In this document: positions 1-64,000 of the stretch, one piece after another
How positions within the stretch are numbered: position 1 is the stretch's first letter
Layout: each line of letters opens with the position of its first letter
Source of the DNA: Flavobacteriales bacterium
GTDB taxonomy: Bacteria; Bacteroidota; Bacteroidia; Flavobacteriales_D; Crocinitomicaceae
Assembly (NCBI GenBank): GCA_015665275.1
Contig: JADFAL010000054.1
Location: 1 to 64,000 of the forward strand
DNA: 64,000 nucleotides
Reading direction: 5' to 3'
The notes under the pieces: generated by a model
Database searches by the model: none
What the model was told of the DNA's origin: nothing
What the model saw: the letters and a program-made list of their open reading frames with translations, nothing else
Translations under genes and position numbers: made by a program

Positions 1-16
1 GCTTTATCGAAGGAGC

Positions 17-50
17 AAAAAAAAAGACCGATCGTAAAGATGCGGCCTTT
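17..50 (-). terminator. Rho-independent terminator of the thioredoxin-like T9SS cargo gene
   Basis: Arms AAAGACCG (23-30) and CGGCCTTT (43-50) pair with one wobble on the minus strand. They are followed on that strand by a T-run (A-run at 17-25). It lies 22 bases beyond the stop codon of the minus-strand gene. Confidence 0.7.
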
Positions 51-71
51 CTCATTTTTAGATCAAATCAA

Positions 72-2051
72 TTATTCAACAACAAGTTGCTTTGTCAATA
101 GTTTTCCGTTCACCATCAATTGAACAACGTATACTCCCGACTCTAGTGAAGATGTTGCGATTGGTAACTTCGTTCCTGGAGTAACCATTCCGTAATCTCT
201 TGCATCTACAATCTTTCCAGCCATATCTGTCAGTGTCAATGAAATATCAGCATTTTGAGACAAATCTGCTTCGATTACCGTTACCGTTGAAGACGGGTTC
301 GGGTACATGCGGAATGTTTGATTGTTGGCAACCTCATCAAGATTAGATAATCCATCGATTACTGATTTTCCAGCATTGTCAATCTGACCATTTGGATCGA
401 TCAACAATCCGATGATGTGCATTTGAGAAACGTTCCATTCCTGTGGAATTGTAAAGTTGAACGTTACTGAGTGCTGCTCACCTGCATTTACTGTTGCTGG
501 AAAACTAGCTGGATCTCCGTCGAAATCTGGAGCAATGTCACGCGCTACATGATCGTATACCATTTGCGAAGCTGGAACTGGATTTGGAAGTAATTCATAT
601 CCTCCCATAACTCCATTTGATCCTCCTGCATATGCATTCGCTTGATCATAATCTGAAGTAGTTCCTGTCACTCCATCTTCTGTTAAAACACAAGCCAGAC
701 GGTAGTTGCTGTTCGCTGCTGATGCAAAGTCCGCTTCTACTGTTACACTCAATTCTCTAGTCGCTGAATTCCACGTTGAAGAGTTATTGATTGTAGCCAC
801 AGGCGCTGTTTGTAAGCGTGTGTAGAAATCCGTAGACATTGCCGATGGATCTACATCTGCCCCACGATCAACTAATGAACTTGGGTATCCACCAATTAGT
901 GGCCCGATTGCTGCATCATAATCAGTTACTACCATCGGATCGTTGTTATGAACCGCAATTCCAGCCCAGTAATCTCCGAAGTCTTGCTCATAACGATCCA
1001 TAAATACAGTTCCTCTTGTACACCACGGACACCAAGTTCCTGTTGCTTCCTCTCCAACTACCACTTTTCCAGGAGCAGGGATTATTGGAGTCACAATTGC
1101 ACATGCATCATTATCTGTTGCGTCGCCGTCAGTCCCTCCATTAATATTGGAAATTGTTGCCGATGTTGATTCCTCTATACTACCAGTTGTGATAGAACTT
1201 GTGAAGTCAACTACCATGGATTGACCAGAAGTTAAGTTAACACCTGTGATGTTTTCAGTAATTGTAGAACCGAAAGCCTGTACCTCAACATCAAATGATG
1301 TAATTGGGTCCGTTCCTGTATTTGCTACAGTTACAGAAGGGTTTTCGTCTTTACCAGCAATAATTCCTCCGAAAGAGTATCCAGTAATTGTGGCATTCAA
1401 TTGTGCCGGAGTGTATGCCGTATGATCAAATGAAATATCATCTACATAGTAAGAACTTCCATTAATAGGGAATAAGTCGAGGGTTGCGATCTCATTTACT
1501 GAGTTTGCCCAAACCCCAAAACAAACACCGTCACGTGAAGCCTGCCAACGTCCTGTTGAAAGGTTTGCTTCAATGCGCAATGTAAACCACGTGTCGGGAG
1601 TGTACGTTCCCAAAGCCAAATCCGCTGTTGCACCATCGTCAAGGGAAATAATTCCATCAGCCATGTTACAGTTCATTGCCCAAGTTGTTCCTGGTACTGT
1701 CTCTCCTTGAAAGTTGAAATATCCATTATTTCCAGCATCAACGTAGAAATCAGATTCGAAAACAAATACTCCAGAAGTGTATTGCTGACCGAAATCCAAA
1801 AGAACATCTTGAGGTCCTCCGTTTGCTCCTGTCGAAGAGAAATAAATGGAATTGGAACCACTACTCGCCTGAGCGCTGGTTACCTGAGCATCTTCTGCTC
1901 CTCCTTCCGTTCCACTCCAAGTGGTCCATTCTGTTGATGGGGGTCCGATATAATCGCCTACGTTATATCCTTCAAAATCGTCTGAAAATATTTGTGCATT
2001 TACAGACGATGCTACTATCAGTGAAGATAGCAAGATCGTTGCCTTTTTCAT
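72..2051 (-). CDS. Secreted Omp28/thioredoxin-like protein with T9SS type A sorting domain
   Basis: A 659-residue exported protein. Residues 1-20 form a signal peptide ending in NAQ. Residues 22-210 look like a jelly-roll (LamG/MAM-like) domain opening with SDDFEGY. Residues 218-325 look like a CARDB-type beta-sandwich. From about residue 330 there is an Omp28/thioredoxin-like domain with a redox-type TWCPWC motif (C341, C344). The last 75 residues start with FRMYPNPS and end in a KQLVVE-type strand, the type A T9SS signal, so the protein should be exported to the cell surface or medium. The role is not known; a thiol-disulfide activity is inferred only from the CPWC motif. It is a single gene with its own terminator. 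Confidence 0.8.
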   Translation of the reverse strand: MKKATILLSSLIVASSVNAQIFSDDFEGYNVGDYIGPPSTEWTTWSGTEGGAEDAQVTSAQASSGSNSIYFSSTGANGGPQDVLLDFGQQYTSGVFVFESDFYVDAGNNGYFNFQGETVPGTTWAMNCNMADGIISLDDGATADLALGTYTPDTWFTLRIEANLSTGRWQASRDGVCFGVWANSVNEIATLDLFPINGSSYYVDDISFDHTAYTPAQLNATITGYSFGGIIAGKDENPSVTVANTGTDPITSFDVEVQAFGSTITENITGVNLTSGQSMVVDFTSSITTGSIEESTSATISNINGGTDGDATDNDACAIVTPIIPAPGKVVVGEEATGTWCPWCTRGTVFMDRYEQDFGDYWAGIAVHNNDPMVVTDYDAAIGPLIGGYPSSLVDRGADVDPSAMSTDFYTRLQTAPVATINNSSTWNSATRELSVTVEADFASAANSNYRLACVLTEDGVTGTTSDYDQANAYAGGSNGVMGGYELLPNPVPASQMVYDHVARDIAPDFDGDPASFPATVNAGEQHSVTFNFTIPQEWNVSQMHIIGLLIDPNGQIDNAGKSVIDGLSNLDEVANNQTFRMYPNPSSTVTVIEADLSQNADISLTLTDMAGKIVDARDYGMVTPGTKLPIATSSLESGVYVVQLMVNGKLLTKQLVVE

Positions 2052-2301
2052 AAGTATGTGTTTCGTTTACAGTTGGCTGCAAGATACGAAACTATATACC
2101 AAGAGAAATACAGTATTAAAACGATTCAGGGGGGATTCTTTAAATCCTATTCGATGTAACAGAAGTCATGATTCATCTCGATTTTTTGCATCGCTGTAAT
2201 TGTTATGGATCTTAGCTTTATCCGAATTGTACCAGAGAAAGTCTTAAATGTACATTTTACTCGTTTTAGAAATACTCTACATTGCACTTCAAAACGAACC
2301 T

Positions 2302-3537
2302 ATGAAATTACTTTTCATTTTTGTACTAGTATCATCTCCATTATGCCTGCGTGCGCAATGGGACCTTCAAAATGCACATTCCGATCAGGAAACGCGCATA
2401 CATATCGTTAATCAGGACACAGTCATAGCGACAACTAGTGATGGCGGTGCACGTATCCATAGAAGTTTTGATAGAGGAGCTACTTGGCAGTATACTCAAA
2501 CCATATTTGAGTACTCTTGGTTTAATGATATTCACTTTCCATCGAGTAATGTTGGATACGTCACAGGAGGTACAGCATTTGGTAATTATAGCAGTATACT
2601 CACAAAAACTACCGATGCTGGAGTAACTTGGGACTTGCTTACCTCCAATGTTTTTGGGACCAACTTGAATCATGTACATTTCATAAATGACACGGTTGGA
2701 TTCATCTCAGGTGATGCAGGATTATTACTTAAAACAAGTGATGGAGGTATGACTATTTTACCGCAGCCAGCATTTCCCTATAACAATTATCAATGTGGCG
2801 ATATCGAGTTTACGTCAGATCAAACGGGATTTATAGCATTAATTGAAGCAAGCGGTTCCGCCGAACAAGTCTATCGAATTCTAAAAACAACGGACCAAGG
2901 AGCTACTTGGAACGAGGTATATGAGGATACTGCATACAATGTGACCGGACTCAATCATCGATCTATTTCTGACATTCAGTTTATTAACGAAAACACTGGC
3001 TTTGCGGTAGGAGGAAGTGGCCTGTTTTTACAAACCCACGATGGAGGCAATTCATGGGACGCAGACCTCCTGTCTCCTTACACGACCTTGAATACTGCTC
3101 ACTTTGTAAATGAAACTACAGGTTACACAGATATCGCTGGAGTCATTCATAAAACTTCAGACGGTGGGAACACATGGAACGCACAACAAATGCTACCTAC
3201 TTCAATTGTTTTTGATATTGAAATGATCGACGAAAACATTGGTTATGCAGCATGTGATTGGGGCATCTACAAAACTGAAAACGGCGGAGATGTTGTTGGT
3301 ATTGATGACCTAAATAACTCAATCGAATTATGGCCTAATCCAGCTAGAAATGAACTTAACATTCATTCGGATGAAATCATTGAGACGATTACTATTTACG
3401 ATGCTTCCGCAAGAATTGTAAAGACATGCTCTTTTCAGCAAGAAGCGTTGGATATTTCGGATTTAGAGAGAGGCACGTACACGATAGTTCTATCCTCTTC
3501 AGAAGAAAATCATATTACAACGTTCGTAAAAATGTAG
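2302..3537 (+). CDS. Secreted BNR/YCF48-like beta-propeller protein with T9SS type A sorting domain
   Basis: I place the start at ATG 2302, because MKLLFIFVLVSSPLCLRAQ is a good signal peptide and the upstream in-frame extension is not. The 411-residue product has about six to seven repeats built around K-T-x-D-G-G-x-T-W (for example KTTDAGVTW, KTTDQGATW, KTSDGGNTW), the BNR/Asp-box signature of sialidase and YCF48-type propellers. The C-terminus (ELWPNPARNELNI to TTFVKM) is a type A T9SS sorting domain. It is probably a surface propeller; no catalytic residues could be assigned. It is divergent from the preceding gene across 250 bases. Confidence 0.78.
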   Translation: MKLLFIFVLVSSPLCLRAQWDLQNAHSDQETRIHIVNQDTVIATTSDGGARIHRSFDRGATWQYTQTIFEYSWFNDIHFPSSNVGYVTGGTAFGNYSSILTKTTDAGVTWDLLTSNVFGTNLNHVHFINDTVGFISGDAGLLLKTSDGGMTILPQPAFPYNNYQCGDIEFTSDQTGFIALIEASGSAEQVYRILKTTDQGATWNEVYEDTAYNVTGLNHRSISDIQFINENTGFAVGGSGLFLQTHDGGNSWDADLLSPYTTLNTAHFVNETTGYTDIAGVIHKTSDGGNTWNAQQMLPTSIVFDIEMIDENIGYAACDWGIYKTENGGDVVGIDDLNNSIELWPNPARNELNIHSDEIIETITIYDASARIVKTCSFQQEALDISDLERGTYTIVLSSSEENHITTFVKM

Positions 3538-3559
3538 TTAATTCAATACCAATGCTCCA

Positions 3560-4639
3560 CTATTTGATGTAGCGGAAGTCCTGCCCGTTTTCGATTTTTT
3601 GCAATGCCTGGTACATTAATCGAATGGCATTTTCCACGTCTTCTTTACGGCACATTTCTACAGTTGTGTGCATGTAACGCAATGGCAATGAAATCAATGC
3701 ACTTGGCACTCCTTCGTTTGAATAAGCAAAGGCATCTGTATCGGTTCCTGTGGTTCTGGATGCTGCCGCGCGTTGGAATGGAATTTTATTTGCTTCTGCC
3801 GCCTCAATGATCAATTGAAGCAAATTGTTCTGAACAGCCGGCCCATAAGTTAAAACAGGGCCATCACCTGACTTCAAATCTCCCTGAACAATCTTGCTGA
3901 TCATCGGCGTATTGGTATCATGACAAACATCCGTTACAATGGCCACATCTGGTTTGATTTTATGCGCTATCATCTGTGCTCCGCGTAATCCTACTTCTTC
4001 CTGAACGGCATTTACGATGTATAATCCAAACGGAAGTTTCACTTTGTTCTGAGAAAGCATTCGAACGACCTCAGCGATCATGAATCCTCCCATTCTGTTG
4101 TCCAAAGCACGTCCTAGGTAACGATTCTTATTCAGGATCATGAATTCGTCCTCAAAGGTTACTACGCATCCAACGTGCACACCCATTTTCTCCACCTCTT
4201 CTTTGGTGGAACATCCACAATCCAAACAAATATTTTTCATGCTTGGTGCCTCGTCTTTCTCATGGCGTGTATGAATTGCCGGCCAACCAAAAACTGCCTT
4301 TACCAGACCTTTTTTCGTATGAATGTTCACCCGTTTCGAAGGAGCAATCATATGATCGGAGCCTCCATTTCTGCGCAAGTAGATAAATCCATCCTTCGTG
4401 ATGTAATGCACAAACCAAGAAATTTCATCGGCATGTGCTTCGATTACTACTTTGTACTCTGCTTCTGGATTGATAACTCCAACTACAGTCCCATAATTAT
4501 CTGTGAAATACTCATCAATATAGGGCTTGATGTATTCCAACCACAATTTCTGACCTTCCAATTCAAATCCCGTAGGAGATGTGTTGTTCAGGTATTTTTC
4601 TAGAAATTTTTGAGACTTTGCGTTGATGATTTTCTTCAT
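3560..4639 (-). CDS. M42 family metallopeptidase (glutamyl aminopeptidase / tetrahedral aminopeptidase type)
   Basis: A 359-residue cytoplasmic enzyme, normal length for M42. The family's two-metal site is visible: H69 and D71 in IEAHADE, D180 in ALDNRMGG, the E214/E215 pair in VQEEVGLRG, D237 in VTDVCHD, and H324 in RYMHTTVEM. M42 enzymes release N-terminal residues from peptides and usually form dodecameric shells. There is no signal peptide, so it probably acts in cytoplasmic peptide turnover. It converges with the BNR protein, 22 bases separating the two stops. Confidence 0.9.
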   Translation of the reverse strand: MKKIINAKSQKFLEKYLNNTSPTGFELEGQKLWLEYIKPYIDEYFTDNYGTVVGVINPEAEYKVVIEAHADEISWFVHYITKDGFIYLRRNGGSDHMIAPSKRVNIHTKKGLVKAVFGWPAIHTRHEKDEAPSMKNICLDCGCSTKEEVEKMGVHVGCVVTFEDEFMILNKNRYLGRALDNRMGGFMIAEVVRMLSQNKVKLPFGLYIVNAVQEEVGLRGAQMIAHKIKPDVAIVTDVCHDTNTPMISKIVQGDLKSGDGPVLTYGPAVQNNLLQLIIEAAEANKIPFQRAAASRTTGTDTDAFAYSNEGVPSALISLPLRYMHTTVEMCRKEDVENAIRLMYQALQKIENGQDFRYIK

Positions 4640-4706
4640 GACTTTGGATTTACATCACAAAAGAACACAGAAAATCAATCGGTAAATGAACGGGCAATAA
4701 AAGGTA

Positions 4707-7700
4707 TCAACGCATCAATGTTACATTCCCTTTAATGATTTCTTCCAGCCCTCCAATACAAGTAACCTGAAGGTAGTAATCGTAAGTATCCGGGTCCATT
4801 GCTTTCCCTCTGAATGTTCCGTCCCAACCATTAGCGCGGTCAAACGATTCAAAAACCAGTTCTCCCCAACGATCGTAAATACGGAAGACCATTTTTTCTA
4901 CCATGGCACCGCGTACATAAAGTATTTCATTTTGACCATCATCATTCGGAGAGAACGCATTCGGGATGTAGACAAATGGATTCTCACAAATAAAGCTGAA
5001 TACGTCTACAAAGGCTGTATCTGTTCTTTGACAAATTCCATCAGTAGCGGTAACTGTAAATATTGTAGGTTGATCAATTACGGCTTGCGTAACCTGACTG
5101 TTGACATTTACAACTCCTTCTCCCGGGGTCCATTCATAACTTAATCCAGATGGCTCGGCCGATAATACTGTCGATCCTCCTGCTGGAATAATGTTAGGCG
5201 TTGCCGTTGCTATAACTGATCCCACTGGGATGTTTCCAACATATATTTGAATTGAATCCTCCACCACACATCCTGTATTGGAAGAAGCGGTGACATAAAT
5301 ACATTGTGTGATTGGCGGATCTACCGTAACTTGATTTGAAGTTGAGGGCGTCACAATAACTGAGTCTGGAGACCAAGCATACGTGAACGTAATAAGTGGG
5401 TTGCTGTTAGTGGCAGTAATTATCGTTGTCTCACCTGCACAAATGGAATCATTCGCTGACAAGGATATGGCCGAACTTATGTAGTCAACATACACACTGT
5501 CTATGAGAGAACAGCCCGCATTTGAGACTTCTATGTAGTAATATCCGGGCGTTGTCGGCTGATGCGTCCAAATGGAATCCGTTGTACCTCCGGCATTCAA
5601 AGTGTCGGTAAATTGATTGTTACTCGACCAGATATACAAATCCGCCGAACCGTTCGTATATGCTATGAAATCAATATCTGTTGGAACACACAATTCCTGA
5701 TCCGGTATCGTTGTTAATTCAAGAGAATCTGTAACGGTAATAGTGATTTGAGCCGTATCAGTCAACAAACAGATGCTATCAGTTACATACAAGAAGACTT
5801 CATATACTCCTGCCGTATCAAAAGTCACCGTAGGTTCGAAGATCACAGAAGTGGTATCGCCATTACCAAAATCCCAGAGATACGCATCGGAATCGGTAGA
5901 GAAATTGGTGAAGTCGACGGTAAATGGTGCACAGCCAATATTATCGTTTACTGTAAACTCAGCATCTGGAATCAATTCAAAATCGAATTTAAAAATGAGG
6001 TTGTTACAGTTTCCACTTAAGTTTTGATCCGACCACGCTCCGGGTGAAGTAGTGAAGTCACTAAATCCTCCACAGCCTCCACAAACAGATTGATACACGA
6101 CACCATTTTCATCGAAGCGAGACGTTCCTCCATCTACATGTTCTCCAGCTGAACCGCCACCAATATAGGTTCCATAAAGTGTGTCAGTAAAATCTCTTTC
6201 AATTACCAAAAGGTAGAAATCCACGTTGGTAGAGTTCGCTTGAAATGCGTCGTTGGTAATGGGCATTCCGGCCGCAGAACCTCCGGAAAACAAATCGCGT
6301 CCCCATCCAGAGATATAGATGTTTCCACAAATATCAACCAAAAAGGCTGCGGGTGAAATGTCGAGTGCATTATTTCCGCTACCAAATACCGTAGAGTTAA
6401 TGGCAGTACTCAAGTTCTCATCCAATCGCATTACGAATTGGCTACTTCCTGGATTCACGTAGGGTGAATTAATTACGGGGAAACTACCATTTCTGGATTG
6501 CCCTAACAAATAGACTTGATTCAAGCGATCCACCTCTATAAAAAATACCTGATCGTAATTCGCGGTCCCCATATACGATGCTGCCAAAATACTACCGCCA
6601 TTCGGCCCTGTTTTCGCTACAAATCCATCGGCATTTCCTCCATTGAAAGCTGTCTGCCATCCACTTCCCATTCCGGGTAGATTATTCGATGATGTACCTC
6701 CGGCAAAAATGACATTTCCAGAAGTATCGACCTTTACCGAGTAACAAGCATCATTTTCCGCACCTCCATAATAGCTCGACCACAAAAGGTTGTCCAAATT
6801 GGTGGTTAATTTGAATAGAACGCCATCTTGACCTCCCCCATTTGCTGTTTGAAAGGCATTCTGGGTCGGGAAGTCTGTTGAGCGCGTCATGGAAGCGACA
6901 ATTACATTGAAATTCTCATCCAACATAATTTCCCCACGGAATTGATCTCCATAGTTCGTTACCAATGAATCCAGTAGAATTGGATTGGTAATATTGTAGT
7001 TTACACCATCGTTTGCAGTTCCCCCCACATACGTCGATCCCAGAAGATTCATACCATCCGCACTCAGCTTCGATACGAAAATATCCGTTCCGTTGCTGTA
7101 GTGATGCACACCATTTTGGGTGAAATTGGCATTTGGCGTACCTCCCGCGTATGAATTATCGTAGGCATTCTGTGTTGGAAAATCATTGCTCGATGTTGCT
7201 CCATACAGGTAAATATTATCGAGAGTATCGCAAATCAAACTATGCACAGATTCTGTTCCTTCCGTATCATTTCCTCCTCCAAGGAAACAAGTCCACAACA
7301 TTTGAGTTCCATCTGCTGAGTATTTTGAAATAAACACATCTGTTACACCGTATGTCCCTAGCGGATCGTTTGCAGTGGGCATCACGTTCGTAATAGTCGT
7401 TGTGGTATTCCAAGAAGGTGCTGGTGTTGGATACGAATTACCAAAGACAATTCCCCCCGAATAAGCCGAGCCATCATAACCGTAGGTCGCTGTCATTCCG
7501 AAATTATCGGTAATGGAACCACTGTATGTAGAGAATACAAGTACAGGATCAATTACTAATATCGCATGTGGATTGTACTCTCCCAGTTCAAACGTGACTT
7601 GACCATCTACTAGTTTGAAAGCAGACGGAACCTCACGGATATTTCCATTTACTATCTGATAGACATAAGGCTTTTGCTCTACAATTTCACCTAGAATTGT

Positions 7701-8273
7701 CTGTACTTTCAAATTTCCTTTTCGGTCAATATAAACGTTTTGTTGACCGTTGTACATCATAACGATCTTGTTAGGATCAGCGCCAGGTTGCACATGAAAC
7801 TCATATTTCAAATTCATGTGATCCTCGATCAATTTCATGTCAATGCCGTCGTACAAATTCTTCAGAGTTGCCTCCCCATACCCTCTTACTTCGGTGGCCC
7901 ATTTGTCTTCATTATTTCCAATAAAATAGTTGTAGTAATTGGAAGTGGCGTGTTCTTTTTCTATTTCAGTAACATCATTGGCACCCCAAAATATGAGTTC
8001 CAATAACTCTTGTTGCACTTCTGTATCATCTTCACGAATTTTATTCGAAAGGTGATTGTCCTGCATGTTCGACAGGTCCAAAAAGTGAAAAAGAAAGCGT
8101 CCTTGCTCTACCCATAGATTACCTCCAGAAAGATTTGATTTGAATAGAACTTGATCGTTCCACTGACCTTTATTCTCGACAAAAGCGTGATGAATAGAAT
8201 GATCGTGATGAATTTCCTGCCCAAAAACGGACAACGACCAGACAGCACTAAGAATCACAAGTAGTATACGCAT
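4707..8273 (-). CDS. Giant secreted SBBP-repeat / PKD protein with gliding-motility-type (T9SS type B) C-terminus
   Basis: A 1188-residue exported protein. The signal peptide ends near FGQ (residue 19). Residues 30-250 start with FVENKGQW, a domain common at the N-terminus of Bacteroidota SBBP proteins (I believe DUF7948). Residues 250-760 hold SBBP beta-propeller repeats with G-G-x-x-x-D and D-x-x-G-N-I/V-Y motifs. A PKD domain follows at about 770-860 (YLWDFGNGDTTS), then further Ig-like domains with paired cysteines. The last 90 residues (IPNAFSPNDDGQNE to GNVTLMR) are the gliding-motility-associated type B sorting domain. It is likely a long surface adhesin or structural protein; the ligand is unknown. 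Confidence 0.85.
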   Translation of the reverse strand: MRILLVILSAVWSLSVFGQEIHHDHSIHHAFVENKGQWNDQVLFKSNLSGGNLWVEQGRFLFHFLDLSNMQDNHLSNKIREDDTEVQQELLELIFWGANDVTEIEKEHATSNYYNYFIGNNEDKWATEVRGYGEATLKNLYDGIDMKLIEDHMNLKYEFHVQPGADPNKIVMMYNGQQNVYIDRKGNLKVQTILGEIVEQKPYVYQIVNGNIREVPSAFKLVDGQVTFELGEYNPHAILVIDPVLVFSTYSGSITDNFGMTATYGYDGSAYSGGIVFGNSYPTPAPSWNTTTTITNVMPTANDPLGTYGVTDVFISKYSADGTQMLWTCFLGGGNDTEGTESVHSLICDTLDNIYLYGATSSNDFPTQNAYDNSYAGGTPNANFTQNGVHHYSNGTDIFVSKLSADGMNLLGSTYVGGTANDGVNYNITNPILLDSLVTNYGDQFRGEIMLDENFNVIVASMTRSTDFPTQNAFQTANGGGQDGVLFKLTTNLDNLLWSSYYGGAENDACYSVKVDTSGNVIFAGGTSSNNLPGMGSGWQTAFNGGNADGFVAKTGPNGGSILAASYMGTANYDQVFFIEVDRLNQVYLLGQSRNGSFPVINSPYVNPGSSQFVMRLDENLSTAINSTVFGSGNNALDISPAAFLVDICGNIYISGWGRDLFSGGSAAGMPITNDAFQANSTNVDFYLLVIERDFTDTLYGTYIGGGSAGEHVDGGTSRFDENGVVYQSVCGGCGGFSDFTTSPGAWSDQNLSGNCNNLIFKFDFELIPDAEFTVNDNIGCAPFTVDFTNFSTDSDAYLWDFGNGDTTSVIFEPTVTFDTAGVYEVFLYVTDSICLLTDTAQITITVTDSLELTTIPDQELCVPTDIDFIAYTNGSADLYIWSSNNQFTDTLNAGGTTDSIWTHQPTTPGYYYIEVSNAGCSLIDSVYVDYISSAISLSANDSICAGETTIITATNSNPLITFTYAWSPDSVIVTPSTSNQVTVDPPITQCIYVTASSNTGCVVEDSIQIYVGNIPVGSVIATATPNIIPAGGSTVLSAEPSGLSYEWTPGEGVVNVNSQVTQAVIDQPTIFTVTATDGICQRTDTAFVDVFSFICENPFVYIPNAFSPNDDGQNEILYVRGAMVEKMVFRIYDRWGELVFESFDRANGWDGTFRGKAMDPDTYDYYLQVTCIGGLEEIIKGNVTLMR

Positions 8274-8351
8274 GAAAGCCTTGATAATTGAACTAAGTTA
8301 ACTATTTATAAACAAGACTCCAAAAGGCTCATAAAAGTTGGCTGAAACCCG

Positions 8352-8359
8352 TATTTTTG
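8352..8359 (+). promoter_or_regulatory. Bacteroidota -7 promoter box for the nitronate monooxygenase / M16 operon
   Basis: TATTTTTG matches the Bacteroidota -7 consensus TAnnTTTG and sits 16 bases before the start codon. No convincing TTG was found at the usual -33 distance, so this rests on a single element. Confidence 0.45.
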
Positions 8360-8375
8360 CGCTATTCAAAGTACT

Positions 8376-9329
8376 ATGAAAAACAAAATCACTGAACTTT
8401 TCGGCATCGACTACCCCTTAATTCAAGCGGGGATGATTTGGTGTTCTGGATGGGAACTCGCGTCAGCAGTATCAAACGCAGGAGGATTGGGAATCATTGG
8501 GTCTGGATCTATGTACCCTAAGGTCCTAGAAGAACACGTACAGAAATGCAAGGCAGCAACGGACAAACCGTTTGCGGTAAACCTTCCCATGCTCTACCCA
8601 GATATCGACAAGCACATCGAAACCATTATCAAGTATGAAGTTCCCATCGTGTTTACCTCAGCAGGCAATCCGAAAACGTGGACGGAACATTTGAAATCGC
8701 ATGGTATCACTGTCGTTCACGTTGTATCCAGCGTGAAATTCGCATTGAAAGCGCAAGCTGCAGGCGTAGACGCTGTGGTTGCCGAAGGATTTGAAGCAGG
8801 AGGCCATAACGGTCGCGATGAAACGACCACATTTTGTTTGATTCCGATGGTGAAAGAGCAATTGGAAATTCCACTGATTGCTGCAGGAGGTGTTGGTTCT
8901 GGAAGAGGAATGCTTGCCGCCATGAACCTTGGAGCAGACGCTGTTCAAATCGGGAGTCGTTTTGTGGCTTCTCATGAATCCAGTGCACACGATAATTTCA
9001 AAAATGTTGTGATGGATGCAAAGGAAGGAGATACCCTATTGACATTGAAAGAAGTGACTCCTGTTCGATTGGTGAAAAACGAATTCTATCAGCAACTTCA
9101 GGAAGCATATAAAAACGGTGCTTCTGTGGAAGAGTTGAAAGAAATATTAGGCCGTGGTCGTGCCAAGAAAGGAATGTTTGAAGGAGATTTGGTGGAAGGA
9201 GAACTGGAAATCGGTCAGATTTCAGGATTGATCCATGAGATTAAACCCGCCGCTGATATCGTTACTGAAATTCTGGAAGAATACCGTGCCGCTTTGAAAG
9301 AGCAATCATCTGATAAATACAATTTTTAA
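8376..9329 (+). CDS. Nitronate monooxygenase (2-nitropropane dioxygenase / FabK-like FMN protein)
   Basis: A 317-residue TIM-barrel flavoprotein. The N-terminus IDYPLIQAGM is the family opening. GGHNGRD near H144 matches the catalytic-histidine region, and AAGGVGSGRG (169-178) is the FMN phosphate-binding loop, followed by ADAVQIGSRF. Family members oxidise nitronates or act as enoyl-ACP reductases; the exact substrate cannot be read here. Its TAA shares one base with the ATG of the next gene (TAATG), implying translational coupling to the M16 protease pair. Confidence 0.88.
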   Translation: MKNKITELFGIDYPLIQAGMIWCSGWELASAVSNAGGLGIIGSGSMYPKVLEEHVQKCKAATDKPFAVNLPMLYPDIDKHIETIIKYEVPIVFTSAGNPKTWTEHLKSHGITVVHVVSSVKFALKAQAAGVDAVVAEGFEAGGHNGRDETTTFCLIPMVKEQLEIPLIAAGGVGSGRGMLAAMNLGADAVQIGSRFVASHESSAHDNFKNVVMDAKEGDTLLTLKEVTPVRLVKNEFYQQLQEAYKNGASVEELKEILGRGRAKKGMFEGDLVEGELEIGQISGLIHEIKPAADIVTEILEEYRAALKEQSSDKYNF

Positions 9330-10570
9330 TGATTCATTTCGATAGATTTACACTGGATAACGGACTGCGTGTTCTATTCCATCAAGACACCACAACCCCT
9401 CTAGCCGTTGTCAATGTTTTGTATGATGTTGGTGCCCGCGACGAATCCGAGGATCAAACAGGATTTGCGCATTTGTTTGAACATCTGATGTTTGGCGGAT
9501 CGATTAACATTCCTGAATTTGATACGCCCTTGCAATTAGCAGGAGGTGAGAACAACGCGTTTACTTCAAACGACGTAACTAATTACTACGATGTACTTCC
9601 GGTAGAAAATATCGAAACGGCATTGTGGTTAGAAAGCGATCGCATGCTGTCCTTGGCGTTTACACCGAAAAGTCTGGAGGTACAACGACAGGTAGTCATT
9701 GAGGAATTCAAACAACGTTACTTGAACCAACCCTACGGAAATGTTTGGTTGGAATTGCGCCCTCTCGCTTATCAAAAGCATCCATACAAATGGGCGACCA
9801 TTGGAAAAAAGATCGAGCACATTGAAGACGCCACGATGGATGATGTGAAGGCATTTTTTCAGAAGCATTACAATCCTCAAAATGCCGTTTTATGTATTGC
9901 CGGAAACTTGGAATTAGACGAGGTGAAAGCAATGACGGAGAAATGGTTCGGTGGAATTCCTTCCGGTGAGAAATACGTAAGAAATTTACCTGTTGAGCCA
10001 GAGCAAAGGGAATTCCGAGAGCAACTCATAGAAAGTGATGTACCTACAGATGCATTTTATTATGCTTTTAAAATGGTAGATCGAAAACACGATGATTTTT
10101 ATACGGCAGATGCACTTTCGGATGCTCTTGGGCGCGATAAGTCTTCAAGGCTTTTTGTTTCTCTGAAAAAAGAACAGAAACTGGTATCTGAAATCAATGC
10201 CTACATCATGGGATCGCACGACGAAGGTTTGCTGGTAATAAGTGGTAAACTGAACGATGGAATATCCTTCGAAACTTTGGATGAAGCGTTGTGGAAAGAA
10301 CTGGCATCCCTATGTTCCGAGCCAATGGAATCGACTGAATTGGAGAAAATTATGGTGAAAATCCGTACAGCGAAGGCATTCCAAGATCAAGGATTATTGA
10401 ACCGCGCTATGGCGTTGGCCACAAATGAACTTCTGGGAGATGCAAACGATGTCAACCTAGAAAACGAAAAATACAAACTAATTACTCCGGAAGACATGCA
10501 CCGTGTGGCAAACAACATCTTTCAGAAACAGCGCTGTTCTGTACTGCGCGTAAAATCGGCTCAGAAATAA
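9329..10570 (+). CDS. M16 family zinc peptidase, catalytic subunit
   Basis: A 413-residue pitrilysin/processing-peptidase family protein. The inverted zinc motif HxxEH is present as HLFEH (H48, E51, H52), with the distal glutamate in VVIEEF (E125/E126). The downstream half is the usual second M16 domain. There is no signal peptide, so it is likely cytoplasmic. It lies between a nitronate-monooxygenase-like gene and a second M16 gene, with TAATG one-base overlaps on both sides. It probably forms a heterodimer with the following non-catalytic subunit, as in two-chain M16B proteases (inference from family knowledge). Confidence 0.9.
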   Translation: MIHFDRFTLDNGLRVLFHQDTTTPLAVVNVLYDVGARDESEDQTGFAHLFEHLMFGGSINIPEFDTPLQLAGGENNAFTSNDVTNYYDVLPVENIETALWLESDRMLSLAFTPKSLEVQRQVVIEEFKQRYLNQPYGNVWLELRPLAYQKHPYKWATIGKKIEHIEDATMDDVKAFFQKHYNPQNAVLCIAGNLELDEVKAMTEKWFGGIPSGEKYVRNLPVEPEQREFREQLIESDVPTDAFYYAFKMVDRKHDDFYTADALSDALGRDKSSRLFVSLKKEQKLVSEINAYIMGSHDEGLLVISGKLNDGISFETLDEALWKELASLCSEPMESTELEKIMVKIRTAKAFQDQGLLNRAMALATNELLGDANDVNLENEKYKLITPEDMHRVANNIFQKQRCSVLRVKSAQK

Positions 10571-11826
10571 TGGACAGAACTCAAGCACCCCCACTTTCAG
10601 CAATTACCGAGATCGAATTTGTTGCTCCCTCTATTCTGGCGATCAACGAGCACGTGAACTTGTACCATATGTCTCACGTACTGAACGACACGGCTCGTTT
10701 CGACTTGTACTTTAATGCTGGTAAAATTCGCAATCAAAAATCGCTTTCATCCTTTGTTAATGGACTATTATTCTCGGGAACAAAAGATAAAACATCTGTT
10801 GAAATCAATGCAGCCATCAATCGACTAGGTGGATTCCTAGACAGTGGACTTTCGGCAGAAAACGCCGTAATTTCTATGTACTGTTTGAAGGAGCATTTAC
10901 CGGAATTGTTCGAAATATTATTCGATGCGATTGTGAACGTTTCTTTCCGCGAAGACGAGTTGTCCGATTTTCTCTCTGACCGCAAGCAGAAATTACAAAT
11001 CAGTCGAGAGAAAGTTTCTTATCTGGCGCAATCCAATTTTCAAAAAGAACTATTCGCTTCAGACGAGCGGTATGCAACTATTTTGGAAGACGAACACTTT
11101 GAATTGGTCGCCCGTGAGGACTTAAAAAAATTCCACGAGCAGTTCATTTTGAATGGCCTTGAACGCATTGTCGTTGTGGGTGATATTCCCGAGGATCAAA
11201 TCCAAACGATTGCTACTAAAGCGAGAGAAATTGCCGTTACCGAGAAACTCGAATTTGCGAATTCGCTTGAGAATCGAGTGGGCAGCAAACATGTTGAGAA
11301 GGAAGGAGCGCTGCAATCTGCCATTCGGGTAGGAAGAACCTTGTTTAACAAAAACCATCCGGATTATCTGGATTTCCTTGTTTTGAACACTATTCTTGGA
11401 GATTATTTCGGTAGCCGGCTTATGTCAAACATTCGCGAAGACAAAGGATATACGTATGGAATTGGTTCCATGGTTGCTGAATTCAACGAAACCGGATATT
11501 TTCTCATTGCTACTGAGGTTGGAACAGACGTTCGTGAAGCAGCCTTGGGTGAGATCAGCAAAGAATTAGAGCAATTACAGAATGTAATTGTTTCTGAGGA
11601 GGAACTAGACTTGATTCGTAACTACATGCGCGGTCAATTATTGAAAAGTGCTGACGGCCCGTACGCTATGACTGATCTGTATCTTTCGGCAATTCTTCAA
11701 GGCAAGGATTTAGAGTTCTACAATGAAGCGCTGAAGGCAATTAATGAGATTTCACCACAACGAATACAGGAACTCGCTCAGAAATATTTAAAATGGGAGC
11801 AAATGACCATTGTTACCACGGGATAG
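10570..11826 (+). CDS. M16 family peptidase-like protein, non-catalytic subunit
   Basis: A 418-residue M16 fold protein. The region that should carry HxxEH reads FVNGLLFSGTKDKT, so the zinc ligands are missing. The substrate-binding segment SRLMSNIREDKGYTYGIG, with the conserved R and Y, is kept. This split of duties matches M16B heterodimers in which one chain supplies zinc and the other the Arg/Tyr pair. It starts on the stop codon of the catalytic subunit (TAATG), fitting equal production of both chains. Confidence 0.88.
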   Translation: MDRTQAPPLSAITEIEFVAPSILAINEHVNLYHMSHVLNDTARFDLYFNAGKIRNQKSLSSFVNGLLFSGTKDKTSVEINAAINRLGGFLDSGLSAENAVISMYCLKEHLPELFEILFDAIVNVSFREDELSDFLSDRKQKLQISREKVSYLAQSNFQKELFASDERYATILEDEHFELVAREDLKKFHEQFILNGLERIVVVGDIPEDQIQTIATKAREIAVTEKLEFANSLENRVGSKHVEKEGALQSAIRVGRTLFNKNHPDYLDFLVLNTILGDYFGSRLMSNIREDKGYTYGIGSMVAEFNETGYFLIATEVGTDVREAALGEISKELEQLQNVIVSEEELDLIRNYMRGQLLKSADGPYAMTDLYLSAILQGKDLEFYNEALKAINEISPQRIQELAQKYLKWEQMTIVTTG

Positions 11827-11890
11827 CAACGAATTAAAGAAACCAATCGTCTTCATACTGTGTATGAATCTTTTACGTTATTGAATCAGG

Positions 11891-14800
11891 ATGTTCCGAT
11901 CGCTACTTTTTATATTTTTCATTTCACTCAGCACTCATAGCTGGGCCTCGCATATTTTGGGTGGTGATATCACTTGGACATGTGACGGAAATGGCGACTA
12001 CGTTTTCCAATTGGTCTTCTATCGCGATTGTAACGGAGCCGATGTTAACACCGTAATGGTTGGACTTGACGTTTGGAATCATCCTACAGTTACCGATATT
12101 CAGATTGATTTTGTATCAAGAACAGACGTTTCTCCCATTTGTACGCAAGTTTCAGGCGGACCGAATCCACTCCTTTGTGGAATTGGAGCGTTTAGTGGAA
12201 ATGGGGTTGGTGCCATCGAAAAAATCGTCTATCAAAGTGCTCCCATTACACTAACGGGTGTACCTCCAGCTTCAGGTTGGATTTTTACCTACGAAGATTT
12301 CTCGCGCAACAACGCACTCACGAATATTCAGAATCCATCTTCTTACGGAATCACATTGACCTCGAAAATGTTCGCTATTCCTGGAGGTGCAGGCACTTGT
12401 GTTGACAATTCACCTCAATTTCTTCAGGAACCACATTTTGTAAGTTGTGTTGGCGAACCCTATGAATACAACCCAAATCCTGTAGACCCCGATTTAGATT
12501 CGATATCGGTGTCCTTCGGGCATCCACTGAATCATATTATTGGCGCAGTTTATAATCCACCGTCGGACCCAATAGAACTTCCCTACGAAACCGGTTTCTC
12601 TCCCACCTCTCCTACTCCTGGAGTCGGGTTGAATCCTGGAAACACCCCAATGAATCTCGATGCGAACACTGGAAATATGACTTTCTTGTCGAACAACTCC
12701 GGTAATTTTGCTGTAAAACTGGTAACGCAATCCTTCCGACAAGGAGTACTCATCGCAGAAGTAGAGCGTGAAATCCAACTAATTGTTCAGAATTGCATTG
12801 GAACGAATAGCCCCCCAATTGTAAATGGACCTTTCGCGGGTGCGTTTGAAACTACGGTTACAGCTGGAGATTTGGTAACGTTTAGTTTGGCTGGCACGGA
12901 TTTGGAATTCTTACAGGATGGAGCTCCGCAAAACAATATTCTAACAGCAACAGGATTGGAATTCGGACCCAACCCAACACTTCCAGTAGGTTGTGCCATC
13001 GCTCCTTGTGCTACACTCGACAATATGCCTCCAATTACGGCACCTCAAGGCGTCAGCACTAACTTTTCCTGGCAAACCGATTGTGCTCATTTATTGAACC
13101 CTTATGGTTTCGTGGCTGCAGAAGTTCCGTACATTTTCGTATTCAAAGTTCAGGACGATTACTGTCCCATTCCAGGGGTGAAATACGCGACGATTAAAAT
13201 CAACGTGCAAAACCCAGACATCATTCAACCGCCGCAAATCGATTGTATTCAAACTGAACTCAATGGAGATGTTACAATCAACTGGAATCCGGTAACCGAC
13301 ATCAATGGTTCTTTCGATTCGTATGAAATCGTGTCAGAACAAAGCGGAACATTAGGGACGATATCAAATATCAACGCCAATAGCTTCACTACGGCACTGC
13401 CATCGGGGCAATCCGAAAATATTCAAGTAGCTGTCGGATCTGCCTGTTTTGGAGCGACCTTTACGTATTCGGATACCGTTGCAAATATTCATTTGGATTT
13501 GAACAATCCTGGAAATGGAACAGCCATTCTTCAATGGAACGACCCTATTCCGACACCGACGACGAATATGGGCGGATTCTATCATATTTATCAGGAATAC
13601 CCTGCTGGAACGTGGACTTTACACGACAGCGTTCCTTATGGCACAACTGTTTACACGGACACCATTATTGTCTGTTCTGGATTTATCAATTATCAAATTG
13701 TACTTCCAAACACGCCTTGCGATTACACATCCAACATCGCCGGGGATTTGTTAGAAGACATGATTACTCCAGACATTCCGACAATAGCTCACGTTTCTAT
13801 TGACACGCTAACGGGGTTGGTCACTATTGAATGGGATCAGAATGCTCAAATCGATACGTACGGGTATGTCATTTTTGGTTTAGATATCAATGGATTTGTA
13901 GTTCCAATAGATACCATTTGGGACCAAGCAATTACTACCTATCAACACAATGTTCCGATTGACGCAGGTCCATTGACATATACAGTTGCTGCATTCGATT
14001 CTTGTTTTACTTCTACAGTTCCTCCGACTTATCAATCATCGGCCAAAGCGTTGTTGAACACTTCAAGTTTCCTCACAACAGATTTGGATATTTGTGCGAA
14101 TGCAGTCACCTTAACTTGGACCAATTATATCGGTTGGCCGGGCATTAGCCAATATCAAATATTTGTTCGCCAAGATGCCGGAAATTATACATTGGTTGGA
14201 AATACGACAGATACCACGTTTACAGTCTCTGTGCAGCAAGCATCGAACTATTGCTTTGTAGTGGAAGCCATTTCGACCGACGGCAATCGGTCGTTTTCGA
14301 ATCCTTCGTGCTTCTTCGTTCCAATTCCAATAGCACCATCGTTTAACTATCTGCAAGTTGCCACAGTAAATGCAGAGCGCGTAGATTTAACCCATTACAT
14401 TGAGTTTACCACCAACGTTTCGCAGATCTCCATTGAGCGCGAAGATTTTACTGGAACTTTCGTAGAAATTGCGCGACTCGCTGTTTCTGGTTCTACTATT
14501 AATTACACGGACTCAGACGTTGACGTGAATTTGTATAGTTACAAATATCGCGTGCAAGTTATAGACAGTTGCGGAAAGGCTGGAGCGTATTCCAACGAGG
14601 CAGAAACTATTCTTCTGGACGTACAGTTGGACGAATTGGAGAAGCTCGTGTATTTGACTTGGAGTCCATATCGAGAATTTGATGGGTCTATTTTGGGCTA
14701 CACCGTATATCGCTCTATAGACGACGTTTTAACCGCTTCGCCTATTGCTACTGTTCCAAACGGACAATACTTCTATACTGATGACGTGACGAGCGTAACA

Positions 14801-15187
14801 TCTACAGGACGGGTTTGCTATTATGTTGAAGCTATTGAAGCAACGAATCAATTCGGTTTTGCTGAGACGAGCGTATCCAATAGAGATTGTGCCTTGTTGG
14901 AACCACTGATTTACATTCCAAATGCGTTCTCTCCAAACGGCGATGAGTATAATGATGTCTTCATTCCGGTAGTTTCAGATTTCGATCCGGCTTATTATGA
15001 ATTCATCGTTTACAATCGATTTGGCCGTGCCATCTTCCAAAGTAACGATCCTGCAGTGGGTTGGGACGGAACAATGAATACTACTGGAGAATCTGCAATG
15101 ACTGGATTGTATCTTTATTCATTGAGTCTTAGAGATGGAAACGGTATTGAAATTCTCAAACGCGGTCACGTAAGTTTGTTGCGGTAG
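11891..15187 (+). CDS. Large secreted protein with gliding-motility-type (T9SS type B) C-terminus
   Basis: 1098 residues. The signal peptide ends near SWA (residue 19) and is followed directly by SHILGGDITW and FYRDCNG, an N-terminal domain shared with the protein encoded at 17795-19540. The middle (about 450-1000) holds repeated fibronectin-III-like sandwiches (VTINWNP, AILQWND, VTIEWDQ, VYLTWSP). The last 90 residues (IPNAFSPNGDEYND to GHVSLLR) form the type B sorting domain. It is probably a surface fibre or adhesin. It begins 64 bases after the M16 pair and is likely a separate unit. Confidence 0.85.
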   Translation: MFRSLLFIFFISLSTHSWASHILGGDITWTCDGNGDYVFQLVFYRDCNGADVNTVMVGLDVWNHPTVTDIQIDFVSRTDVSPICTQVSGGPNPLLCGIGAFSGNGVGAIEKIVYQSAPITLTGVPPASGWIFTYEDFSRNNALTNIQNPSSYGITLTSKMFAIPGGAGTCVDNSPQFLQEPHFVSCVGEPYEYNPNPVDPDLDSISVSFGHPLNHIIGAVYNPPSDPIELPYETGFSPTSPTPGVGLNPGNTPMNLDANTGNMTFLSNNSGNFAVKLVTQSFRQGVLIAEVEREIQLIVQNCIGTNSPPIVNGPFAGAFETTVTAGDLVTFSLAGTDLEFLQDGAPQNNILTATGLEFGPNPTLPVGCAIAPCATLDNMPPITAPQGVSTNFSWQTDCAHLLNPYGFVAAEVPYIFVFKVQDDYCPIPGVKYATIKINVQNPDIIQPPQIDCIQTELNGDVTINWNPVTDINGSFDSYEIVSEQSGTLGTISNINANSFTTALPSGQSENIQVAVGSACFGATFTYSDTVANIHLDLNNPGNGTAILQWNDPIPTPTTNMGGFYHIYQEYPAGTWTLHDSVPYGTTVYTDTIIVCSGFINYQIVLPNTPCDYTSNIAGDLLEDMITPDIPTIAHVSIDTLTGLVTIEWDQNAQIDTYGYVIFGLDINGFVVPIDTIWDQAITTYQHNVPIDAGPLTYTVAAFDSCFTSTVPPTYQSSAKALLNTSSFLTTDLDICANAVTLTWTNYIGWPGISQYQIFVRQDAGNYTLVGNTTDTTFTVSVQQASNYCFVVEAISTDGNRSFSNPSCFFVPIPIAPSFNYLQVATVNAERVDLTHYIEFTTNVSQISIEREDFTGTFVEIARLAVSGSTINYTDSDVDVNLYSYKYRVQVIDSCGKAGAYSNEAETILLDVQLDELEKLVYLTWSPYREFDGSILGYTVYRSIDDVLTASPIATVPNGQYFYTDDVTSVTSTGRVCYYVEAIEATNQFGFAETSVSNRDCALLEPLIYIPNAFSPNGDEYNDVFIPVVSDFDPAYYEFIVYNRFGRAIFQSNDPAVGWDGTMNTTGESAMTGLYLYSLSLRDGNGIEILKRGHVSLLR

Positions 15188-15430
15188 TTGATTGCGGGCA
15201 GTAATGAAATGCGTTTAGAAGATCAGAATAATAATTTGCAAGTACTAGAAAAAACTATATTCCTATCTAACCATTAGTTATAAAGATATATGGTTTTGAA
15301 TCTGTCTCACATTCATTTTTTCAATCCCCAATCTTCCCAACCGAACGGATCACAAGCTTAACTCCCAATTGACAAACCAAATTATCTCAGTCTCAAATTA
15401 CGAATACGCGAATTTGGGTATTTTTACCTC

Positions 15431-16387
15431 GTGAATCGAATCCTTGTTATTCAAACTGCCTTTCTGGGAGATGTCATTCTGGCAACGCCTGTTGTATCAG
15501 AACTGCACCGATTGTTTCCTGACGCGTCCATTGATGTTTTGGTCAAAAAAGGAAATGAATCTTTGTTGGCGAACAATCCGAAAATCCGAAATGTGATTGC
15601 GTTTGATAAAACGACCGGGAAGTGTAAATCCATCTTTCGATTCATCAAACAATTCAGAAAAGAGCAATACGATCTGACGGTAAACATGCATCGCTTTGGC
15701 TCTTCCGGAATCATTGCCGGGTTCTCAGGCGCGAAGCAACGTATTGGTTTTGATAAGAATCCATTTGCGTGGCGCTACACGAAGAAATATGCGCACAAGA
15801 TTGGGAACGGAACACACGAGGTTGAAAGAAATCTTTCATTGATTCAAGACTTAGGCGCTAAGAGTATTGTGCGCCCAGAGCTCTTCCCATCTAAGGAGGA
15901 CTTTGACAAAGTAACTACGTTTCAATCCGAGGATTACATCTGTATTGCTCCAGCATCTGTTTGGTTTACAAAGGCACTTCCGGAAAGCAAATGGATCGAA
16001 CTTCTAAAAAAGAATCTCCAAAAGAAGATTTATATTCTCGGTGGGCCAGACGACAGCGCACTTGCCAATCGAATTCTTGCCGAGGTCCCCGAAGCAAAGG
16101 CCGAAAATCTATGTGGAAAGTTATCCTTATTGCAATCTGCAGCATTGATGAAAGGCGCTGAAAGAAACTATGTTAATGATTCAGGCCCATTACATCTCGC
16201 CTCTTCCATGAATGCAAAAGTAACAGCCTTCTTCTGTTCGACAGTACCAGAATTTGGATTCGGTCCAATGTCAGAAGATTCAGAAATCAAGCAAGTAGAA
16301 GGATTGGATTGCCGCCCCTGTGGATTGCACGGTCACTCAGCTTGTCCCAAAGGGCACTTCAAGTGTGGCTTGGATATTCAAATTTGA
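15431..16387 (+). CDS. Glycosyltransferase family 9 (heptosyltransferase-like)
   Basis: 318 residues, start codon GTG. The N-terminus RILVIQTAFLGDVILATPVV is the ADP-heptose transferase opening with its conserved G-D. A Rossmann second half carries ILGGPDD and VNDSGPLHLASS, the nucleotide-sugar binding signature of GT9. GT9 enzymes add heptose or related sugars to lipopolysaccharide core at the inner face of the cytoplasmic membrane; the true sugar here is uncertain. No other LPS genes are nearby. It converges with the next gene, 14 bases between the stops. Confidence 0.87.
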   Translation: MNRILVIQTAFLGDVILATPVVSELHRLFPDASIDVLVKKGNESLLANNPKIRNVIAFDKTTGKCKSIFRFIKQFRKEQYDLTVNMHRFGSSGIIAGFSGAKQRIGFDKNPFAWRYTKKYAHKIGNGTHEVERNLSLIQDLGAKSIVRPELFPSKEDFDKVTTFQSEDYICIAPASVWFTKALPESKWIELLKKNLQKKIYILGGPDDSALANRILAEVPEAKAENLCGKLSLLQSAALMKGAERNYVNDSGPLHLASSMNAKVTAFFCSTVPEFGFGPMSEDSEIKQVEGLDCRPCGLHGHSACPKGHFKCGLDIQI

Positions 16388-16401
16388 TTTTTCCGACATC
16401 T

Positions 16402-17136
16402 TCAAAGTTTTTGTTTGCGTGCTTCTCGTTTTTGCTTTCTCTTTGCCTTCTTTTCTGGCAAGATGTAAACATCTCCCATCAGCATCAATCCGTCCTCCAA
16501 TTCTATTTGATACCGTTTCTTGTGGTGCCAATCCCTATTCCAATTAAGAACTTTGTTTTCGAAATCTAAAGAACTGATCTCAAGAATCATCGCTAGGTCT
16601 AACTGATCTGTAGTCAACTTAAGCAATCCTATACCGTCCGAATCTGTTAGTGCACCAGCATAGAATTCTCCGAATTTTCCTTTTACAATAACCTTCGCGA
16701 AAGGAATAGGTTCGTGCGAATCTTTCGATACTATTTCAAATTCAATCTCTATGTATTCGTCATTGTCTTCAACTTTCGTGGTGTCTTCTCCTAGCATGCT
16801 GATCAATGAAATTTCTGGCGTTTCATAAACTGGAACACCAGAATAAGCTGGGTAAGCGCTTAGTAAGACCGTCATTCCTAAAACAACAGCCAGAAGGTCA
16901 GGAACTCTTCTATTCCGATCCATAGTAATTGAACGATTTAATTGGTCCTTTCGAAATTGACCGCAAATCTTTGTATCAGCGCTGGATAACACGTATAGAA
17001 TTTGAGTATCTGTCATTCGAGAAAAATCCTTCACAACTTGACTGCAGGTACGACAGTATTTACCACCAGGGCTTTTATCCATCAATGTCCAGTTCTCAGA
17101 ACAGGGATTGGGGATTTGAAGTTGCTTTGCTTTCAT
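16402..17136 (-). CDS. Cys-motif single-span membrane protein with carboxypeptidase-regulatory-like domain
   Basis: 244 residues, no assigned function. The N-terminal 70 residues are cysteine-rich and look cytoplasmic: PCSENWTLM, then GKYCRTCSQVVKDFS, then KICGQF, suggestive of a small metal-binding module. One membrane segment follows (about 84-102, LLAVVLGMTVLLSAYPAYSG). Next comes a periplasmic beta-domain with a carboxypeptidase-regulatory-like pattern (IEIEFEIVSKDSHEPIPFAKVIVKG) and a very basic tail rich in KKAKRKQKREARKQK. I recall a similar arrangement in other Bacteroidota proteins, but no role is known to me. Confidence 0.65.
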   Translation of the reverse strand: MKAKQLQIPNPCSENWTLMDKSPGGKYCRTCSQVVKDFSRMTDTQILYVLSSADTKICGQFRKDQLNRSITMDRNRRVPDLLAVVLGMTVLLSAYPAYSGVPVYETPEISLISMLGEDTTKVEDNDEYIEIEFEIVSKDSHEPIPFAKVIVKGKFGEFYAGALTDSDGIGLLKLTTDQLDLAMILEISSLDFENKVLNWNRDWHHKKRYQIELEDGLMLMGDVYILPEKKAKRKQKREARKQKL

Positions 17137-17239
17137 ATTATACTGATGCTAAAATAGATACGAATTCATAATTGAGTACATTCAATTCTCAAATCCGTTC
17201 AGCAACTTCGAATGCAGAATCGTGATTGTATCTTTAGAC

Positions 17240-17740
17240 CTACGATCTCAAGGTTAGCTCCATGATGTAATCCTCCATCAGATAATCCTTTCCAATATCG
17301 ATATCTTCCTCACCTGTAATTTTGAATCCGCAATGCTCGTAGAACTGTACCGCTTTATTGAAACGATTGACATTAAGATGAACTGTATGAAGATCTAAAT
17401 CGAACGCTATGTCAATCGCTTGATTTAATAATACTCGTCCTAATCCTTTCCCTTTTTGATCCGGAAGCACATACAGTTTGTGAATACGCAGATAATCAGC
17501 ATCGGGGTAATTGGGCTCTACTCCAAGAAATCCTTTGGCAATTCCATTTTCCTTTACGAGATAATACAAATGACCGGTTTGAACTTGTTCTTCCAACGTA
17601 TTTACATCGTACATCCAGTCCAGCATGTAAGCGATTTGATCCTTAGAGAGAATGTCTTTAAATGCACTTGGCCAGATGTCGTGTGCCAAATGATTTACTA
17701 GAAAGATATCTTCTTTACCAAGTTGCACCGTTTCTATCAT
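17240..17740 (-). CDS. GNAT family N-acetyltransferase
   Basis: 166 residues, the normal size for a one-domain GNAT enzyme. The acetyl-CoA binding motif A is seen as KLYVLPDQKGKGLGRVLLN (Q/R-x-x-G-x-G/A), followed by the HLNVNRFNKAVQFYEHCGF segment typical of the C-terminal half. These enzymes move an acetyl group from acetyl-CoA to amines, proteins or small molecules; the substrate is unknown. A -7-like TAATTTCG lies just upstream on the minus strand. Confidence 0.88.
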   Translation of the reverse strand: MIETVQLGKEDIFLVNHLAHDIWPSAFKDILSKDQIAYMLDWMYDVNTLEEQVQTGHLYYLVKENGIAKGFLGVEPNYPDADYLRIHKLYVLPDQKGKGLGRVLLNQAIDIAFDLDLHTVHLNVNRFNKAVQFYEHCGFKITGEEDIDIGKDYLMEDYIMELTLRS

Positions 17741-17794
17741 CGAAATTCTATTTCTTGCGAAATTAGGAAATCGATTACGTTAATAATCGCGCCA

Positions 17795-19540
17795 TTATCT
17801 AAGGATATGCACAAAGCCATGTGCAGTGTACTTCGCTTTCTCTATGCTACTGTACTCATACTTAGTACTAGATGGCGTGGCTGTATAAGTGTATACTCCT
17901 TCTGTAAGCGGAACACCTTTCAGATTTGTTCCGTCCCAATCGTTCTCATAATTTTCATTTTCGTACACAAGATTCCCCCAACGATTAAATATCATTACAC
18001 GTACACTGTCATAATCCTCCATGTTTTTGATAATGAAGGTGTCATTGACCTCATCGCCGTTTGCTGTGATTACGTTAGGCGCAACAATAGGACATTGATG
18101 GTACACTTTAATCTCTCCATTCGCTTGTCCACCACAGGCATCGAAAACTGTGAAGTAGGTCAAATTTAAATTCGGTTGAAGATTAGAACTTGGTACTTGA
18201 ATCGATTCGCCGGTTGTGTTCCACGGATCCCAGCCAATAGCGTATGGAGGGACTCCATTTGTAACATCTACAGAGAGCAGGGCAAACGCATCGGTTTCAT
18301 CGCAAACATTCACACTATCGATATAACTCAATTCCATGGGGATATAATCTTGAATAGTGATAAACGTGGTTACAGTGTCAAATGTATTTTCACAAGGGAT
18401 CTCAATTATAGCGCTTAGCTCTACGGTTTCTCCTCCCTCTATTAAATTGTCCAAATAACCAGTAATCGAAATGGTATCTGTACCAACATTCGGAGGTAGC
18501 GTAATTAGCGTAGGCAAGGCATCATAATCTACATTTGGAGTTGCTGTTCCACCAATTAAAAGCTGAACATCAAGTGCATCTGTCGAGTCTTCTCTGAAAA
18601 TCACAAATCCAGCCAACCCACAATCTTCAATAATTGTTTGATCTCCAATGATATCTATCATTACAGGCACCTCTTCTTCACAAAGCAAGACATTGTAACC
18701 AAACGTTCTGGATTTTGTATTGATCAGCACTCCATTTCTCCATTCTTCCACACAAATTGCCATTACATAGGTTCCGACTTGGTTCGGTGTAATAGTTAAC
18801 AAACCGGTCACTGGATCAATACTTGCAGAACCTCCGGGACCGAAAGGCTGCCCTAAAGAAAAACCAATATCCCAAGGAATGTCTGCGTAGGGTTCTGGAA
18901 AATCAGGACTTGGTTCCGCTCCGAGTGGGTTCCCTACATCAATAGTCAACGGCGTACAAATGGAATAGGCCAATGAATCACCATCTTCGTCTGAAGCCGA
19001 ATGATCGTACACAAGGGTATTATTTGAACACAATACGATGGGCGGATAATCCGAATACCTCGCACAATTATTATGCTGACTGACCAGATTCGTTCCCGGA
19101 ACGCGGGTAGTAATTGTGATGCCCCAGTTACCAGGGTTTTGAATATTTAGAATAGCATTCGACCAACAGCATCTTTGATACGTAATGTAATAACCATCTG
19201 CAGTCAAAGGCATGGTAATAGTATCTACGTAAAGGGCCCCTTCAATACAAACATCATCGGGTGGTGTTACGCAAGGATCGTCATACACTAGAGGTAACGT
19301 ATCTGGTAATGGAGCAGTAATAAAGTATTCTCCGTATAAAGTTCCGTTCGCCAAATAAACGGTATAATGCAGTGGGTCGTCATAACCTGCAGTTCCCGGA
19401 GAACAATCTCTGTACACTTCAAATGTAACTCGGTACTGGTCATTACCTAGAGAATCATAATAAACTTCTCCTCCAACAATATGGGTAGCATGTGCGGAAC
19501 CCAAAAACAATAAAAAACTAATTACTAAAAATCCTTTCAT
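17795..19540 (-). CDS. Secreted protein with Calx-beta-like domain and gliding-motility-type (T9SS type B) C-terminus
   Basis: 581 residues. The signal peptide (MKGFLVISFLLFLGSAHA) is followed at once by THIVGGEVYY and VYRDCSPG, the same N-terminal domain as in the protein at 11891-15187. Both share an NIQNPxxxGIT segment and a DxDxDS(L/I) calcium-loop-like stretch. Residues 290-400 resemble a Calx-beta/DUF11-type sandwich (GLAGFVIFREDS, TPNVDYDALP). The end (APNVITANGDEVND to GFVHILR) is the type B sorting domain. It is a likely surface protein with unknown ligand. Confidence 0.82.
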   Translation of the reverse strand: MKGFLVISFLLFLGSAHATHIVGGEVYYDSLGNDQYRVTFEVYRDCSPGTAGYDDPLHYTVYLANGTLYGEYFITAPLPDTLPLVYDDPCVTPPDDVCIEGALYVDTITMPLTADGYYITYQRCCWSNAILNIQNPGNWGITITTRVPGTNLVSQHNNCARYSDYPPIVLCSNNTLVYDHSASDEDGDSLAYSICTPLTIDVGNPLGAEPSPDFPEPYADIPWDIGFSLGQPFGPGGSASIDPVTGLLTITPNQVGTYVMAICVEEWRNGVLINTKSRTFGYNVLLCEEEVPVMIDIIGDQTIIEDCGLAGFVIFREDSTDALDVQLLIGGTATPNVDYDALPTLITLPPNVGTDTISITGYLDNLIEGGETVELSAIIEIPCENTFDTVTTFITIQDYIPMELSYIDSVNVCDETDAFALLSVDVTNGVPPYAIGWDPWNTTGESIQVPSSNLQPNLNLTYFTVFDACGGQANGEIKVYHQCPIVAPNVITANGDEVNDTFIIKNMEDYDSVRVMIFNRWGNLVYENENYENDWDGTNLKGVPLTEGVYTYTATPSSTKYEYSSIEKAKYTAHGFVHILR

Positions 19541-19598
19541 CTCAATCTCTTCATTTATATACAGACGAAGTTAATACGTAAAAGGTTCAACGGAGAAT

Positions 19599-19626
19599 AA
19601 AAAAGGCTACCCATCTCTGGGTAGCC
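19599..19626 (-). terminator. Rho-independent terminator of the VWD-domain gene
   Basis: Perfect 8-base arms GGCTACCC (19605-19612) and GGGTAGCC (19619-19626) enclose a 6-base loop. On the minus strand the hairpin is followed by TTTTTTA (A-run at 19599-19604). It sits just after the stop of the gene ending at 19649. Confidence 0.85.
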
Positions 19627-19648
19627 TCATCTCTATTCTATGGATCAA

Positions 19649-21421
19649 TTATCTTCCTCCACGGCCTCCTCCTCTCGAAGGGGTGCTACGCGGTGTTGAT
19701 CGTGTTGGCGTACTTCGGGTGGGCGTCGATCGCGTTGGTGTTGAGCGAGGGGTACTGCGTGTTGGCGTAGTCCTCGTTGGAGTCGACCTGGTCGGTGTAC
19801 TGCGTTTAGGTGTACTTGTAGGTTCCGATCTTGTAGGCGACGACCAAGTTGATCGTGTGCGTGTTGGCGTTGTTGATCTCGTTGGTTCTTCTTCCTCTTC
19901 CGTTGTAGAAGATGATCCCCAAGAGAATACACGTGTGCGTTTTGGTTCTTCCGTTTCAACGTCTTTTACTGGCGCTGTCTCTTCCGTTGTAACCGTTCCT
20001 CCTGGTGTACGAGGCACTGGAGTTCTTGGTGTGTCAATTCCGTCTGCAGGACGCACTGTTCCTGGCTTAACGTCACCCGGCGTATTCCCGGCTCCTCCCG
20101 GTACACGTGGCGACCCTACCGTTCCAATTGGAACAATCGGTGGCTCTGGATTATCGTTTACAACAGGAGTTCGAATTGGTGTCACAGTCTCTGGTGTTAC
20201 AACAGGCTGACGAATTGGAGGCTCCGGACACGGTGTGATATTCAAATACGCATTGTCGTAAATACATCCATTCAAATCTGCTCCTCTAATTCCTGCATCA
20301 TTACAACGACGTGTTGCTCTGTCGCGACGCACTGGGTCCAAATCGTTCACTGTACGTATTGCACGTGGATACGAGCGATCTGTAAAGAAGAACGTTGATT
20401 GTCCAAATCCGTAATCAAACAATGAAGTTGCTTGTGTAACTCGGTGCTGATCGGCCATATTGCGAATTGCGAAAGCAGATCGATCGCGCTCCCAGTTTTG
20501 ATTGTTGCTTGCAAAGATTCCTCCTGGAGTGCTCCATGCATTGTTATCGAAGTCATTGCGTCCATTTCCGTCAGCGTTCCCAAGAACACCTGATAAATTC
20601 CCTGCCCCACAAGGCACAATATTCACTGAAACGTTGTAGAATGATGTTCCTGAAGTTCTTCCGTCACGAGCCGTAACCGATTCTCCTGTTGGCCAGTCGA
20701 ACATGTATGCACCTCCCGAGCGACGAATGATCCCTCCATTTGGTAAGAAATATTGTCCTCCGGTAACATCCACAGGCTGACCATTTACGCGAAGCGGCAT
20801 AGTCGTATTCATGTCAGGAAAATCTTCTGCGTATAAACAAACGCGATCTCCGTTCATATTCATAGCTACCGCAGTGTTTACAGAAAAATCATCTTGTACA
20901 GGACGTTGACGTGTTTGTACTTCGAAACGATTGTCATCTGCTTTTGTAAGAACGAACTCTCCAACTGCTTGAAAAGAAACGCGTTCTCCATCGTAGGTAA
21001 CTAAGTGTGGATCTCCGTAAGATCTTGCACGGCTCACAGGTCGTCTGTTAATAGAAGTTGCTTCTAACTCTGAACACCCTGATGATTGCACCATATTGTT
21101 GAACTGTGTCCAGAACTGATCGTCTCTTCCGGTTCCTCGGTTGTCTTCTGCAACTTCGAGTAATTCGCTTCTTGTTTCCGCAGGCACAAGTGACATCACA
21201 TCCATTGGAGTAGCGTTCTCCGGAAATGTTCTCACTGGTACTGCAGATTGATCAATAACAGCTGGCATTGCTTCTGCCAACCATGCTCCGCGAATTGGGT
21301 CCCAATCCTGCAATGTTGTTTTAACTTTTTGATAGTCTCCCTCGAATCCTTCACTGCGCTGAGCGTGAATTGTTGTGGTTGCGAGAAAGAGCGCTGATGT
21401 GAAAAGTAATATCTGTCTCAT
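19649..21421 (-). CDS. Exported von Willebrand factor D-domain protein with Arg/Thr/Pro/Ser repeat tail
   Basis: 590 residues. The signal peptide ends near HAQ (residue 21). A VWD domain spans about 130-300: it begins with YGDPHLVTYDG and F..VGEFVL and ends with CGAGNLSGVLGNADGNGRND, with calcium-site-like acidic residues. After the domain, residues 400-470 are Pro/Thr/Val-rich. The last 115 residues are low-complexity and strongly basic, with TPTRST units repeated many times and ending SRGGGRGGR. There is no recognisable T9SS C-terminal domain, unlike its neighbours, so its export route beyond the periplasm is unclear. The tail may bind acidic polymers or the cell wall (inference). Confidence 0.75.
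   Translation of the reverse strand: MRQILLFTSALFLATTTIHAQRSEGFEGDYQKVKTTLQDWDPIRGAWLAEAMPAVIDQSAVPVRTFPENATPMDVMSLVPAETRSELLEVAEDNRGTGRDDQFWTQFNNMVQSSGCSELEATSINRRPVSRARSYGDPHLVTYDGERVSFQAVGEFVLTKADDNRFEVQTRQRPVQDDFSVNTAVAMNMNGDRVCLYAEDFPDMNTTMPLRVNGQPVDVTGGQYFLPNGGIIRRSGGAYMFDWPTGESVTARDGRTSGTSFYNVSVNIVPCGAGNLSGVLGNADGNGRNDFDNNAWSTPGGIFASNNQNWERDRSAFAIRNMADQHRVTQATSLFDYGFGQSTFFFTDRSYPRAIRTVNDLDPVRRDRATRRCNDAGIRGADLNGCIYDNAYLNITPCPEPPIRQPVVTPETVTPIRTPVVNDNPEPPIVPIGTVGSPRVPGGAGNTPGDVKPGTVRPADGIDTPRTPVPRTPGGTVTTEETAPVKDVETEEPKRTRVFSWGSSSTTEEEEEPTRSTTPTRTRSTWSSPTRSEPTSTPKRSTPTRSTPTRTTPTRSTPRSTPTRSTPTRSTPTRSTPRSTPSRGGGRGGR
19677..19871 (-). repeat. Coding minisatellite for the TPTRST tail
   Basis: Degenerate tandem units of about 9 to 18 bases (GTTGGCGTACT-like on the plus strand) encode repeated T-P-T-R-S-T in the minus-strand VWD gene. 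The same repeat opens a long spurious antisense frame rich in Val and Gly on the plus strand. Confidence 0.7.
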
Positions 21422-21581
21422 AATAATTCATTTAAGTCCGCGTAGGGAAATGCAAAACGCGTGCCAAATCTTAATTTATTGTTAAACACTCTCGGAAACA
21501 CAATAAATTCAATCCTTTCACTATGCGTTCATAGAATCTCATTCCGGTAGTTAAGCTCTACAGCTGCTTCCATCAACGATT

Positions 21582-24332
21582 CTAATTAATAACAATTTTC
21601 TTGGTGCCGTTTATATCTCCGCTAATCGTAATCCAATAAATACCAGCCTGTTGTCCTTCAAGATTTAACTCTATCTCGGCGCCTTTTACGTTGGTCAATT
21701 CATGAACCAATCGACCATCGAGGGAGAATACAGAAAGCATAGCATCAGAAACGACACCGTCGAAGTCAATCGTAAACACCCCATCAGATGGATTTGGGTA
21801 CACATTAAAATCATCCTCTGTCAAGTCTGCCAACCCTAAGAAACAACTTGGAATCGTATCAATATACGTATTGAATACTGTGTTGGTAAAGATTGGGGCA
21901 TTGAAATCAAAGTAAATGGCAACATTGTTTTCTACAATTGTATTATCTGAAAGTCCCGGCAATGGGTCAATTTCAAAAATAAAATACCCATGACTCTCAG
22001 GTTCATTAGAGGTACTATCCGGAAGGTTAATGTTATCGAATCGGAAATCGACCACATTGTTCGGAAATACTTCAACGTACATGGGATCGCTCTCGGCTAT
22101 AACGCGAATTGAACTCGCATCCAGATTCGGATCAATGGTATCACGCACTCGAATATCAAAAGCCTGATACGTTCCTGTATTTTGGAAGTGCACTGTATAC
22201 GTCAAGGTCTCATCCTTTTGAGTATAGTGTTCCTCGCATTCCCCGGCTGGATATACCTCTTTGTAATTTGGATCATAGGCAGCAACAATTACTTCACAGT
22301 ATTCTTTGATATTATTCAATGGATTTATATCCGTCGAATCCGGAAGTATTGACACATTGTAACAGGTCGTTGCTCCAAGTAGTGCATTTTGACTTATCGT
22401 TCCCGAAATAAAAATATCCATATGCGGATCGGAATACGTTGCACTTGCAAAATCCCAAAATAACGTATCGCCATTTACTTGAGTTGGTGGAATACTTGTT
22501 GAATAGGATGGATCCATCGCATCTGAGAGGACGAACGATACCTCTCCGCTTTGTGGAGTACAACCAGCATTACTTGCATCAATCCAAATATCAAAAGGCT
22601 GACCGGCAATAAAGGTTGTATTGATGGCATTGATTTGTAAATCATATCCTGTATACGTTGAAGGCTCATTCACTAAGTAGGACGATTGCAGTGTACAACC
22701 GAGAGCATCTGTTACTTCAACTTGGTAAATCCCCCCTGAAGTCACAAGTGCATTCGAACTATCCGAAGGAGGTGTGTTGTTCCATTGATATGTATAAGGA
22801 GGTGTACCCAAATGCGTTGTTGTAGCAATAAAACCGGGGCCCGAACAGGAAACATCTACAACACTATCGGGCAGGTTAAATGTATTTCCACACGGACCTT
22901 GTTGGTACTTCATTAGGTAATCATCGGTATAATTAAATCCTGTTGTAAGAATAACATCATTCGGACTGGGGTCAATATCCGTGCTTTCGTAGAAGTTTCG
23001 GTACAGGTACACATTAAAATTATCATCCAGTGCAAAAAAGTCTTGAGAACCGAGATTGTCTGTGTATCCGCCAACACTAAATTCCCACACAAAATTTCCG
23101 GCGGAATCCAGTTTTAAGACAAAATTGTCGATATACTGCGTATTGTCGTATGATGTATCCAAATACTGTACGAAAGGATCGGGATCAAAATCCACTATTC
23201 CCAAGTACTCACCTCCTATGAAAACATTGTCCAAAGGATCTAGTTTGATTCCTTTCGTACGACCAAAGCCTACAGCGATCGATTCAATAGTTCGTTGCCA
23301 GATTAGGTTCCCCGCGCTATCGAGACGATGTAATATGAGATCGCCACCATTAAGCGACATGCCTTCTAAACGCGTAGTGAAAATATCCCCACTATCATTT
23401 GAAGTAATATCCATAACATGATTCCAAATCCCTTCGCTTGTCGTTTGTTTCCAAAGATGATTTCCCATTGGATCTAATTTGTGAAGGAAAGAAGAAGTGG
23501 AATCACCGATATCAACAACGTGCCAATCTGTTCCGGGGCCAAAATCAAAATCCATGGAATCTTTCACCAGCCCACCAATCAAAACGTTCTCGTTCACATC
23601 GGTGTAAACATCAAACACCCACCCTTTATCGTAAGCGCGATGCCACTGATATGCGCCTGTTACATCATACTTCACAACAAAACCAGTTTGTTGATTCGGC
23701 GCATTAAATATTGTCGGCGTACCGTTCGTATTCAAGTCATATTCTCCGTGCGCGAAACCACCTATATATATATTTTGGTTATCATCGATGTGCATGCTAT
23801 TGAAGCGAATTTGATCACCAGGAACATAATTCTGAGGAGTGATCAATGCATCTACATCCACAAAGTTTCCAGCTGAGTCTAGCTGTAACAAAAAGTAAGT
23901 GCTTTCTGTATATGTTTGGTTATAAACTCCCGGGCCTGGATCCAAGTCCATAGTAACTCCTGCACCCAGTCCACCGAATATAAATATGTCGCCAGCATCG
24001 TTCAATTCTGTTTGATAGATGGTCCATGGTGCTCCGTCATAATGAACTTCCCAGTTAAGGTTTCCGGAAGTGTCGTATTCAGCAAAATAATGTACTGGTG
24101 AACCAAACGCTCCTATCTCATTCACAGCAGGTCCGAAATCAATGTCAATAACTCCACTACGTGCTCCGCTAATTAACAAATTGTTCTGAGGCGTATGTAA
24201 AATCTCATAGACCGTTCCAGAAATATTAGGCGTCCCAGAATTCATTCCCCACACCAAATCAGGCTTTGGAGGCACTTGTCCAAATGCACCTGTTGTAATA
24301 AGAATAGATATAAATAGTACTAGTACTTTCAT
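21582..24332 (-). CDS. Secreted SBBP-like beta-propeller protein with T9SS type A sorting domain
   Basis: The start is set at 24332 because MKVLVLFISILITTGAFGQ is a clear signal peptide; the in-frame upstream extension runs into the nqrF terminator. The 916-residue product has propeller-like repeats (LDSAGNFVWE, YDTSGNLNWE, LDPMGNHLWK) in residues 20-510. A short segment around CTLQSSYLVNEPS (about 570) resembles SprB-type repeats. A DUF11/DUF7619-like domain (about 700-830, YDPNYKEVYPAG, YTVHFQNTGT) follows. The end (FNVYPNPSDGVF to NGTKKIVIN) is a type A T9SS signal. It is likely a cell-surface protein of unknown ligand. Confidence 0.82.
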   Translation of the reverse strand: MKVLVLFISILITTGAFGQVPPKPDLVWGMNSGTPNISGTVYEILHTPQNNLLISGARSGVIDIDFGPAVNEIGAFGSPVHYFAEYDTSGNLNWEVHYDGAPWTIYQTELNDAGDIFIFGGLGAGVTMDLDPGPGVYNQTYTESTYFLLQLDSAGNFVDVDALITPQNYVPGDQIRFNSMHIDDNQNIYIGGFAHGEYDLNTNGTPTIFNAPNQQTGFVVKYDVTGAYQWHRAYDKGWVFDVYTDVNENVLIGGLVKDSMDFDFGPGTDWHVVDIGDSTSSFLHKLDPMGNHLWKQTTSEGIWNHVMDITSNDSGDIFTTRLEGMSLNGGDLILHRLDSAGNLIWQRTIESIAVGFGRTKGIKLDPLDNVFIGGEYLGIVDFDPDPFVQYLDTSYDNTQYIDNFVLKLDSAGNFVWEFSVGGYTDNLGSQDFFALDDNFNVYLYRNFYESTDIDPSPNDVILTTGFNYTDDYLMKYQQGPCGNTFNLPDSVVDVSCSGPGFIATTTHLGTPPYTYQWNNTPPSDSSNALVTSGGIYQVEVTDALGCTLQSSYLVNEPSTYTGYDLQINAINTTFIAGQPFDIWIDASNAGCTPQSGEVSFVLSDAMDPSYSTSIPPTQVNGDTLFWDFASATYSDPHMDIFISGTISQNALLGATTCYNVSILPDSTDINPLNNIKEYCEVIVAAYDPNYKEVYPAGECEEHYTQKDETLTYTVHFQNTGTYQAFDIRVRDTIDPNLDASSIRVIAESDPMYVEVFPNNVVDFRFDNINLPDSTSNEPESHGYFIFEIDPLPGLSDNTIVENNVAIYFDFNAPIFTNTVFNTYIDTIPSCFLGLADLTEDDFNVYPNPSDGVFTIDFDGVVSDAMLSVFSLDGRLVHELTNVKGAEIELNLEGQQAGIYWITISGDINGTKKIVIN

Positions 24333-24383
24333 CTTCGGCCTCAACTTTAGAGTATCCCAATTTACAGTTTTTTCAATGAACAA

Positions 24384-24417
24384 AAAAGCCCTGACATTTC
24401 TCAATATCAGGGCTTTT
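24384..24417 (-). terminator. Strong, probably bidirectional terminator after nqrF
   Basis: Perfect 11-base arms AAAAGCCCTGA (24384-24394) and TCAGGGCTTTT (24407-24417) flank a 12-base loop. T-runs follow on the minus strand. It closes the nqr operon 17 bases beyond the nqrF stop. Confidence 0.9.
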
Positions 24418-24433
24418 ATATATCTCGTTGGGA

Positions 24434-25735
24434 TTATCCTCCGAAGTCGTCGAAACGAACATTCTCTGGTGGTACACCCCATTCGTCACACATGTTCAGA
24501 ACAGCTTGGTTCATCAAAGGAGGTCCACAGAAGTAGAATTCAATATCCTCTGGTGCCTCATGCTTCTCCAAGTACTCATCGATTACAGCTTGGTGAACAA
24601 ATCCTAAGAATCCGTCTCCTGCTTCATCGTCCATATCTTTCTTAACTACCCAATTATCTTCTTCCAATGGTTCTGATAATACCATGTAGAATTTGAAGTT
24701 CGGGAAGTCTTTTTCCAAATCACGGAAGTAGTGAATGTAGAACAACTCTTCACGAGAACGTCCACCATACCAGTACGTCACTTTACGATCTGTTTTCAAT
24801 GTCTTGAACAGTTCGTATAAATGTGAACGCATTGGCGCCATTCCTGCTCCACCACCGATATAAAGCATCTCTGCATCAGACTCGTTGATAAAGAACTCAC
24901 CGTAAGGTCCTGAAATAATAGCGTCGTCACCTTCTTTCAAATTAAAGATGTACGATGATGCTACTCCTGGATTTACATTCATCCAAGCATTTCGGTTACG
25001 ATCCCATGGTGGTGTCGCAACTCGAACATTCAGCATAATGCGACGTCCTTCAGCTGGGTAAGAAGCCATTGAATAGGCACGAACAACATCCTCGTCATTC
25101 TTCATTACCAAATCCCAAAGACCGAATTTATCCCACGCTGACTGAAATTTGTTCGGCTCACCTGGGTGATCTTGTGGATGTGCTGAAATATCCATGTCTT
25201 TGTAGTTCACTACGGTATTAGGGATTTTAATCTGGATGTATCCTCCAGCTTTGTAATCCATATCCTCTGGAATTTCAACGATAAACTCTTTAATGAAGGT
25301 TGCTACGTTGTAGTTCGAAACTACTTTCGCTGTCCATTCTTTGATACCAAGAACTTCTTCCTCCACGTGAATCTTCATGTCCTCTTTTACCTTTACCTGG
25401 CATCCAAGGCGCATTCCTTTTGCGATTTCTTTACGAGAGAAGTGAGGTTCTTCTGTCGGAAGAATGTTTCCTCCTCCTTCATGTACTTCACAAAGACACT
25501 GTACACAAGTACCTCCACCTCCACATGCCGAAGGCAAGAAGATTCCGTTGCTTCCAAGTGTACTTAGCAGTGTTCCTCCACCATCAACTTCGATAACTTT
25601 CTCACCATCGTTGATGTCAATTTTAATCTTTCCAGCCGGAGATAGTTTTGCTTTTACGAATAGCAACATTGATACAAGTACCAAAATAACTACCAAGAAG
25701 GCTATGATCGTAATTCCAATTGTCATTATATCCAT
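24434..25735 (-). CDS. nqrF: Na+-translocating NADH:quinone reductase subunit F
   Basis: 433 residues. An N-terminal membrane anchor (about 5-27) is followed by a 2Fe-2S ferredoxin domain with C71, C77, C80 and C112 (CGGGGTCVQC...GC). The FAD/NADH-binding reductase part then shows RAYSMASYP (FAD), GGGAGMAPMRSH and the C-terminal FCGPPLMNQAV to FDDFGG. NqrF takes electrons from NADH and passes them through FAD and the iron-sulfur cluster into the membrane complex that pumps sodium. It is the last gene of a complete nqrABCDEF operon. Confidence 0.97.
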   Translation of the reverse strand: MDIMTIGITIIAFLVVILVLVSMLLFVKAKLSPAGKIKIDINDGEKVIEVDGGGTLLSTLGSNGIFLPSACGGGGTCVQCLCEVHEGGGNILPTEEPHFSRKEIAKGMRLGCQVKVKEDMKIHVEEEVLGIKEWTAKVVSNYNVATFIKEFIVEIPEDMDYKAGGYIQIKIPNTVVNYKDMDISAHPQDHPGEPNKFQSAWDKFGLWDLVMKNDEDVVRAYSMASYPAEGRRIMLNVRVATPPWDRNRNAWMNVNPGVASSYIFNLKEGDDAIISGPYGEFFINESDAEMLYIGGGAGMAPMRSHLYELFKTLKTDRKVTYWYGGRSREELFYIHYFRDLEKDFPNFKFYMVLSEPLEEDNWVVKKDMDDEAGDGFLGFVHQAVIDEYLEKHEAPEDIEFYFCGPPLMNQAVLNMCDEWGVPPENVRFDDFGG

Positions 25736-25747
25736 GATATCTTCTTT

Positions 25748-26461
25748 TTATTCTCCGTTGTTATTTACAGCTCCTACTTCAGGGTTGGCATTTTGATCTA
25801 CCAACTCTGTTTGCGGTTCGCCTGCGTCTTCTTTCTCTGTTCCTTCGCTCGTATATTTGATTCCCATGAAACTCATGAACGCGATTCCCATCAATCCTGT
25901 GATGATAAATGTGATTCCCAATCCACGCAGCGGTCCCGGAACATTCGAGTAACGAATCTTCTCACGAATTGCTGCAATGGCAACAATCGCAATGAACCAA
26001 CCAATTCCAGACCCTAACGAGAATGCTGTTGCGTCAAGGATTGTTGAATACTGACGTTCTTGCATGAAGAGTGCTCCACCCAAGATTGAACAGTTTACTG
26101 CGATAAGTGGAAGGAAGATTCCCAAGGCTCCGTAAAGCGCTGGTGCAAATTTCTCTACCAACATCTCTACCAATTGTACGATAGATGCTACAACGGCAAT
26201 AAACATGATAAATGAAAGGAAGCTAAGATCCATGTCAGGGTAACCTGCCCATCCTAATGCTCCTTCTTTCAATAAATAGTTTTCCAATAAGTAGTTCACC
26301 GGAACTGTCACGAATAATACGAATATTACCGCCGCTCCAAGACCTACTGCTGTTTTAACCGTTTTTGACACGGCTAAGTACGAACACATTCCCAAGAAGT
26401 ATGCAAAAATCATATTCTCGGAGAAGATCGCTTTTACGAATATATCGATAGTACTTTCCAT
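25748..26461 (-). CDS. nqrE: Na+-translocating NADH:quinone reductase subunit E
   Basis: A 237-residue membrane protein with six expected helices. It carries the family features FAYFLGMCSYLAVSK and AVNCSILGGALFMQER, with conserved cysteines that together with NqrD bind the intramembrane iron centre. It is longer than the typical ~200-residue NqrE because of a hydrophilic acidic tail after the last helix (from about residue 205: YTSEGTEKEDAGEPQTE...). It is 12 bases upstream of nqrF. Confidence 0.96.
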   Translation of the reverse strand: MESTIDIFVKAIFSENMIFAYFLGMCSYLAVSKTVKTAVGLGAAVIFVLFVTVPVNYLLENYLLKEGALGWAGYPDMDLSFLSFIMFIAVVASIVQLVEMLVEKFAPALYGALGIFLPLIAVNCSILGGALFMQERQYSTILDATAFSLGSGIGWFIAIVAIAAIREKIRYSNVPGPLRGLGITFIITGLMGIAFMSFMGIKYTSEGTEKEDAGEPQTELVDQNANPEVGAVNNNGE

Positions 26462-26481
26462 TTCTTTCTCTCTTTAATCGT

Positions 26482-27165
26482 TTAGTGCTCTTCGATCAAT
26501 GCTTTGTTACGAGCGCGTTGTACCCAAATAATGATACCTACGATGATCAAGGCCATTGGAGGCAAAATCATCATGTTGTTGTTTACGTATCCAAGTGAAT
26601 ACAATCCGTTTCCTTCGATGTAATCTCCAAAAATTGGGAATCCCCAAAGTGTACCTGAACCAAACAACTCGCGCACTACCGCTACGAGAATCAAAATCCA
26701 TGCATACCCAAATGAGTTCCCAAGTCCATCCATTAATGAAGGGCCTACTTTGTTCCCCATTGCGAAAGCTTCGAAACGTCCCATAATAATACAGTTCGTA
26801 ATGATCAACCCTACAAATACCGAGAGTTTCTCTGAAACATCTGGTACAAATGCTGCGAGCATGAGATCAACAATAATTACCAATGACGCTACAACTACCA
26901 ATTGAACAATAATTCGAATTCGCGATGGAATCAAATTACGCAACAAGGAAATGACCATGTTACCCAATGCTAGAACAAACAATACGGATACTGACATCCA
27001 GAACGCCTGTTCTACCTGCACTGTAATCGCCAATGCAGAACAGATTCCCAATACCTGAATGGTGATAGGGTTATTGTCCGTTAGCGGATCCGTAACCAGT
27101 TTTCTATTCTTTTTCGAGAATAGCGACTCACGAGGAGCTTTTGATTTTTCTGCTACTTCACTCAT
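26482..27165 (-). CDS. nqrD: Na+-translocating NADH:quinone reductase subunit D
   Basis: A 227-residue multi-helix membrane subunit. It shows PLTDNNPITIQVLGICSALA, VGLIITNCIIMGRFEAFA (conserved Cys in the half-helix) and a hydrophobic C-terminal region, all typical of NqrD. NqrD and NqrE are inverted homologues around an iron site and form part of the sodium path. About 25 hydrophilic N-terminal residues precede the standard start of homology. It lies 20 bases upstream of nqrE. Confidence 0.96.
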   Translation of the reverse strand: MSEVAEKSKAPRESLFSKKNRKLVTDPLTDNNPITIQVLGICSALAITVQVEQAFWMSVSVLFVLALGNMVISLLRNLIPSRIRIIVQLVVVASLVIIVDLMLAAFVPDVSEKLSVFVGLIITNCIIMGRFEAFAMGNKVGPSLMDGLGNSFGYAWILILVAVVRELFGSGTLWGFPIFGDYIEGNGLYSLGYVNNNMMILPPMALIIVGIIIWVQRARNKALIEEH

Positions 27166-27171
27166 ATCCTC

Positions 27172-27918
27172 TTACTTAAGTGTTTTGAAATATTCGATGT
27201 ACGGCTTCAACCCTCGGTTCACCATTTCTTCCACTCCTTTGGAAGTAATCGTTCCACCAGTAATTCCGTCAATTTTCACAGGCTCTTTTGCTCCTGAATT
27301 GTCTTTTACAATTTCGAACTTGACAGGGTTTCCTTCATCATCCGTGATTTTCTCTCCGATCCAACGATCAATAAAGAATCCTTGCTTGATCTCTGCTCCC
27401 AATCCTGGAGTTTCTGTTTTGTGATCGAATGTTGCTCCTTTAATGGAACGCATATCGTCATCCAAACAGATGTTTCCCCAAACGGGTCCCCAAAGACCTT
27501 TTCCAACTACTGGAATTACATAAGACTTCTTTCCTTCGGCATCAGTACTGATGAACAATGGAAAACTTTTGTCTTCATCTTTCAAGGTTTTGTCTCGGAA
27601 TTCTTTTTTGATATCAATATCCAAAATGTCATCTCCTTTGATATCTTCTTTCACCTCTCCTTTGAAATTCAAAACTACAGCGTCTTCTAATCTCACCAAC
27701 TCATCGAACATGGCCGTGGCGTTCTTACGCGTTACTTTGTCAGCTTCTTTCTCAGGAAGGATTGCTTTAAGAATATCCATTTTCTTCTTAACCGCCTCGT
27801 TCTTTTCCTGGAATGGCTTTGTTGCCATGGCAACACCTGCCAGAATCGTACCTACAACTACAACCAATGCAATTGCAAATCCGAAAGTATAACCGTTACT
27901 ATCTTTATTTATCGCCAT
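27172..27918 (-). CDS. nqrC: Na+-translocating NADH:quinone reductase subunit C
   Basis: 248 residues with one N-terminal membrane helix (about 12-32) and a periplasmic domain. The covalent FMN site ([ST]GxT) reads TGGT with attachment threonine T223, in DGITGGTITSKG. KTETPGLGAEI (about 167-177) is another conserved NqrC stretch. It sits 6 bases before nqrD and 3 bases after nqrB in operon order. Confidence 0.96.
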   Translation of the reverse strand: MAINKDSNGYTFGFAIALVVVVGTILAGVAMATKPFQEKNEAVKKKMDILKAILPEKEADKVTRKNATAMFDELVRLEDAVVLNFKGEVKEDIKGDDILDIDIKKEFRDKTLKDEDKSFPLFISTDAEGKKSYVIPVVGKGLWGPVWGNICLDDDMRSIKGATFDHKTETPGLGAEIKQGFFIDRWIGEKITDDEGNPVKFEIVKDNSGAKEPVKIDGITGGTITSKGVEEMVNRGLKPYIEYFKTLK

Positions 27919-27921
27919 GAC

Positions 27922-29151
27922 TTATGCAGTTTTTAATCGTTTCATTCTACGTTTCACATTGGCCTGAACCACGTAGTGATCAATAATTGGTGCCATTACG
28001 TTCATGAAGAGAATCGCAAGCATTACTCCTTCTGGGTACGCAGGGTTCAATACACGAATCAATATGGCGACGACTCCCGCAAGGAACCCGTAAATTAGTT
28101 TTCCAATATTCGTTTGAGCAGCGGTCACTGGATCGGTTGCCATAAACACGGCACCGAATGCGAATCCTCCAATTAATAGGTGGTATTCAGCTCCTAGATC
28201 GAAGTAAGGATTTCCTCCTACTGCGTTCAAAACAATTCCCATCAGCCATCCTCCTGCGAAGAAAGACGCCATGATACGAAGTGAACCAACTCCAGTGAAA
28301 AGCAAAATTGCCGCTCCAATCATAATAGCGATGAACGAAGTCTCTCCAATAGATCCAGGGATCATACCGATCATCGAATCCATCAAAGAATAATTGTTCT
28401 CAAATGCACTGACGGCGGTTTCGCTGGTGACGACATCTCCTGCGACGGTCATCTTATCCGTCATGAAGGAGGCGGCATCTCCAAGGGCTGTTGCTCCTGA
28501 AAAACCATCTATTCCACCTGTTTCTTCCAATCCACTCATCCAAACTTTGTCTCCTGACATGGAAGTTGGATATGCGAAGAATAAGAATGCTCGTGCTGTT
28601 AATGCAATATTTAGGATGTTCATCCCTGTACCACCGAAAATCTCTTTACCAATAATAACGGCAAAAATTGTAGCAACCGCGACCATCCAAAGTGGAACGT
28701 CTGCCGGCATAATTAAAGGAATCAACATTCCTGAAACCAAGAAGCCTTCATGTAGTGCGTGTCCGCGTCGTAATGCAAAGATGAATTCGACTGTTAACCC
28801 TGCTCCATATGATACAATGATCATTGGAACTACGATCATTGCACCACGCCAGATTTTTGTCCCTTGATCTGCCCAGAAAGGAATATCACGACTCCCCATT
28901 TCAACAGCCAAGTCCCAGTGACCTGCGTTGTACATTCCGAACAATAAAGCCGGAATCATTGCGAAAATCACGGTAACCATCGTACGCTTCAAGTCGACAC
29001 CGTCACGGATGTGCGAACCTCTCTTTGTTGTATGATTTGGCGTAAATGCCAATGTCAAGAAAGATTCAAAGACCGGATTCCATTTTTCAAACTTACCTCC
29101 TTTGGCAAATTTAGGTTCCTGTTTATGAACTATTTTTTCTAAAAATTTCAC
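27922..29151 (-). CDS. nqrB: Na+-translocating NADH:quinone reductase subunit B
   Basis: A 409-residue membrane subunit with about ten helices. The N-terminal cytoplasmic part has AFTPNHTTKRGSHIRDG. The FMN attachment motif is seen as GFSGATALGD (S218-G-A-T221), T221 carrying the flavin by family rule. FMATDPVTAAQT and the C-terminal LNPAYPEGVMLAILFMN are also conserved. NqrB forms the main sodium channel and quinone site with NqrA. Confidence 0.97.
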   Translation of the reverse strand: MKFLEKIVHKQEPKFAKGGKFEKWNPVFESFLTLAFTPNHTTKRGSHIRDGVDLKRTMVTVIFAMIPALLFGMYNAGHWDLAVEMGSRDIPFWADQGTKIWRGAMIVVPMIIVSYGAGLTVEFIFALRRGHALHEGFLVSGMLIPLIMPADVPLWMVAVATIFAVIIGKEIFGGTGMNILNIALTARAFLFFAYPTSMSGDKVWMSGLEETGGIDGFSGATALGDAASFMTDKMTVAGDVVTSETAVSAFENNYSLMDSMIGMIPGSIGETSFIAIMIGAAILLFTGVGSLRIMASFFAGGWLMGIVLNAVGGNPYFDLGAEYHLLIGGFAFGAVFMATDPVTAAQTNIGKLIYGFLAGVVAILIRVLNPAYPEGVMLAILFMNVMAPIIDHYVVQANVKRRMKRLKTA

Positions 29152-29168
29152 TGTAACTGAATTTTAGT

Positions 29169-30530
29169 TTACATGCATTCTTCCTGGATCAAGTCCAGTC
29201 CGGTGCGAATTTTATCTTGAATATTGATTTTCGTAGTACACACGTACTCACAAAGAGCGAAATCTTCCGGCGCTACTTCGTAGATTCCGAGAGCTTCCAT
29301 ATTGTCGATATCATCGGTAATAGCAGCTTTTACCAACTGCATTGGAAGAATATCAAATGGGAATACTTTTTCCAACTCTCCTGTAACTACGAATGCGCGT
29401 TCTTCCCCGTTCAAATTCGTATCCAAACGGAACTTCTTGCTTCCTGAAAGGAATGTTGGGAACAATCGTGAGTTTGAGAACTTATCGAATCCAGGTCCGA
29501 GCCATCCTTTCGTTAAAACAAACTTTAACTGATTACCTTCTGGAACTACAGTGATTTGGTTGTCATAGAATCCTAGAAATCCGTCTGCCTCAATCTTCTC
29601 ACCTGTTAAAACGTTCCCGCTAATTACACGAACGTTATCAGAAGTAAATCGATCTTTCAAGATATCAGCGACATTTGTTCCGATGAGCACATCCATATAT
29701 TGTGGATCTTTTACTTCAGAACCTGTTAAAGCGATCGTTTTCTTCGGGATAAATTTCCCAGAAAGGAAGTATCGACCAATGATTGCTACGTCTTGTGCAT
29801 TCACTACCCAAACAAATTCTCCTTTGTTGATCGGATCTATGTGATGGATTTGCGTCCCTACATTTCCAGCAGGGTGCTTTCCGCTAATTTTATTGATTTG
29901 AACGCCTTTTGCTTCAGTGAATGTTGCATCCGCCGGAGCTTTACCGTTCAATGTTAAGTGCACTTTGCCATCGGTAAGTTTCCCCAATGCATCCAACCCA
30001 GCTTGGAACTCTTTGTTCTTACCATGAAGAACAAAATCAAAATCTGGTGCTAAAGGAGCACTATCGAATGCTGAAACGAAAATTGCCTTTGGTGTTTGCT
30101 TTGGATCCGCAACAACATCTATTGGACGTTGTTTTACGAATGGCCACAATCCTGCAGACAACATTGTTTCTTTTACTTGCTCTCCGGACATCCCAGCTAC
30201 ATCAATGGCGGTTCCACCATCGAAGCTCTGCGAATCAGAAACATCAATCTGTACTTCTAGAATTCGACGCTTGGCACCGCGTACGATTGCCTTTAACGTT
30301 CCATTCACTGGAGACACATATTTGATTACTTCTTCGTACTTGTCTTGGAAAATTGGTTGTCCGGCTGTCACCGTCTCCCCCTCTTTTACAAGCATCTTTG
30401 GAACTAAACCATGGAAATCGGTTGGTTTGATCGTAACTACTTTCGGCATTGGAACGTCCGTTTTTACTTTGTTCGCAGCACCTAGGAGTCTGATATCCAA
30501 TCCTTTTCTAAGCTTTACTGTTTTTGACAT
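29169..30530 (-). CDS. nqrA: Na+-translocating NADH:quinone reductase subunit A
   Basis: A 453-residue soluble cytoplasmic subunit, first in the operon. It begins with KLRKGLDIRLLG, contains PGDFHGLVP-like TDFHGLVPKMLVKEG and HPAGNVGTQIHHIDP, and ends with ICEYVCxTKxxIQ-like LCEYVCTTKINIQDKI. All are NqrA hallmarks. NqrA helps bind ubiquinone or menaquinone. A -7 box lies about 29 bases upstream. Confidence 0.97.
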   Translation of the reverse strand: MSKTVKLRKGLDIRLLGAANKVKTDVPMPKVVTIKPTDFHGLVPKMLVKEGETVTAGQPIFQDKYEEVIKYVSPVNGTLKAIVRGAKRRILEVQIDVSDSQSFDGGTAIDVAGMSGEQVKETMLSAGLWPFVKQRPIDVVADPKQTPKAIFVSAFDSAPLAPDFDFVLHGKNKEFQAGLDALGKLTDGKVHLTLNGKAPADATFTEAKGVQINKISGKHPAGNVGTQIHHIDPINKGEFVWVVNAQDVAIIGRYFLSGKFIPKKTIALTGSEVKDPQYMDVLIGTNVADILKDRFTSDNVRVISGNVLTGEKIEADGFLGFYDNQITVVPEGNQLKFVLTKGWLGPGFDKFSNSRLFPTFLSGSKKFRLDTNLNGEERAFVVTGELEKVFPFDILPMQLVKAAITDDIDNMEALGIYEVAPEDFALCEYVCTTKINIQDKIRTGLDLIQEECM

Positions 30531-30558
30531 GCATTAAAGCGTTTAATAAATACCGACG

Positions 30559-30566
30559 CAAAAATA
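30559..30566 (-). promoter_or_regulatory. Bacteroidota -7 promoter box for the nqr operon
   Basis: On the minus strand this reads TATTTTTG, matching TAnnTTTG, 29 bases before the nqrA start codon. No clear TTG at -33 was seen. Confidence 0.5.
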
Positions 30567-30744
30567 TAAAATTGTCCATGATATGTTCCCTTTGTCACTT
30601 ATGACGATTGCTTATAAATACAATTTAGAATGATTATAAATAGTGTTTTTTAACATCCATTTTGACGCAAATAATCGTCTTAGCTACAACGAGCATAATT
30701 TATTCTTAATTTTATTCTCGTACAGAAGTAAAGATTTTGTTGAC

Positions 30745-31131
30745 ATGAGCACCCTCATTACATCAGGTATTCAAATTTCCGTTTCGACGAATTATCGTTC
30801 GGATCTTTCTGATGTGACTACGTCTGAATTCTTCTTCAATTACCACATAGACATCCAAAACATGAATTCATTCGATGTACAGCTCATCTCAAGAGATTGG
30901 TACATCTTTGATTCATTGAGTGAATCACGCTACGTAAATGGGGCTGGTGTGATTGGAGAGCAACCATTACTGAAGCCAGACGAGTCGTTTCGTTATACGA
31001 GTGGTTGTGATTTAAATTCTGAATTGGGAATGATGAAGGGGTTCTATACCTTCAAAAATCTTTCGGACGGAACTCTCTTCGAAGTCTTCGTACCTACCTT
31101 CTTGCTTGAGTACACCAACAAGCTTAATTAA
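30745..31131 (+). CDS. apaG: ApaG domain protein
   Basis: The start is set at ATG 30745, giving 128 residues, close to the 125 of E. coli ApaG; the longer in-frame upstream stretch has no homologous look. The family signature is present: FNYHIDIQNMNSFDVQLISRDW, then VNGAGVIGEQPLLKPDESFRYTSGC and MKGFYTF. ApaG is a small fibronectin-III-like fold linked in enterobacteria to Co2+ resistance and ApaH; its role here is not known. It ends in an 8-base convergent overlap with the TPR protein. Confidence 0.88.
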   Translation: MSTLITSGIQISVSTNYRSDLSDVTTSEFFFNYHIDIQNMNSFDVQLISRDWYIFDSLSESRYVNGAGVIGEQPLLKPDESFRYTSGCDLNSELGMMKGFYTFKNLSDGTLFEVFVPTFLLEYTNKLN

Positions 31132-32362
31132 AACGTCTGCGTTCTAGGAATAGAAATAGTAACACTAACGCAGCCAGCACAATCACAACAAACAGCATCC
31201 AGTTTATTCCTCCCTTGTCATAAACTTTTACAGATTTGTCAAAATTCTTACCTGTAAAATCTAAATCGATCTCCTCCGGTAATGCTTCCCTGGCATTGTT
31301 CTTTTCTTTAATTACCTTTTCAACCTCAGCTAAGCGACGTACATGCACCGCTTTGAGCACAGCATTATCACGAGAATCATAAATAATGATTAAGTCTTCA
31401 AGAAAATCCTTTAAATCGGACCACATTTTATCCTTTTCGGCCATCTTTCTCCCGATTTCAAAATACTCAATAGCTCGTTGCAGGCTATCGCGGCCAGCGT
31501 AATACGATCCCATGTTGTAATATCCTTCTAAAATGGGTCGGATGGCTTTCAATTCGATGCGAAGCGCGAGCGACTTCTCGAAATAATATAGGGATGAATC
31601 GAAATCGTTCTGCATAAACTTTCGAATCCCTTCGTTCGCATAGCTGTGTGCGATATGACTTTTTGACTTGGAACGCTTACTGAATTCAATACTGCGACCA
31701 TAATACTCCTGGGACAAAGACGAGTTTTTTCGATCTCCTTCAACTTGAGCCATCAGCGCGTACACATCGGCTGCTCCTTCGTATTTTTCGTTTTCTACTG
31801 AGGCTAATTTGTATTGATGCCAAATCGCCATTCCTGTGGTGGTATCCCCAATGTTAATATAAACACGGCCCAGCCCGAGCTTGGCACTGAATGCCGCGGT
31901 TGCATCATTTGACTGCTCCCCCATTCTCAGTGACAAGTTGTAAGCTTCTTTCGCTTTATCAAACGAACCTTCTCTCAAATGAGCATGGCCCATTGCGTTG
32001 CAAATCTCTGAAACGATTACATAATCCTCCTTCTTCTCAAAATACTCTTTGGCAACGGCAAGATACTCTAACCCTTGTGTCTGATTCCCAGATTTGCAAA
32101 GATAACTCCCTAGCATGCGCGTTCCTACAGCACGAGCAAACTCGTGTTCGTGCTCGGAGGCATCAAGTAATAAATCGATTGCAGCAACTTTTAACGAATC
32201 TAAATTGAATCGAACGTAGTGATGGAGCAACTCCATCCCCATCTCTGACTTGATATTCAGATCGCTTTGTTCCTGAAATTGATCGTACGAATTTTGGCTA
32301 TTTGCAGGATAGGATGCAAAAAAGCATATCAGAATAATGTAGTATCGAAAGAATCGTTTCAT
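31124..32362 (-). CDS. TPR-repeat exported membrane-anchored protein
   Basis: The start is set at 32362, where MKRFFRYYIILICFFASYPANSQ gives a signal peptide; the longer frame adds only a non-typical leader. The 412-residue product has six or more tetratricopeptide-like helix pairs (for example AHLREGSFDKAKEAYNLSL, IRKFMQNDFDSSLYYFEKSL, YYAGRDSLQRAIEYFEIG). One C-terminal membrane helix follows (INWMLFVVIVLAALVLLFLFL) and a short basic tail ERRRF. The layout recalls Bacteroidota sensor-like TPR proteins that lack a kinase domain. Function unknown; it is probably a periplasmic scaffold. Confidence 0.75.
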   Translation of the reverse strand: MKRFFRYYIILICFFASYPANSQNSYDQFQEQSDLNIKSEMGMELLHHYVRFNLDSLKVAAIDLLLDASEHEHEFARAVGTRMLGSYLCKSGNQTQGLEYLAVAKEYFEKKEDYVIVSEICNAMGHAHLREGSFDKAKEAYNLSLRMGEQSNDATAAFSAKLGLGRVYINIGDTTTGMAIWHQYKLASVENEKYEGAADVYALMAQVEGDRKNSSLSQEYYGRSIEFSKRSKSKSHIAHSYANEGIRKFMQNDFDSSLYYFEKSLALRIELKAIRPILEGYYNMGSYYAGRDSLQRAIEYFEIGRKMAEKDKMWSDLKDFLEDLIIIYDSRDNAVLKAVHVRRLAEVEKVIKEKNNAREALPEEIDLDFTGKNFDKSVKVYDKGGINWMLFVVIVLAALVLLFLFLERRRFN

Positions 32363-32385
32363 TAAGATCAGTGTGTGCCAAGTCA

Positions 32386-32416
32386 TTGCAAGGATAAACA
32401 ACAATAGTTACTTTTG
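32386..32416 (+). promoter_or_regulatory. Bacteroidota-type promoter (TTG -33 and TAnnTTTG -7) for P5C dehydrogenase
   Basis: TTG at 32386-32388 and TACTTTTG at 32409-32416 are separated by 20 bases, which fits the Bacteroidota sigma-A consensus. The -7 box ends 16 bases before the chosen ATG at 32433, which supports that start. Confidence 0.6.
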
Positions 32417-32432
32417 CAACAAAAAACAAGAT

Positions 32433-34061
32433 ATGTCAAATGCACTTTTTAAGGTGCCTGCAGCCGTTAATGAGCCAGTTCGCGCTTACAAGCCAGGTAC
32501 CGATGATCATACCAACTTAATCGCGAAGTACCGTGAAATGTACAATCAGGCCCCAATTGAAGTTCCACTTTACATTGGAGATAAGCGTGTGAGCACGTCG
32601 ACGAAAAATGCAATGACACCACCGCACGACCACGCTAAGGTTCTAGGACATTACAGTGTTGGAGATGCATCTAACGTAGAAGCTGCCATTGACGCTGCGA
32701 TGAATGCTCGTGAAGCTTGGGCAAACCTACCATGGGAACAACGCGCTTCTATTTTCTTGCGTGCTGCAGATCTTTTGGCTGGACCTTACCGAGATAAAAT
32801 GAACGCTTCAACAATGTTGGCGCAATCGAAGAATGTTTTCCAAGCGGAAATTGATGCTGCTTGTGAGTTGATCGACTTCTTCAAGTTCAACGTGCAGTAC
32901 ATGACACAAATTTACAAGGAGCAACCAGATTCACTTCCAGGTATGTGGAACCGATTAGAGTACCGTCCGTTGGAAGGATTTGTATTTGCTATTACTCCTT
33001 TCAACTTCACATCTATTTGTGCTAACTTATGTGCAGCGCCAGCAATGATGGGGAATGTGGTTGTATGGAAACCGGCTGAATCTCAGATGTACTCTGCTCA
33101 GGTAATCATGGAATTGTTCGAAGAAGCAGGAGTACCAAAAGGAGTTATCAATATGATCTCGGTTGATGGACCCGTTGCTGGAGAAGTGGTATTCAAGCAT
33201 AAAGATTTTGCTGCATTGCATTTTACAGGATCAACAGCTGTATTCCGTCACCTTTGGAAAGAAATTGGAAACAACATTGAAAAGTACCGCAGTTACCCAC
33301 GTATCGTTGGAGAAACTGGAGGTAAAGATTTCATAATGGTGCACAAATCGGCGAATGCCGCTCAAGTTGCAACAGCAATGACACGTGGATCTTTCGAATT
33401 CCAAGGACAGAAATGTTCCGCTTCTTCTCGAGCGTACATTCCAAACAATCTTTGGGAAGACGTAAAGAAAATTGTTGTGGAACAAGTGAGTTCTTTCAAA
33501 ATGGGATCTCCTGAAGATAGTTCAAACTTCATTAATGCGGTAATCGATGAGCGTGCATTTGACAAGATCGCTGGATACATCGATTTCATCAAGGAGCAAA
33601 ATGATGCTGAGATCATCTTAGGAGGTAACTACGACAAATCCAAAGGATACTTCATCGAGCCAACAGTAGTTGTGACTTCAAATCCGAAATTCAGAACGAT
33701 GTGTGAGGAAATCTTCGGACCAGTATTGACAGTATTCGTTTATGATGCTGAAGATTACGAGGCAACCTTAGACTTGGTAGACCAAACATCGGATTACGCC
33801 TTAACAGGATCGATCATTTCAAACGATCGTTATGCCGTAAATCTAGCAATGAAGAAATTGGAGAATGCCGCCGGAAACTTCTATATCAATGACAAACCAA
33901 CTGGAGCCGTTGTAGGACAGCAGCCATTTGGTGGTGCTCGTGGGTCTGGAACGAACGACAAAGCCGGAGCGCCAATGAACTTGTTGCGCTGGGTATCTGC
34001 AAGAACAATCAAAGAAACGTTTGTTCCGGCATCGGATTACCGATATCCATTTATGGGGTAA
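32433..34061 (+). CDS. pruA: L-glutamate gamma-semialdehyde (delta-1-pyrroline-5-carboxylate) dehydrogenase
   Basis: The start is set at ATG 32433, just after the promoter, giving 542 residues, the usual length for the stand-alone enzyme. Aldehyde-dehydrogenase residues are visible: ITPFNFTS, HFTGSTAVF, E294 in VGETGGKDF, and catalytic C328 in FQGQKCSASSRAY. EIFGPVLTVFVY and PTGAVVGQQPFGGARGSGTNDKAG are P5C-type signatures. It oxidises glutamate semialdehyde to glutamate with NAD+, the second step of proline breakdown. No proline dehydrogenase gene is adjacent. A strong terminator follows. Confidence 0.94.
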   Translation: MSNALFKVPAAVNEPVRAYKPGTDDHTNLIAKYREMYNQAPIEVPLYIGDKRVSTSTKNAMTPPHDHAKVLGHYSVGDASNVEAAIDAAMNAREAWANLPWEQRASIFLRAADLLAGPYRDKMNASTMLAQSKNVFQAEIDAACELIDFFKFNVQYMTQIYKEQPDSLPGMWNRLEYRPLEGFVFAITPFNFTSICANLCAAPAMMGNVVVWKPAESQMYSAQVIMELFEEAGVPKGVINMISVDGPVAGEVVFKHKDFAALHFTGSTAVFRHLWKEIGNNIEKYRSYPRIVGETGGKDFIMVHKSANAAQVATAMTRGSFEFQGQKCSASSRAYIPNNLWEDVKKIVVEQVSSFKMGSPEDSSNFINAVIDERAFDKIAGYIDFIKEQNDAEIILGGNYDKSKGYFIEPTVVVTSNPKFRTMCEEIFGPVLTVFVYDAEDYEATLDLVDQTSDYALTGSIISNDRYAVNLAMKKLENAAGNFYINDKPTGAVVGQQPFGGARGSGTNDKAGAPMNLLRWVSARTIKETFVPASDYRYPFMG

Positions 34062-34093
34062 AATAGATCTAGACTAATAGTCATAAATAATAC

Positions 34094-34134
34094 AAGGCTG
34101 GTCATCAGATTTATAATGGTGATCAGCCTTTTTT
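34094..34134 (+). terminator. Rho-independent terminator after P5C dehydrogenase
   Basis: Arms AAGGCTG (34094-34100) and CAGCCTT (34124-34130) continue inward with wobble pairs to about 13 base pairs, followed by TTTTTT. It separates this gene from the five-copy membrane-protein array. Confidence 0.88.
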
Positions 34135-34194
34135 ATGCCCTTTTCTTTCTGCTTCTCTTCTTCCGTGGTATTTTAGCGATCAAATTGTAAGAAC

Positions 34195-34848
34195 ATGCCC
34201 ACTTCACTGAAGTTTCAATCTCCGTTTGACAACGAAAGCCAAGTACTGGTAACGAAAGATTCTAACTGGACCAACATCAAAGTATATGCGAACGGTGGTT
34301 TGCAATATCAATCTTCAAACGGAGACGAATTGCGTTCAGGCGTAAGCTTAGACCTGGGAGGTAAAGGCACTTTGGAACTGATCCTAAAGTCAGAATTAGA
34401 AGTTAGCGTAAAAGGCACTAAGTACGATGCATTGCAAATAGAAGCGGAGGAAAAAGTATCTAATGTTTCCGCAATTTTCTGGGTATTAGCTGGGTTTAGC
34501 GTGATTGGATTACTTTTTCTTTTCATGCTTTCAGAAATGATGGACACAACATCTTTTCAAATACTGATGGCGCTTCAAATCTTCGTTGTTCTAGTATACA
34601 GCGCAACAGCTGTTTTAATTCGAAGAAATGTTTATTGGTTCTATTTTGTTGGAGCCGGCACATTCACTTTCTTCACAGCGCTTCAATTAATAGATATTCA
34701 AGCAACATTCCTCAATGCAATTACAATCTTCATATTCGCCATACGTGTTGTCTTATTGGTTTTGGTACTTCGTATTTTGCCGACCATTTTGAAACGGATG
34801 CGAAACTCAGGTTCATCTGCTCATCATAATACAATCCTTGATCAATAG
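34195..34848 (+). CDS. Tandem-array membrane protein, copy 1 (unknown family)
   Basis: 217 residues, no recognised family. The N-terminal part (1-85) is a small beta-rich-looking cytoplasmic or periplasmic domain with NWTNIKVYANGGL. About four membrane segments follow (about 93-112, 116-140, 146-170, 180-200), with YSATAVLIRRNVYWFYFVGAG in the middle shared by all five copies. The end reads HHNTILDQ, a variant of the LDD-tag found in the others. It is the first of five head-to-tail paralogues. A -7-like TATTTTAG lies at 34169-34176. Confidence 0.7.
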   Translation: MPTSLKFQSPFDNESQVLVTKDSNWTNIKVYANGGLQYQSSNGDELRSGVSLDLGGKGTLELILKSELEVSVKGTKYDALQIEAEEKVSNVSAIFWVLAGFSVIGLLFLFMLSEMMDTTSFQILMALQIFVVLVYSATAVLIRRNVYWFYFVGAGTFTFFTALQLIDIQATFLNAITIFIFAIRVVLLVLVLRILPTILKRMRNSGSSAHHNTILDQ

Positions 34849-34858
34849 TGATGGTATA

Positions 34859-35548
34859 ATGGGGAGTTTTACTAAAATATATTACTGCATTCGAAACCCG
34901 AATAAATCGCTTGTTCTTACTTGGGACATTGGATACAAAAACGTGACGCTACTGGATGGAGATCGTGTTGTTCACAATTGGGATTCGCCTGTCGTTTTTG
35001 AGAAAGGGACCTTTATACATGATGAAAGATTGGGCCAAATAAAACTCAACTTTACGGAGAGGCGACCACTCATGCTGGAATTGCGTGTTGAGGGAAAGCG
35101 GTTCGCACCAAGGGGCGTTAAAGGCCAAGCAGAATTCAGGCTGCAAGGTCCCAAAACTATCTTCTGGATCATGTTCACAAGTACATTGTTGTATACGGTT
35201 TACATCGCTTATCAGTATCGAGACATCCTTTCTTGGGAGCCACATATTCTTGATCGTTTCTTTGTTATATTCTCAATCATAGCGGCCATTTATTTGTTCA
35301 CGGCTATTATGCTTACACTGAAAAAGTACTGGACCTTTTTCATTGGATTTGGCTATTTCACTTTATCCACCTTTCTATTCGTCTACGATGCTTTTTCAGG
35401 AAGCAATGTGTGGTGGATTTTATTGACGTTGGCAAGATTAGCAATACTTGTTTACCTTATTTTCCAAATTAAAACAGTCATTCTCGCCATGAAAGCGAAA
35501 CGTAACTCCGATTACAAGGAAAGTACGGTTCTGGATGACGAATTTTAA
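34859..35548 (+). CDS. Tandem-array membrane protein, copy 2 (unknown family)
   Basis: 229 residues from ATG 34859; a TTG start at 34838 overlapping copy 1 is also possible. It has the same plan as copy 1: an N-terminal domain with KNVTLLDGDRVVHNW, then four membrane segments with FTAIMLTLKKYWTFFIGFGYF, and the C-terminal tag STVLDDEF. It is the most diverged copy in its N-terminal domain. It starts 10 bases after copy 1 and ends 2 bases before copy 3, so the array is one transcript by spacing. Confidence 0.68.
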   Translation: MGSFTKIYYCIRNPNKSLVLTWDIGYKNVTLLDGDRVVHNWDSPVVFEKGTFIHDERLGQIKLNFTERRPLMLELRVEGKRFAPRGVKGQAEFRLQGPKTIFWIMFTSTLLYTVYIAYQYRDILSWEPHILDRFFVIFSIIAAIYLFTAIMLTLKKYWTFFIGFGYFTLSTFLFVYDAFSGSNVWWILLTLARLAILVYLIFQIKTVILAMKAKRNSDYKESTVLDDEF

Positions 35549-35550
35549 TT

Positions 35551-35796
35551 ATGAGTTCATCCATTAAACTAATATCACCTACAAATCCAGAAAAGTGGGT
35601 CTTTATCACCCATGAATCGGGCTGGAAGAATACCAAAATTTACGCCAACGGGAAATTGATCAAATCTTTCGAGAATCCACAAGAACTAAAAAAAGGAATA
35701 GTGGATGAAATAGATGGTTTAGGAATGATGAAGTTCAGTCTACATCCAGCTACTCTGCGTCCTTTGTTGATTGTTAAATGGCGAGAATTTTTTTAG
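35551..35796 (+). CDS. Tandem-array membrane protein, copy 3, N-terminal half (frame broken)
   Basis: 81 residues holding only the N-terminal domain: SGWKNTKIYANGKLIKSF matches copies 1, 4 and 5. After LRPLLIV the frame runs into WREFF and TAG. The next frame gives NGENFFREKKK, which aligns with VNGTPYIPENEK of copy 5, so the homologous frame changes at GTTAAATGG (35774-35782), equal to one extra A. This is either a true frameshift, a sequencing error, or two separately made halves. Confidence 0.6.
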   Translation: MSSSIKLISPTNPEKWVFITHESGWKNTKIYANGKLIKSFENPQELKKGIVDEIDGLGMMKFSLHPATLRPLLIVKWREFF

Positions 35797-35827
35797 AGAG
35801 AAAAAAAAGCAGGAATCGGTTAAAGAA

Positions 35828-36232
35828 ATGAACGGCGTAATTATTATTTTCTCGATCCTGGCATTGCTAAACTTTTTGATTTTCCTAATGGCAATGGTCC
35901 GGTTAAACGCAAATATTTTGCCATCCGATTTAGCTGTCACAGAAATGATAGCAATATTCACGGGGGGCTTCACTGCGCTTTATACAGCTAGCGCAATCCT
36001 CTTTGCCCGCGGAATCTATTTTATGTACTTCCTCGGAACAGGATTCTTCTTCGCATCTACAGTTTGGATTATGTACAATATTTATCACGCCCCAGACGAC
36101 GTTCAATATATTTTTGTAATTGCTCGATTCATCTTATTGGGAATACTCGGAATCTACTTCAAGAGAGTTCTTGCTTTTATGAAAGTTCCAAAAGAGCGCA
36201 CTGATCATGAAATTCTAGATGACACCTTCTAA
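35828..36232 (+). CDS. Tandem-array membrane protein, copy 3, membrane half (frame broken)
   Basis: From ATG 35828 this gives 134 residues; the homologous frame itself reaches back to about 35779. It carries the four membrane segments, with YTASAILFARGIYFMYFLGTG at the position conserved in every copy, and ends with the tag HEILDDTF. Because the membrane part and the tag are intact, the downstream half still looks functional. It could be translated from the internal ATG, or joined to the N-terminal half by frameshifting. Confidence 0.55.
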   Translation: MNGVIIIFSILALLNFLIFLMAMVRLNANILPSDLAVTEMIAIFTGGFTALYTASAILFARGIYFMYFLGTGFFFASTVWIMYNIYHAPDDVQYIFVIARFILLGILGIYFKRVLAFMKVPKERTDHEILDDTF

Positions 36233-36250
36233 TTTTAGTACCTTTTACGA

Positions 36251-36943
36251 ATGAGCAAGTCCATTAAAATGGTATCGACGCAAGACGCGAATAAGTTCGT
36301 TTACGTTACAAGTAAAATTGGATGGGCGAAAACCAAGGTTTACGCCGACGGCAGACTAATACGGGAATTCAAAAATTCTTCTGAATTTAAAAACGGCATC
36401 AAACTTCAAGTTGAAGACTTCGGTACTATTGCCATTTCGCTAGCGGCAAATGGTAAACTTAAGCTTTCCGTTGATGAGATTTCATTTGAACCAGTGATCA
36501 GTAAAAAAGAGGCTATCAATAATTTTCGAGGAGCGGCCGCAATTTTTGTTGTTCTTGCAAGCTTCAATTTTTTATTCTTATTTGGAATAGTATTTATTAC
36601 AGTCGATGCACCCGATAGTATCCGCAATGCAGCGATGACCTTAATAGCTCTCGCTATTGCTTGTATCACAATTTATACGCTTAGCGCCATCTATTTGCGA
36701 AAGAGGGTGTATGCCTTTTACTTCATTGGAACTTCTGTTTTTCTGCTCACCACGCTTTACTTTACGAATAGCTACATGGATCATGATGGTGAGTTTTTTC
36801 TTTGGTATACATTACCGAGGCTTGTCATTCTCGCATTACTCTTACGTTATTTCAACCGGGTCCTAAGACTGGCCAGAAACTACCAAGAAAAGAATCATGA
36901 CGATGTTTTGGATGACAATTTATTAACGCCTCACTTTCAATGA
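36251..36943 (+). CDS. Tandem-array membrane protein, copy 4 (unknown family)
   Basis: 230 residues, intact. N-terminal domain with IGWAKTKVYADGRLIREF and LKLSVDEISFEP; membrane segments from about residue 93; middle motif YTLSAIYLRKRVYAFYFIGTS; then RLVILALLLRYFNRVLRLAR and the tag DDVLDDNL. Unlike the others it has six extra residues after the tag (TPHFQ end). Its stop overlaps the start of copy 5 by four bases (ATGA). It is the best reference for the full-length form. Confidence 0.7.
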   Translation: MSKSIKMVSTQDANKFVYVTSKIGWAKTKVYADGRLIREFKNSSEFKNGIKLQVEDFGTIAISLAANGKLKLSVDEISFEPVISKKEAINNFRGAAAIFVVLASFNFLFLFGIVFITVDAPDSIRNAAMTLIALAIACITIYTLSAIYLRKRVYAFYFIGTSVFLLTTLYFTNSYMDHDGEFFLWYTLPRLVILALLLRYFNRVLRLARNYQEKNHDDVLDDNLLTPHFQ

Positions 36944-37221
36944 GTATTACAACCAAATTTGTAGCACAAAACGGAACTGGAAAGTCCATTCTAATTAGAA
37001 GAAATAGACTTTGGGAAAACGTGGAAATCTATTACGAAGACCGTCTAATTCAAACCTATAGATTTGCATCAGAAACACGAGAAGGCACATTATTTACTAT
37101 CGAAGACTTGGGCGATATTTCACTAAAAGTTCACTCCGTGACTTTGGCGCCAACTTTGCTCGTTAACGGTACGCCATATATTCCTGAAAACGAAAAAGAT
37201 CGGCCTCGTAAAGGCTTTTGA
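36940..37221 (+). CDS. Tandem-array membrane protein, copy 5, N-terminal half (frame broken)
   Basis: 93 residues: the N-terminal domain only, with LWENVEIYYEDRLIQTY and TLLVNGTPYIPENEK. It ends at TGA in GGCTTTTGATCC, precisely where the membrane part of the other copies begins. One more T in the T-run would give KGFLIPTLVFG, which aligns with NFRGAAAIFVVL of copy 4, so a single-base loss is the simplest account. Confidence 0.6.
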   Translation: MSITTKFVAQNGTGKSILIRRNRLWENVEIYYEDRLIQTYRFASETREGTLFTIEDLGDISLKVHSVTLAPTLLVNGTPYIPENEKDRPRKGF

Positions 37222-37616
37222 TCCCGACTCTTGTATTTGGAGTCCTTGCATTGTTTAACTTGGTGTTCTTCGCCATGTCATTAGAAGATTACCGAACCTA
37301 TCGGGATTGGTTCGTTTCAACTATAGTTTTACTCGTCTCAGGATTCTATCTTTTGAGTTATATAATCACCACTATCTTTCTAGCTCGACGTATTTACTTC
37401 TTCTACTTTTATGGTACAGGAATTTTCATTTTCTCCACGTTTTGCTTTGTAGCGATAATAGCTTTAAATGGAATCAGTACCGCATTTCTGACACTTCTAA
37501 TCGTCCGAATTCTTGCACTCGTTTTGCTTTTAAGATATTTTAAACGCGCCATTCGTTTGCTAAGAGAGCATAGATCAGGAAGTGAAGTTTCTATTATTTT
37601 AGATGACGAATTGTAA
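37218..37616 (+). CDS. Tandem-array membrane protein, copy 5, membrane half (frame broken)
   Basis: 132 residues with the four membrane segments, motif SYIITTIFLARRIYFFYFYGTG, then ILALVLLLRYFKRAIRLLRE and tag SIILDDEL. Its only early start is TTG 37218, which overlaps the upstream stop as TTGA, the layout of coupled genes. So it may be made separately after the N-terminal half, or it may be the displaced second half of one gene. Confidence 0.58.
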   Translation: MIPTLVFGVLALFNLVFFAMSLEDYRTYRDWFVSTIVLLVSGFYLLSYIITTIFLARRIYFFYFYGTGIFIFSTFCFVAIIALNGISTAFLTLLIVRILALVLLLRYFKRAIRLLREHRSGSEVSIILDDEL

Positions 37617-37625
37617 ACGGGCGAA

Positions 37626-38225
37626 TCACTTCGCTTTGAAAGTCATTCCCATATACTGCGCCAGCTTCTCATAACCTTCTGCATGTTCAGAAGTGGTCCA
37701 AGCGGATATCTTAATTAGAGAGTTGTCCGTTTCATAATACCTCAAGAAGAATGTTTTTCGCAGTGGGAATCCATATGCTTTTCCATGAATGGTTTGTTTG
37801 AAACATTTCCGCTTATTTACTAAGGTTTCAGTCATCTCTTCAAACTTCACATTTAGCAGTTTCCCTTTTAAGGCGTTGCCCTCTGCCGTAGCAAACCATT
37901 TCAATTGTTTCTTAGAATCTTTGGGGAATTGGGAATCATTCTTGAAGTAAGAAATTGGATATGACTGGATCGTTACATGATATTGCTTCGAAAGGTGGTC
38001 CGCGTCCAACAGCGTCATTCCCGAAGCACGATTCCAAGACATTTCCTTCAAGAGCTGAATGGTAAATCCTTCTCCCTGAAATTTTCGAAACTTTGATGCA
38101 TCTACCTTGGGAAGTTGCTCGGCCTTATCATCTTGATTGGCTTCAGCTTCAGACTTACCCGCAGAACAAGCTGTTAGCCCAATAGTTAATATCAAGAAGA
38201 AATAAAACGGTCTTAACGCAGGCAT
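37626..38225 (-). CDS. Lipoprotein of unknown function downstream of paaD
   Basis: 199 residues. A type II signal peptide ends in lipobox LTAC (C20), followed by a charged linker SAGKSEAEANQDD. The mature part has a mixed alpha/beta look with SKQLKWFATAEGNALKGK and YETDNSLIKISAWTTSEHAEGYE. I do not recognise the family. Its start lies inside paaD by 13 bases, so it is expressed with the paa genes by position, though no link to phenylacetate is evident from the sequence. Confidence 0.7.
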   Translation of the reverse strand: MPALRPFYFFLILTIGLTACSAGKSEAEANQDDKAEQLPKVDASKFRKFQGEGFTIQLLKEMSWNRASGMTLLDADHLSKQYHVTIQSYPISYFKNDSQFPKDSKKQLKWFATAEGNALKGKLLNVKFEEMTETLVNKRKCFKQTIHGKAYGFPLRKTFFLRYYETDNSLIKISAWTTSEHAEGYEKLAQYMGMTFKAK

Positions 38226-38701
38226 TTGAAGTAATCAAAAGGTTCCAGACAAACGTTGCACTGATAATGCGCTTTGCAGGCAGTACTTCCGAATTGACTC
38301 ACCAAGCGCGTGTCTTTTGCCTCGCATTTTGGACATGGAACAACAAATGGGTCGGCGAAGAGAACACTCTTATCAGGTTCGTTTTCTGGAGGGGCAATTC
38401 CGTATTCTTTTAACTTTCGCTTCCCATCCTCTGACAACCAATCAGTTGTCCATGCTGGAGCCAAAACCAAATCAACGGAAACGTTATCGATTCCTTTCTC
38501 ATTGAGATTCTCAACGATATCATCTTCGATGCGCTTCATCGCAGGACATCCGCTATACGTAGGAGTAATAGTAACCTTGCAAGCATCACCATCCAACTCA
38601 ACGTTACGGACAACGCCTAGGTCGACAACCGTTAATACGGGAACTTCAGGGTCAAAGACCTCTTCCAAATAACCCCATATCTCTTCCTTTGTAGCTACCA
38701 T
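38213..38701 (-). CDS. paaD: 1,2-phenylacetyl-CoA epoxidase subunit PaaD
   Basis: 162 residues. The N-terminal MIP18/PaaD domain shows EVFDPEVPVLTVVDLGVVR and ITPTYSGCPAMK. The C-terminal cysteine cluster (CPKCEAKDT..., CKAHYQCNVCLEPFDYFKC) is typical of PaaD. PaaD is thought to help mature the metal or Fe-S centres of the epoxidase. It overlaps the end of paaC by 7 bases. Confidence 0.93.
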   Translation of the reverse strand: MVATKEEIWGYLEEVFDPEVPVLTVVDLGVVRNVELDGDACKVTITPTYSGCPAMKRIEDDIVENLNEKGIDNVSVDLVLAPAWTTDWLSEDGKRKLKEYGIAPPENEPDKSVLFADPFVVPCPKCEAKDTRLVSQFGSTACKAHYQCNVCLEPFDYFKCLR

Positions 38702-39447
38702 TCCATGTTTGGATACGCACGTTGCATGTACTGCAACTCAGCCAAAATAAATCCTAAGTGTTCTGTGTGCAATCCTTTTCTACCACCCTCTTGTTTCCAG
38801 TTGTTATCTGGAATCGTTAACGTAGCTTCCTCAAGAACAGCATGAACAATTGTATCCCAATCAGATTTCAAAGAATCCATGTCTGGGAGCACTCCATTTG
38901 CTTTCAATTCAGCATCAACAGCATCTTCATAGAAGATTTCAGCTGCGTATTTCCAAAGCTCGTTCAATGCGTCTTGAATTCGATTGTGCGATTCTTCCGT
39001 ACCGTCTCCCAATCGGATCACCCACTCTGAAGAATGTCTTAGATGGTACTTGGTTTCTTTCAACGATTTAGCAGCAATCGCAGCGATCATTTCGTCGGAT
39101 GAATGCACCAATCTTTCAAAAAGCGGCTTGCGGTATGCATCAAATAAGAATTGACGCATAATAGTGACACCAAAATCTACATTTGGACGCTCCACCAATA
39201 AAAGGTTGCGGTAATCTTTATCGAATCGAAGGAAGGCCAAATCGTCTTCTGATCGTCCTTTTCCCTCTACTTTTCCTGCGTAATCAAATATCGAAGTTGC
39301 CTGACCAATTAAGTCCAAAGACAAGTTCGTTAATGCAATGTCTTCCTCAAGGACTGGTCCGTGACCACACCATTCTGAAAGTCGGTGCCCAAGTATCAAA
39401 CTATCATCTCCTAAGCGGAGTAAATATTCAAATAATGCGTTTTCCAT
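38695..39447 (-). CDS. paaC: 1,2-phenylacetyl-CoA epoxidase subunit PaaC
   Basis: 250 residues, ferritin-like fold. It shows RLGDDSLILGHRLSEWCGHGPVLEEDIAL, then DLIGQATSIFDYAG and LRHSSEWVIRLGDGTEESH, all PaaC signatures. PaaC is the structural partner of the catalytic PaaA in the epoxidase core. It sits 11 bases after paaB. Confidence 0.94.
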   Translation of the reverse strand: MENALFEYLLRLGDDSLILGHRLSEWCGHGPVLEEDIALTNLSLDLIGQATSIFDYAGKVEGKGRSEDDLAFLRFDKDYRNLLLVERPNVDFGVTIMRQFLFDAYRKPLFERLVHSSDEMIAAIAAKSLKETKYHLRHSSEWVIRLGDGTEESHNRIQDALNELWKYAAEIFYEDAVDAELKANGVLPDMDSLKSDWDTIVHAVLEEATLTIPDNNWKQEGGRKGLHTEHLGFILAELQYMQRAYPNMEW

Positions 39448-39458
39448 GAAGTTGACAA

Positions 39459-39746
39459 TTACATGTGTTCAATACCATCCGGTACATCGTAGAACGTTGG
39501 ATGACGGTACACTTTGCTATTTGCGGGTTCGTATAATGAATCCGCTTCATCTGGATTGGAAGCAAAAACGTTCGCCGAAGCAACCACCCAAATACTAATC
39601 CCTTCAGATCTCCGTGTATACACGTCACGGGCATTTTCGATCGCCATTTTCTCGTCTGCCGCGCGAAGGCTACCAACATGTTTGTGGCTTAACCCTTGCT
39701 TACTTCTGATGAAAACCTCCCACAGAGGCCATTCGTTGTTTGTCAT
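39459..39746 (-). CDS. paaB: 1,2-phenylacetyl-CoA epoxidase subunit PaaB
   Basis: 95 residues, the normal size. It contains WPLWEVFIRSKQGLSHKHVGSLRAAD and NARDVYTRRSEGISIWVV, conserved in PaaB. PaaB bridges the PaaAC heterodimers and is needed for the complex that makes the ring-epoxide of phenylacetyl-CoA. Confidence 0.95.
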   Translation of the reverse strand: MTNNEWPLWEVFIRSKQGLSHKHVGSLRAADEKMAIENARDVYTRRSEGISIWVVASANVFASNPDEADSLYEPANSKVYRHPTFYDVPDGIEHM

Positions 39747-39822
39747 TTTTTCTTAGTTCAATGTGCAAGGTTGAAAGCGGAAGAATTGGTTCACGTTCTA
39801 CTTTCAGCCTTCTATTGTAATT

Positions 39823-40788
39823 CTATGATGCTTTTTTAGCGTTTCTTGCTCTTCTCTTCTCTGCGTGTGCATTTGCTGCTTGGCGTACCCACAATCCATC
39901 CTCTTTAGCTTTACGGCGAGCATCAATTCGGTCTTTATTGCAAGGTCCATTTCCTTTAACAACCTGCCAGAATTCGTCCCAGTCAATTTCACCGTATTCG
40001 TAGTGACCTGTTTCTTCGTTCCATTTCAAATCCGGATCTGGAATCGTCAATCCGATCATTTCCGCTTGGGGTACGGTAATATCAACCATTTGCTGGCGCA
40101 ATTCATCGTTTGTATGACGTTTGATTTTCCAATCCATTGACTGTTGCGTATGCTTCGATTCAGCATCGTTTGGTCCGAACATCATCAACGCTGGCCACCA
40201 GAATCGGTTCAACGCATCTTGTGCCATCGCCTTTTGTTCCGGAGTTCCCGCCGCCAATTTCATCATGATTTCAAATCCTTGACGTTGGTGGAAAGATTCT
40301 TCCTTACATACACGAACCATCGCTCTTGCGTACGGTCCATATGAACATCGGCACAATGGTACTTGGTTCATTATTGCTGCCCCATCTACCAGCCAACCAA
40401 CAGCGCCCATATCGGCCCAAGTCAATGTTGGATAGTTAAAAATGGAAGAGTATTTTGCTTTTCCTGAGTGCAAATCATCAATCGTTTGTTCACGATCGGC
40501 ACCAAGCGTTTCTACCGCACTATAAAGATATAATCCGTGTCCAGCTTCGTCCTGCACCTTTGCCAATAAAACGGCCTTGCGTCGTAAGTTTGGAGCGCGT
40601 GTAATCCAGTTTCCTTCTGGAAGCATTCCTACTACTTCGGAATGCGCATGTTGAGAAATTTGGCGGATCAATGTTTGTCTATAATCATCCGGCATCCAAT
40701 CCTTCGGCTCGATTTTGATATCGTTGTCGATTTTCTCTTGAAACTTGCGGTTCAATTCGTCGATATTAAATTCTTTCATACTGCTCAT
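39823..40788 (-). CDS. paaA: 1,2-phenylacetyl-CoA epoxidase catalytic subunit PaaA
   Basis: 321 residues, di-iron ferritin-like oxygenase. The carboxylate/His ligands are expected in [19 protein letters not shown] and [13 protein letters not shown], both clearly present, along with [20 protein letters not shown]. It adds one oxygen atom to the aromatic ring of phenylacetyl-CoA. It is the first gene of a minus-strand unit paaA-B-C-D-lipoprotein, divergent from paaE, with a -7 box 12 bases upstream. Confidence 0.96.
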
Positions 40789-40799
40789 AATTTCTATAA

Positions 40800-40807
40800 C
40801 AAATGTA
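40800..40807 (-). promoter_or_regulatory. Bacteroidota -7 promoter box for paaABCD
   Basis: On the minus strand this reads TACATTTG (TAnnTTTG), ending 12 bases before the paaA start. The divergent paaE gene has its own box at 40909-40916, so both promoters share a 152-base region. Confidence 0.5.
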
Positions 40808-40908
40808 CGAAATTCAGTACGGATTTAGAAGCGCAAAAGGCAATTACTAACGTTTTGATGCCCAATTGTGAATCGTAGCAAGGAATAATTCTCAAGCGGA
40901 AAAATGAG

Positions 40909-40916
40909 TATTTTTG
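40909..40916 (+). promoter_or_regulatory. Bacteroidota -7 promoter box for the paaE unit
   Basis: TATTTTTG (TAnnTTTG) 24 bases before the paaE ATG at 40941. It supports this ATG over the upstream in-frame start at 40914, which would lie inside the promoter. Confidence 0.5.
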
Positions 40917-40940
40917 CACGAAATAGAGACTTATCATTTC

Positions 40941-42011
40941 ATGAAACCAACGTTCCATTCTTTAACGATTCGAGAAATTACACGTGAAACGGATGATGCC
41001 GTTTCAATCGCGTTTAATATTCCTGAGTCCCTGCAAGATCAGTTTCAATATTTGCCGGGGCAGTATCTAACACTACGATCAGAAATTAAAGGCGAAGATG
41101 TACGTCGTTCATACTCATTGTGCTCTGCTCCATTCGAAAACGAATGGCGTGTGGCAATCAAGGAAGTACCCGATGGACTTTTCTCCACCTACGCAAATCG
41201 AGAGTTGAAAGAAGGAATGGAGCTTGATGTAATGACGCCTGCCGGAGGGTTTGTGTTAAACGCAGATGCCAATGCCAACAAACATTACGCATTGTTTGCA
41301 GCCGGAAGTGGAATTACTCCAATCCTCTCTATTGCGAAAACAGCGCTGCACGAAGAACCAAACAGCTCCGTTACTTTGTTTTACGGAAACAAAGGCTTCG
41401 CATCCATTATCTTCAGAGAAGAGATTGAAGCATTGAAGAACATATACATGGATCGACTTCGCTTGGTACATGTTTTGTCTCGCGAAAGTTTGGGGAACGA
41501 TCTTCAGAAAGGGCGTATTGATGCAGAGAAAGTTGACAAATTATACAAAGCCTTCTTGCAAGGAGTTAGTATTGATGCGGTGTACGTATGCGGACCGGAG
41601 CAAATGATATTGGATGTAAAAGATCGAATGATTGCGAATGGTGTAGATGAGAAAAATGTACACTTCGAATTATTTACGTCTCCATCTGCGAAGAAAGATC
41701 CAATTGCACAACCAACAAACGCACCGAAAGTTGAATCGAATGTGACGATCATTATTGATGATGAACATATCGATTTGAACCTTTCGTCGAACGGTCAGAA
41801 TATACTAGACGCAGGACACGAAGCAGGAGCGGACCTTCCATATGCTTGTAAGGGCGGTGTTTGTTGTACGTGTAAAGCAAAAATTATTGAGGGTACGGCA
41901 TCCATGGATGTAAACTATGCCCTAGAACCAGAAGAGGTTGATGCAGGATACATATTAACCTGTCAAGCTCACCCTACAAGTGATAAACTAATTGTTTCAT
42001 TTGACGACTAA
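40941..42011 (+). CDS. paaE: Phenylacetyl-CoA epoxidase reductase PaaE
   Basis: With start 40941 the protein has 356 residues, equal to E. coli PaaE. Domains in order: FAD-binding barrel with RRSYSLCSAP, NAD(P)-binding fold with AAGSGITPILSIAK and VYVCGPEQMI, and a C-terminal plant-type 2Fe-2S ferredoxin with CKGGVCCTC and a fourth Cys in LTCQAHP. It passes electrons from NADPH to the PaaA di-iron centre. It heads a plus-strand unit with a second PaaE-like protein and an SDR enzyme. Confidence 0.93.
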   Translation: MKPTFHSLTIREITRETDDAVSIAFNIPESLQDQFQYLPGQYLTLRSEIKGEDVRRSYSLCSAPFENEWRVAIKEVPDGLFSTYANRELKEGMELDVMTPAGGFVLNADANANKHYALFAAGSGITPILSIAKTALHEEPNSSVTLFYGNKGFASIIFREEIEALKNIYMDRLRLVHVLSRESLGNDLQKGRIDAEKVDKLYKAFLQGVSIDAVYVCGPEQMILDVKDRMIANGVDEKNVHFELFTSPSAKKDPIAQPTNAPKVESNVTIIIDDEHIDLNLSSNGQNILDAGHEAGADLPYACKGGVCCTCKAKIIEGTASMDVNYALEPEEVDAGYILTCQAHPTSDKLIVSFDD

Positions 42012-42017
42012 AATTAT

Positions 42018-43070
42018 ATGGGATTATTTAAAAGCCTTCGAGGAAAATCGAATAAAGCACCAAGAGGTTTCAACTTAACAACAATTAAGGCAGTTGAACG
42101 ACTTTCCAACGATACCGTGAAAGTGATATTCAATGCTTCTTTCGATTTTACACCTGGACAATACATTAACGTTTCCATTCCAATAAATGGAAAAGAGGAA
42201 AGACGATCCTACTCTATTTGCAGTGGGAAGAACGAATCCGTTGCCATCGCTATTAAGGAAGTAGACAAGGGAACAGTATCGAAATGGTTCAACCAAGAAG
42301 CGAAAGCGGAAATGGAAATCGCGATTTCGAACCCGGAAGGAAATTTCACCAAGCCTTCAGATGCCAAGAACATTGTTGCCATTGCAGCTGGAAGTGGAAT
42401 TACCCCCATCATGTCTATTTCAAAGCAAGTAGAAAGTGAAGGTGGAACTATGCGCTTGTACTTTGGAAATAGAACTGCAGAAGACATCATTTTTAGAAGT
42501 GAAATTGATGCATTGGAAAAAACGAGCCCGGTGTATTTCCTAAGCCGTGAAGAACAAGACGATTGCGAAAATGGTCGAATTACAAAGCAAGTGCTTATCG
42601 ATGAATTCAAGAAAGATTTAAGCTTGCTTCGAGCGGATGGATTCTTCCTTTGTGGACCTGAAGAAATGATCGTTGGTGCAACTGAAGCTTTGGATATGTT
42701 TGGTGTTGCGAAGGATAAAATTCACTTCGAATTGTTTACGACGCCTGTTCTGATGAAGCCCGAAGAAACGCCCGAATCGGATTTCAAAGGAAAAAGTACA
42801 GTAACTGCTATTGTTGACGGCGAAGAAGAAACATTCGAATTGGATAGCTCCAAAACATTGCTCACCGGAGCGCTGGATGAAGGTGTTGATGCGCCGTATT
42901 CGTGTCGCGGTGGTGTTTGTAGTACGTGCAAAGCAAAAGTAACAGAGGGGTCCGCATCAATGAAACTCAATTATTCATTAACCGATCAGGAAGTTTCAGA
43001 CGGATTCGTATTAACCTGTCAGGCACATCCTACCTCAGAAAAACTTACGTTCAATTTCGATGAAGCCTAG
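42018..43070 (+). CDS. Second PaaE-type FAD/2Fe-2S reductase
   Basis: 350 residues, same domain order as the preceding gene: RRSYSICSG (FAD), AAGSGITPIMSI and FFLCGPEEMI (NAD(P)), then CRGGVCSTC with a fourth Cys in LTCQAHP. All cofactor residues are kept, so it should be active. It starts 6 bases after paaE and is clearly a tandem paralogue. It could serve the same epoxidase or a different oxygenase; the sequence does not decide. Confidence 0.88.
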   Translation: MGLFKSLRGKSNKAPRGFNLTTIKAVERLSNDTVKVIFNASFDFTPGQYINVSIPINGKEERRSYSICSGKNESVAIAIKEVDKGTVSKWFNQEAKAEMEIAISNPEGNFTKPSDAKNIVAIAAGSGITPIMSISKQVESEGGTMRLYFGNRTAEDIIFRSEIDALEKTSPVYFLSREEQDDCENGRITKQVLIDEFKKDLSLLRADGFFLCGPEEMIVGATEALDMFGVAKDKIHFELFTTPVLMKPEETPESDFKGKSTVTAIVDGEEETFELDSSKTLLTGALDEGVDAPYSCRGGVCSTCKAKVTEGSASMKLNYSLTDQEVSDGFVLTCQAHPTSEKLTFNFDEA

Positions 43071-43749
43071 AACAATTGTTATAACTGGAGCCAGTCGTGG
43101 TATTGGAAAGGAATTGGTGCATCAATTGGCTGAATATTCCGGACATCGCATTCTTGCCTTGTCTCGGAATGTTGCAAAAATGGAAGCTGATTTCGAAGAT
43201 TTGGCAAACGTCTCTTGCCATTCCTTTGATTTGAGTCGAGATGATGTTACCGAACAAACAGAAAGCATTCTTTCCATCGTTGATTCAGTTGACGTTCTCA
43301 TTAACAATGCCGGTTTCTTGGTGAATAAACCGTTTCCAGAGATTACCCACGAGGATTTCATCACGAGTTACAAAATCAATGTAACCGGTGTCATGGAAAC
43401 CGTTCAGGCAGCTCTTCCAAAAATGACCAATGCGCATATCGTTAACATTAGTTCTGTTGGAGGATATCAAGGAAGCGTCAAATTCCCTGGACTTACGGCA
43501 TACTCTACATCAAAAGCAGCGCTTTGCAGCTTCACTGAATTATTCGCAGAGGAATACAAAGAATCTGGAATCGCAATGAACTGTCTTTGCCTTGGTGCTG
43601 CCCAAACAGAAATGTTAGAAGCTGCTTTCCCTGGTTATGAAGCTCCCGTTAGCGCAGCAGAAATGGCAGAATTCATTGCAGATTTCGCTTTGAACGCAAA
43701 CAAATGGATGCGCGGGAAAATAATTCCTGTTTCTTTAAGCACTCCATAA
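43060..43749 (+). CDS. Short-chain dehydrogenase/reductase family protein
   Basis: A 229-residue Rossmann enzyme. It has TGASRGIGKEL (NAD(P) binding), INNAGFLV (NNAG motif), ISSVGG (catalytic Ser) and YSTSKAA (YxxxK). It is close to classical SDRs and of normal length. Its start overlaps the second reductase gene by 11 bases, so it is co-transcribed with the paaE unit. The substrate is unknown; a step in aromatic or acyl metabolism is a guess from context. Confidence 0.9.
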   Translation: MKPRTIVITGASRGIGKELVHQLAEYSGHRILALSRNVAKMEADFEDLANVSCHSFDLSRDDVTEQTESILSIVDSVDVLINNAGFLVNKPFPEITHEDFITSYKINVTGVMETVQAALPKMTNAHIVNISSVGGYQGSVKFPGLTAYSTSKAALCSFTELFAEEYKESGIAMNCLCLGAAQTEMLEAAFPGYEAPVSAAEMAEFIADFALNANKWMRGKIIPVSLSTP

Positions 43750-44053
43750 TAAGATTGAGACTAAATCCTTTTATACTTATAATCTCCTTATGTGTCATCT
43801 TAAAATTTCCTTATGTTCTTTTAAAAATATTACGTAGTTCTACGTAAGTACAATCACGTGATTCATCGAAATTATTTTGACATTCGTCGAAGTTTAGCTT
43901 ACTTTAATCTAAAATAAGTTACTAATCAGCGCTATAAGCAACAGTCAAAAGCACTACTAAATCGTTAAACAAGCATCCGGAATTTACCGCGTGATTGTTT
44001 CACGAATTAAGCGAAAAAGACACCGTTTCTGAAAGTGCCCAAATACGCTTAAT
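43750..44053 (+). other. 304-base non-coding gap with one inverted repeat
   Basis: AT-rich intergenic stretch before the broken cargo gene. I see no open frame, tRNA or terminator hairpin with a T-run. The only clear structure is a perfect inverted repeat with 7-base arms at 43830-43847. The gap presumably holds the promoter of the gene at 44054. Confidence 0.6.
43830..43847. promoter_or_regulatory. Inverted repeat TTACGTA-GTTC-TACGTAA, possible operator
   Basis: Perfect 7-base arms with a 4-base centre, about 206 bases before the cargo gene and 80 bases after the SDR gene. It has no T-run, so a terminator is unlikely. A regulator site is possible but unproven. Confidence 0.35.
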
Positions 44054-45388
44054 ATGTTTACAACTAAACGTACGTTTATCGTTGTGCTAACCCTTACGGC
44101 CTTACTTTCGCTCCCGTCGTTCGGTGCTACTTACACAACAACAGGCTCGGGAAACTGGTCTGACCCCACAATCTGGTCACTTGACGGTGGCAGTACTAGC
44201 TGCTTTTGTACTCCTCCAACAAATCTAAGTGGAGACACAATTACCATTAATCATGATATCGTCGCTACAGCTAATCTGGCTGTTAGTAACAGCGGTCAAT
44301 TAAATGTAAATGCATCCGGTACGCTGGACGCCACAGGAAGACGCTTAACGATAACAGACAACGCAGAGGTGAATCTTTATGGTGATTGTTCGTTTTCCCG
44401 TTTTATAAATGGGACATCTGCAGGCACCAGTGGTGGAACGCTGAATATTATTGGTTCTATAATTCATCTTGCGGGTCCAATCAACGCCAACGCAGGAGTG
44501 ATCAATATTGCGGGCTATCTCTAACAAACCACTGGAAACATTCAAATTGAACCCAATGCGACTATCAATTTTATATCCGGTGGAAAGTTTGAGTCCTTTA
44601 ATGGTAACATCAACAATGAAGGAACCTTATCTATCTGTCCTGATTGTTGTATGACAACAACCGGAAACTGGACGAACGAATCCACCGGAATTGTGAACGG
44701 AGATGGATCGGCGACCTCGACTACAGGTAACATGAACAATTTTGGTACATGGTCCGCTGCGATCACTTGGTGTTCGGCAGGTTTTGATACAGGAATGCCA
44801 TCAGCCGAAGATTGCACCACGTCTGGAACAACCTGTGCTTTTGTTTCCTTACCAGTAGAACTTTCCGATTTTTACGGAACTGCTTTAGAACATCATAACC
44901 TATTGGCTTGGGTGACTCAAACGGAGAAAGATTGCGAAACATTTATAGTAGCTAAATCTACAGACGGATATTATTGGGATGAACTAGGAAAAGTGAACTG
45001 TGTTGGAAACAGCACCAATGCCAATTATTATGAATTCCGAGACATTCACATTTCGGGAGGCATTTCATATTATCGATTGAAACAAATCGATGTTGATGGA
45101 ACGGTACATTACTCGCAGCCTATCAGTATCTCGAACAGAGCATCTCAAAAATTGATGACGTATCCAAATCCGATTTCAGCTGGAGAATTAGTATACATCG
45201 CAGGAATTGAAGGTGATGGTAAAATCAGCATAAGAAACGCAGCAGGGCTAATCGTTAGCGAAGAGCAAATTTCATTAAACTCTGGAGAATCCGCTACAAT
45301 TAATTCTCAAGGCTTCTCTGCAGGATTATATATCGTAGAATTTGTAAATGGTGAAGACCAGAAAACAACCAAATTCATCATACGATAA
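44054..45388 (+). pseudogene. T9SS type A cargo protein gene interrupted by an in-frame TAA
   Basis: Reading from ATG 44054 gives a signal peptide (ends near SFGA) and a beta-helix-like N-terminal part (GNWSDPTIWSLDGG, many N-V/I-N repeats). The frame meets TAA at 44522-44524 after AGYL. The same frame continues without further stops (QTTGNIQIEPNATINF...), through SLPVELSDFYGTA and SYYRLKQIDVDG, to a type A sorting domain (MTYPNPISAG to TTKFIIR) ending at 45388. Without the TAA it would be a normal 445-codon T9SS cargo gene. CAA to TAA is a one-base change, so this is a nonsense mutation or a read error. The second part has an internal ATG at 44651 but no signal peptide. Confidence 0.75.
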
Positions 45389-45411
45389 ACCTACAATTAC
45401 AAAGGCAAAGG

Positions 45412-45443
45412 GGAGAGTTTTTTTAGAACTCTCCTTTTTTTTT
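45412..45443 (+). terminator. Rho-independent terminator after the interrupted cargo gene
   Basis: Arms GGAGAGTT (45412-45419) and AACTCTCC (45427-45434) form a perfect 8-base stem with a 7-base loop, followed by nine T residues. Confidence 0.92.
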
Positions 45444-45502
45444 GCAAAAAGGATGTTACTTTCACCCACAACAACATTCTATAGGAAAACGAATCCACTC
45501 TT

Positions 45503-46069
45503 TTGAGAAGAACGACTGATATAGCAAAACTCTCCGAAACGCAGATTATCGCCCTTGCACAAAAAAAGAAGCGATACTTCGGTGTTTTGTACGATCGCTA
45601 TTTCGATCAAATTTTCCGATTTGTGTTTAAACGTCTTGGTGGAAACGAAGAAGTTGCAGGCGATTTAACACAACAAACCTTCATCAAAGCGATGGCGAAT
45701 CTTGAGAAGTATGAAGATCGCGGTTTGCCTTTCAGTAGTTGGCTGTATCGAATTGCGCAGAACGAGGTTTCTATGTTTTTCAGACAGCAAAAAAAGAACT
45801 ACTCAGTTTCTATTGATGAGGGGCGATTAATGGACATGGCGGGAGAAGCCAATCTCACCAATCACATGAGTATGGACGATCAAGAACGCTTGATTGAAGC
45901 CATTAACGGATTGAAACAAGAACATCAGGATTTAATAGAACTTCGATTTTTCCAAGAATTGAGTTTTAAAGAAATCGCTGAAATTTACGATATTACAGAA
46001 GCGAATGCTAAAATGCGTACCTACCGCATTCTCGAAAAAATTGGTAAAATGTGGGTAGATAAATCATGA
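45503..46069 (+). CDS. ECF-type RNA polymerase sigma factor
   Basis: 188 residues, apparently starting at TTG 45503, because an in-frame TAG at 45482 blocks any earlier start. Region 2 spans about 30-100 (LYDRYFDQIFRFVFKRLG, DLTQQTFIKAMANL, FSSWLYRIAQNEV). Region 4 spans about 130-185 (LKQEHQDLIELRFFQELSFKEIAEIYDITEANAKMRTYRILEKI). It directs RNA polymerase to a specific promoter set. Its stop overlaps the next start as ATGA, so the small membrane protein is its likely partner. Confidence 0.92.
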   Translation: MRRTTDIAKLSETQIIALAQKKKRYFGVLYDRYFDQIFRFVFKRLGGNEEVAGDLTQQTFIKAMANLEKYEDRGLPFSSWLYRIAQNEVSMFFRQQKKNYSVSIDEGRLMDMAGEANLTNHMSMDDQERLIEAINGLKQEHQDLIELRFFQELSFKEIAEIYDITEANAKMRTYRILEKIGKMWVDKS

Positions 46070-46272
46070 GAAAATTTGTCATAAATAAAGAACAGAAAAA
46101 ATTGACGCCATCTGAAGAACAGATCAAGCGACAAAAGGATTTTGCGCGTTTGCACCATGATTACGAAAAGGTGGTGAAGCGTGGCAAGAAACCGCTGTAT
46201 CGTGATCCAAAACTGTTCCTTCTCCTTCTGATCATTGGCTTAATGTTCTTACTAATGTTCCTTGAATCCTAG
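46066..46272 (+). CDS. Small single-span membrane protein coupled to the sigma factor
   Basis: 68 residues. The N-terminal 45 are charged and likely cytoplasmic (EEQIKRQKDFARLHHDYEKVVKRGKK); one C-terminal helix (KLFLLLLIIGLMFLLMFLES) anchors it. It overlaps the sigma factor by four bases (ATGA). By position it could act like an anti-sigma anchor, but no zinc or known anti-sigma motif is seen. Its last 41 bases overlap the next gene on the other strand. Confidence 0.7.
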   Translation: MRKFVINKEQKKLTPSEEQIKRQKDFARLHHDYEKVVKRGKKPLYRDPKLFLLLLIIGLMFLLMFLES

Positions 46273-47458
46273 ACGATTCAAAACATCCACCCTGCCTTCC
46301 ATTTGGACTCAGTGTCCCAAGCGTCCTATTAGTATCTAAAGCTCCCTCAGTGCGGAATTTACATGTATACTTCAGGCCTTGCTCTTCAGAAGCTTTAGCA
46401 TAACCTGCGATATAATCCTTTAGATATTTCAAGTCCGAATTACATTTCTCTCGAATATTTTGGGATTTTCCTTCAGCATCAAATTGTATACAAACCAAAC
46501 AGTGCTCTGCCTTCGTTGGAGCAGAACCAGTTACCGCTGGAATAGAACTAGTTTCCATTGGTTCATTAACATCCTCAACCACCGGTTTTGTTAATTCCGA
46601 AGCGACCGGCGTGACAGGATTAACGACGAGTATTCTGGGACTTTCCTGAGTGGTGTCTTCGAAAGCGGTCACATTGATATCGGCATAAGCGATCAATTCA
46701 GATTCCGGCACATCAATGGATTCATTAATCCGTTCCATTTCGTGACGAATGATCATTTTAATGTCACCCTCACTAATTCTATCATCAGGCAAAATATTGA
46801 AAAATCCGTACTCATCTGTAGAAGTTTCCGTGCGAAGTTGCGGCATCACGACCATTGCATCCTGAAGCGGAATTCCGTCTATGTAGACATTTCCTCGGTA
46901 CTGAATTGTAGGTGCTTGCTTCCCTTCTTTCAAATTAATACTCACGATACCCGACAATTGGCGGGAAGGGACATAAACGACCGTGTCAATCCCACTTTCA
47001 TCACTTTGACAATAGAGGGTTAGTTTACTCGGTGGCTTTGAAGTGGGAAGGCTTAGCGAGAATTTCCCAATTTTATTTGTATGAACCAATTGATCCGTGT
47101 CCTGAATGAATATGTCTATATCTTTCGCTGGTTTCCCTGACACTGAGACCACTCCCCTAAACTCTACTTCTTGGCTGCACAAAGATGAATCTAAAAGTGT
47201 TTGTGGTGAGAAAAAGTACACCATTACAAATACAGCAACTGCTCCCGAGGCGGTAACCAACCCCTTGTAGTTTATGTTTATTGCTCCCGGAATCATCGCA
47301 GCAAAAGCTCCAGAAGCAAGTGCCATCACAATCTTAAAAATCTGATTTTGAAATTCCGTTGGGCATTCAACCGTAAAAGCAATAACAATAAGAGTAATCA
47401 CAAACAGCACTCCAATAATTCCAGTAATTATAAACTGCTTACCAATATCGAATTTCAT
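46232..47458 (-). CDS. Membrane protein with carboxypeptidase-regulatory-like domains, unknown function
   Basis: 408 residues. The N-terminus has about three membrane segments (about 10-28, 40-60, 68-86; IFKIVMALASGAFAAMIPG is notable). Two beta-domains follow that look like carboxypeptidase regulatory repeats (VEFRGVVSVSGKPAKDIDIFI and IQYRGNVYIDGIPLQDAMVVM). The C-terminal 80 residues contain CLVC and further cysteines. I do not recognise a specific family. Its 3' end overlaps the small membrane protein of the sigma operon by 41 bases. Confidence 0.65.
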   Translation of the reverse strand: MKFDIGKQFIITGIIGVLFVITLIVIAFTVECPTEFQNQIFKIVMALASGAFAAMIPGAININYKGLVTASGAVAVFVMVYFFSPQTLLDSSLCSQEVEFRGVVSVSGKPAKDIDIFIQDTDQLVHTNKIGKFSLSLPTSKPPSKLTLYCQSDESGIDTVVYVPSRQLSGIVSINLKEGKQAPTIQYRGNVYIDGIPLQDAMVVMPQLRTETSTDEYGFFNILPDDRISEGDIKMIIRHEMERINESIDVPESELIAYADINVTAFEDTTQESPRILVVNPVTPVASELTKPVVEDVNEPMETSSIPAVTGSAPTKAEHCLVCIQFDAEGKSQNIREKCNSDLKYLKDYIAGYAKASEEQGLKYTCKFRTEGALDTNRTLGTLSPNGRQGGCFESSRIQGTLVRTLSQ

Positions 47459-47681
47459 CTTTCAGTGTTTTGGTTAGTTACGCTTCTTCCATTGAGCTAC
47501 AACACTCATATTCTACAATCAAAACAACGAGTTTCAGCTATGGATAGTGGCCAGAAGCAGGAGAAAATTGCGAAAAAAGAATGACTTATCATAATTCTTA
47601 AGAGATTTCAAGAGGTGCAGAAACATTTGAGTGTTTGCAAGCCCTCCCCATTTTTCGTATTTTCATCTGAAATTCACCCAT

Positions 47682-48683
47682 TTGAACCGAATTGGATTTC
47701 TTGTTCTACTGCTGCTTAGTGCTTCCTACGCGAACGCACAGGACATCCATTGGTCGCAATTCAACGACAATCCCATTTTCCAAAACCCTGCAAATGCTGG
47801 TCATTTCAGAGGCGATGTTCGATTTATTGGAAATTATAGAGATCAATGGCGCAGTGTGACCGTTCCTTTTCAAACCTTGAATTTTTCAGTCGACGCAACC
47901 CCATTAAATAGACGCGATATTGGTTATGGATTGATGGTGTTTCATGATGTTGTAGGAGATGGAAATTTCCGCACCATTGAAATTCAAGGGAACATTGCCA
48001 AACAATTCAAAATTACAGCTGACTCGATGCATACACTCCGGGTAGGATTGAATGTAGGAATGAACCACCGCCAACTGAATTTTGATAAATTCTATTTCGA
48101 TAATCAATTTAACGGAGTCCAGTTCTTCCCGTCATTACCAACTGGAGAAGTATTGTTTTCCGACAGTAGAACTAATTTGAATGTAGGTGCAGGGCTTACC
48201 TATCAGTATTACGAAAACGAGCGTTTCAATTTTACTGGAGGATTCGGATTCTACAATATCAACCGCCCCAACCAAGGATTTTATGGAGATGTGATCCGCC
48301 GCGATCTAAGATTTACGGCATTCGGAAAAGGAATTTATAAACTGAACTACGATTGGGATCTGGTTCCCGGATTTCAGGTTTCTGTTCAAGGCAAGTACCG
48401 AGAAATCATGGTGGGTTCTTCCGCAAAGTACACACTCGTGAATCGAATGGGAGACTACAAAGCACTCTATGCAGGATTGTACTACAGGAATCGAGATGCC
48501 GCCTTTCTTTCCCTAGGAATGGATTTTCAAGCTTGGTTCGTAGGAGTCAGTTACGATGTCAACTTCTCACAATTGGTTCCTGCCAGTCGCACACGCGGAG
48601 GTGTAGAAATTGCCGTACGCTACATCATGAATCGCTTCAAACCGAAAAAAATCGTTCACCGAATATGTCCAGACTATATCTGA
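47682..48683 (+). CDS. PorP/SprF family type IX secretion outer-membrane protein
   Basis: 333 residues when started at TTG 47682, which gives a clean signal peptide (NRIGFLVLLLLSASYANA). A GTG 51 bases upstream is also in frame, but its leader is poor. The family opening QDIHWSQFNDNPIFQNPANAGHF is unmistakable. The rest is outer-membrane beta-strand-like and ends in GGVEIAVRYIMNRFKPKK. PorP/SprF proteins work with a PorE/SprE-like partner or a specific adhesin in T9SS. The next gene overlaps it by 19 bases. Confidence 0.88.
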   Translation: MNRIGFLVLLLLSASYANAQDIHWSQFNDNPIFQNPANAGHFRGDVRFIGNYRDQWRSVTVPFQTLNFSVDATPLNRRDIGYGLMVFHDVVGDGNFRTIEIQGNIAKQFKITADSMHTLRVGLNVGMNHRQLNFDKFYFDNQFNGVQFFPSLPTGEVLFSDSRTNLNVGAGLTYQYYENERFNFTGGFGFYNINRPNQGFYGDVIRRDLRFTAFGKGIYKLNYDWDLVPGFQVSVQGKYREIMVGSSAKYTLVNRMGDYKALYAGLYYRNRDAAFLSLGMDFQAWFVGVSYDVNFSQLVPASRTRGGVEIAVRYIMNRFKPKKIVHRICPDYI

Positions 48684-50905
48684 TCTTTCTTTTCTGCATT
48701 TTAAGTGGCGCTTCATTCGGACAAGACCAACTGAAGAAATACCTCGATTTCGCCAAAGAGCAATACGATAAGGGGGATTATTACTATGCCTTAGAGTATT
48801 ACAAAAAGGCAATGGAATTGGATTCCGCCACGGTGGACATTGTTTGGAATTTGGCCGAAACATATCGGGCCTACAAAGATTATCGAAAGGCCGAATTCTA
48901 CTATAAGAAGGTCTACGAAAAAGAATCCTCCCGAATCTATCCAAATAGCTTATTGTATGTCGGATTGATGCAAAAGCAAAATGGAAAATACGACGAGGCT
49001 CTGGACACCTTCAAGAAAGCCAAGAAAAAATACTACAAGGACAAGAAAAGTTATCGTTACAAAAAAGCCAAGCAAGAAGTAGCGAGTACGGTTTGGGCAC
49101 GATCTGCAATACGCGATACCGCCGATGTGTCTCTCGAGCCATTGCCGCCATCCGTGAATACACCGAATTCCGAATTTGGCCACGGCATTTATAATTCCGT
49201 TTTGTATTTCTCCAGTCTTCGTGCAGATTCTATAAGTGAAAGAGAAGAAGTGTACACCATGGGCTACCACACCCTTTTGTATCAAAGCAACATTGAAAAC
49301 AATCAATTCGAGGAATCTTCCAAAATCGATGACCTTGTAAAGGATGCCATGAACACAGGTAATGGCACGTTTAGTTTGGATGGACAACGTTTTTATTTCA
49401 GTCGATGCACAGAGCAAGGCTACAACTACCGATGTAAAATCATGGTTGCCCAATATGCGAATGATAAATGGACCTACATTGATTCGCTAGGAGAGTTAAT
49501 TAATGAACCCGGAGCAAATACTACCATGCCCTGTATCGCCGAACTAGAAGGGAATGAAACACTAATTTTCGCATCAAACCGAGAAGATTCCAAAGGCGGA
49601 TTGGATCTGTATTACAGCCAAATTAAAAATGGCAATCAATTTGGAAAAGTACGTGCTATTAAAACGCTCAATTCAATAGAGAATGATGTGACACCTTGGT
49701 GGGATGCTGAAAACAATCGATTGTATTTCTCATCTCCTTGGGAGGATGGTTTTGGCGGATATGACGTTTTCTACTCGCAATTCAATGGTCGCTTCGAAAA
49801 GCCGGTTAATGCGGGATTGCCCGTAAACAGTCCAGCCAATGATTTGTACTATTTCAAAGATGTTGATACGGGATACGTAACCACCAATCGCCTGGGTGTA
49901 CTTTACAGCAAGAACCCAACATGTTGTAGCGATATTTTTGCTCTGAAACCTCCGGCACAACCTGTGATTCCCACTCCTGAAGAAACTTTGGAGGATTTGA
50001 TGAAACGATTACCAGTGACACTTTACTTCCATAATGACTGTCCTAACCCAAAAACGCGAGCCATTACAACCGACGTTAACTACATCGATTCCTATGATGA
50101 GTACACGGCCATGTTGGACAAATACAAGAAAGAGTATTCAAATGGTCTTTCGGGTGAAAAAGCGGAGGAAGCCAAGGAAGATATCGAAAGTTTCTTTGTA
50201 GAATATGTTGATCAAGGAGTGAAAGACTTAGAGGTATTCAGAGATTTACTTTTAAAAGAGTTGGACAAAGGGGCTAAAATAAACCTAACGGTTAAAGGCT
50301 TTGCGAGTCCATTGGCCAAAACAGATTACAACGTCAACCTGACAAAGCGTAGAATTGCATCATTGGTGAACTACATGTACGAATACAATGGAGGCGTTTT
50401 TGCAGATTACATTGATGATACCGCCGAGAATGGAGGAAAGGTAGTGTTCTCAGAAGTTCCGTTTGGAGAATATACGGCCGATCAAACTACCAGTGACAAT
50501 CCCAATGATGTTCAGAAATCCGTCTACTCAAGAGCCGCTGCAAAAGAACGAAAAATTGAAATCCAAAGTGTTAGCTACTTGGACGAAGACACCGTTTTCG
50601 CTTTGGTTACCGATCAAGCATTGGTGGACGTTGGCGCAAAAAAGAGAGGCGATCTTATCAAGACGACATTTCAAGTAAAAAACAAATCCACCGAACCGAT
50701 TTCAATCAATAACATCCGAATTCCGTGTGAATGTACCAAAGCCGAAATGGAAAAAACAGAATTGGCACCCGGAGAATCGACCAACGTTACCATGGAAATT
50801 GATACGGAAGAATTGATCGGATTCATGGTGAAATCTATCTATTTGCAGGTAGAAGGATTCGACGAAGAACTCCGATTATACATCTCTAGCGAGATTAGTG
50901 ATTAA
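48665..50905 (+). CDS. PorE-like TPR / beta-propeller / OmpA-like protein with C-terminal DUF1573-type domain
   Basis: The start is set at ATG 48665 (MSRLYLIFLFCILSGASFGQ is a signal peptide), giving 746 residues. Order: TPR repeats (about 25-130, YALEYYKKAMELDSA), a PD40-type propeller (about 165-450, GTFSLDGQRFYFSRC, ENNRLYFSSPWEDGFGGYDVFYS), an OmpA_C-like peptidoglycan-binding domain (about 470-640, VKGFASPLAKTDYNVNLTKRRIASLV), and a final DUF1573-like domain (FQVKNKSTEPISINNIRIPCECTKAE). It resembles PorE of T9SS, which ties the machine to peptidoglycan. It is coupled to the PorP/SprF gene. Confidence 0.82.
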   Translation: MSRLYLIFLFCILSGASFGQDQLKKYLDFAKEQYDKGDYYYALEYYKKAMELDSATVDIVWNLAETYRAYKDYRKAEFYYKKVYEKESSRIYPNSLLYVGLMQKQNGKYDEALDTFKKAKKKYYKDKKSYRYKKAKQEVASTVWARSAIRDTADVSLEPLPPSVNTPNSEFGHGIYNSVLYFSSLRADSISEREEVYTMGYHTLLYQSNIENNQFEESSKIDDLVKDAMNTGNGTFSLDGQRFYFSRCTEQGYNYRCKIMVAQYANDKWTYIDSLGELINEPGANTTMPCIAELEGNETLIFASNREDSKGGLDLYYSQIKNGNQFGKVRAIKTLNSIENDVTPWWDAENNRLYFSSPWEDGFGGYDVFYSQFNGRFEKPVNAGLPVNSPANDLYYFKDVDTGYVTTNRLGVLYSKNPTCCSDIFALKPPAQPVIPTPEETLEDLMKRLPVTLYFHNDCPNPKTRAITTDVNYIDSYDEYTAMLDKYKKEYSNGLSGEKAEEAKEDIESFFVEYVDQGVKDLEVFRDLLLKELDKGAKINLTVKGFASPLAKTDYNVNLTKRRIASLVNYMYEYNGGVFADYIDDTAENGGKVVFSEVPFGEYTADQTTSDNPNDVQKSVYSRAAAKERKIEIQSVSYLDEDTVFALVTDQALVDVGAKKRGDLIKTTFQVKNKSTEPISINNIRIPCECTKAEMEKTELAPGESTNVTMEIDTEELIGFMVKSIYLQVEGFDEELRLYISSEISD

Positions 50906-50913
50906 TCATTCGG

Positions 50914-50921
50914 TATATTTG
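50914..50921 (+). promoter_or_regulatory. Bacteroidota -7 promoter box before the first acyltransferase-like gene
   Basis: TATATTTG is a full match to TAnnTTTG and ends 4 bases before the GTG at 50926, which would make the mRNA nearly leaderless. Confidence 0.5.
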
Positions 50922-50925
50922 CCGC

Positions 50926-52056
50926 GTGGAAACCAAAATCAAACGTTTAGGTTTTATTGACGCCGCTCGAGCCCTCGCCATCATTTTGATGCTGCAAGGA
51001 CACTTCATTTCTTTGACCTTCAAAGATTATACTGAAATGGCGCATGGGGCTATCTATAGTACCTCTGGGAACTTTTTCTTTGACGTCTGGTTTTTGTTGC
51101 GCGGATTCACAGCGCCTCTATTTTTCAGCATCACAGGACTCGTTTTCACCTTCTTACTTTTGCGAGAACGTGACAAACCCTTTTGGTCTCAAATACGCGT
51201 GCGTAAGGGATTTAGACGCGGATTCGAAGTTATGCTTTGGGGATATATTCTTTGTTTAAATTACAAAAACTTACATCTGTACATGGATGGAAAAATTCCA
51301 GACAGAACCTGGTCTTTCCACGTTCTACAAAGTATAGGATTCTCCCTTTTCGTGTTAATTCTATTGTATGCCGTCACTCGTTTGTTCAAAAAACTTAGGG
51401 TATCCATTCTATTTCTAAGTATTGGAACCATCATTATCGCGGTAACTCCATTCTTCAAAGCAATAGGTGACAATTACTTCCCTTCTTGGGCACCGCAAAT
51501 CATTCAAAACATGTTCAATGGGCCTAATTCCTTCTTTCCCATTTTTCCTTGGGTGGGTTATGTCTTATTGGGTGGATTTGTAGGTGCATTGCTCCAGGAG
51601 AAAAGATCGATATTGTCTGAAAAATGGACGCCGCTAAAATATGCTGGTGTCGGCGCTGCCGTTTGTTTATTTATCGTTGGATTGGTTCACTTGATCGATT
51701 GGATTTTTACTCCATCAATGGACTTCACAACAATCGGAATTCGATTTGGAAACTTCGCAATGGTTCTAGGTGTTTTGGCAGGCCTACTTTATTTGGAACG
51801 TTCCGAGAGGTTGAAAATTCCATTCTTAGTTGAAATGGGGAAAAATACCTTGGACATCTACATTGTGCACACCATCCTTTTGTATGGTTCTGTATTTGGT
51901 TGGGGCGTTCGCACGTACATAGAAAAAGATATTTCTTTCCCTATGGCTGTTCTTGGAGCAATTCTATTCATTCTGTTCTTTGGAGTGATGACAAATTTCC
52001 AGAACAAATTCAAACGATGGCGAAAAGAACGTAAAACCGAAGTAGCTGAAAACTAG
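50926..52056 (+). CDS. Multipass membrane acyltransferase-like protein (DUF1624 / heparan-alpha-glucosaminide N-acetyltransferase type), copy 1
   Basis: 376 residues from GTG 50926, about ten membrane segments. The N-terminus IKRLGFIDAARALAIILMLQGHFISL matches the R-x-x-x-[IL]D-x-x-R/A and GHF pattern of membrane acyltransferases. LLRGFTAPLFFSITGLVFTFLL and LVEMGKNTLDIYIVHTILLYG are also typical. Such proteins move acetyl groups across the membrane to sugars or other acceptors; the acceptor is unknown. The next gene is a paralogue. Confidence 0.8.
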   Translation: METKIKRLGFIDAARALAIILMLQGHFISLTFKDYTEMAHGAIYSTSGNFFFDVWFLLRGFTAPLFFSITGLVFTFLLLRERDKPFWSQIRVRKGFRRGFEVMLWGYILCLNYKNLHLYMDGKIPDRTWSFHVLQSIGFSLFVLILLYAVTRLFKKLRVSILFLSIGTIIIAVTPFFKAIGDNYFPSWAPQIIQNMFNGPNSFFPIFPWVGYVLLGGFVGALLQEKRSILSEKWTPLKYAGVGAAVCLFIVGLVHLIDWIFTPSMDFTTIGIRFGNFAMVLGVLAGLLYLERSERLKIPFLVEMGKNTLDIYIVHTILLYGSVFGWGVRTYIEKDISFPMAVLGAILFILFFGVMTNFQNKFKRWRKERKTEVAEN

Positions 52057-52083
52057 ACATTCGCACTACAATTAATTTTCAGT

Positions 52084-52091
52084 TAAATTTG
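52084..52091 (+). promoter_or_regulatory. Bacteroidota -7 promoter box before the second acyltransferase-like gene
   Basis: TAAATTTG matches TAnnTTTG and ends 6 bases before the ATG at 52098. It is placed like the box of the paralogue upstream. Confidence 0.45.
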
Positions 52092-52097
52092 CAGCCT

Positions 52098-53240
52098 ATG
52101 ACGACTAAAGAAATCATAAAAACGCCCAAGGTTCGATTGAAATTTATCGATATGGCTCGTTCCGTCGCAATCCTTCTGATGCTAGAGGGGCACTTTGTTG
52201 ATGATTCACTTCTAGAGGTATATCGCGACCCAGACAATATGGTTTTCTTTTCGTGGAAGTTTGTTCGAAGCTTCACAGCACCTGTATTCCTTACCGTAAC
52301 TGGAATGATCTTCGTATATCTCTTATTGAAAAATCGTGATAAGAGCTGGATTGACAACATTCGGATTCGAAAAGGCTTCAAACGTGTAATAGAATTGTTG
52401 TTTTGGGGGCTGGTTGTTCAGTGGTATGCATTTCACGTGCTAGAAGCTATTGCCTTTGGTATTCTGACCATTTTAATCATATACGGACTTTACAAATTAA
52501 TCAGATTCGTTCCCCTTTGGGTTTTCTTCTTCGGAGCGGGTGTCACCGTTTTCGCACTGTATAAAATGGTACTGTATGGCGATTCAAGCGACACGTTTAT
52601 TGAACAAGGCTACATGCATATGATTACCGATAATGTAGGGGATGGACGAGATCCGCGGTACTGGTTTCCAATAATTCCGTCTATTGGTTATACTATGTTC
52701 GGGGCAATGATAGGAGCGTTGCTGCATGACCTTAAAAACCATGTCCGAAACTGGTATTTCCCAACAATCGTGTTTGCGATAGGCTTCATATTTTTCTGGT
52801 GGGCCAAGGAAATTCTTCTCGGATTGGATTCTATTCTCGGTATGGAATCTTTCCAATTTGTTGGAGGCGATTCGATGTACAGCAAAATGGGAATGGTCTT
52901 TATGGAGTTAAGTGTCTTAATTTTCATCGATAACAAATGGGGACATCGAATTAAAGAAAACAACTTATTTCTCAAAGTCGGTCAAAACACACTCACCATT
53001 TATGTCCTTCACATGGTTGTCTTGTATGGATCGATTACCGGACTGGGCTTAAATGATCTATTCAACAAAGGGGAACATTCTTTAATGCACCTAAACCCAT
53101 GGCAAGTAGCCATTGGTGCCATATTATTCATGGCCTTCTTCGTGTTACTGATAAAGTACCTAGATTGGATCAAGAAGCAGTTAGAGTTCATCCTTGGACC
53201 TATCCGCAAGTTCTTCAATAAACTATTCTTCGTCTCGTAA
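52098..53240 (+). CDS. Multipass membrane acyltransferase-like protein (DUF1624 / heparan-alpha-glucosaminide N-acetyltransferase type), copy 2
   Basis: 380 residues from ATG 52098. It shares with copy 1 the opening VRLKFIDMARSVAILLMLEGHFVDD, the SFTAPVFLTVTGMIFVYLLLKNRDK segment, the central WFPIIPSIGYTMFGAMIGALL, and LKVGQNTLTIYVLHMVVLYGSITG. About ten membrane helices. The last 18 bases overlap the SGNH hydrolase on the other strand. It is likely an acyl transfer membrane enzyme with unknown acceptor. Confidence 0.8.
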   Translation: MTTKEIIKTPKVRLKFIDMARSVAILLMLEGHFVDDSLLEVYRDPDNMVFFSWKFVRSFTAPVFLTVTGMIFVYLLLKNRDKSWIDNIRIRKGFKRVIELLFWGLVVQWYAFHVLEAIAFGILTILIIYGLYKLIRFVPLWVFFFGAGVTVFALYKMVLYGDSSDTFIEQGYMHMITDNVGDGRDPRYWFPIIPSIGYTMFGAMIGALLHDLKNHVRNWYFPTIVFAIGFIFFWWAKEILLGLDSILGMESFQFVGGDSMYSKMGMVFMELSVLIFIDNKWGHRIKENNLFLKVGQNTLTIYVLHMVVLYGSITGLGLNDLFNKGEHSLMHLNPWQVAIGAILFMAFFVLLIKYLDWIKKQLEFILGPIRKFFNKLFFVS

Positions 53241-54302
53241 CAGTCGTTTCTCACGGCGCGTAAGATTGGCTTTCTGATAATAAGCCTTGGGCATTTCATA
53301 GGAGTAATTCCGTGGTCCGCAGTCAGAAATAACCTGCAATTCTACTTTGTGATTATTTTGATCCGCAAAAACAAACGACCCATTTTCTCCTGAAATTTCT
53401 TCATTTCCGTCTACACTCCATTTATAAGATAAGGCATTCGGAAATGTAGCTGTGAAATTAGCAGCTACCGTTCCGTCTTCATTAAATTTCCAATGCACCA
53501 AAGATTCTTGCTCATCTAGGGAATAATATGTTCGATTTTCATGAACGAGCTCGTACGCCTGCTTGGAAATGAACTCCCCCATCTTCTTCGATATTCCACG
53601 AGGTCGATAATTGCGATTTTCCTCATCATAGAAGGCTGAAAAGAACGTGGCTGCAGCCAAATAAGATCCTTTTTTACTCGGGTGAAATTTGTCTCGTATA
53701 TATAAATTCGCTCTGCTACCCATCTTTACGCGTTTCCAAACTTTCCCTACGGGTACAACGGGTAATTGATAGTGATCACCGATACGCATATATCCTCCGT
53801 GAATGGTATCGGCCATTCCTTCGAATTTTTTCGTGTACTCGTAATCACCGAATCCTTTTTCATATCCCCAAGTCATGAAAAAATACACGTTCGTGCACGG
53901 GTTGTTCGCATAGATCGAATCCAATATTTTGTTCAAATAAGGAATGGTAGCAGAGTCAACATGTTCCGCGGAATGAATAAACTCGCGGCTGTATCCCTGT
54001 AGGATGACATTATCCCATTTGTGAGCTTTAATAGAGGTATAGACACTTGGCCTTTCAGAATGCTCTTCAAAATCGGCTCCTCCCTTAGTATTTGATTGCA
54101 CATAAACGTTTTTACCCGCGTTGCTAGCGATGGCATCAAACATCTTTGGCATTTCATTATAATAGGTAAAACTATTTCCAATAAATAAATAAGAGATCTT
54201 GGAAGGATCCATAGGATTCTCCTGTGCCTTCACTTCTGTGCTCATAAACAGTGCTACTAGAACGGCTGTATAGAACATAATGCTATTACGTAGATTCTTC
54301 AT
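53223..54302 (-). CDS. Exported SGNH/GDSL-type hydrolase (DUF4886-like)
   Basis: 359 residues. The signal peptide ends near VKA (residue 26). The SGNH nucleophile block is YLFIGNSFTYY (S44), and the catalytic Asp/His pair is RDKFHPSKKG (D204, H207); conserved Gly and Asn blocks are less clear. After the hydrolase (to about 270) comes a small beta-domain (ALSYKWSVDGNEEI) and a basic tail with RREKRLLRDEE. It likely removes acyl groups from a sugar or lipid outside the cytoplasm. It overlaps the acyltransferase gene end to end. Confidence 0.78.
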   Translation of the reverse strand: MKNLRNSIMFYTAVLVALFMSTEVKAQENPMDPSKISYLFIGNSFTYYNEMPKMFDAIASNAGKNVYVQSNTKGGADFEEHSERPSVYTSIKAHKWDNVILQGYSREFIHSAEHVDSATIPYLNKILDSIYANNPCTNVYFFMTWGYEKGFGDYEYTKKFEGMADTIHGGYMRIGDHYQLPVVPVGKVWKRVKMGSRANLYIRDKFHPSKKGSYLAAATFFSAFYDEENRNYRPRGISKKMGEFISKQAYELVHENRTYYSLDEQESLVHWKFNEDGTVAANFTATFPNALSYKWSVDGNEEISGENGSFVFADQNNHKVELQVISDCGPRNYSYEMPKAYYQKANLTRREKRLLRDEE

Positions 54303-54368
54303 CAGTATTTTCTTACGTAATAGAACTGCAAAAGTTAGTCCAAAATTGTTTTTTAACAGAAATTAAAG

Positions 54369-54758
54369 CTATGCAGTCCTAATTTTTTCTGCTATTTCTG
54401 CGAGTCTTACAGAAGAAATCTGAAGTTTTGGCTTTGAGAAATTCATATCATCCAATGTATTGATTGGAATCAAATGCATGTGTGCGTGAGGAACTTCCAG
54501 ACCTATCACAGTAACTCCAATGCGATTGCAAGGAAAGGCAGACTTGATTTTACCCGAAATTTCTTTGGCAAAAACCATCATATCAGCAAGAGCCTTGTCA
54601 TTTAAGTCAAAAATGTAATCTGTCTCCTTTTTGGGGATCACTAGGGTGTGTCCCTCTTTAAGTGGCATAATGTCCAGGAACGCAAGGAAATCATCATTCT
54701 CGGCGATTTTATGAGCTGGGATTTCACCTGCAATAATTTTAGAGAAAATAGAAGCCAT
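54369..54758 (-). CDS. HIT family nucleotide-binding protein
   Basis: 129 residues. The histidine triad is HAHMH (H91, H93, H95) followed by LIPI, and the N-terminus SIFSKIIAGEIPAHKIAE is typical of the HINT branch. It hydrolyses nucleoside phosphoramidate-type bonds in the family. Its ATG shares a base with the greA stop (TAATG), so the two are coupled. Confidence 0.93.
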   Translation of the reverse strand: MASIFSKIIAGEIPAHKIAENDDFLAFLDIMPLKEGHTLVIPKKETDYIFDLNDKALADMMVFAKEISGKIKSAFPCNRIGVTVIGLEVPHAHMHLIPINTLDDMNFSKPKLQISSVRLAEIAEKIRTA

Positions 54759-55231
54759 TATCGAGTAATTTCGATGATTTCGAATTTCATAACCCCATTC
54801 GGTGTTTGAATATCGGCAATCTCTCCAACCTCTTTTCCTAATAGTCCTTTTCCGATAGGTGACTCAACACTAATCTTTTTTGCTTTCAGATCTGCCTCGT
54901 TCTCGGCTACCAAGGTGTACGATAACTCCATTCCGTTCGCAACGTTCTTAATCTTTGCTGTACTTAGAATGTAAACTTTCGTATCGTCGATATCCGAATC
55001 GTCAATTACTCTAGCATTCGAAATAACCTCTTTCAGCTTGGCAATCTTTGCTTCCAATAAACCCTGAGCTTCTTTTGCAGCGTCATACTCTGCATTCTCC
55101 GAAAGGTCTCCCTTATCACGAGCTTCACCGATCTGTTGTGAGATAGAAGGACGTTGCACCGTCTCCATTTCGAGAAGCTCTTCTTTCAACTTATCTAAGC
55201 CTCCCTGAGTGTAATATGATATTTGTGACAT
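54758..55231 (-). CDS. greA: Transcription elongation factor GreA
   Basis: 157 residues, normal length. The N-terminal coiled coil runs from YTQGGLDKLKEEL through IGEARDKGDLSENAEYDAAKEAQG, whose tip D-x-S-E-N is the RNA-cleavage acidic site. The C-terminal domain has SPIGKGLLGKEVGEIADIQTPNG. It rescues backtracked RNA polymerase. It is upstream of the HIT gene in one unit. Confidence 0.96.
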   Translation of the reverse strand: MSQISYYTQGGLDKLKEELLEMETVQRPSISQQIGEARDKGDLSENAEYDAAKEAQGLLEAKIAKLKEVISNARVIDDSDIDDTKVYILSTAKIKNVANGMELSYTLVAENEADLKAKKISVESPIGKGLLGKEVGEIADIQTPNGVMKFEIIEITR

Positions 55232-55246
55232 AGCGTAATATTATAC

Positions 55247-55276
55247 AAAAAGAAGAGAGCCCCTAAGGACTCTCTT
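55247..55276 (-). terminator. Terminator of the TonB receptor - PorV family operon
   Basis: Arms AAGAGAG (55253-55259) and CTCTCTT (55270-55276), with an inner CC/GG pairing. On the minus strand the hairpin is followed by CTTTTTG. It lies between the PorV-family gene and greA. Confidence 0.8.
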
Positions 55277-55302
55277 GCTAATCAAATATAGTAAATTAAA
55301 TC

Positions 55303-56370
55303 TTACTTCAGACTGATCGTTGCTCCGATAGTGTGGATGATACCGAATACACCAGCGAAACGCGCAGCGTACTCAATTCCCAAAGCATTCTGATTTTCAC
55401 CAACCAATGCGTCTACTGAGAATCCAGCTGTTGGACCAACCAAAGCATTTGAACGATTCTCAAGGCTGAATAGGTTTTTTTCATAAACGAATCCTCCTCG
55501 GATGTTAAACGCCATCTTTTCGTTTGTCATTTGATAATCAGCTCCAACACGGTATTGATCGCTTGAGAAAGAATTTGCTGTAAATCCTAACGCAGCAGTC
55601 AATTTATTGTTTTCGTTGAAGATAAAATCATACGAAGCTCCGATTCCAAGCAATGCAGGCATCTCGTATGTCGCTGAACGCTGCTCCAATGTAGCTACGT
55701 TACCCGTTGATACGTAATTTACCTGTCCTGCTAGACCATCACCACGGAAACGCATTACCGGACCAACGTTCTTCAAAGTAATTCCGAACTTGATCTGATC
55801 TTGCTCTCCAGTTACGTAACGAATACCAGCGTCAATTGCGATTCCATTTGCACGTAGGTTAGCGATATTCTCAGACATCACTTTGAAGTTAATACCTCCG
55901 TAAATAGATTGAGAGAATGATCGTGCGTATCCTACATTGAAAACGTTAGCTCGTGGCGTGAAGAAACCAATGTCCCCTTCCGGGTTGTTTACCGTAGTGA
56001 TTGGAATATCACCAAAGTTCATTGACTGAACACTTACTGCGATCACATCGTTCTCTGAAATACGCTGAGCGATACCTGCACTGTTAAATGCGATACCAGC
56101 GCTTCCCAGCCAGTTGCTGTAGTTAAACTTGATTTGAGTCTTCTTAGTAAATGCAAGACCAGCAATGTTAGTAAACGTTGCTTCCAAGCCATTCGTGTTT
56201 GCGATCCCTACATCTCCTAAGGCTGAGCTACGCGCCCACGGGTTAACCAACATATGTGATGCTCCCGCAGATCCTACACGATCTTCGTTACCGGCAGTTG
56301 CTGCGAAGCTGGATAAAATCGCAGCTCCGACAACAAATACACTCTTTATTTTATTCATTGAATTGTTCAT
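55303..56370 (-). CDS. PorV/PorQ family outer-membrane protein
   Basis: 355 residues with a signal peptide ending near ATA (an alternative ATG is four codons in). The family opening GASHMLVNPWARSSALGDVGIANTNGLEATFTNIAGLAF is clear, followed by outer-membrane strands and the terminal IHTIGATISLK. PorV shuttles T9SS cargo on the surface, so this member may serve the cargo-like protein encoded just upstream. It is the third gene of the operon. Confidence 0.86.
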   Translation of the reverse strand: MNNSMNKIKSVFVVGAAILSSFAATAGNEDRVGSAGASHMLVNPWARSSALGDVGIANTNGLEATFTNIAGLAFTKKTQIKFNYSNWLGSAGIAFNSAGIAQRISENDVIAVSVQSMNFGDIPITTVNNPEGDIGFFTPRANVFNVGYARSFSQSIYGGINFKVMSENIANLRANGIAIDAGIRYVTGEQDQIKFGITLKNVGPVMRFRGDGLAGQVNYVSTGNVATLEQRSATYEMPALLGIGASYDFIFNENNKLTAALGFTANSFSSDQYRVGADYQMTNEKMAFNIRGGFVYEKNLFSLENRSNALVGPTAGFSVDALVGENQNALGIEYAARFAGVFGIIHTIGATISLK

Positions 56371-56392
56371 TTCAATCGTACTTTAAGTCTTA

Positions 56393-59300
56393 TTAAATAC
56401 CCTGTAGGTCAATTAATCTCATTCCTCCGAAGAACTTGATAATGCGTTCTCCAACGTCTGGAACATCCACATGAATCAAGTAAACACCTCCGGCTAATGG
56501 AATACCTTGCCAGTTGTTCAAGTCCCAATCAACAGATGTAACTGGACTATCTTTCTTGAAGGTACGTACCAGTTTACCATTTACAGAGTAAATTTTAACT
56601 GTACAACGCTCTGGAAGGTTCGTGATTTTCACACGAGTATCCAATCGGTTACGTTCGTACTCAGAGTAAGCATAGTAAGGGTTAGGAACTACATTGATCA
56701 AGTCAAGTGCACTAGCCAAACGATCACGACTTCCAAGCTCTGTAGCAACACTTGACATGTTCCATGAGTACATTGGTTGTCCGTTGTTCAATCCTGTTGC
56801 AGAGTAGTTTTTGTACTCTTTACTTACACGCAAGCCGATTGTAACATCCGTTGGAATTCCACCGTTAGGATTTGTCGGATCAATTGTGAAGTTATTCGCC
56901 GCCAGTGGGTAAGCTACCCAGCTAATGCTGCTGTAGAAGTTACGCTTTGCAGTAGTATTGTTCGCAAGAACATCCTGCATCAAAAGAAGCGCTTCGTTCG
57001 TAGCATCGTTATCTCCTTGCGCAGGAACGTATGCTGGGAAGTCATATCCTAGCAAGTAATTGTTCACTTCTGCACTGTTGTTAGAGAACACGTATACCGG
57101 GTGCATTCCTCCCATAAGTGGGTTTCCACCGTTGTCAACTAAAGTTGATGTCGGGTTCCAAATCATATCTGATCCGTTCTCCGAAGAAAGGAATGAATTC
57201 TCACCAAATGCCAAGTACAAACGAGAACCTGTCTCTAGGTCAATAGCATATCCCGGGAACCAACCCATACCAGTAGAACCAGTCTCAGGGTTTCCGTTCT
57301 TATCCACTGAAGGACTAGCACGTAAAGCTCCTGGCTCTGCTCCACCAACGTTCAACGCTGACTCACGACCCAACTCGATAACTGGACAACGTGTCCATTT
57401 CGACTTGTCGCTAGTAATAACGATATCAACCGATGGCAAGAAGCTAATTGAAGCTCCGTTTCTCGCTGATGTTGGAGATGCGTAGTTATAATATGCCATT
57501 GGCATGAAGCTAGCTTCCCAACCTGTCAATTTGTGAGGAGCAATTCCTCCACCAAAGATCTGGTTCCAGTTCTTATCTGGATCAGCAAAATTATTCGGTG
57601 CTTGCCAATCAGCGTAGCTACATGGATCTAAGTAATCACGGTATGTAGCTAACGTATTATCCAAACATTCGTAACCAGGGTCACTTTGATCGGTGTTCGG
57701 TGCATATGTCCCTGCGCGAACCCAGTTTGTAGGGTAGAATGCGTCGTTATCAGGCACTGCTGCTAAGAAGTTCAATGAACTATCCGCGAACGTAATAGAA
57801 GAACTTAATAACTCAGTAGTTCTCGCCTCTACACCACCGGATGCTCCATCTGGCAAGAAGTAAGACTCCTGTGTAATTTGAACCGACACGCCCCATTCTG
57901 GGATGATCTGTTCGTTGTTCGATCCAATATTCACTTGAGAAGTAATTGAATCCGTTGGACTCGTAGCCGTCTCGGAATCGTATCGGTAAATCACCCATGA
58001 TGCAGTATCTGCGCCATTACTTGATGAAGTTGCGTAATCTCTGAAACGACACTCATAGTAACCATCACGAACATTCAATGGATCCACAACCTTTACGTTG
58101 ATTGGTCCTGATCCGAAATCGTACTCAGGAGCTTCCATGAATCCGTTAGCGATAATTGTCTCTTTAGAAGAAGCAGTCAATTCAAGTGCACGACCACCAT
58201 TTCCATGACCATCCAAACGACGGATGATTGGGCTTGATCCATAATCGATCAACTGTCCTGTTCCGTCAGCCTCTGGCATTGGGTTGTGAGGAATAGCTGG
58301 TGTCGATGTAATCGCAGTACCGTCGAAGTTCAAACGAGAAGCGATGTATGGAGTCTGCTGTCCTGTCAATGCATTTGGATCTGTTGGATCGTACAAGTTG
58401 GCAATTCCAGTCTGAAGGTCTGCCATGTCGTTGTATGCATATGCCAACGCAATATAGTAGTACGTCTTATGGTTAACCAATGCACGGTCTCCTTGAGCGA
58501 AGAAATCTTCAGAAATCAAGAATGAGTGCTGAATACCTTGGTTAGTTCCATCTACCTTTTCCTTTGGAATGGAGAATCCAAGATCCTCGTCAAAATCGAA
58601 GTTAATGATGCGATCAATACCATTTTCAATATCACATTGAGCGATTAACCTTGCTTTCGAGTTGTCAGTAATATCTGCAACTCCAGCATCCTCATCGATC
58701 ATTTGATAGATTTGGTATCCCTCGAAATTGTATACGTTATCTACACCAGGATCTGTAATGTTCACTTCGTCTGCAACGGCATACGATTCGCCAGCATTGT
58801 TCGATCCTGAAGGGTTATCCAACATCAATACCAATTGGTTTTCCAATTCTTGAATTTTGATACGCGGTGCGTTTGGCGGATCCAAAATCTTGAAACATGC
58901 ATCAAACAAAGCCTGTGCTTTTGTATCTGCACGCTTCAATGCTTCTACTGATGAGAATGGATCTCCATCAGAACCACGACCATAAACGATACCAACAGTA
59001 ATGTTGTTAATCGCTCCAGGACGCAATGTAAATGGTCCAGCTGATTGTACGAAACGACGATCTTCTGGTGGGTTTGGTGACCCTCCGTTCGCGTTGTACT
59101 CTGCCCAATCATCATTGATGATTGCTCCTTCAGTTGCCCATCCTAGTGGATCGGAATCTCCAGGGAACACATATGTTGTTGGTGTTGTTGTTACACCAGC
59201 GTTGTATGCATTACCTCCATAGAAGATCTGAGATCCATCTGCCCAGAATCCACGCATAAAGTTGTAGAATTCAGGTGCGTTGTTCGGGTCACTTGTCGGG

Positions 59301-60673
59301 AAAACTGCTCCGTTTGTATAGTATGTGAATAAACGCATACCGTAACGCTCGTTGTCGTCAACTCCATCAGCATATCCTACACCAATACCTCCATATACAA
59401 TACCACCATCAGTAATTGCTTCCTGCACAGTTGGCGTTTGCAATGTTCCTGTAGAATCTATAAATGGTCCAACGTTATCACGTCCATCAGCATCTTGGTA
59501 TGGTCCTTCGAAGAAGTCAACTCCAATTGCTGGTGGATTTTCACCGTAACCTTGCGCACCACCGTTGGTTTCATCCAAGGCATCACCGTTATATGCATAA
59601 CCTAGTCCACGAGATACATCACAACCTACATAATCATCCTGGTAGTTACCTACATCTGGATCTAAGTATTGTGCGAAGTAAGTATTAAACAATGTCTGTG
59701 TACCACGGTTAATCATTTCGTAGTTATAGAAAGTCATTCGGTTCACTTCATCGTTTGTTGCGAAAGCGAATGCTTGTGCACGGATTTCCATACCAATTGG
59801 TTCTCCGTTTGTTTCCGTGTGGATGTTTCCTTTGTCGTTAAATACCCACCAATGCGTTTCGTCACCGAACAATGTTACACGACGATCAGATCCACAAAGT
59901 ACATCATCACGACCCAAGATATCATCGTACCAAGGAGTGTCACCATCGTCCGGACGGAAAGCACCGTCAGCATTCGCATCATAGAATGGTGCTAGCCAAT
60001 AATCCTGACCAATCGTTACATCCCCGTGAGCAGGCCAATCATAGATTCGTGTTAACTCATCGTTTGTTGGAACTGTTGCCTCAGCACAAGCTACAGGGTC
60101 TTGATTTGGTCCTTGACATGCTTCCCACCATACAGTATAACGGATAACTTCCGCCTTACGAATAGTGTAGAATCGGTCATAGAACAAACACTGATCAGGA
60201 TCGATGTTTGCTTCACCGAAATCACGAATCGCGTCATCACCTACAGGTCCTGAAGGATCGTAATTACCAGAGCCAGGCTGAGCCGTAAGCGGTCCAGGCC
60301 AGAAATCGTTACCTGAACGGAAGGTAAGTGCGGCTAATTTTAACTGACCGTTTACATCTGTACCCCCCATCCAAAGTGCTCCGGCGTAGATCGCGAACAA
60401 GTTGTCACCACCTACCTCGTAGGCCGCAACGCTGTTCTGACGATCCTGGAACATGGATCCACCTTGTTCAATGAAGGCGCTAACGTCGTTAAAACTCATT
60501 GTTATACTCGCTGTTGCAGGGGCACAATTGGCTCCTTTGGCTTGAGCTACGGTATTACTACCGCCACTATTGCCACCAGCGGGCTTGCTACTATAAGACT
60601 TATAGGCAAGCGCATCGCCAGACCACAGCATTGCTGCTGCCCCGACGATCATTGCTACTAGTTGCTTTTTCAT
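56393..60673 (-). CDS. Very large exported protein with FlgD-like C-terminal domain
   Basis: 1426 residues. Signal peptide (MKKQLVAMIVGAAAMLWSGDALA), then a Gly/Ser/Lys linker. The long body has repeated surface-protein blocks (IYAGALWMGGTDVNGQLKLAA, MTFYNYEMINRGTQTLFNTYFAQYLDPDVG, FTLRPGAINNITVGIVYGRG). The last 110 residues (NVVPNPYYAYSEYERNRLDTR to YLIHVDVPDVGERIIKFFGG) look like a FlgD Ig-like/T9SS-type fold, but the usual type A ending is not matched closely. It lies between the TonB receptor and the PorV protein, so it is a likely surface partner of that receptor (inference). No enzymatic motif seen. Confidence 0.75.
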   Translation of the reverse strand: MKKQLVAMIVGAAAMLWSGDALAYKSYSSKPAGGNSGGSNTVAQAKGANCAPATASITMSFNDVSAFIEQGGSMFQDRQNSVAAYEVGGDNLFAIYAGALWMGGTDVNGQLKLAALTFRSGNDFWPGPLTAQPGSGNYDPSGPVGDDAIRDFGEANIDPDQCLFYDRFYTIRKAEVIRYTVWWEACQGPNQDPVACAEATVPTNDELTRIYDWPAHGDVTIGQDYWLAPFYDANADGAFRPDDGDTPWYDDILGRDDVLCGSDRRVTLFGDETHWWVFNDKGNIHTETNGEPIGMEIRAQAFAFATNDEVNRMTFYNYEMINRGTQTLFNTYFAQYLDPDVGNYQDDYVGCDVSRGLGYAYNGDALDETNGGAQGYGENPPAIGVDFFEGPYQDADGRDNVGPFIDSTGTLQTPTVQEAITDGGIVYGGIGVGYADGVDDNERYGMRLFTYYTNGAVFPTSDPNNAPEFYNFMRGFWADGSQIFYGGNAYNAGVTTTPTTYVFPGDSDPLGWATEGAIINDDWAEYNANGGSPNPPEDRRFVQSAGPFTLRPGAINNITVGIVYGRGSDGDPFSSVEALKRADTKAQALFDACFKILDPPNAPRIKIQELENQLVLMLDNPSGSNNAGESYAVADEVNITDPGVDNVYNFEGYQIYQMIDEDAGVADITDNSKARLIAQCDIENGIDRIINFDFDEDLGFSIPKEKVDGTNQGIQHSFLISEDFFAQGDRALVNHKTYYYIALAYAYNDMADLQTGIANLYDPTDPNALTGQQTPYIASRLNFDGTAITSTPAIPHNPMPEADGTGQLIDYGSSPIIRRLDGHGNGGRALELTASSKETIIANGFMEAPEYDFGSGPINVKVVDPLNVRDGYYECRFRDYATSSSNGADTASWVIYRYDSETATSPTDSITSQVNIGSNNEQIIPEWGVSVQITQESYFLPDGASGGVEARTTELLSSSITFADSSLNFLAAVPDNDAFYPTNWVRAGTYAPNTDQSDPGYECLDNTLATYRDYLDPCSYADWQAPNNFADPDKNWNQIFGGGIAPHKLTGWEASFMPMAYYNYASPTSARNGASISFLPSVDIVITSDKSKWTRCPVIELGRESALNVGGAEPGALRASPSVDKNGNPETGSTGMGWFPGYAIDLETGSRLYLAFGENSFLSSENGSDMIWNPTSTLVDNGGNPLMGGMHPVYVFSNNSAEVNNYLLGYDFPAYVPAQGDNDATNEALLLMQDVLANNTTAKRNFYSSISWVAYPLAANNFTIDPTNPNGGIPTDVTIGLRVSKEYKNYSATGLNNGQPMYSWNMSSVATELGSRDRLASALDLINVVPNPYYAYSEYERNRLDTRVKITNLPERCTVKIYSVNGKLVRTFKKDSPVTSVDWDLNNWQGIPLAGGVYLIHVDVPDVGERIIKFFGGMRLIDLQGI

Positions 60674-60697
60674 AATGCTCTTTGTTCTTATTATGAA

Positions 60698-63600
60698 TTA
60701 AAAATCGAATTTGATCCCCAAACGAATAGTACGCGGTGCACTAATGTTGAAAGGGTTTTGAACCTTCATTAAGTAGTAATCTCTGAACGCTTGTTCGTCC
60801 AATTGATTTTGGATAGATGTTTGGCTCGCTGCTGCTGCAAGGAATCCATCATCATCCCAGTTACCCGTTGCACGGTACACACTCAACACGTTGAATTGGT
60901 TGAACAAGTTCGTTACACGGAAGTATACATTTAAGAATACTGCTTTTCTATTGTCTTCTTTACCCATTTCAAGTTCGAACGTACGATCTAACTGAAGGTC
61001 CAAACGGTAAGCCCATGGTAGGCGTGATCCATTTGTTGTTCCGTCCAATCCAGAGTTCTGAGCATTAAACTGAGCTGCGTTTGTAATTGTTCCTTGCGCT
61101 GAGTAAGGGTTACCAGAGTATATGTTCGAAACAATGTTCAATCCAGTGTTACCCAATACTTCGAAATCTCCGATAAGCGGTCCGTTGTAATCACGACCTG
61201 TTCCGTAACGGTAATCGAATGTTACGTTGAACGCGTGACGACGGTCAAACGAATAAGGGAAGATTGCACGTAAGTTTGGCAAACCAGCTTGAATCAATCC
61301 AGCTGCTGAAGTCGCATCTGATCCAGTACCATCTGCGAACTGTAACGTATAGTTAGCAGTCATACGAATGTTTCCAGTTCGACGCAAATCATAAGCAATC
61401 GTCATTCCTTTTACCGTACCGAAGTCACGGTTAGAGAATGTCGAGTATGTTGCTGGATACGCTTCAAAGATGTTCTGCAACTGAACGTTATCACGTTGCT
61501 CACGGTAGAACGCTGAGATCTTCAGTGATGAAGTACGCGTCAATACCTGCTGGAATCCAACTTCGTAATCGATAGTTCTTTCTGGACGCAACGCTGAGTT
61601 TGCGATAGTTGCACTACGATCGTTGATGAATTGGTACTCAAACGGATCGAAACGGAATCCTGAAGTAGGACGTTTTGTTAAGATATCGTAGTGAGCAAAG
61701 AATGAAGCTTCATCCGAGATAGGGAATGAGAATGCGATACGTGGCATAACATTCACCTGTGGCGTATAATCTTCAAATGCATCAGCAGTAGGAGTATCCA
61801 ATGACGGATCTAACAACCAAGGAGCAATTCCTCCTGGTCCACGAAGAGTTTGAGGATCTTCAACTACAACACCATTCGCATCGTACCAGATATCACCATC
61901 TCTAAATCCATTAATTTGTGTTGGGTTGTTTACGTCGTTTACATATACTACGTAATCATCTCCAACTGAACCAGGGATATTAACCCATGTCTCACCTGTT
62001 GCTCTTGCTTCAGCAGCAGTACGTGCTTCGTAGAACAAGTAACGGTCTTTCAATACTGGTTGGTTTGCATCGAAGATATCCACACGTACACCTACGTTGA
62101 ATACGATATCGCGGAATGCGAACTTATCCATAATGTATCCTGCCATGTAGATTGGTTGGAAAGCTCCAACAAATCGACGGAAGTTTCCGTTCTCATCAAA
62201 ATCAGTAAAGTACTTATCGATATCCGTGATACCACGTACTTTCTCTCCTGTGTGATCAAATCCATAATAAGAAACGAATGAGTTACCTTGATTCAATAGT
62301 TCATCCGGAGAGAACATGTCAAGGCTGTAGATGTTTGGATCGTACTTATCAACATCGATAAAGTCTGTTCCGCGAACACCTTCTGAGATCAACCCTTGCT
62401 CGAACAAGTACTGACGCAAGTTGTAATCGAAGAATGACTGATTGTCATTGTTCACTTGCCCTCCATACTCGTCTGAGTTGTTAAGGTATGCGTAACCTGT
62501 ATTCAAACGCTCATAGTTTACGTATACACGACCCAATGAATCAACCAAAGTTGCTTGGTTCAAGTCAAGCTCCGTAATGTGGAAGTTTGTCAACTGACGT
62601 GCAATTTGCCAAAGACCTACTGGTCCTTGTCCACCACCACCGGTTGTAGTACCGTTTGTCCATCCACGGTCCCAACGACGCTCAAACTCAAATCCAACTG
62701 AGATTGAGTGATCTCCGATGTTTGCCGATCCTGAACCTGTTACACGGAACTGATCGTTTTCAAATACTCCGAAACCGTTAAATGGTGCACCAATGTTACT
62801 CCAAATGTTGTATATGTTACGAGGAGAATCTCCGTTCAACAATCCTGAACCTTGCTGAATTTGCAACAAGTTCTCGTATCGTCCTTCTGGAAGACCTTCA
62901 TATATTGAGTAGTACTGAGAAGTAATCGCTGCCAACGCTGAGTTTGTTTCAGACGGCTCGAAATCTACCAAAATATCTCTAAATCCATCGTGCTCATAAT
63001 TGTTCGTGTTTGGATTCAATGAGTGAGAGCGGCGACGTGTTGTTGTGAAACGTCCAACGTGACCGTAGTTGAATAGGTTGTACCCGTGGTTTGGATCGTA
63101 GTTATCACGACGTACCTTCGAGAAATCCACCATCAATGAGTAGTATGCACTCTTAATTTTCGAAGAGCTTTCAGGATCGTTGTTATTGAAACGTTGTGTC
63201 AAACGTCCAAACACCCTCCAGTCTAAAGATTCAAAGTATCCAAAGTTTCCAAAGTTCAATAGTGATCCTGCGTAGCTATAGTTGTTTCCACGGGAATAGT
63301 TCATGGAACCTCCAAATGTTAAGTTTACAGATGGTCCAGTATTTACATCGATTTTACCCTGAGCAGAGATTGACGTGTTACGCGCGTTCATTCTCCAATC
63401 AGTCTTTTCGAAAGAGTCTTGACGTAGGAACTGTGAATTATGGAATGTACCGAAACCTGTAGATGTAGGACGAAGTGGATTTGCCAACAAGTCGTCTTTT
63501 ACTTGTTTTTTGATTCTCCAGCTTCCTCCAGCCAATGGACGGCTATCCAATTGATCTGTGATGTTAGCTGAAACCAAGAATCCTAAACGTGGCTTTGTTT

Positions 63601-64000
63601 TATTTCCTAATGAATCTTTCTGCATCCATAATGGACCAGACAACATTCCTTCAAATAGGTTGTATGCATATTTATCAAATCCAAATACGCGACCTGTGTA
63701 ATCTTCCGTTTTTGGGTTGTTTCCAAGTGGATCACTTCCTGCGAAGTAGAATCCTGAAGTTACAACCTCAGCACTACCAAAGTACTTCGCGGATGGTCCA
63801 CGTGTTGTTACCGAGATAATACCCCCGGTAGCATCCCCGTAATTTGCTGGCAATCCTCCGGTAATTACTTTTACCTCTTCAATTGCTGACTTTGGAAGAC
63901 TTGCAGAACCTCGTACTTTAATACCATCAATAAAGAAGAACGTTCCATCTGAACGCGAACCACGCACGCTAATCGCACCTGAACCTTCATTACTGTTTAC
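60698..64000 (-). CDS. TonB-dependent receptor (5' end outside the window)
   Basis: At least 1100 residues; the frame is open to the window edge, so the start, signal peptide and any N-terminal carboxypeptidase-like domain are missing. The visible start reads NEGSGAISVRGSRSDGTFFFIDGIKVRGS, then the plug end AIEEVKVITGGLPANYGDATGGIISVTTRG. The 22-strand outer-membrane barrel follows and ends in PFNISAPRTIRLGIKFDF, with terminal Phe as expected. It imports a large substrate using TonB energy. It is 24 bases upstream of the 1426-residue protein. Confidence 0.92.
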   Translation of the reverse strand, partial: VNSNEGSGAISVRGSRSDGTFFFIDGIKVRGSASLPKSAIEEVKVITGGLPANYGDATGGIISVTTRGPSAKYFGSAEVVTSGFYFAGSDPLGNNPKTEDYTGRVFGFDKYAYNLFEGMLSGPLWMQKDSLGNKTKPRLGFLVSANITDQLDSRPLAGGSWRIKKQVKDDLLANPLRPTSTGFGTFHNSQFLRQDSFEKTDWRMNARNTSISAQGKIDVNTGPSVNLTFGGSMNYSRGNNYSYAGSLLNFGNFGYFESLDWRVFGRLTQRFNNNDPESSSKIKSAYYSLMVDFSKVRRDNYDPNHGYNLFNYGHVGRFTTTRRRSHSLNPNTNNYEHDGFRDILVDFEPSETNSALAAITSQYYSIYEGLPEGRYENLLQIQQGSGLLNGDSPRNIYNIWSNIGAPFNGFGVFENDQFRVTGSGSANIGDHSISVGFEFERRWDRGWTNGTTTGGGGQGPVGLWQIARQLTNFHITELDLNQATLVDSLGRVYVNYERLNTGYAYLNNSDEYGGQVNNDNQSFFDYNLRQYLFEQGLISEGVRGTDFIDVDKYDPNIYSLDMFSPDELLNQGNSFVSYYGFDHTGEKVRGITDIDKYFTDFDENGNFRRFVGAFQPIYMAGYIMDKFAFRDIVFNVGVRVDIFDANQPVLKDRYLFYEARTAAEARATGETWVNIPGSVGDDYVVYVNDVNNPTQINGFRDGDIWYDANGVVVEDPQTLRGPGGIAPWLLDPSLDTPTADAFEDYTPQVNVMPRIAFSFPISDEASFFAHYDILTKRPTSGFRFDPFEYQFINDRSATIANSALRPERTIDYEVGFQQVLTRTSSLKISAFYREQRDNVQLQNIFEAYPATYSTFSNRDFGTVKGMTIAYDLRRTGNIRMTANYTLQFADGTGSDATSAAGLIQAGLPNLRAIFPYSFDRRHAFNVTFDYRYGTGRDYNGPLIGDFEVLGNTGLNIVSNIYSGNPYSAQGTITNAAQFNAQNSGLDGTTNGSRLPWAYRLDLQLDRTFELEMGKEDNRKAVFLNVYFRVTNLFNQFNVLSVYRATGNWDDDGFLAAAASQTSIQNQLDEQAFRDYYLMKVQNPFNISAPRTIRLGIKFDF

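Follow-up and report, generated by a model that had tools for sequence, protein, structure and literature searches.

The described proteins that come closest to those treated here belong to three groups. The Fas apoptosis inhibitory molecule, FAIM (PF06905), has two β-sandwich domains and lacks membrane segments. Tetraspanins such as CD53 have a large second extracellular loop with a cysteine motif, and DUF2127 (PF09900) comprises small membrane proteins. We analysed five copies of a protein family in a 64,000-nucleotide stretch of Crocinitomicaceae DNA (the window). The family is predicted to join a single FAIM-like β-domain to four membrane helices and an acidic C-terminal tag, and its members in the window form an array under gene birth and death, as seen in the tree, the copy numbers, recurring broken copies and fast change. 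The initial annotation placed these proteins in no named family, and scans of the Pfam, NCBIfam, PHROG and PADLOC libraries likewise gave no credible match.

The array, its borders and its broken copies

The array occupies the slot between a pruA-like and a paaD-like gene. The features are as follows; G020 and G025 are related genomes.

32433..34061, plus strand: pruA-like aldehyde dehydrogenase, 94% identical to that of G020; left border of the slot by synteny
34094..34134, plus strand: intrinsic terminator after the pruA-like gene, made up of a hairpin and a T run; upstream border of the array
34195..34848, plus strand: copy 1, intact (217 aa), 53% identical to its orthologue, G020 copy 1
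34859..35548, plus strand: copy 2, intact (229 aa), clustering with the only gene that G025 has in this slot (50% identity)
35551..36232, plus strand: copy 3, frameshifted; N-domain ORF 35551–35796, membrane-half ORF 35771–36232 in another frame
36251..36943, plus strand: copy 4, intact, 230 aa; N-domain 36251–36508
36940..37616, plus strand: copy 5, frameshifted; N-domain ORF 36940–37221, membrane-half ORF 37218–37616 in another frame; intact orthologue in G020
37626..38225, minus strand: convergent putative lipoprotein, fast-evolving (52% identity to G020), with no Pfam hit; right border
38213..38701, minus strand: paaD-like gene, start of a conserved paa block beyond the slot

The initial annotation described five tandem paralogues. 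Five head-to-tail homologous units are indeed present at 34195–37616, but only copies 1, 2 and 4 are intact. The supposed similarity between copies is clear: a search of the window's own genome with copy 4 recovers copy 1 (E 2.3e-21), copy 2 (E 3.7e-9), the two halves of copy 3 (E 1.2e-13 and 7.5e-12) and those of copy 5 (E 1.8e-12 and 0.002), and at E up to 1 yields one further, chance-like match (E 0.08). The spacings of 10, 2, 18 and -4 bases agree with the ORF coordinates, and the terminator is borne out by a predicted hairpin of -21.2 kcal/mol (z -6.98) with a T run after it; a simple scan missed it because that scan takes loops of 3–8 nucleotides and this loop has 9. From the spacing and the upstream terminator, a single transcript for all five copies is plausible. 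A promoter scan gave 6 sites, against 10.0 expected from shuffled sequence.

A frameshift divides copy 3, and another copy 5; the two halves are otherwise open in both. Sequencing error is disfavoured as the cause, though not firmly, since frame changes occur in 0/18 other window genes compared with their G020 orthologues. One of these 18 genes (44054–45388) has an in-frame stop. Broken copies of the family recur in the genomes G007, G008, G012 and G031, where the breakpoints lie at differing places. Because of these differing breakpoints, and because the G020 orthologue of copy 5 is a single intact ORF of 223 aa, programmed frameshifting or gene splitting at the domain junction is rejected as a common rule, a rejection that does not extend to the window copies taken by themselves. 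The broken copies, in the window and elsewhere, speak for a dispensable array.

Distribution, descent and rate of change

The family is nearly confined to genomes labelled Crocinitomicaceae; it occurs in 31 of 150 genomes, the window's included. The usual copy number is one, often in the pruA–paaD slot; tandem sets of two, three and five also occur, and half of the loci (18/36) are found elsewhere, next to various other genes. In a wider sample of the phylum, 5 of 296 genomes had matches at E up to 0.01; one is the window's own genome, and the other four show weak matches to the membrane part. We found no literature on tandem membrane-protein paralogues in Crocinitomicaceae among open-licence PubMed Central papers.

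In the tree, copy 2 clusters with the single slot gene of G025, and copies 1, 3, 4 and 5 form a second clade that predates the separation from the nearest relative. G020 has orthologues of copies 1, 2 and 5 in this slot; copies 3 and 4 are deep branches without a G020 counterpart, and the G025 slot has a counterpart for copy 2 only. Old duplication with the plan kept, as proposed in the initial annotation, is therefore upheld by the G020 orthologues and the deep branching of copies 3 and 4. The pairing of copies 1 and 5 with their own G020 orthologues speaks against gene conversion between copies.

Where a copy has an orthologue, its rate of change is about 12–31 times that of the flanking proteins. 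Nonsynonymous differences to G020 amount to 0.32–0.46 for these copies; apart from the lipoprotein, at 0.29, the other compared genes lie at 0.02–0.11. The annotation had further suggested selection for different partners. This does not follow from the fast change, as synonymous sites are saturated for most copies, which makes dN/dS unusable as a test and leaves diversifying selection inseparable from relaxed constraint.

Conserved residues and predicted structure

The five copies share roughly 20–40% identity, and all retain the plan and the tag. Two sequence patterns given in the initial annotation stand in part. The motif W/Y-x-N/K-T-K-[VI]-YA-x-G is found in copies 3 and 4, and in copy 1 except for one residue, but not in copies 2 and 5; the block [YF]-x-A-x-A-I-x-x-R-x-x-Y-x-x-Y-F-x-G-[TA]-G is present approximately rather than exactly. 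The annotation's four membrane segments and C-terminal tag are recovered in an AlphaFold2 model and in the alignment, respectively.

The tail ends in an acidic [ILV]-L-D peptide, and the Asp of this LD tag is the sole invariant column of the family alignment, being kept in 40/40 rows that have a residue there; the 41st row (L090) has lost its tail. Other well-kept columns are G50 (39/41), G163 and F102 (38/41 each), R193 (37/41), an almost always kept arginine in TM4, and Y145 (35/41). In genome G027 the tag also caps small membrane proteins unrelated to the family, on 9/32 other small membrane ORFs versus 11/315. In the window's own genome (400 kb plus the window) it occurs on 1/29 other small membrane ORFs versus 7/400 other ORFs, and in the controls G038 (1/11) and G054 (1/20) its frequency on small membrane ORFs is not above background. 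The tag is thus common on other proteins in G027 only.

AlphaFold2 predicts eight strands in residues 3–84, then four helices up to residue 226 (mean pLDDT 79.6 for copy 2, and 83.9 for the N-domain of copy 4). The TM2–3 loop carries 2.22 K+R and 0.06 D+E per protein, and the other two loops 0.33/1.33 and 0.06/1.06, as counted over 18 sequences with loop bounds of our choosing; these charges point to a predicted topology with both protein ends in the cytosol. In a structure search with the domain alone, the three top ranks are all FAIM domains: 2kw1 (Z 6.6, 3.2 A over 73), 2kd2 (Z 6.1, 3.7 A over 77) and 3mx7 (Z 5.9, 3.5 A over 80), with the next row at Z 4.7. Residues 1–87 of the full model match the same three (Z 6.3, 5.6 and 5.5), and factor H binding protein draws level with them at 5.4. 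Foldseek and a search among viral models gave no E-value under 0.001, and no match better than E 0.5 came from searching PDB sequences with profiles of the family and of the domain. The N-domain may resemble FAIM in its predicted fold, with matches below Z 8, but not in sequence.

Possible functions and comparison with known systems

We favour, at a probability of roughly 0.4, an unnamed Flavobacteriales membrane-protein family whose birth-and-death array supplies membrane-tethered binding modules. The four helices would anchor each protein in the inner membrane; the β-domain, whose surface may diverge between copies, would bind a ligand or client on the cytosolic side; and the tail would dock all copies on one shared cytosolic partner. 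Against this count the high loss and breakage of copies, which argue against an important role, the FAIM match below Z 8 and the fact that the tag is common on other proteins only in G027. A bolder version seems unlikely to us: a membrane-tethered bacterial FAIM-fold module, possibly an inner-membrane client-binding holdase, with the LD peptide as a portable docking code by which unrelated small membrane proteins would plug into the same cytosolic partner.

Another possibility, which we put forward only tentatively, is that the extra copies are redundant relics of old duplication, drifting and being lost without distinct partners. The frameshifts in two of five copies, the broken copies in relatives, the missing counterparts (copies 3 and 4 in G020, all except copy 2 in the G025 slot) and the raised nonsynonymous differences would suit such decay; however, plan and tag persist in all five copies at low identity, a second genome keeps three of them, and, the frameshift aside, copies 3 and 5 have kept open reading frames. 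An immunity or exclusion array is doubtful, one in which duplication at a constant chromosomal site has produced small membrane proteins that each confer protection from a single variant of a phage or of a toxin, secreted or delivered by contact. The proteins would fit in that they have four helices, stand in tandem, change fast, can be dispensed with and often share one slot; the fast-evolving lipoprotein next to them and a CBASS-like set about 3.6 kb away in one relative would fit too. Against it, inspection by eye of the mapped neighbours revealed no toxin gene, the best PADLOC match has E 0.012 in 1/18 members, and half of the loci have other surroundings. The least probable reading is a small four-helix channel or transporter whose gate is the cytosolic β-domain and whose path includes the buried TM4 arginine. 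The kept R193, Y145 and G163 and the four-helix bundle are consistent with it, whereas the sole transporter-like Pfam match is MFS_1 (2e-6, in 1/18 members), a core transporter would not usually change this fast, and the bundle match may be generic.

The C-terminal peptide is more conserved than the rest of the protein, and this tail makes it directly testable which partner would read it. The array also shows, on a small scale, genes arising and being lost at one constant site. Should the tail serve only for stability and the surplus copies be drifting, there would be nothing unusual here.

Of the known systems, DUF2127 shares a W-A motif where the third helix begins, but kinship is rejected: copy 2 gives a weak Pfam hit (12.9 bits, under the 24.3-bit cut-off) and an hhalign profile comparison a probability of 0.4%. 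The four-helix bundle finds CD53 as its best solved match (Z 9.5, 3.8 A over 126), likely a generic one, as may hold for any helical-bundle match under about Z 13. In place of the tetraspanin loop, the window proteins are predicted to have helices split by short turns (159–180 and 184–226 are 3 residues apart) and a cytosolic β-domain. The FAIM1 model matched 0/60 genomes above its curated cut-off and none of the window copies, and did not appear when 10 N-domains were scanned with a limit of E 10; open-licence PubMed Central papers yielded no bacterial FAIM domain. This would be an unnamed Crocinitomicaceae family in which a FAIM-like fold occurs beyond animals and their relatives. In contrast to FAIM, with its paired domains and no membrane segments, the window proteins appear to combine one β-domain, four membrane helices and a tag.

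A five-unit array between a pruA-like gene and a putative lipoprotein gene

The region between pruA and paaD in the window carries five head-to-tail homologous units (copies 1 to 5) of a membrane-protein family. They are bordered by a pruA-like gene, to which the strong terminator belongs, and by a convergent gene for a putative lipoprotein.

32433-34061 (+), pruA-like gene
34195-37616 (+), array: copy 1, intact, 217 aa; copy 2, intact, 229 aa; copy 3, split across two frames; copy 4, intact, 230 aa; copy 5, split across two frames
37626-38225 (-), putative lipoprotein gene

In a search of the window's own 3.64-Mb genome (115 contigs), homology among the five units exceeds chance; no sixth member was found there, the one extra match (E 0.08) being chance-like. 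The initial annotation described five tandem genes belonging to no named family. Its five units and their spacings are correct, although only copies 1, 2 and 4 are intact, copies 3 and 5 being frameshifted. The absence of a named family is borne out in scans against Pfam, PADLOC and PHROGs (18 members) and NCBIfam (six window pieces): library matches are confined to single members, the strongest being MFS_1 (2e-6, 1 of 18 members), and NCBIfam scores peak at 19.4 bits, where the cut-off is 144.

Genuine breakage of copies 3 and 5 is likelier than assembly error. No frame changes were found in 18 non-family window genes with protein matches in G020, a relative with array orthologues in the same slot, and comparison with a second such relative, G025, is concordant. 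The G020 orthologue of copy 5 is intact in one frame, with 52% identity over the N part and 51% over the membrane part. One of the 18 genes compared (44054-45388) has a single in-frame stop in the window and is a 444-aa ORF in both G020 and G025.

Distribution, descent and rate of change

In three overlapping draws, each of which counts the window's genome, family matches occur in 17 of 60 near relatives, in 31 of 150 genomes from the bacterial family, which we take to be Crocinitomicaceae, and in 27 of 299 from the order. Most of the 31 positive genomes (23) have a single match, broken or partial ones among them. Tandem sets within the 31 are of five copies in the window, of three in G020 and of two in each of G036, G080, G140, G164 and G174; G131 carries its second match, a partial one, on a separate contig. 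Outside the bacterial family, matches in G214 and G228 are convincing, those in G045 (a partial match at E 1e-8) and G047 (E 4e-4) less so. Counted by hand from neighbourhood maps of 36 stretches around family genes, broken copies included, the gene falls within or next to the pruA–paaD region in 18 and at another site in 18.

In the family tree (41 rows), copy 2 clusters with the single G025 copy and G020 copy 2 (support 100/99), and copies 1, 3, 4 and 5 cluster with G020 copies 1 and 3 (97/90). Within the latter clade, the partner of copy 1 is G020 copy 1 (100/100) and that of copy 5 is G020 copy 3 (100/99). The pairing of copies 1 and 5, and the grouping of copy 2, with G020 orthologues makes these lineages older than the window/G020 split, so that copies 3 and 4 would be losses in G020. 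G025 appears to have kept copy 2 and lost the rest, unless transfer brought in the second clade. The trees are discordant: flanking proteins place the window beside G020 (92/93), whereas copy 2 places it beside G025 (100/96).

The window–G020 path length is 0.071 for seven flanking proteins and, in the family tree, 0.88 for copy 1, 2.23 for copy 2 and 1.21 for copy 5 (the last summed by hand). Copies 1, 2 and 5 thus evolve 12 to 31 times faster than the flanking proteins, a rough ratio because the trees were built under different models. Nonsynonymous differences are 0.32-0.46 in the copies and 0.29-0.31 in the lipoprotein gene; the remaining genes have 0.02-0.11 in the G020 comparison and up to 0.16 in that with G025. 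Because synonymous sites are at or near saturation, these rates do not distinguish the kind of selection. Broken copies are present in relatives G007, G008, G012 and G031. The putative lipoprotein, which has no Pfam match, evolves as fast as the array (52% identity to G020, 50% to G025; paa genes about 90%).

The C-terminal tail

Family proteins end in an acidic [ILV]-L-D peptide. Of the 41 rows that reach the C-terminus, 40 have a residue at the Asp position and all 40 keep the Asp, preceded by Leu in 36 and Ile in four; no other column among those listed is invariant.

Among small ORFs with two or more crudely called membrane segments in 400 kb of G027, 9 of 32 end in the same pattern, versus 11 of 315 other ORFs, excluding the family member (Fisher p 2.5e-6 with it included). 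At least one of the nine is chance-like, and five are no more than 6 kb away from the family member, so that their positions do not count as independent. Six small proteins from this G027 cluster reach about 8% probability or less against the family profile (maximum 8.1), and in four of them the best match is to the tail; the four untagged proteins compared reach 0.5% or less. In the window's own genome (400 kb plus the window), the tag ends 1 of 29 other small membrane ORFs versus 7 of 400. Elsewhere among the fetched neighbourhoods, membrane proteins clearly carry it only beside the family member of L094. A portable tail is thus a lead, strong in one genome, G027. Individual observations in these stretches are as follows.

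L029 2481-12673 (G027:C14 ~212480-222672), the family member surrounded by seven small polytopic membrane ORFs from outside the family, of which five have the same LD tail and one has LLEE
L029 12866-15567 and 17285-17935, CBASS-like defence set near the family gene and tagged cluster: phospholipase effector, E2 and cyclase, with a separate 2TM effector
L094 9268-9450, tagged 60-aa one-segment protein adjoining a family member
L130 138-374 (G000:C15, window's own genome), 78-aa two-segment ORF with a tail identical in kind

Proposed function and predicted fold

The AlphaFold2 model of copy 2, built with seven other sequences, has eight strands followed by four long helices (mean pLDDT 79.6, pTM 0.55); the N-domain of copy 4 alone, modelled with nine others, reaches 83.9 and 0.69. 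From loop charges, both the N-domain and the tail are predicted to be cytosolic. The membrane-tethered cytosolic domain would bind, and the tail would dock on a shared partner. Weighed with a drifting array, an immunity array and a small transporter, a tethered binding domain with a docking tail is the best-supported reading, of which we infer everything beyond the anatomy.

A FAIM-like sandwich had been set down as a lead ahead of the structure search. With the N-domain alone, VIA-align ranks FAIM domain entries first to third (Z 6.6, 6.1 and 5.9; the first, 2kw1, entitled only 'Solution structure of CTD', we take to be FAIM); the next entry, factor H binding protein of Neisseria, scores 4.7. 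The gap is narrower for the full model, at 6.3, 5.6 and 5.5, then 5.4. Foldseek agrees weakly: neither list holds a significant E-value, and the FAIM entry 3mx7 has the top probability among the best 50 rows of each (0.63 and 0.85). The likeness to FAIM that we claim is one of fold only, as predicted for the N-domain of the window's family.
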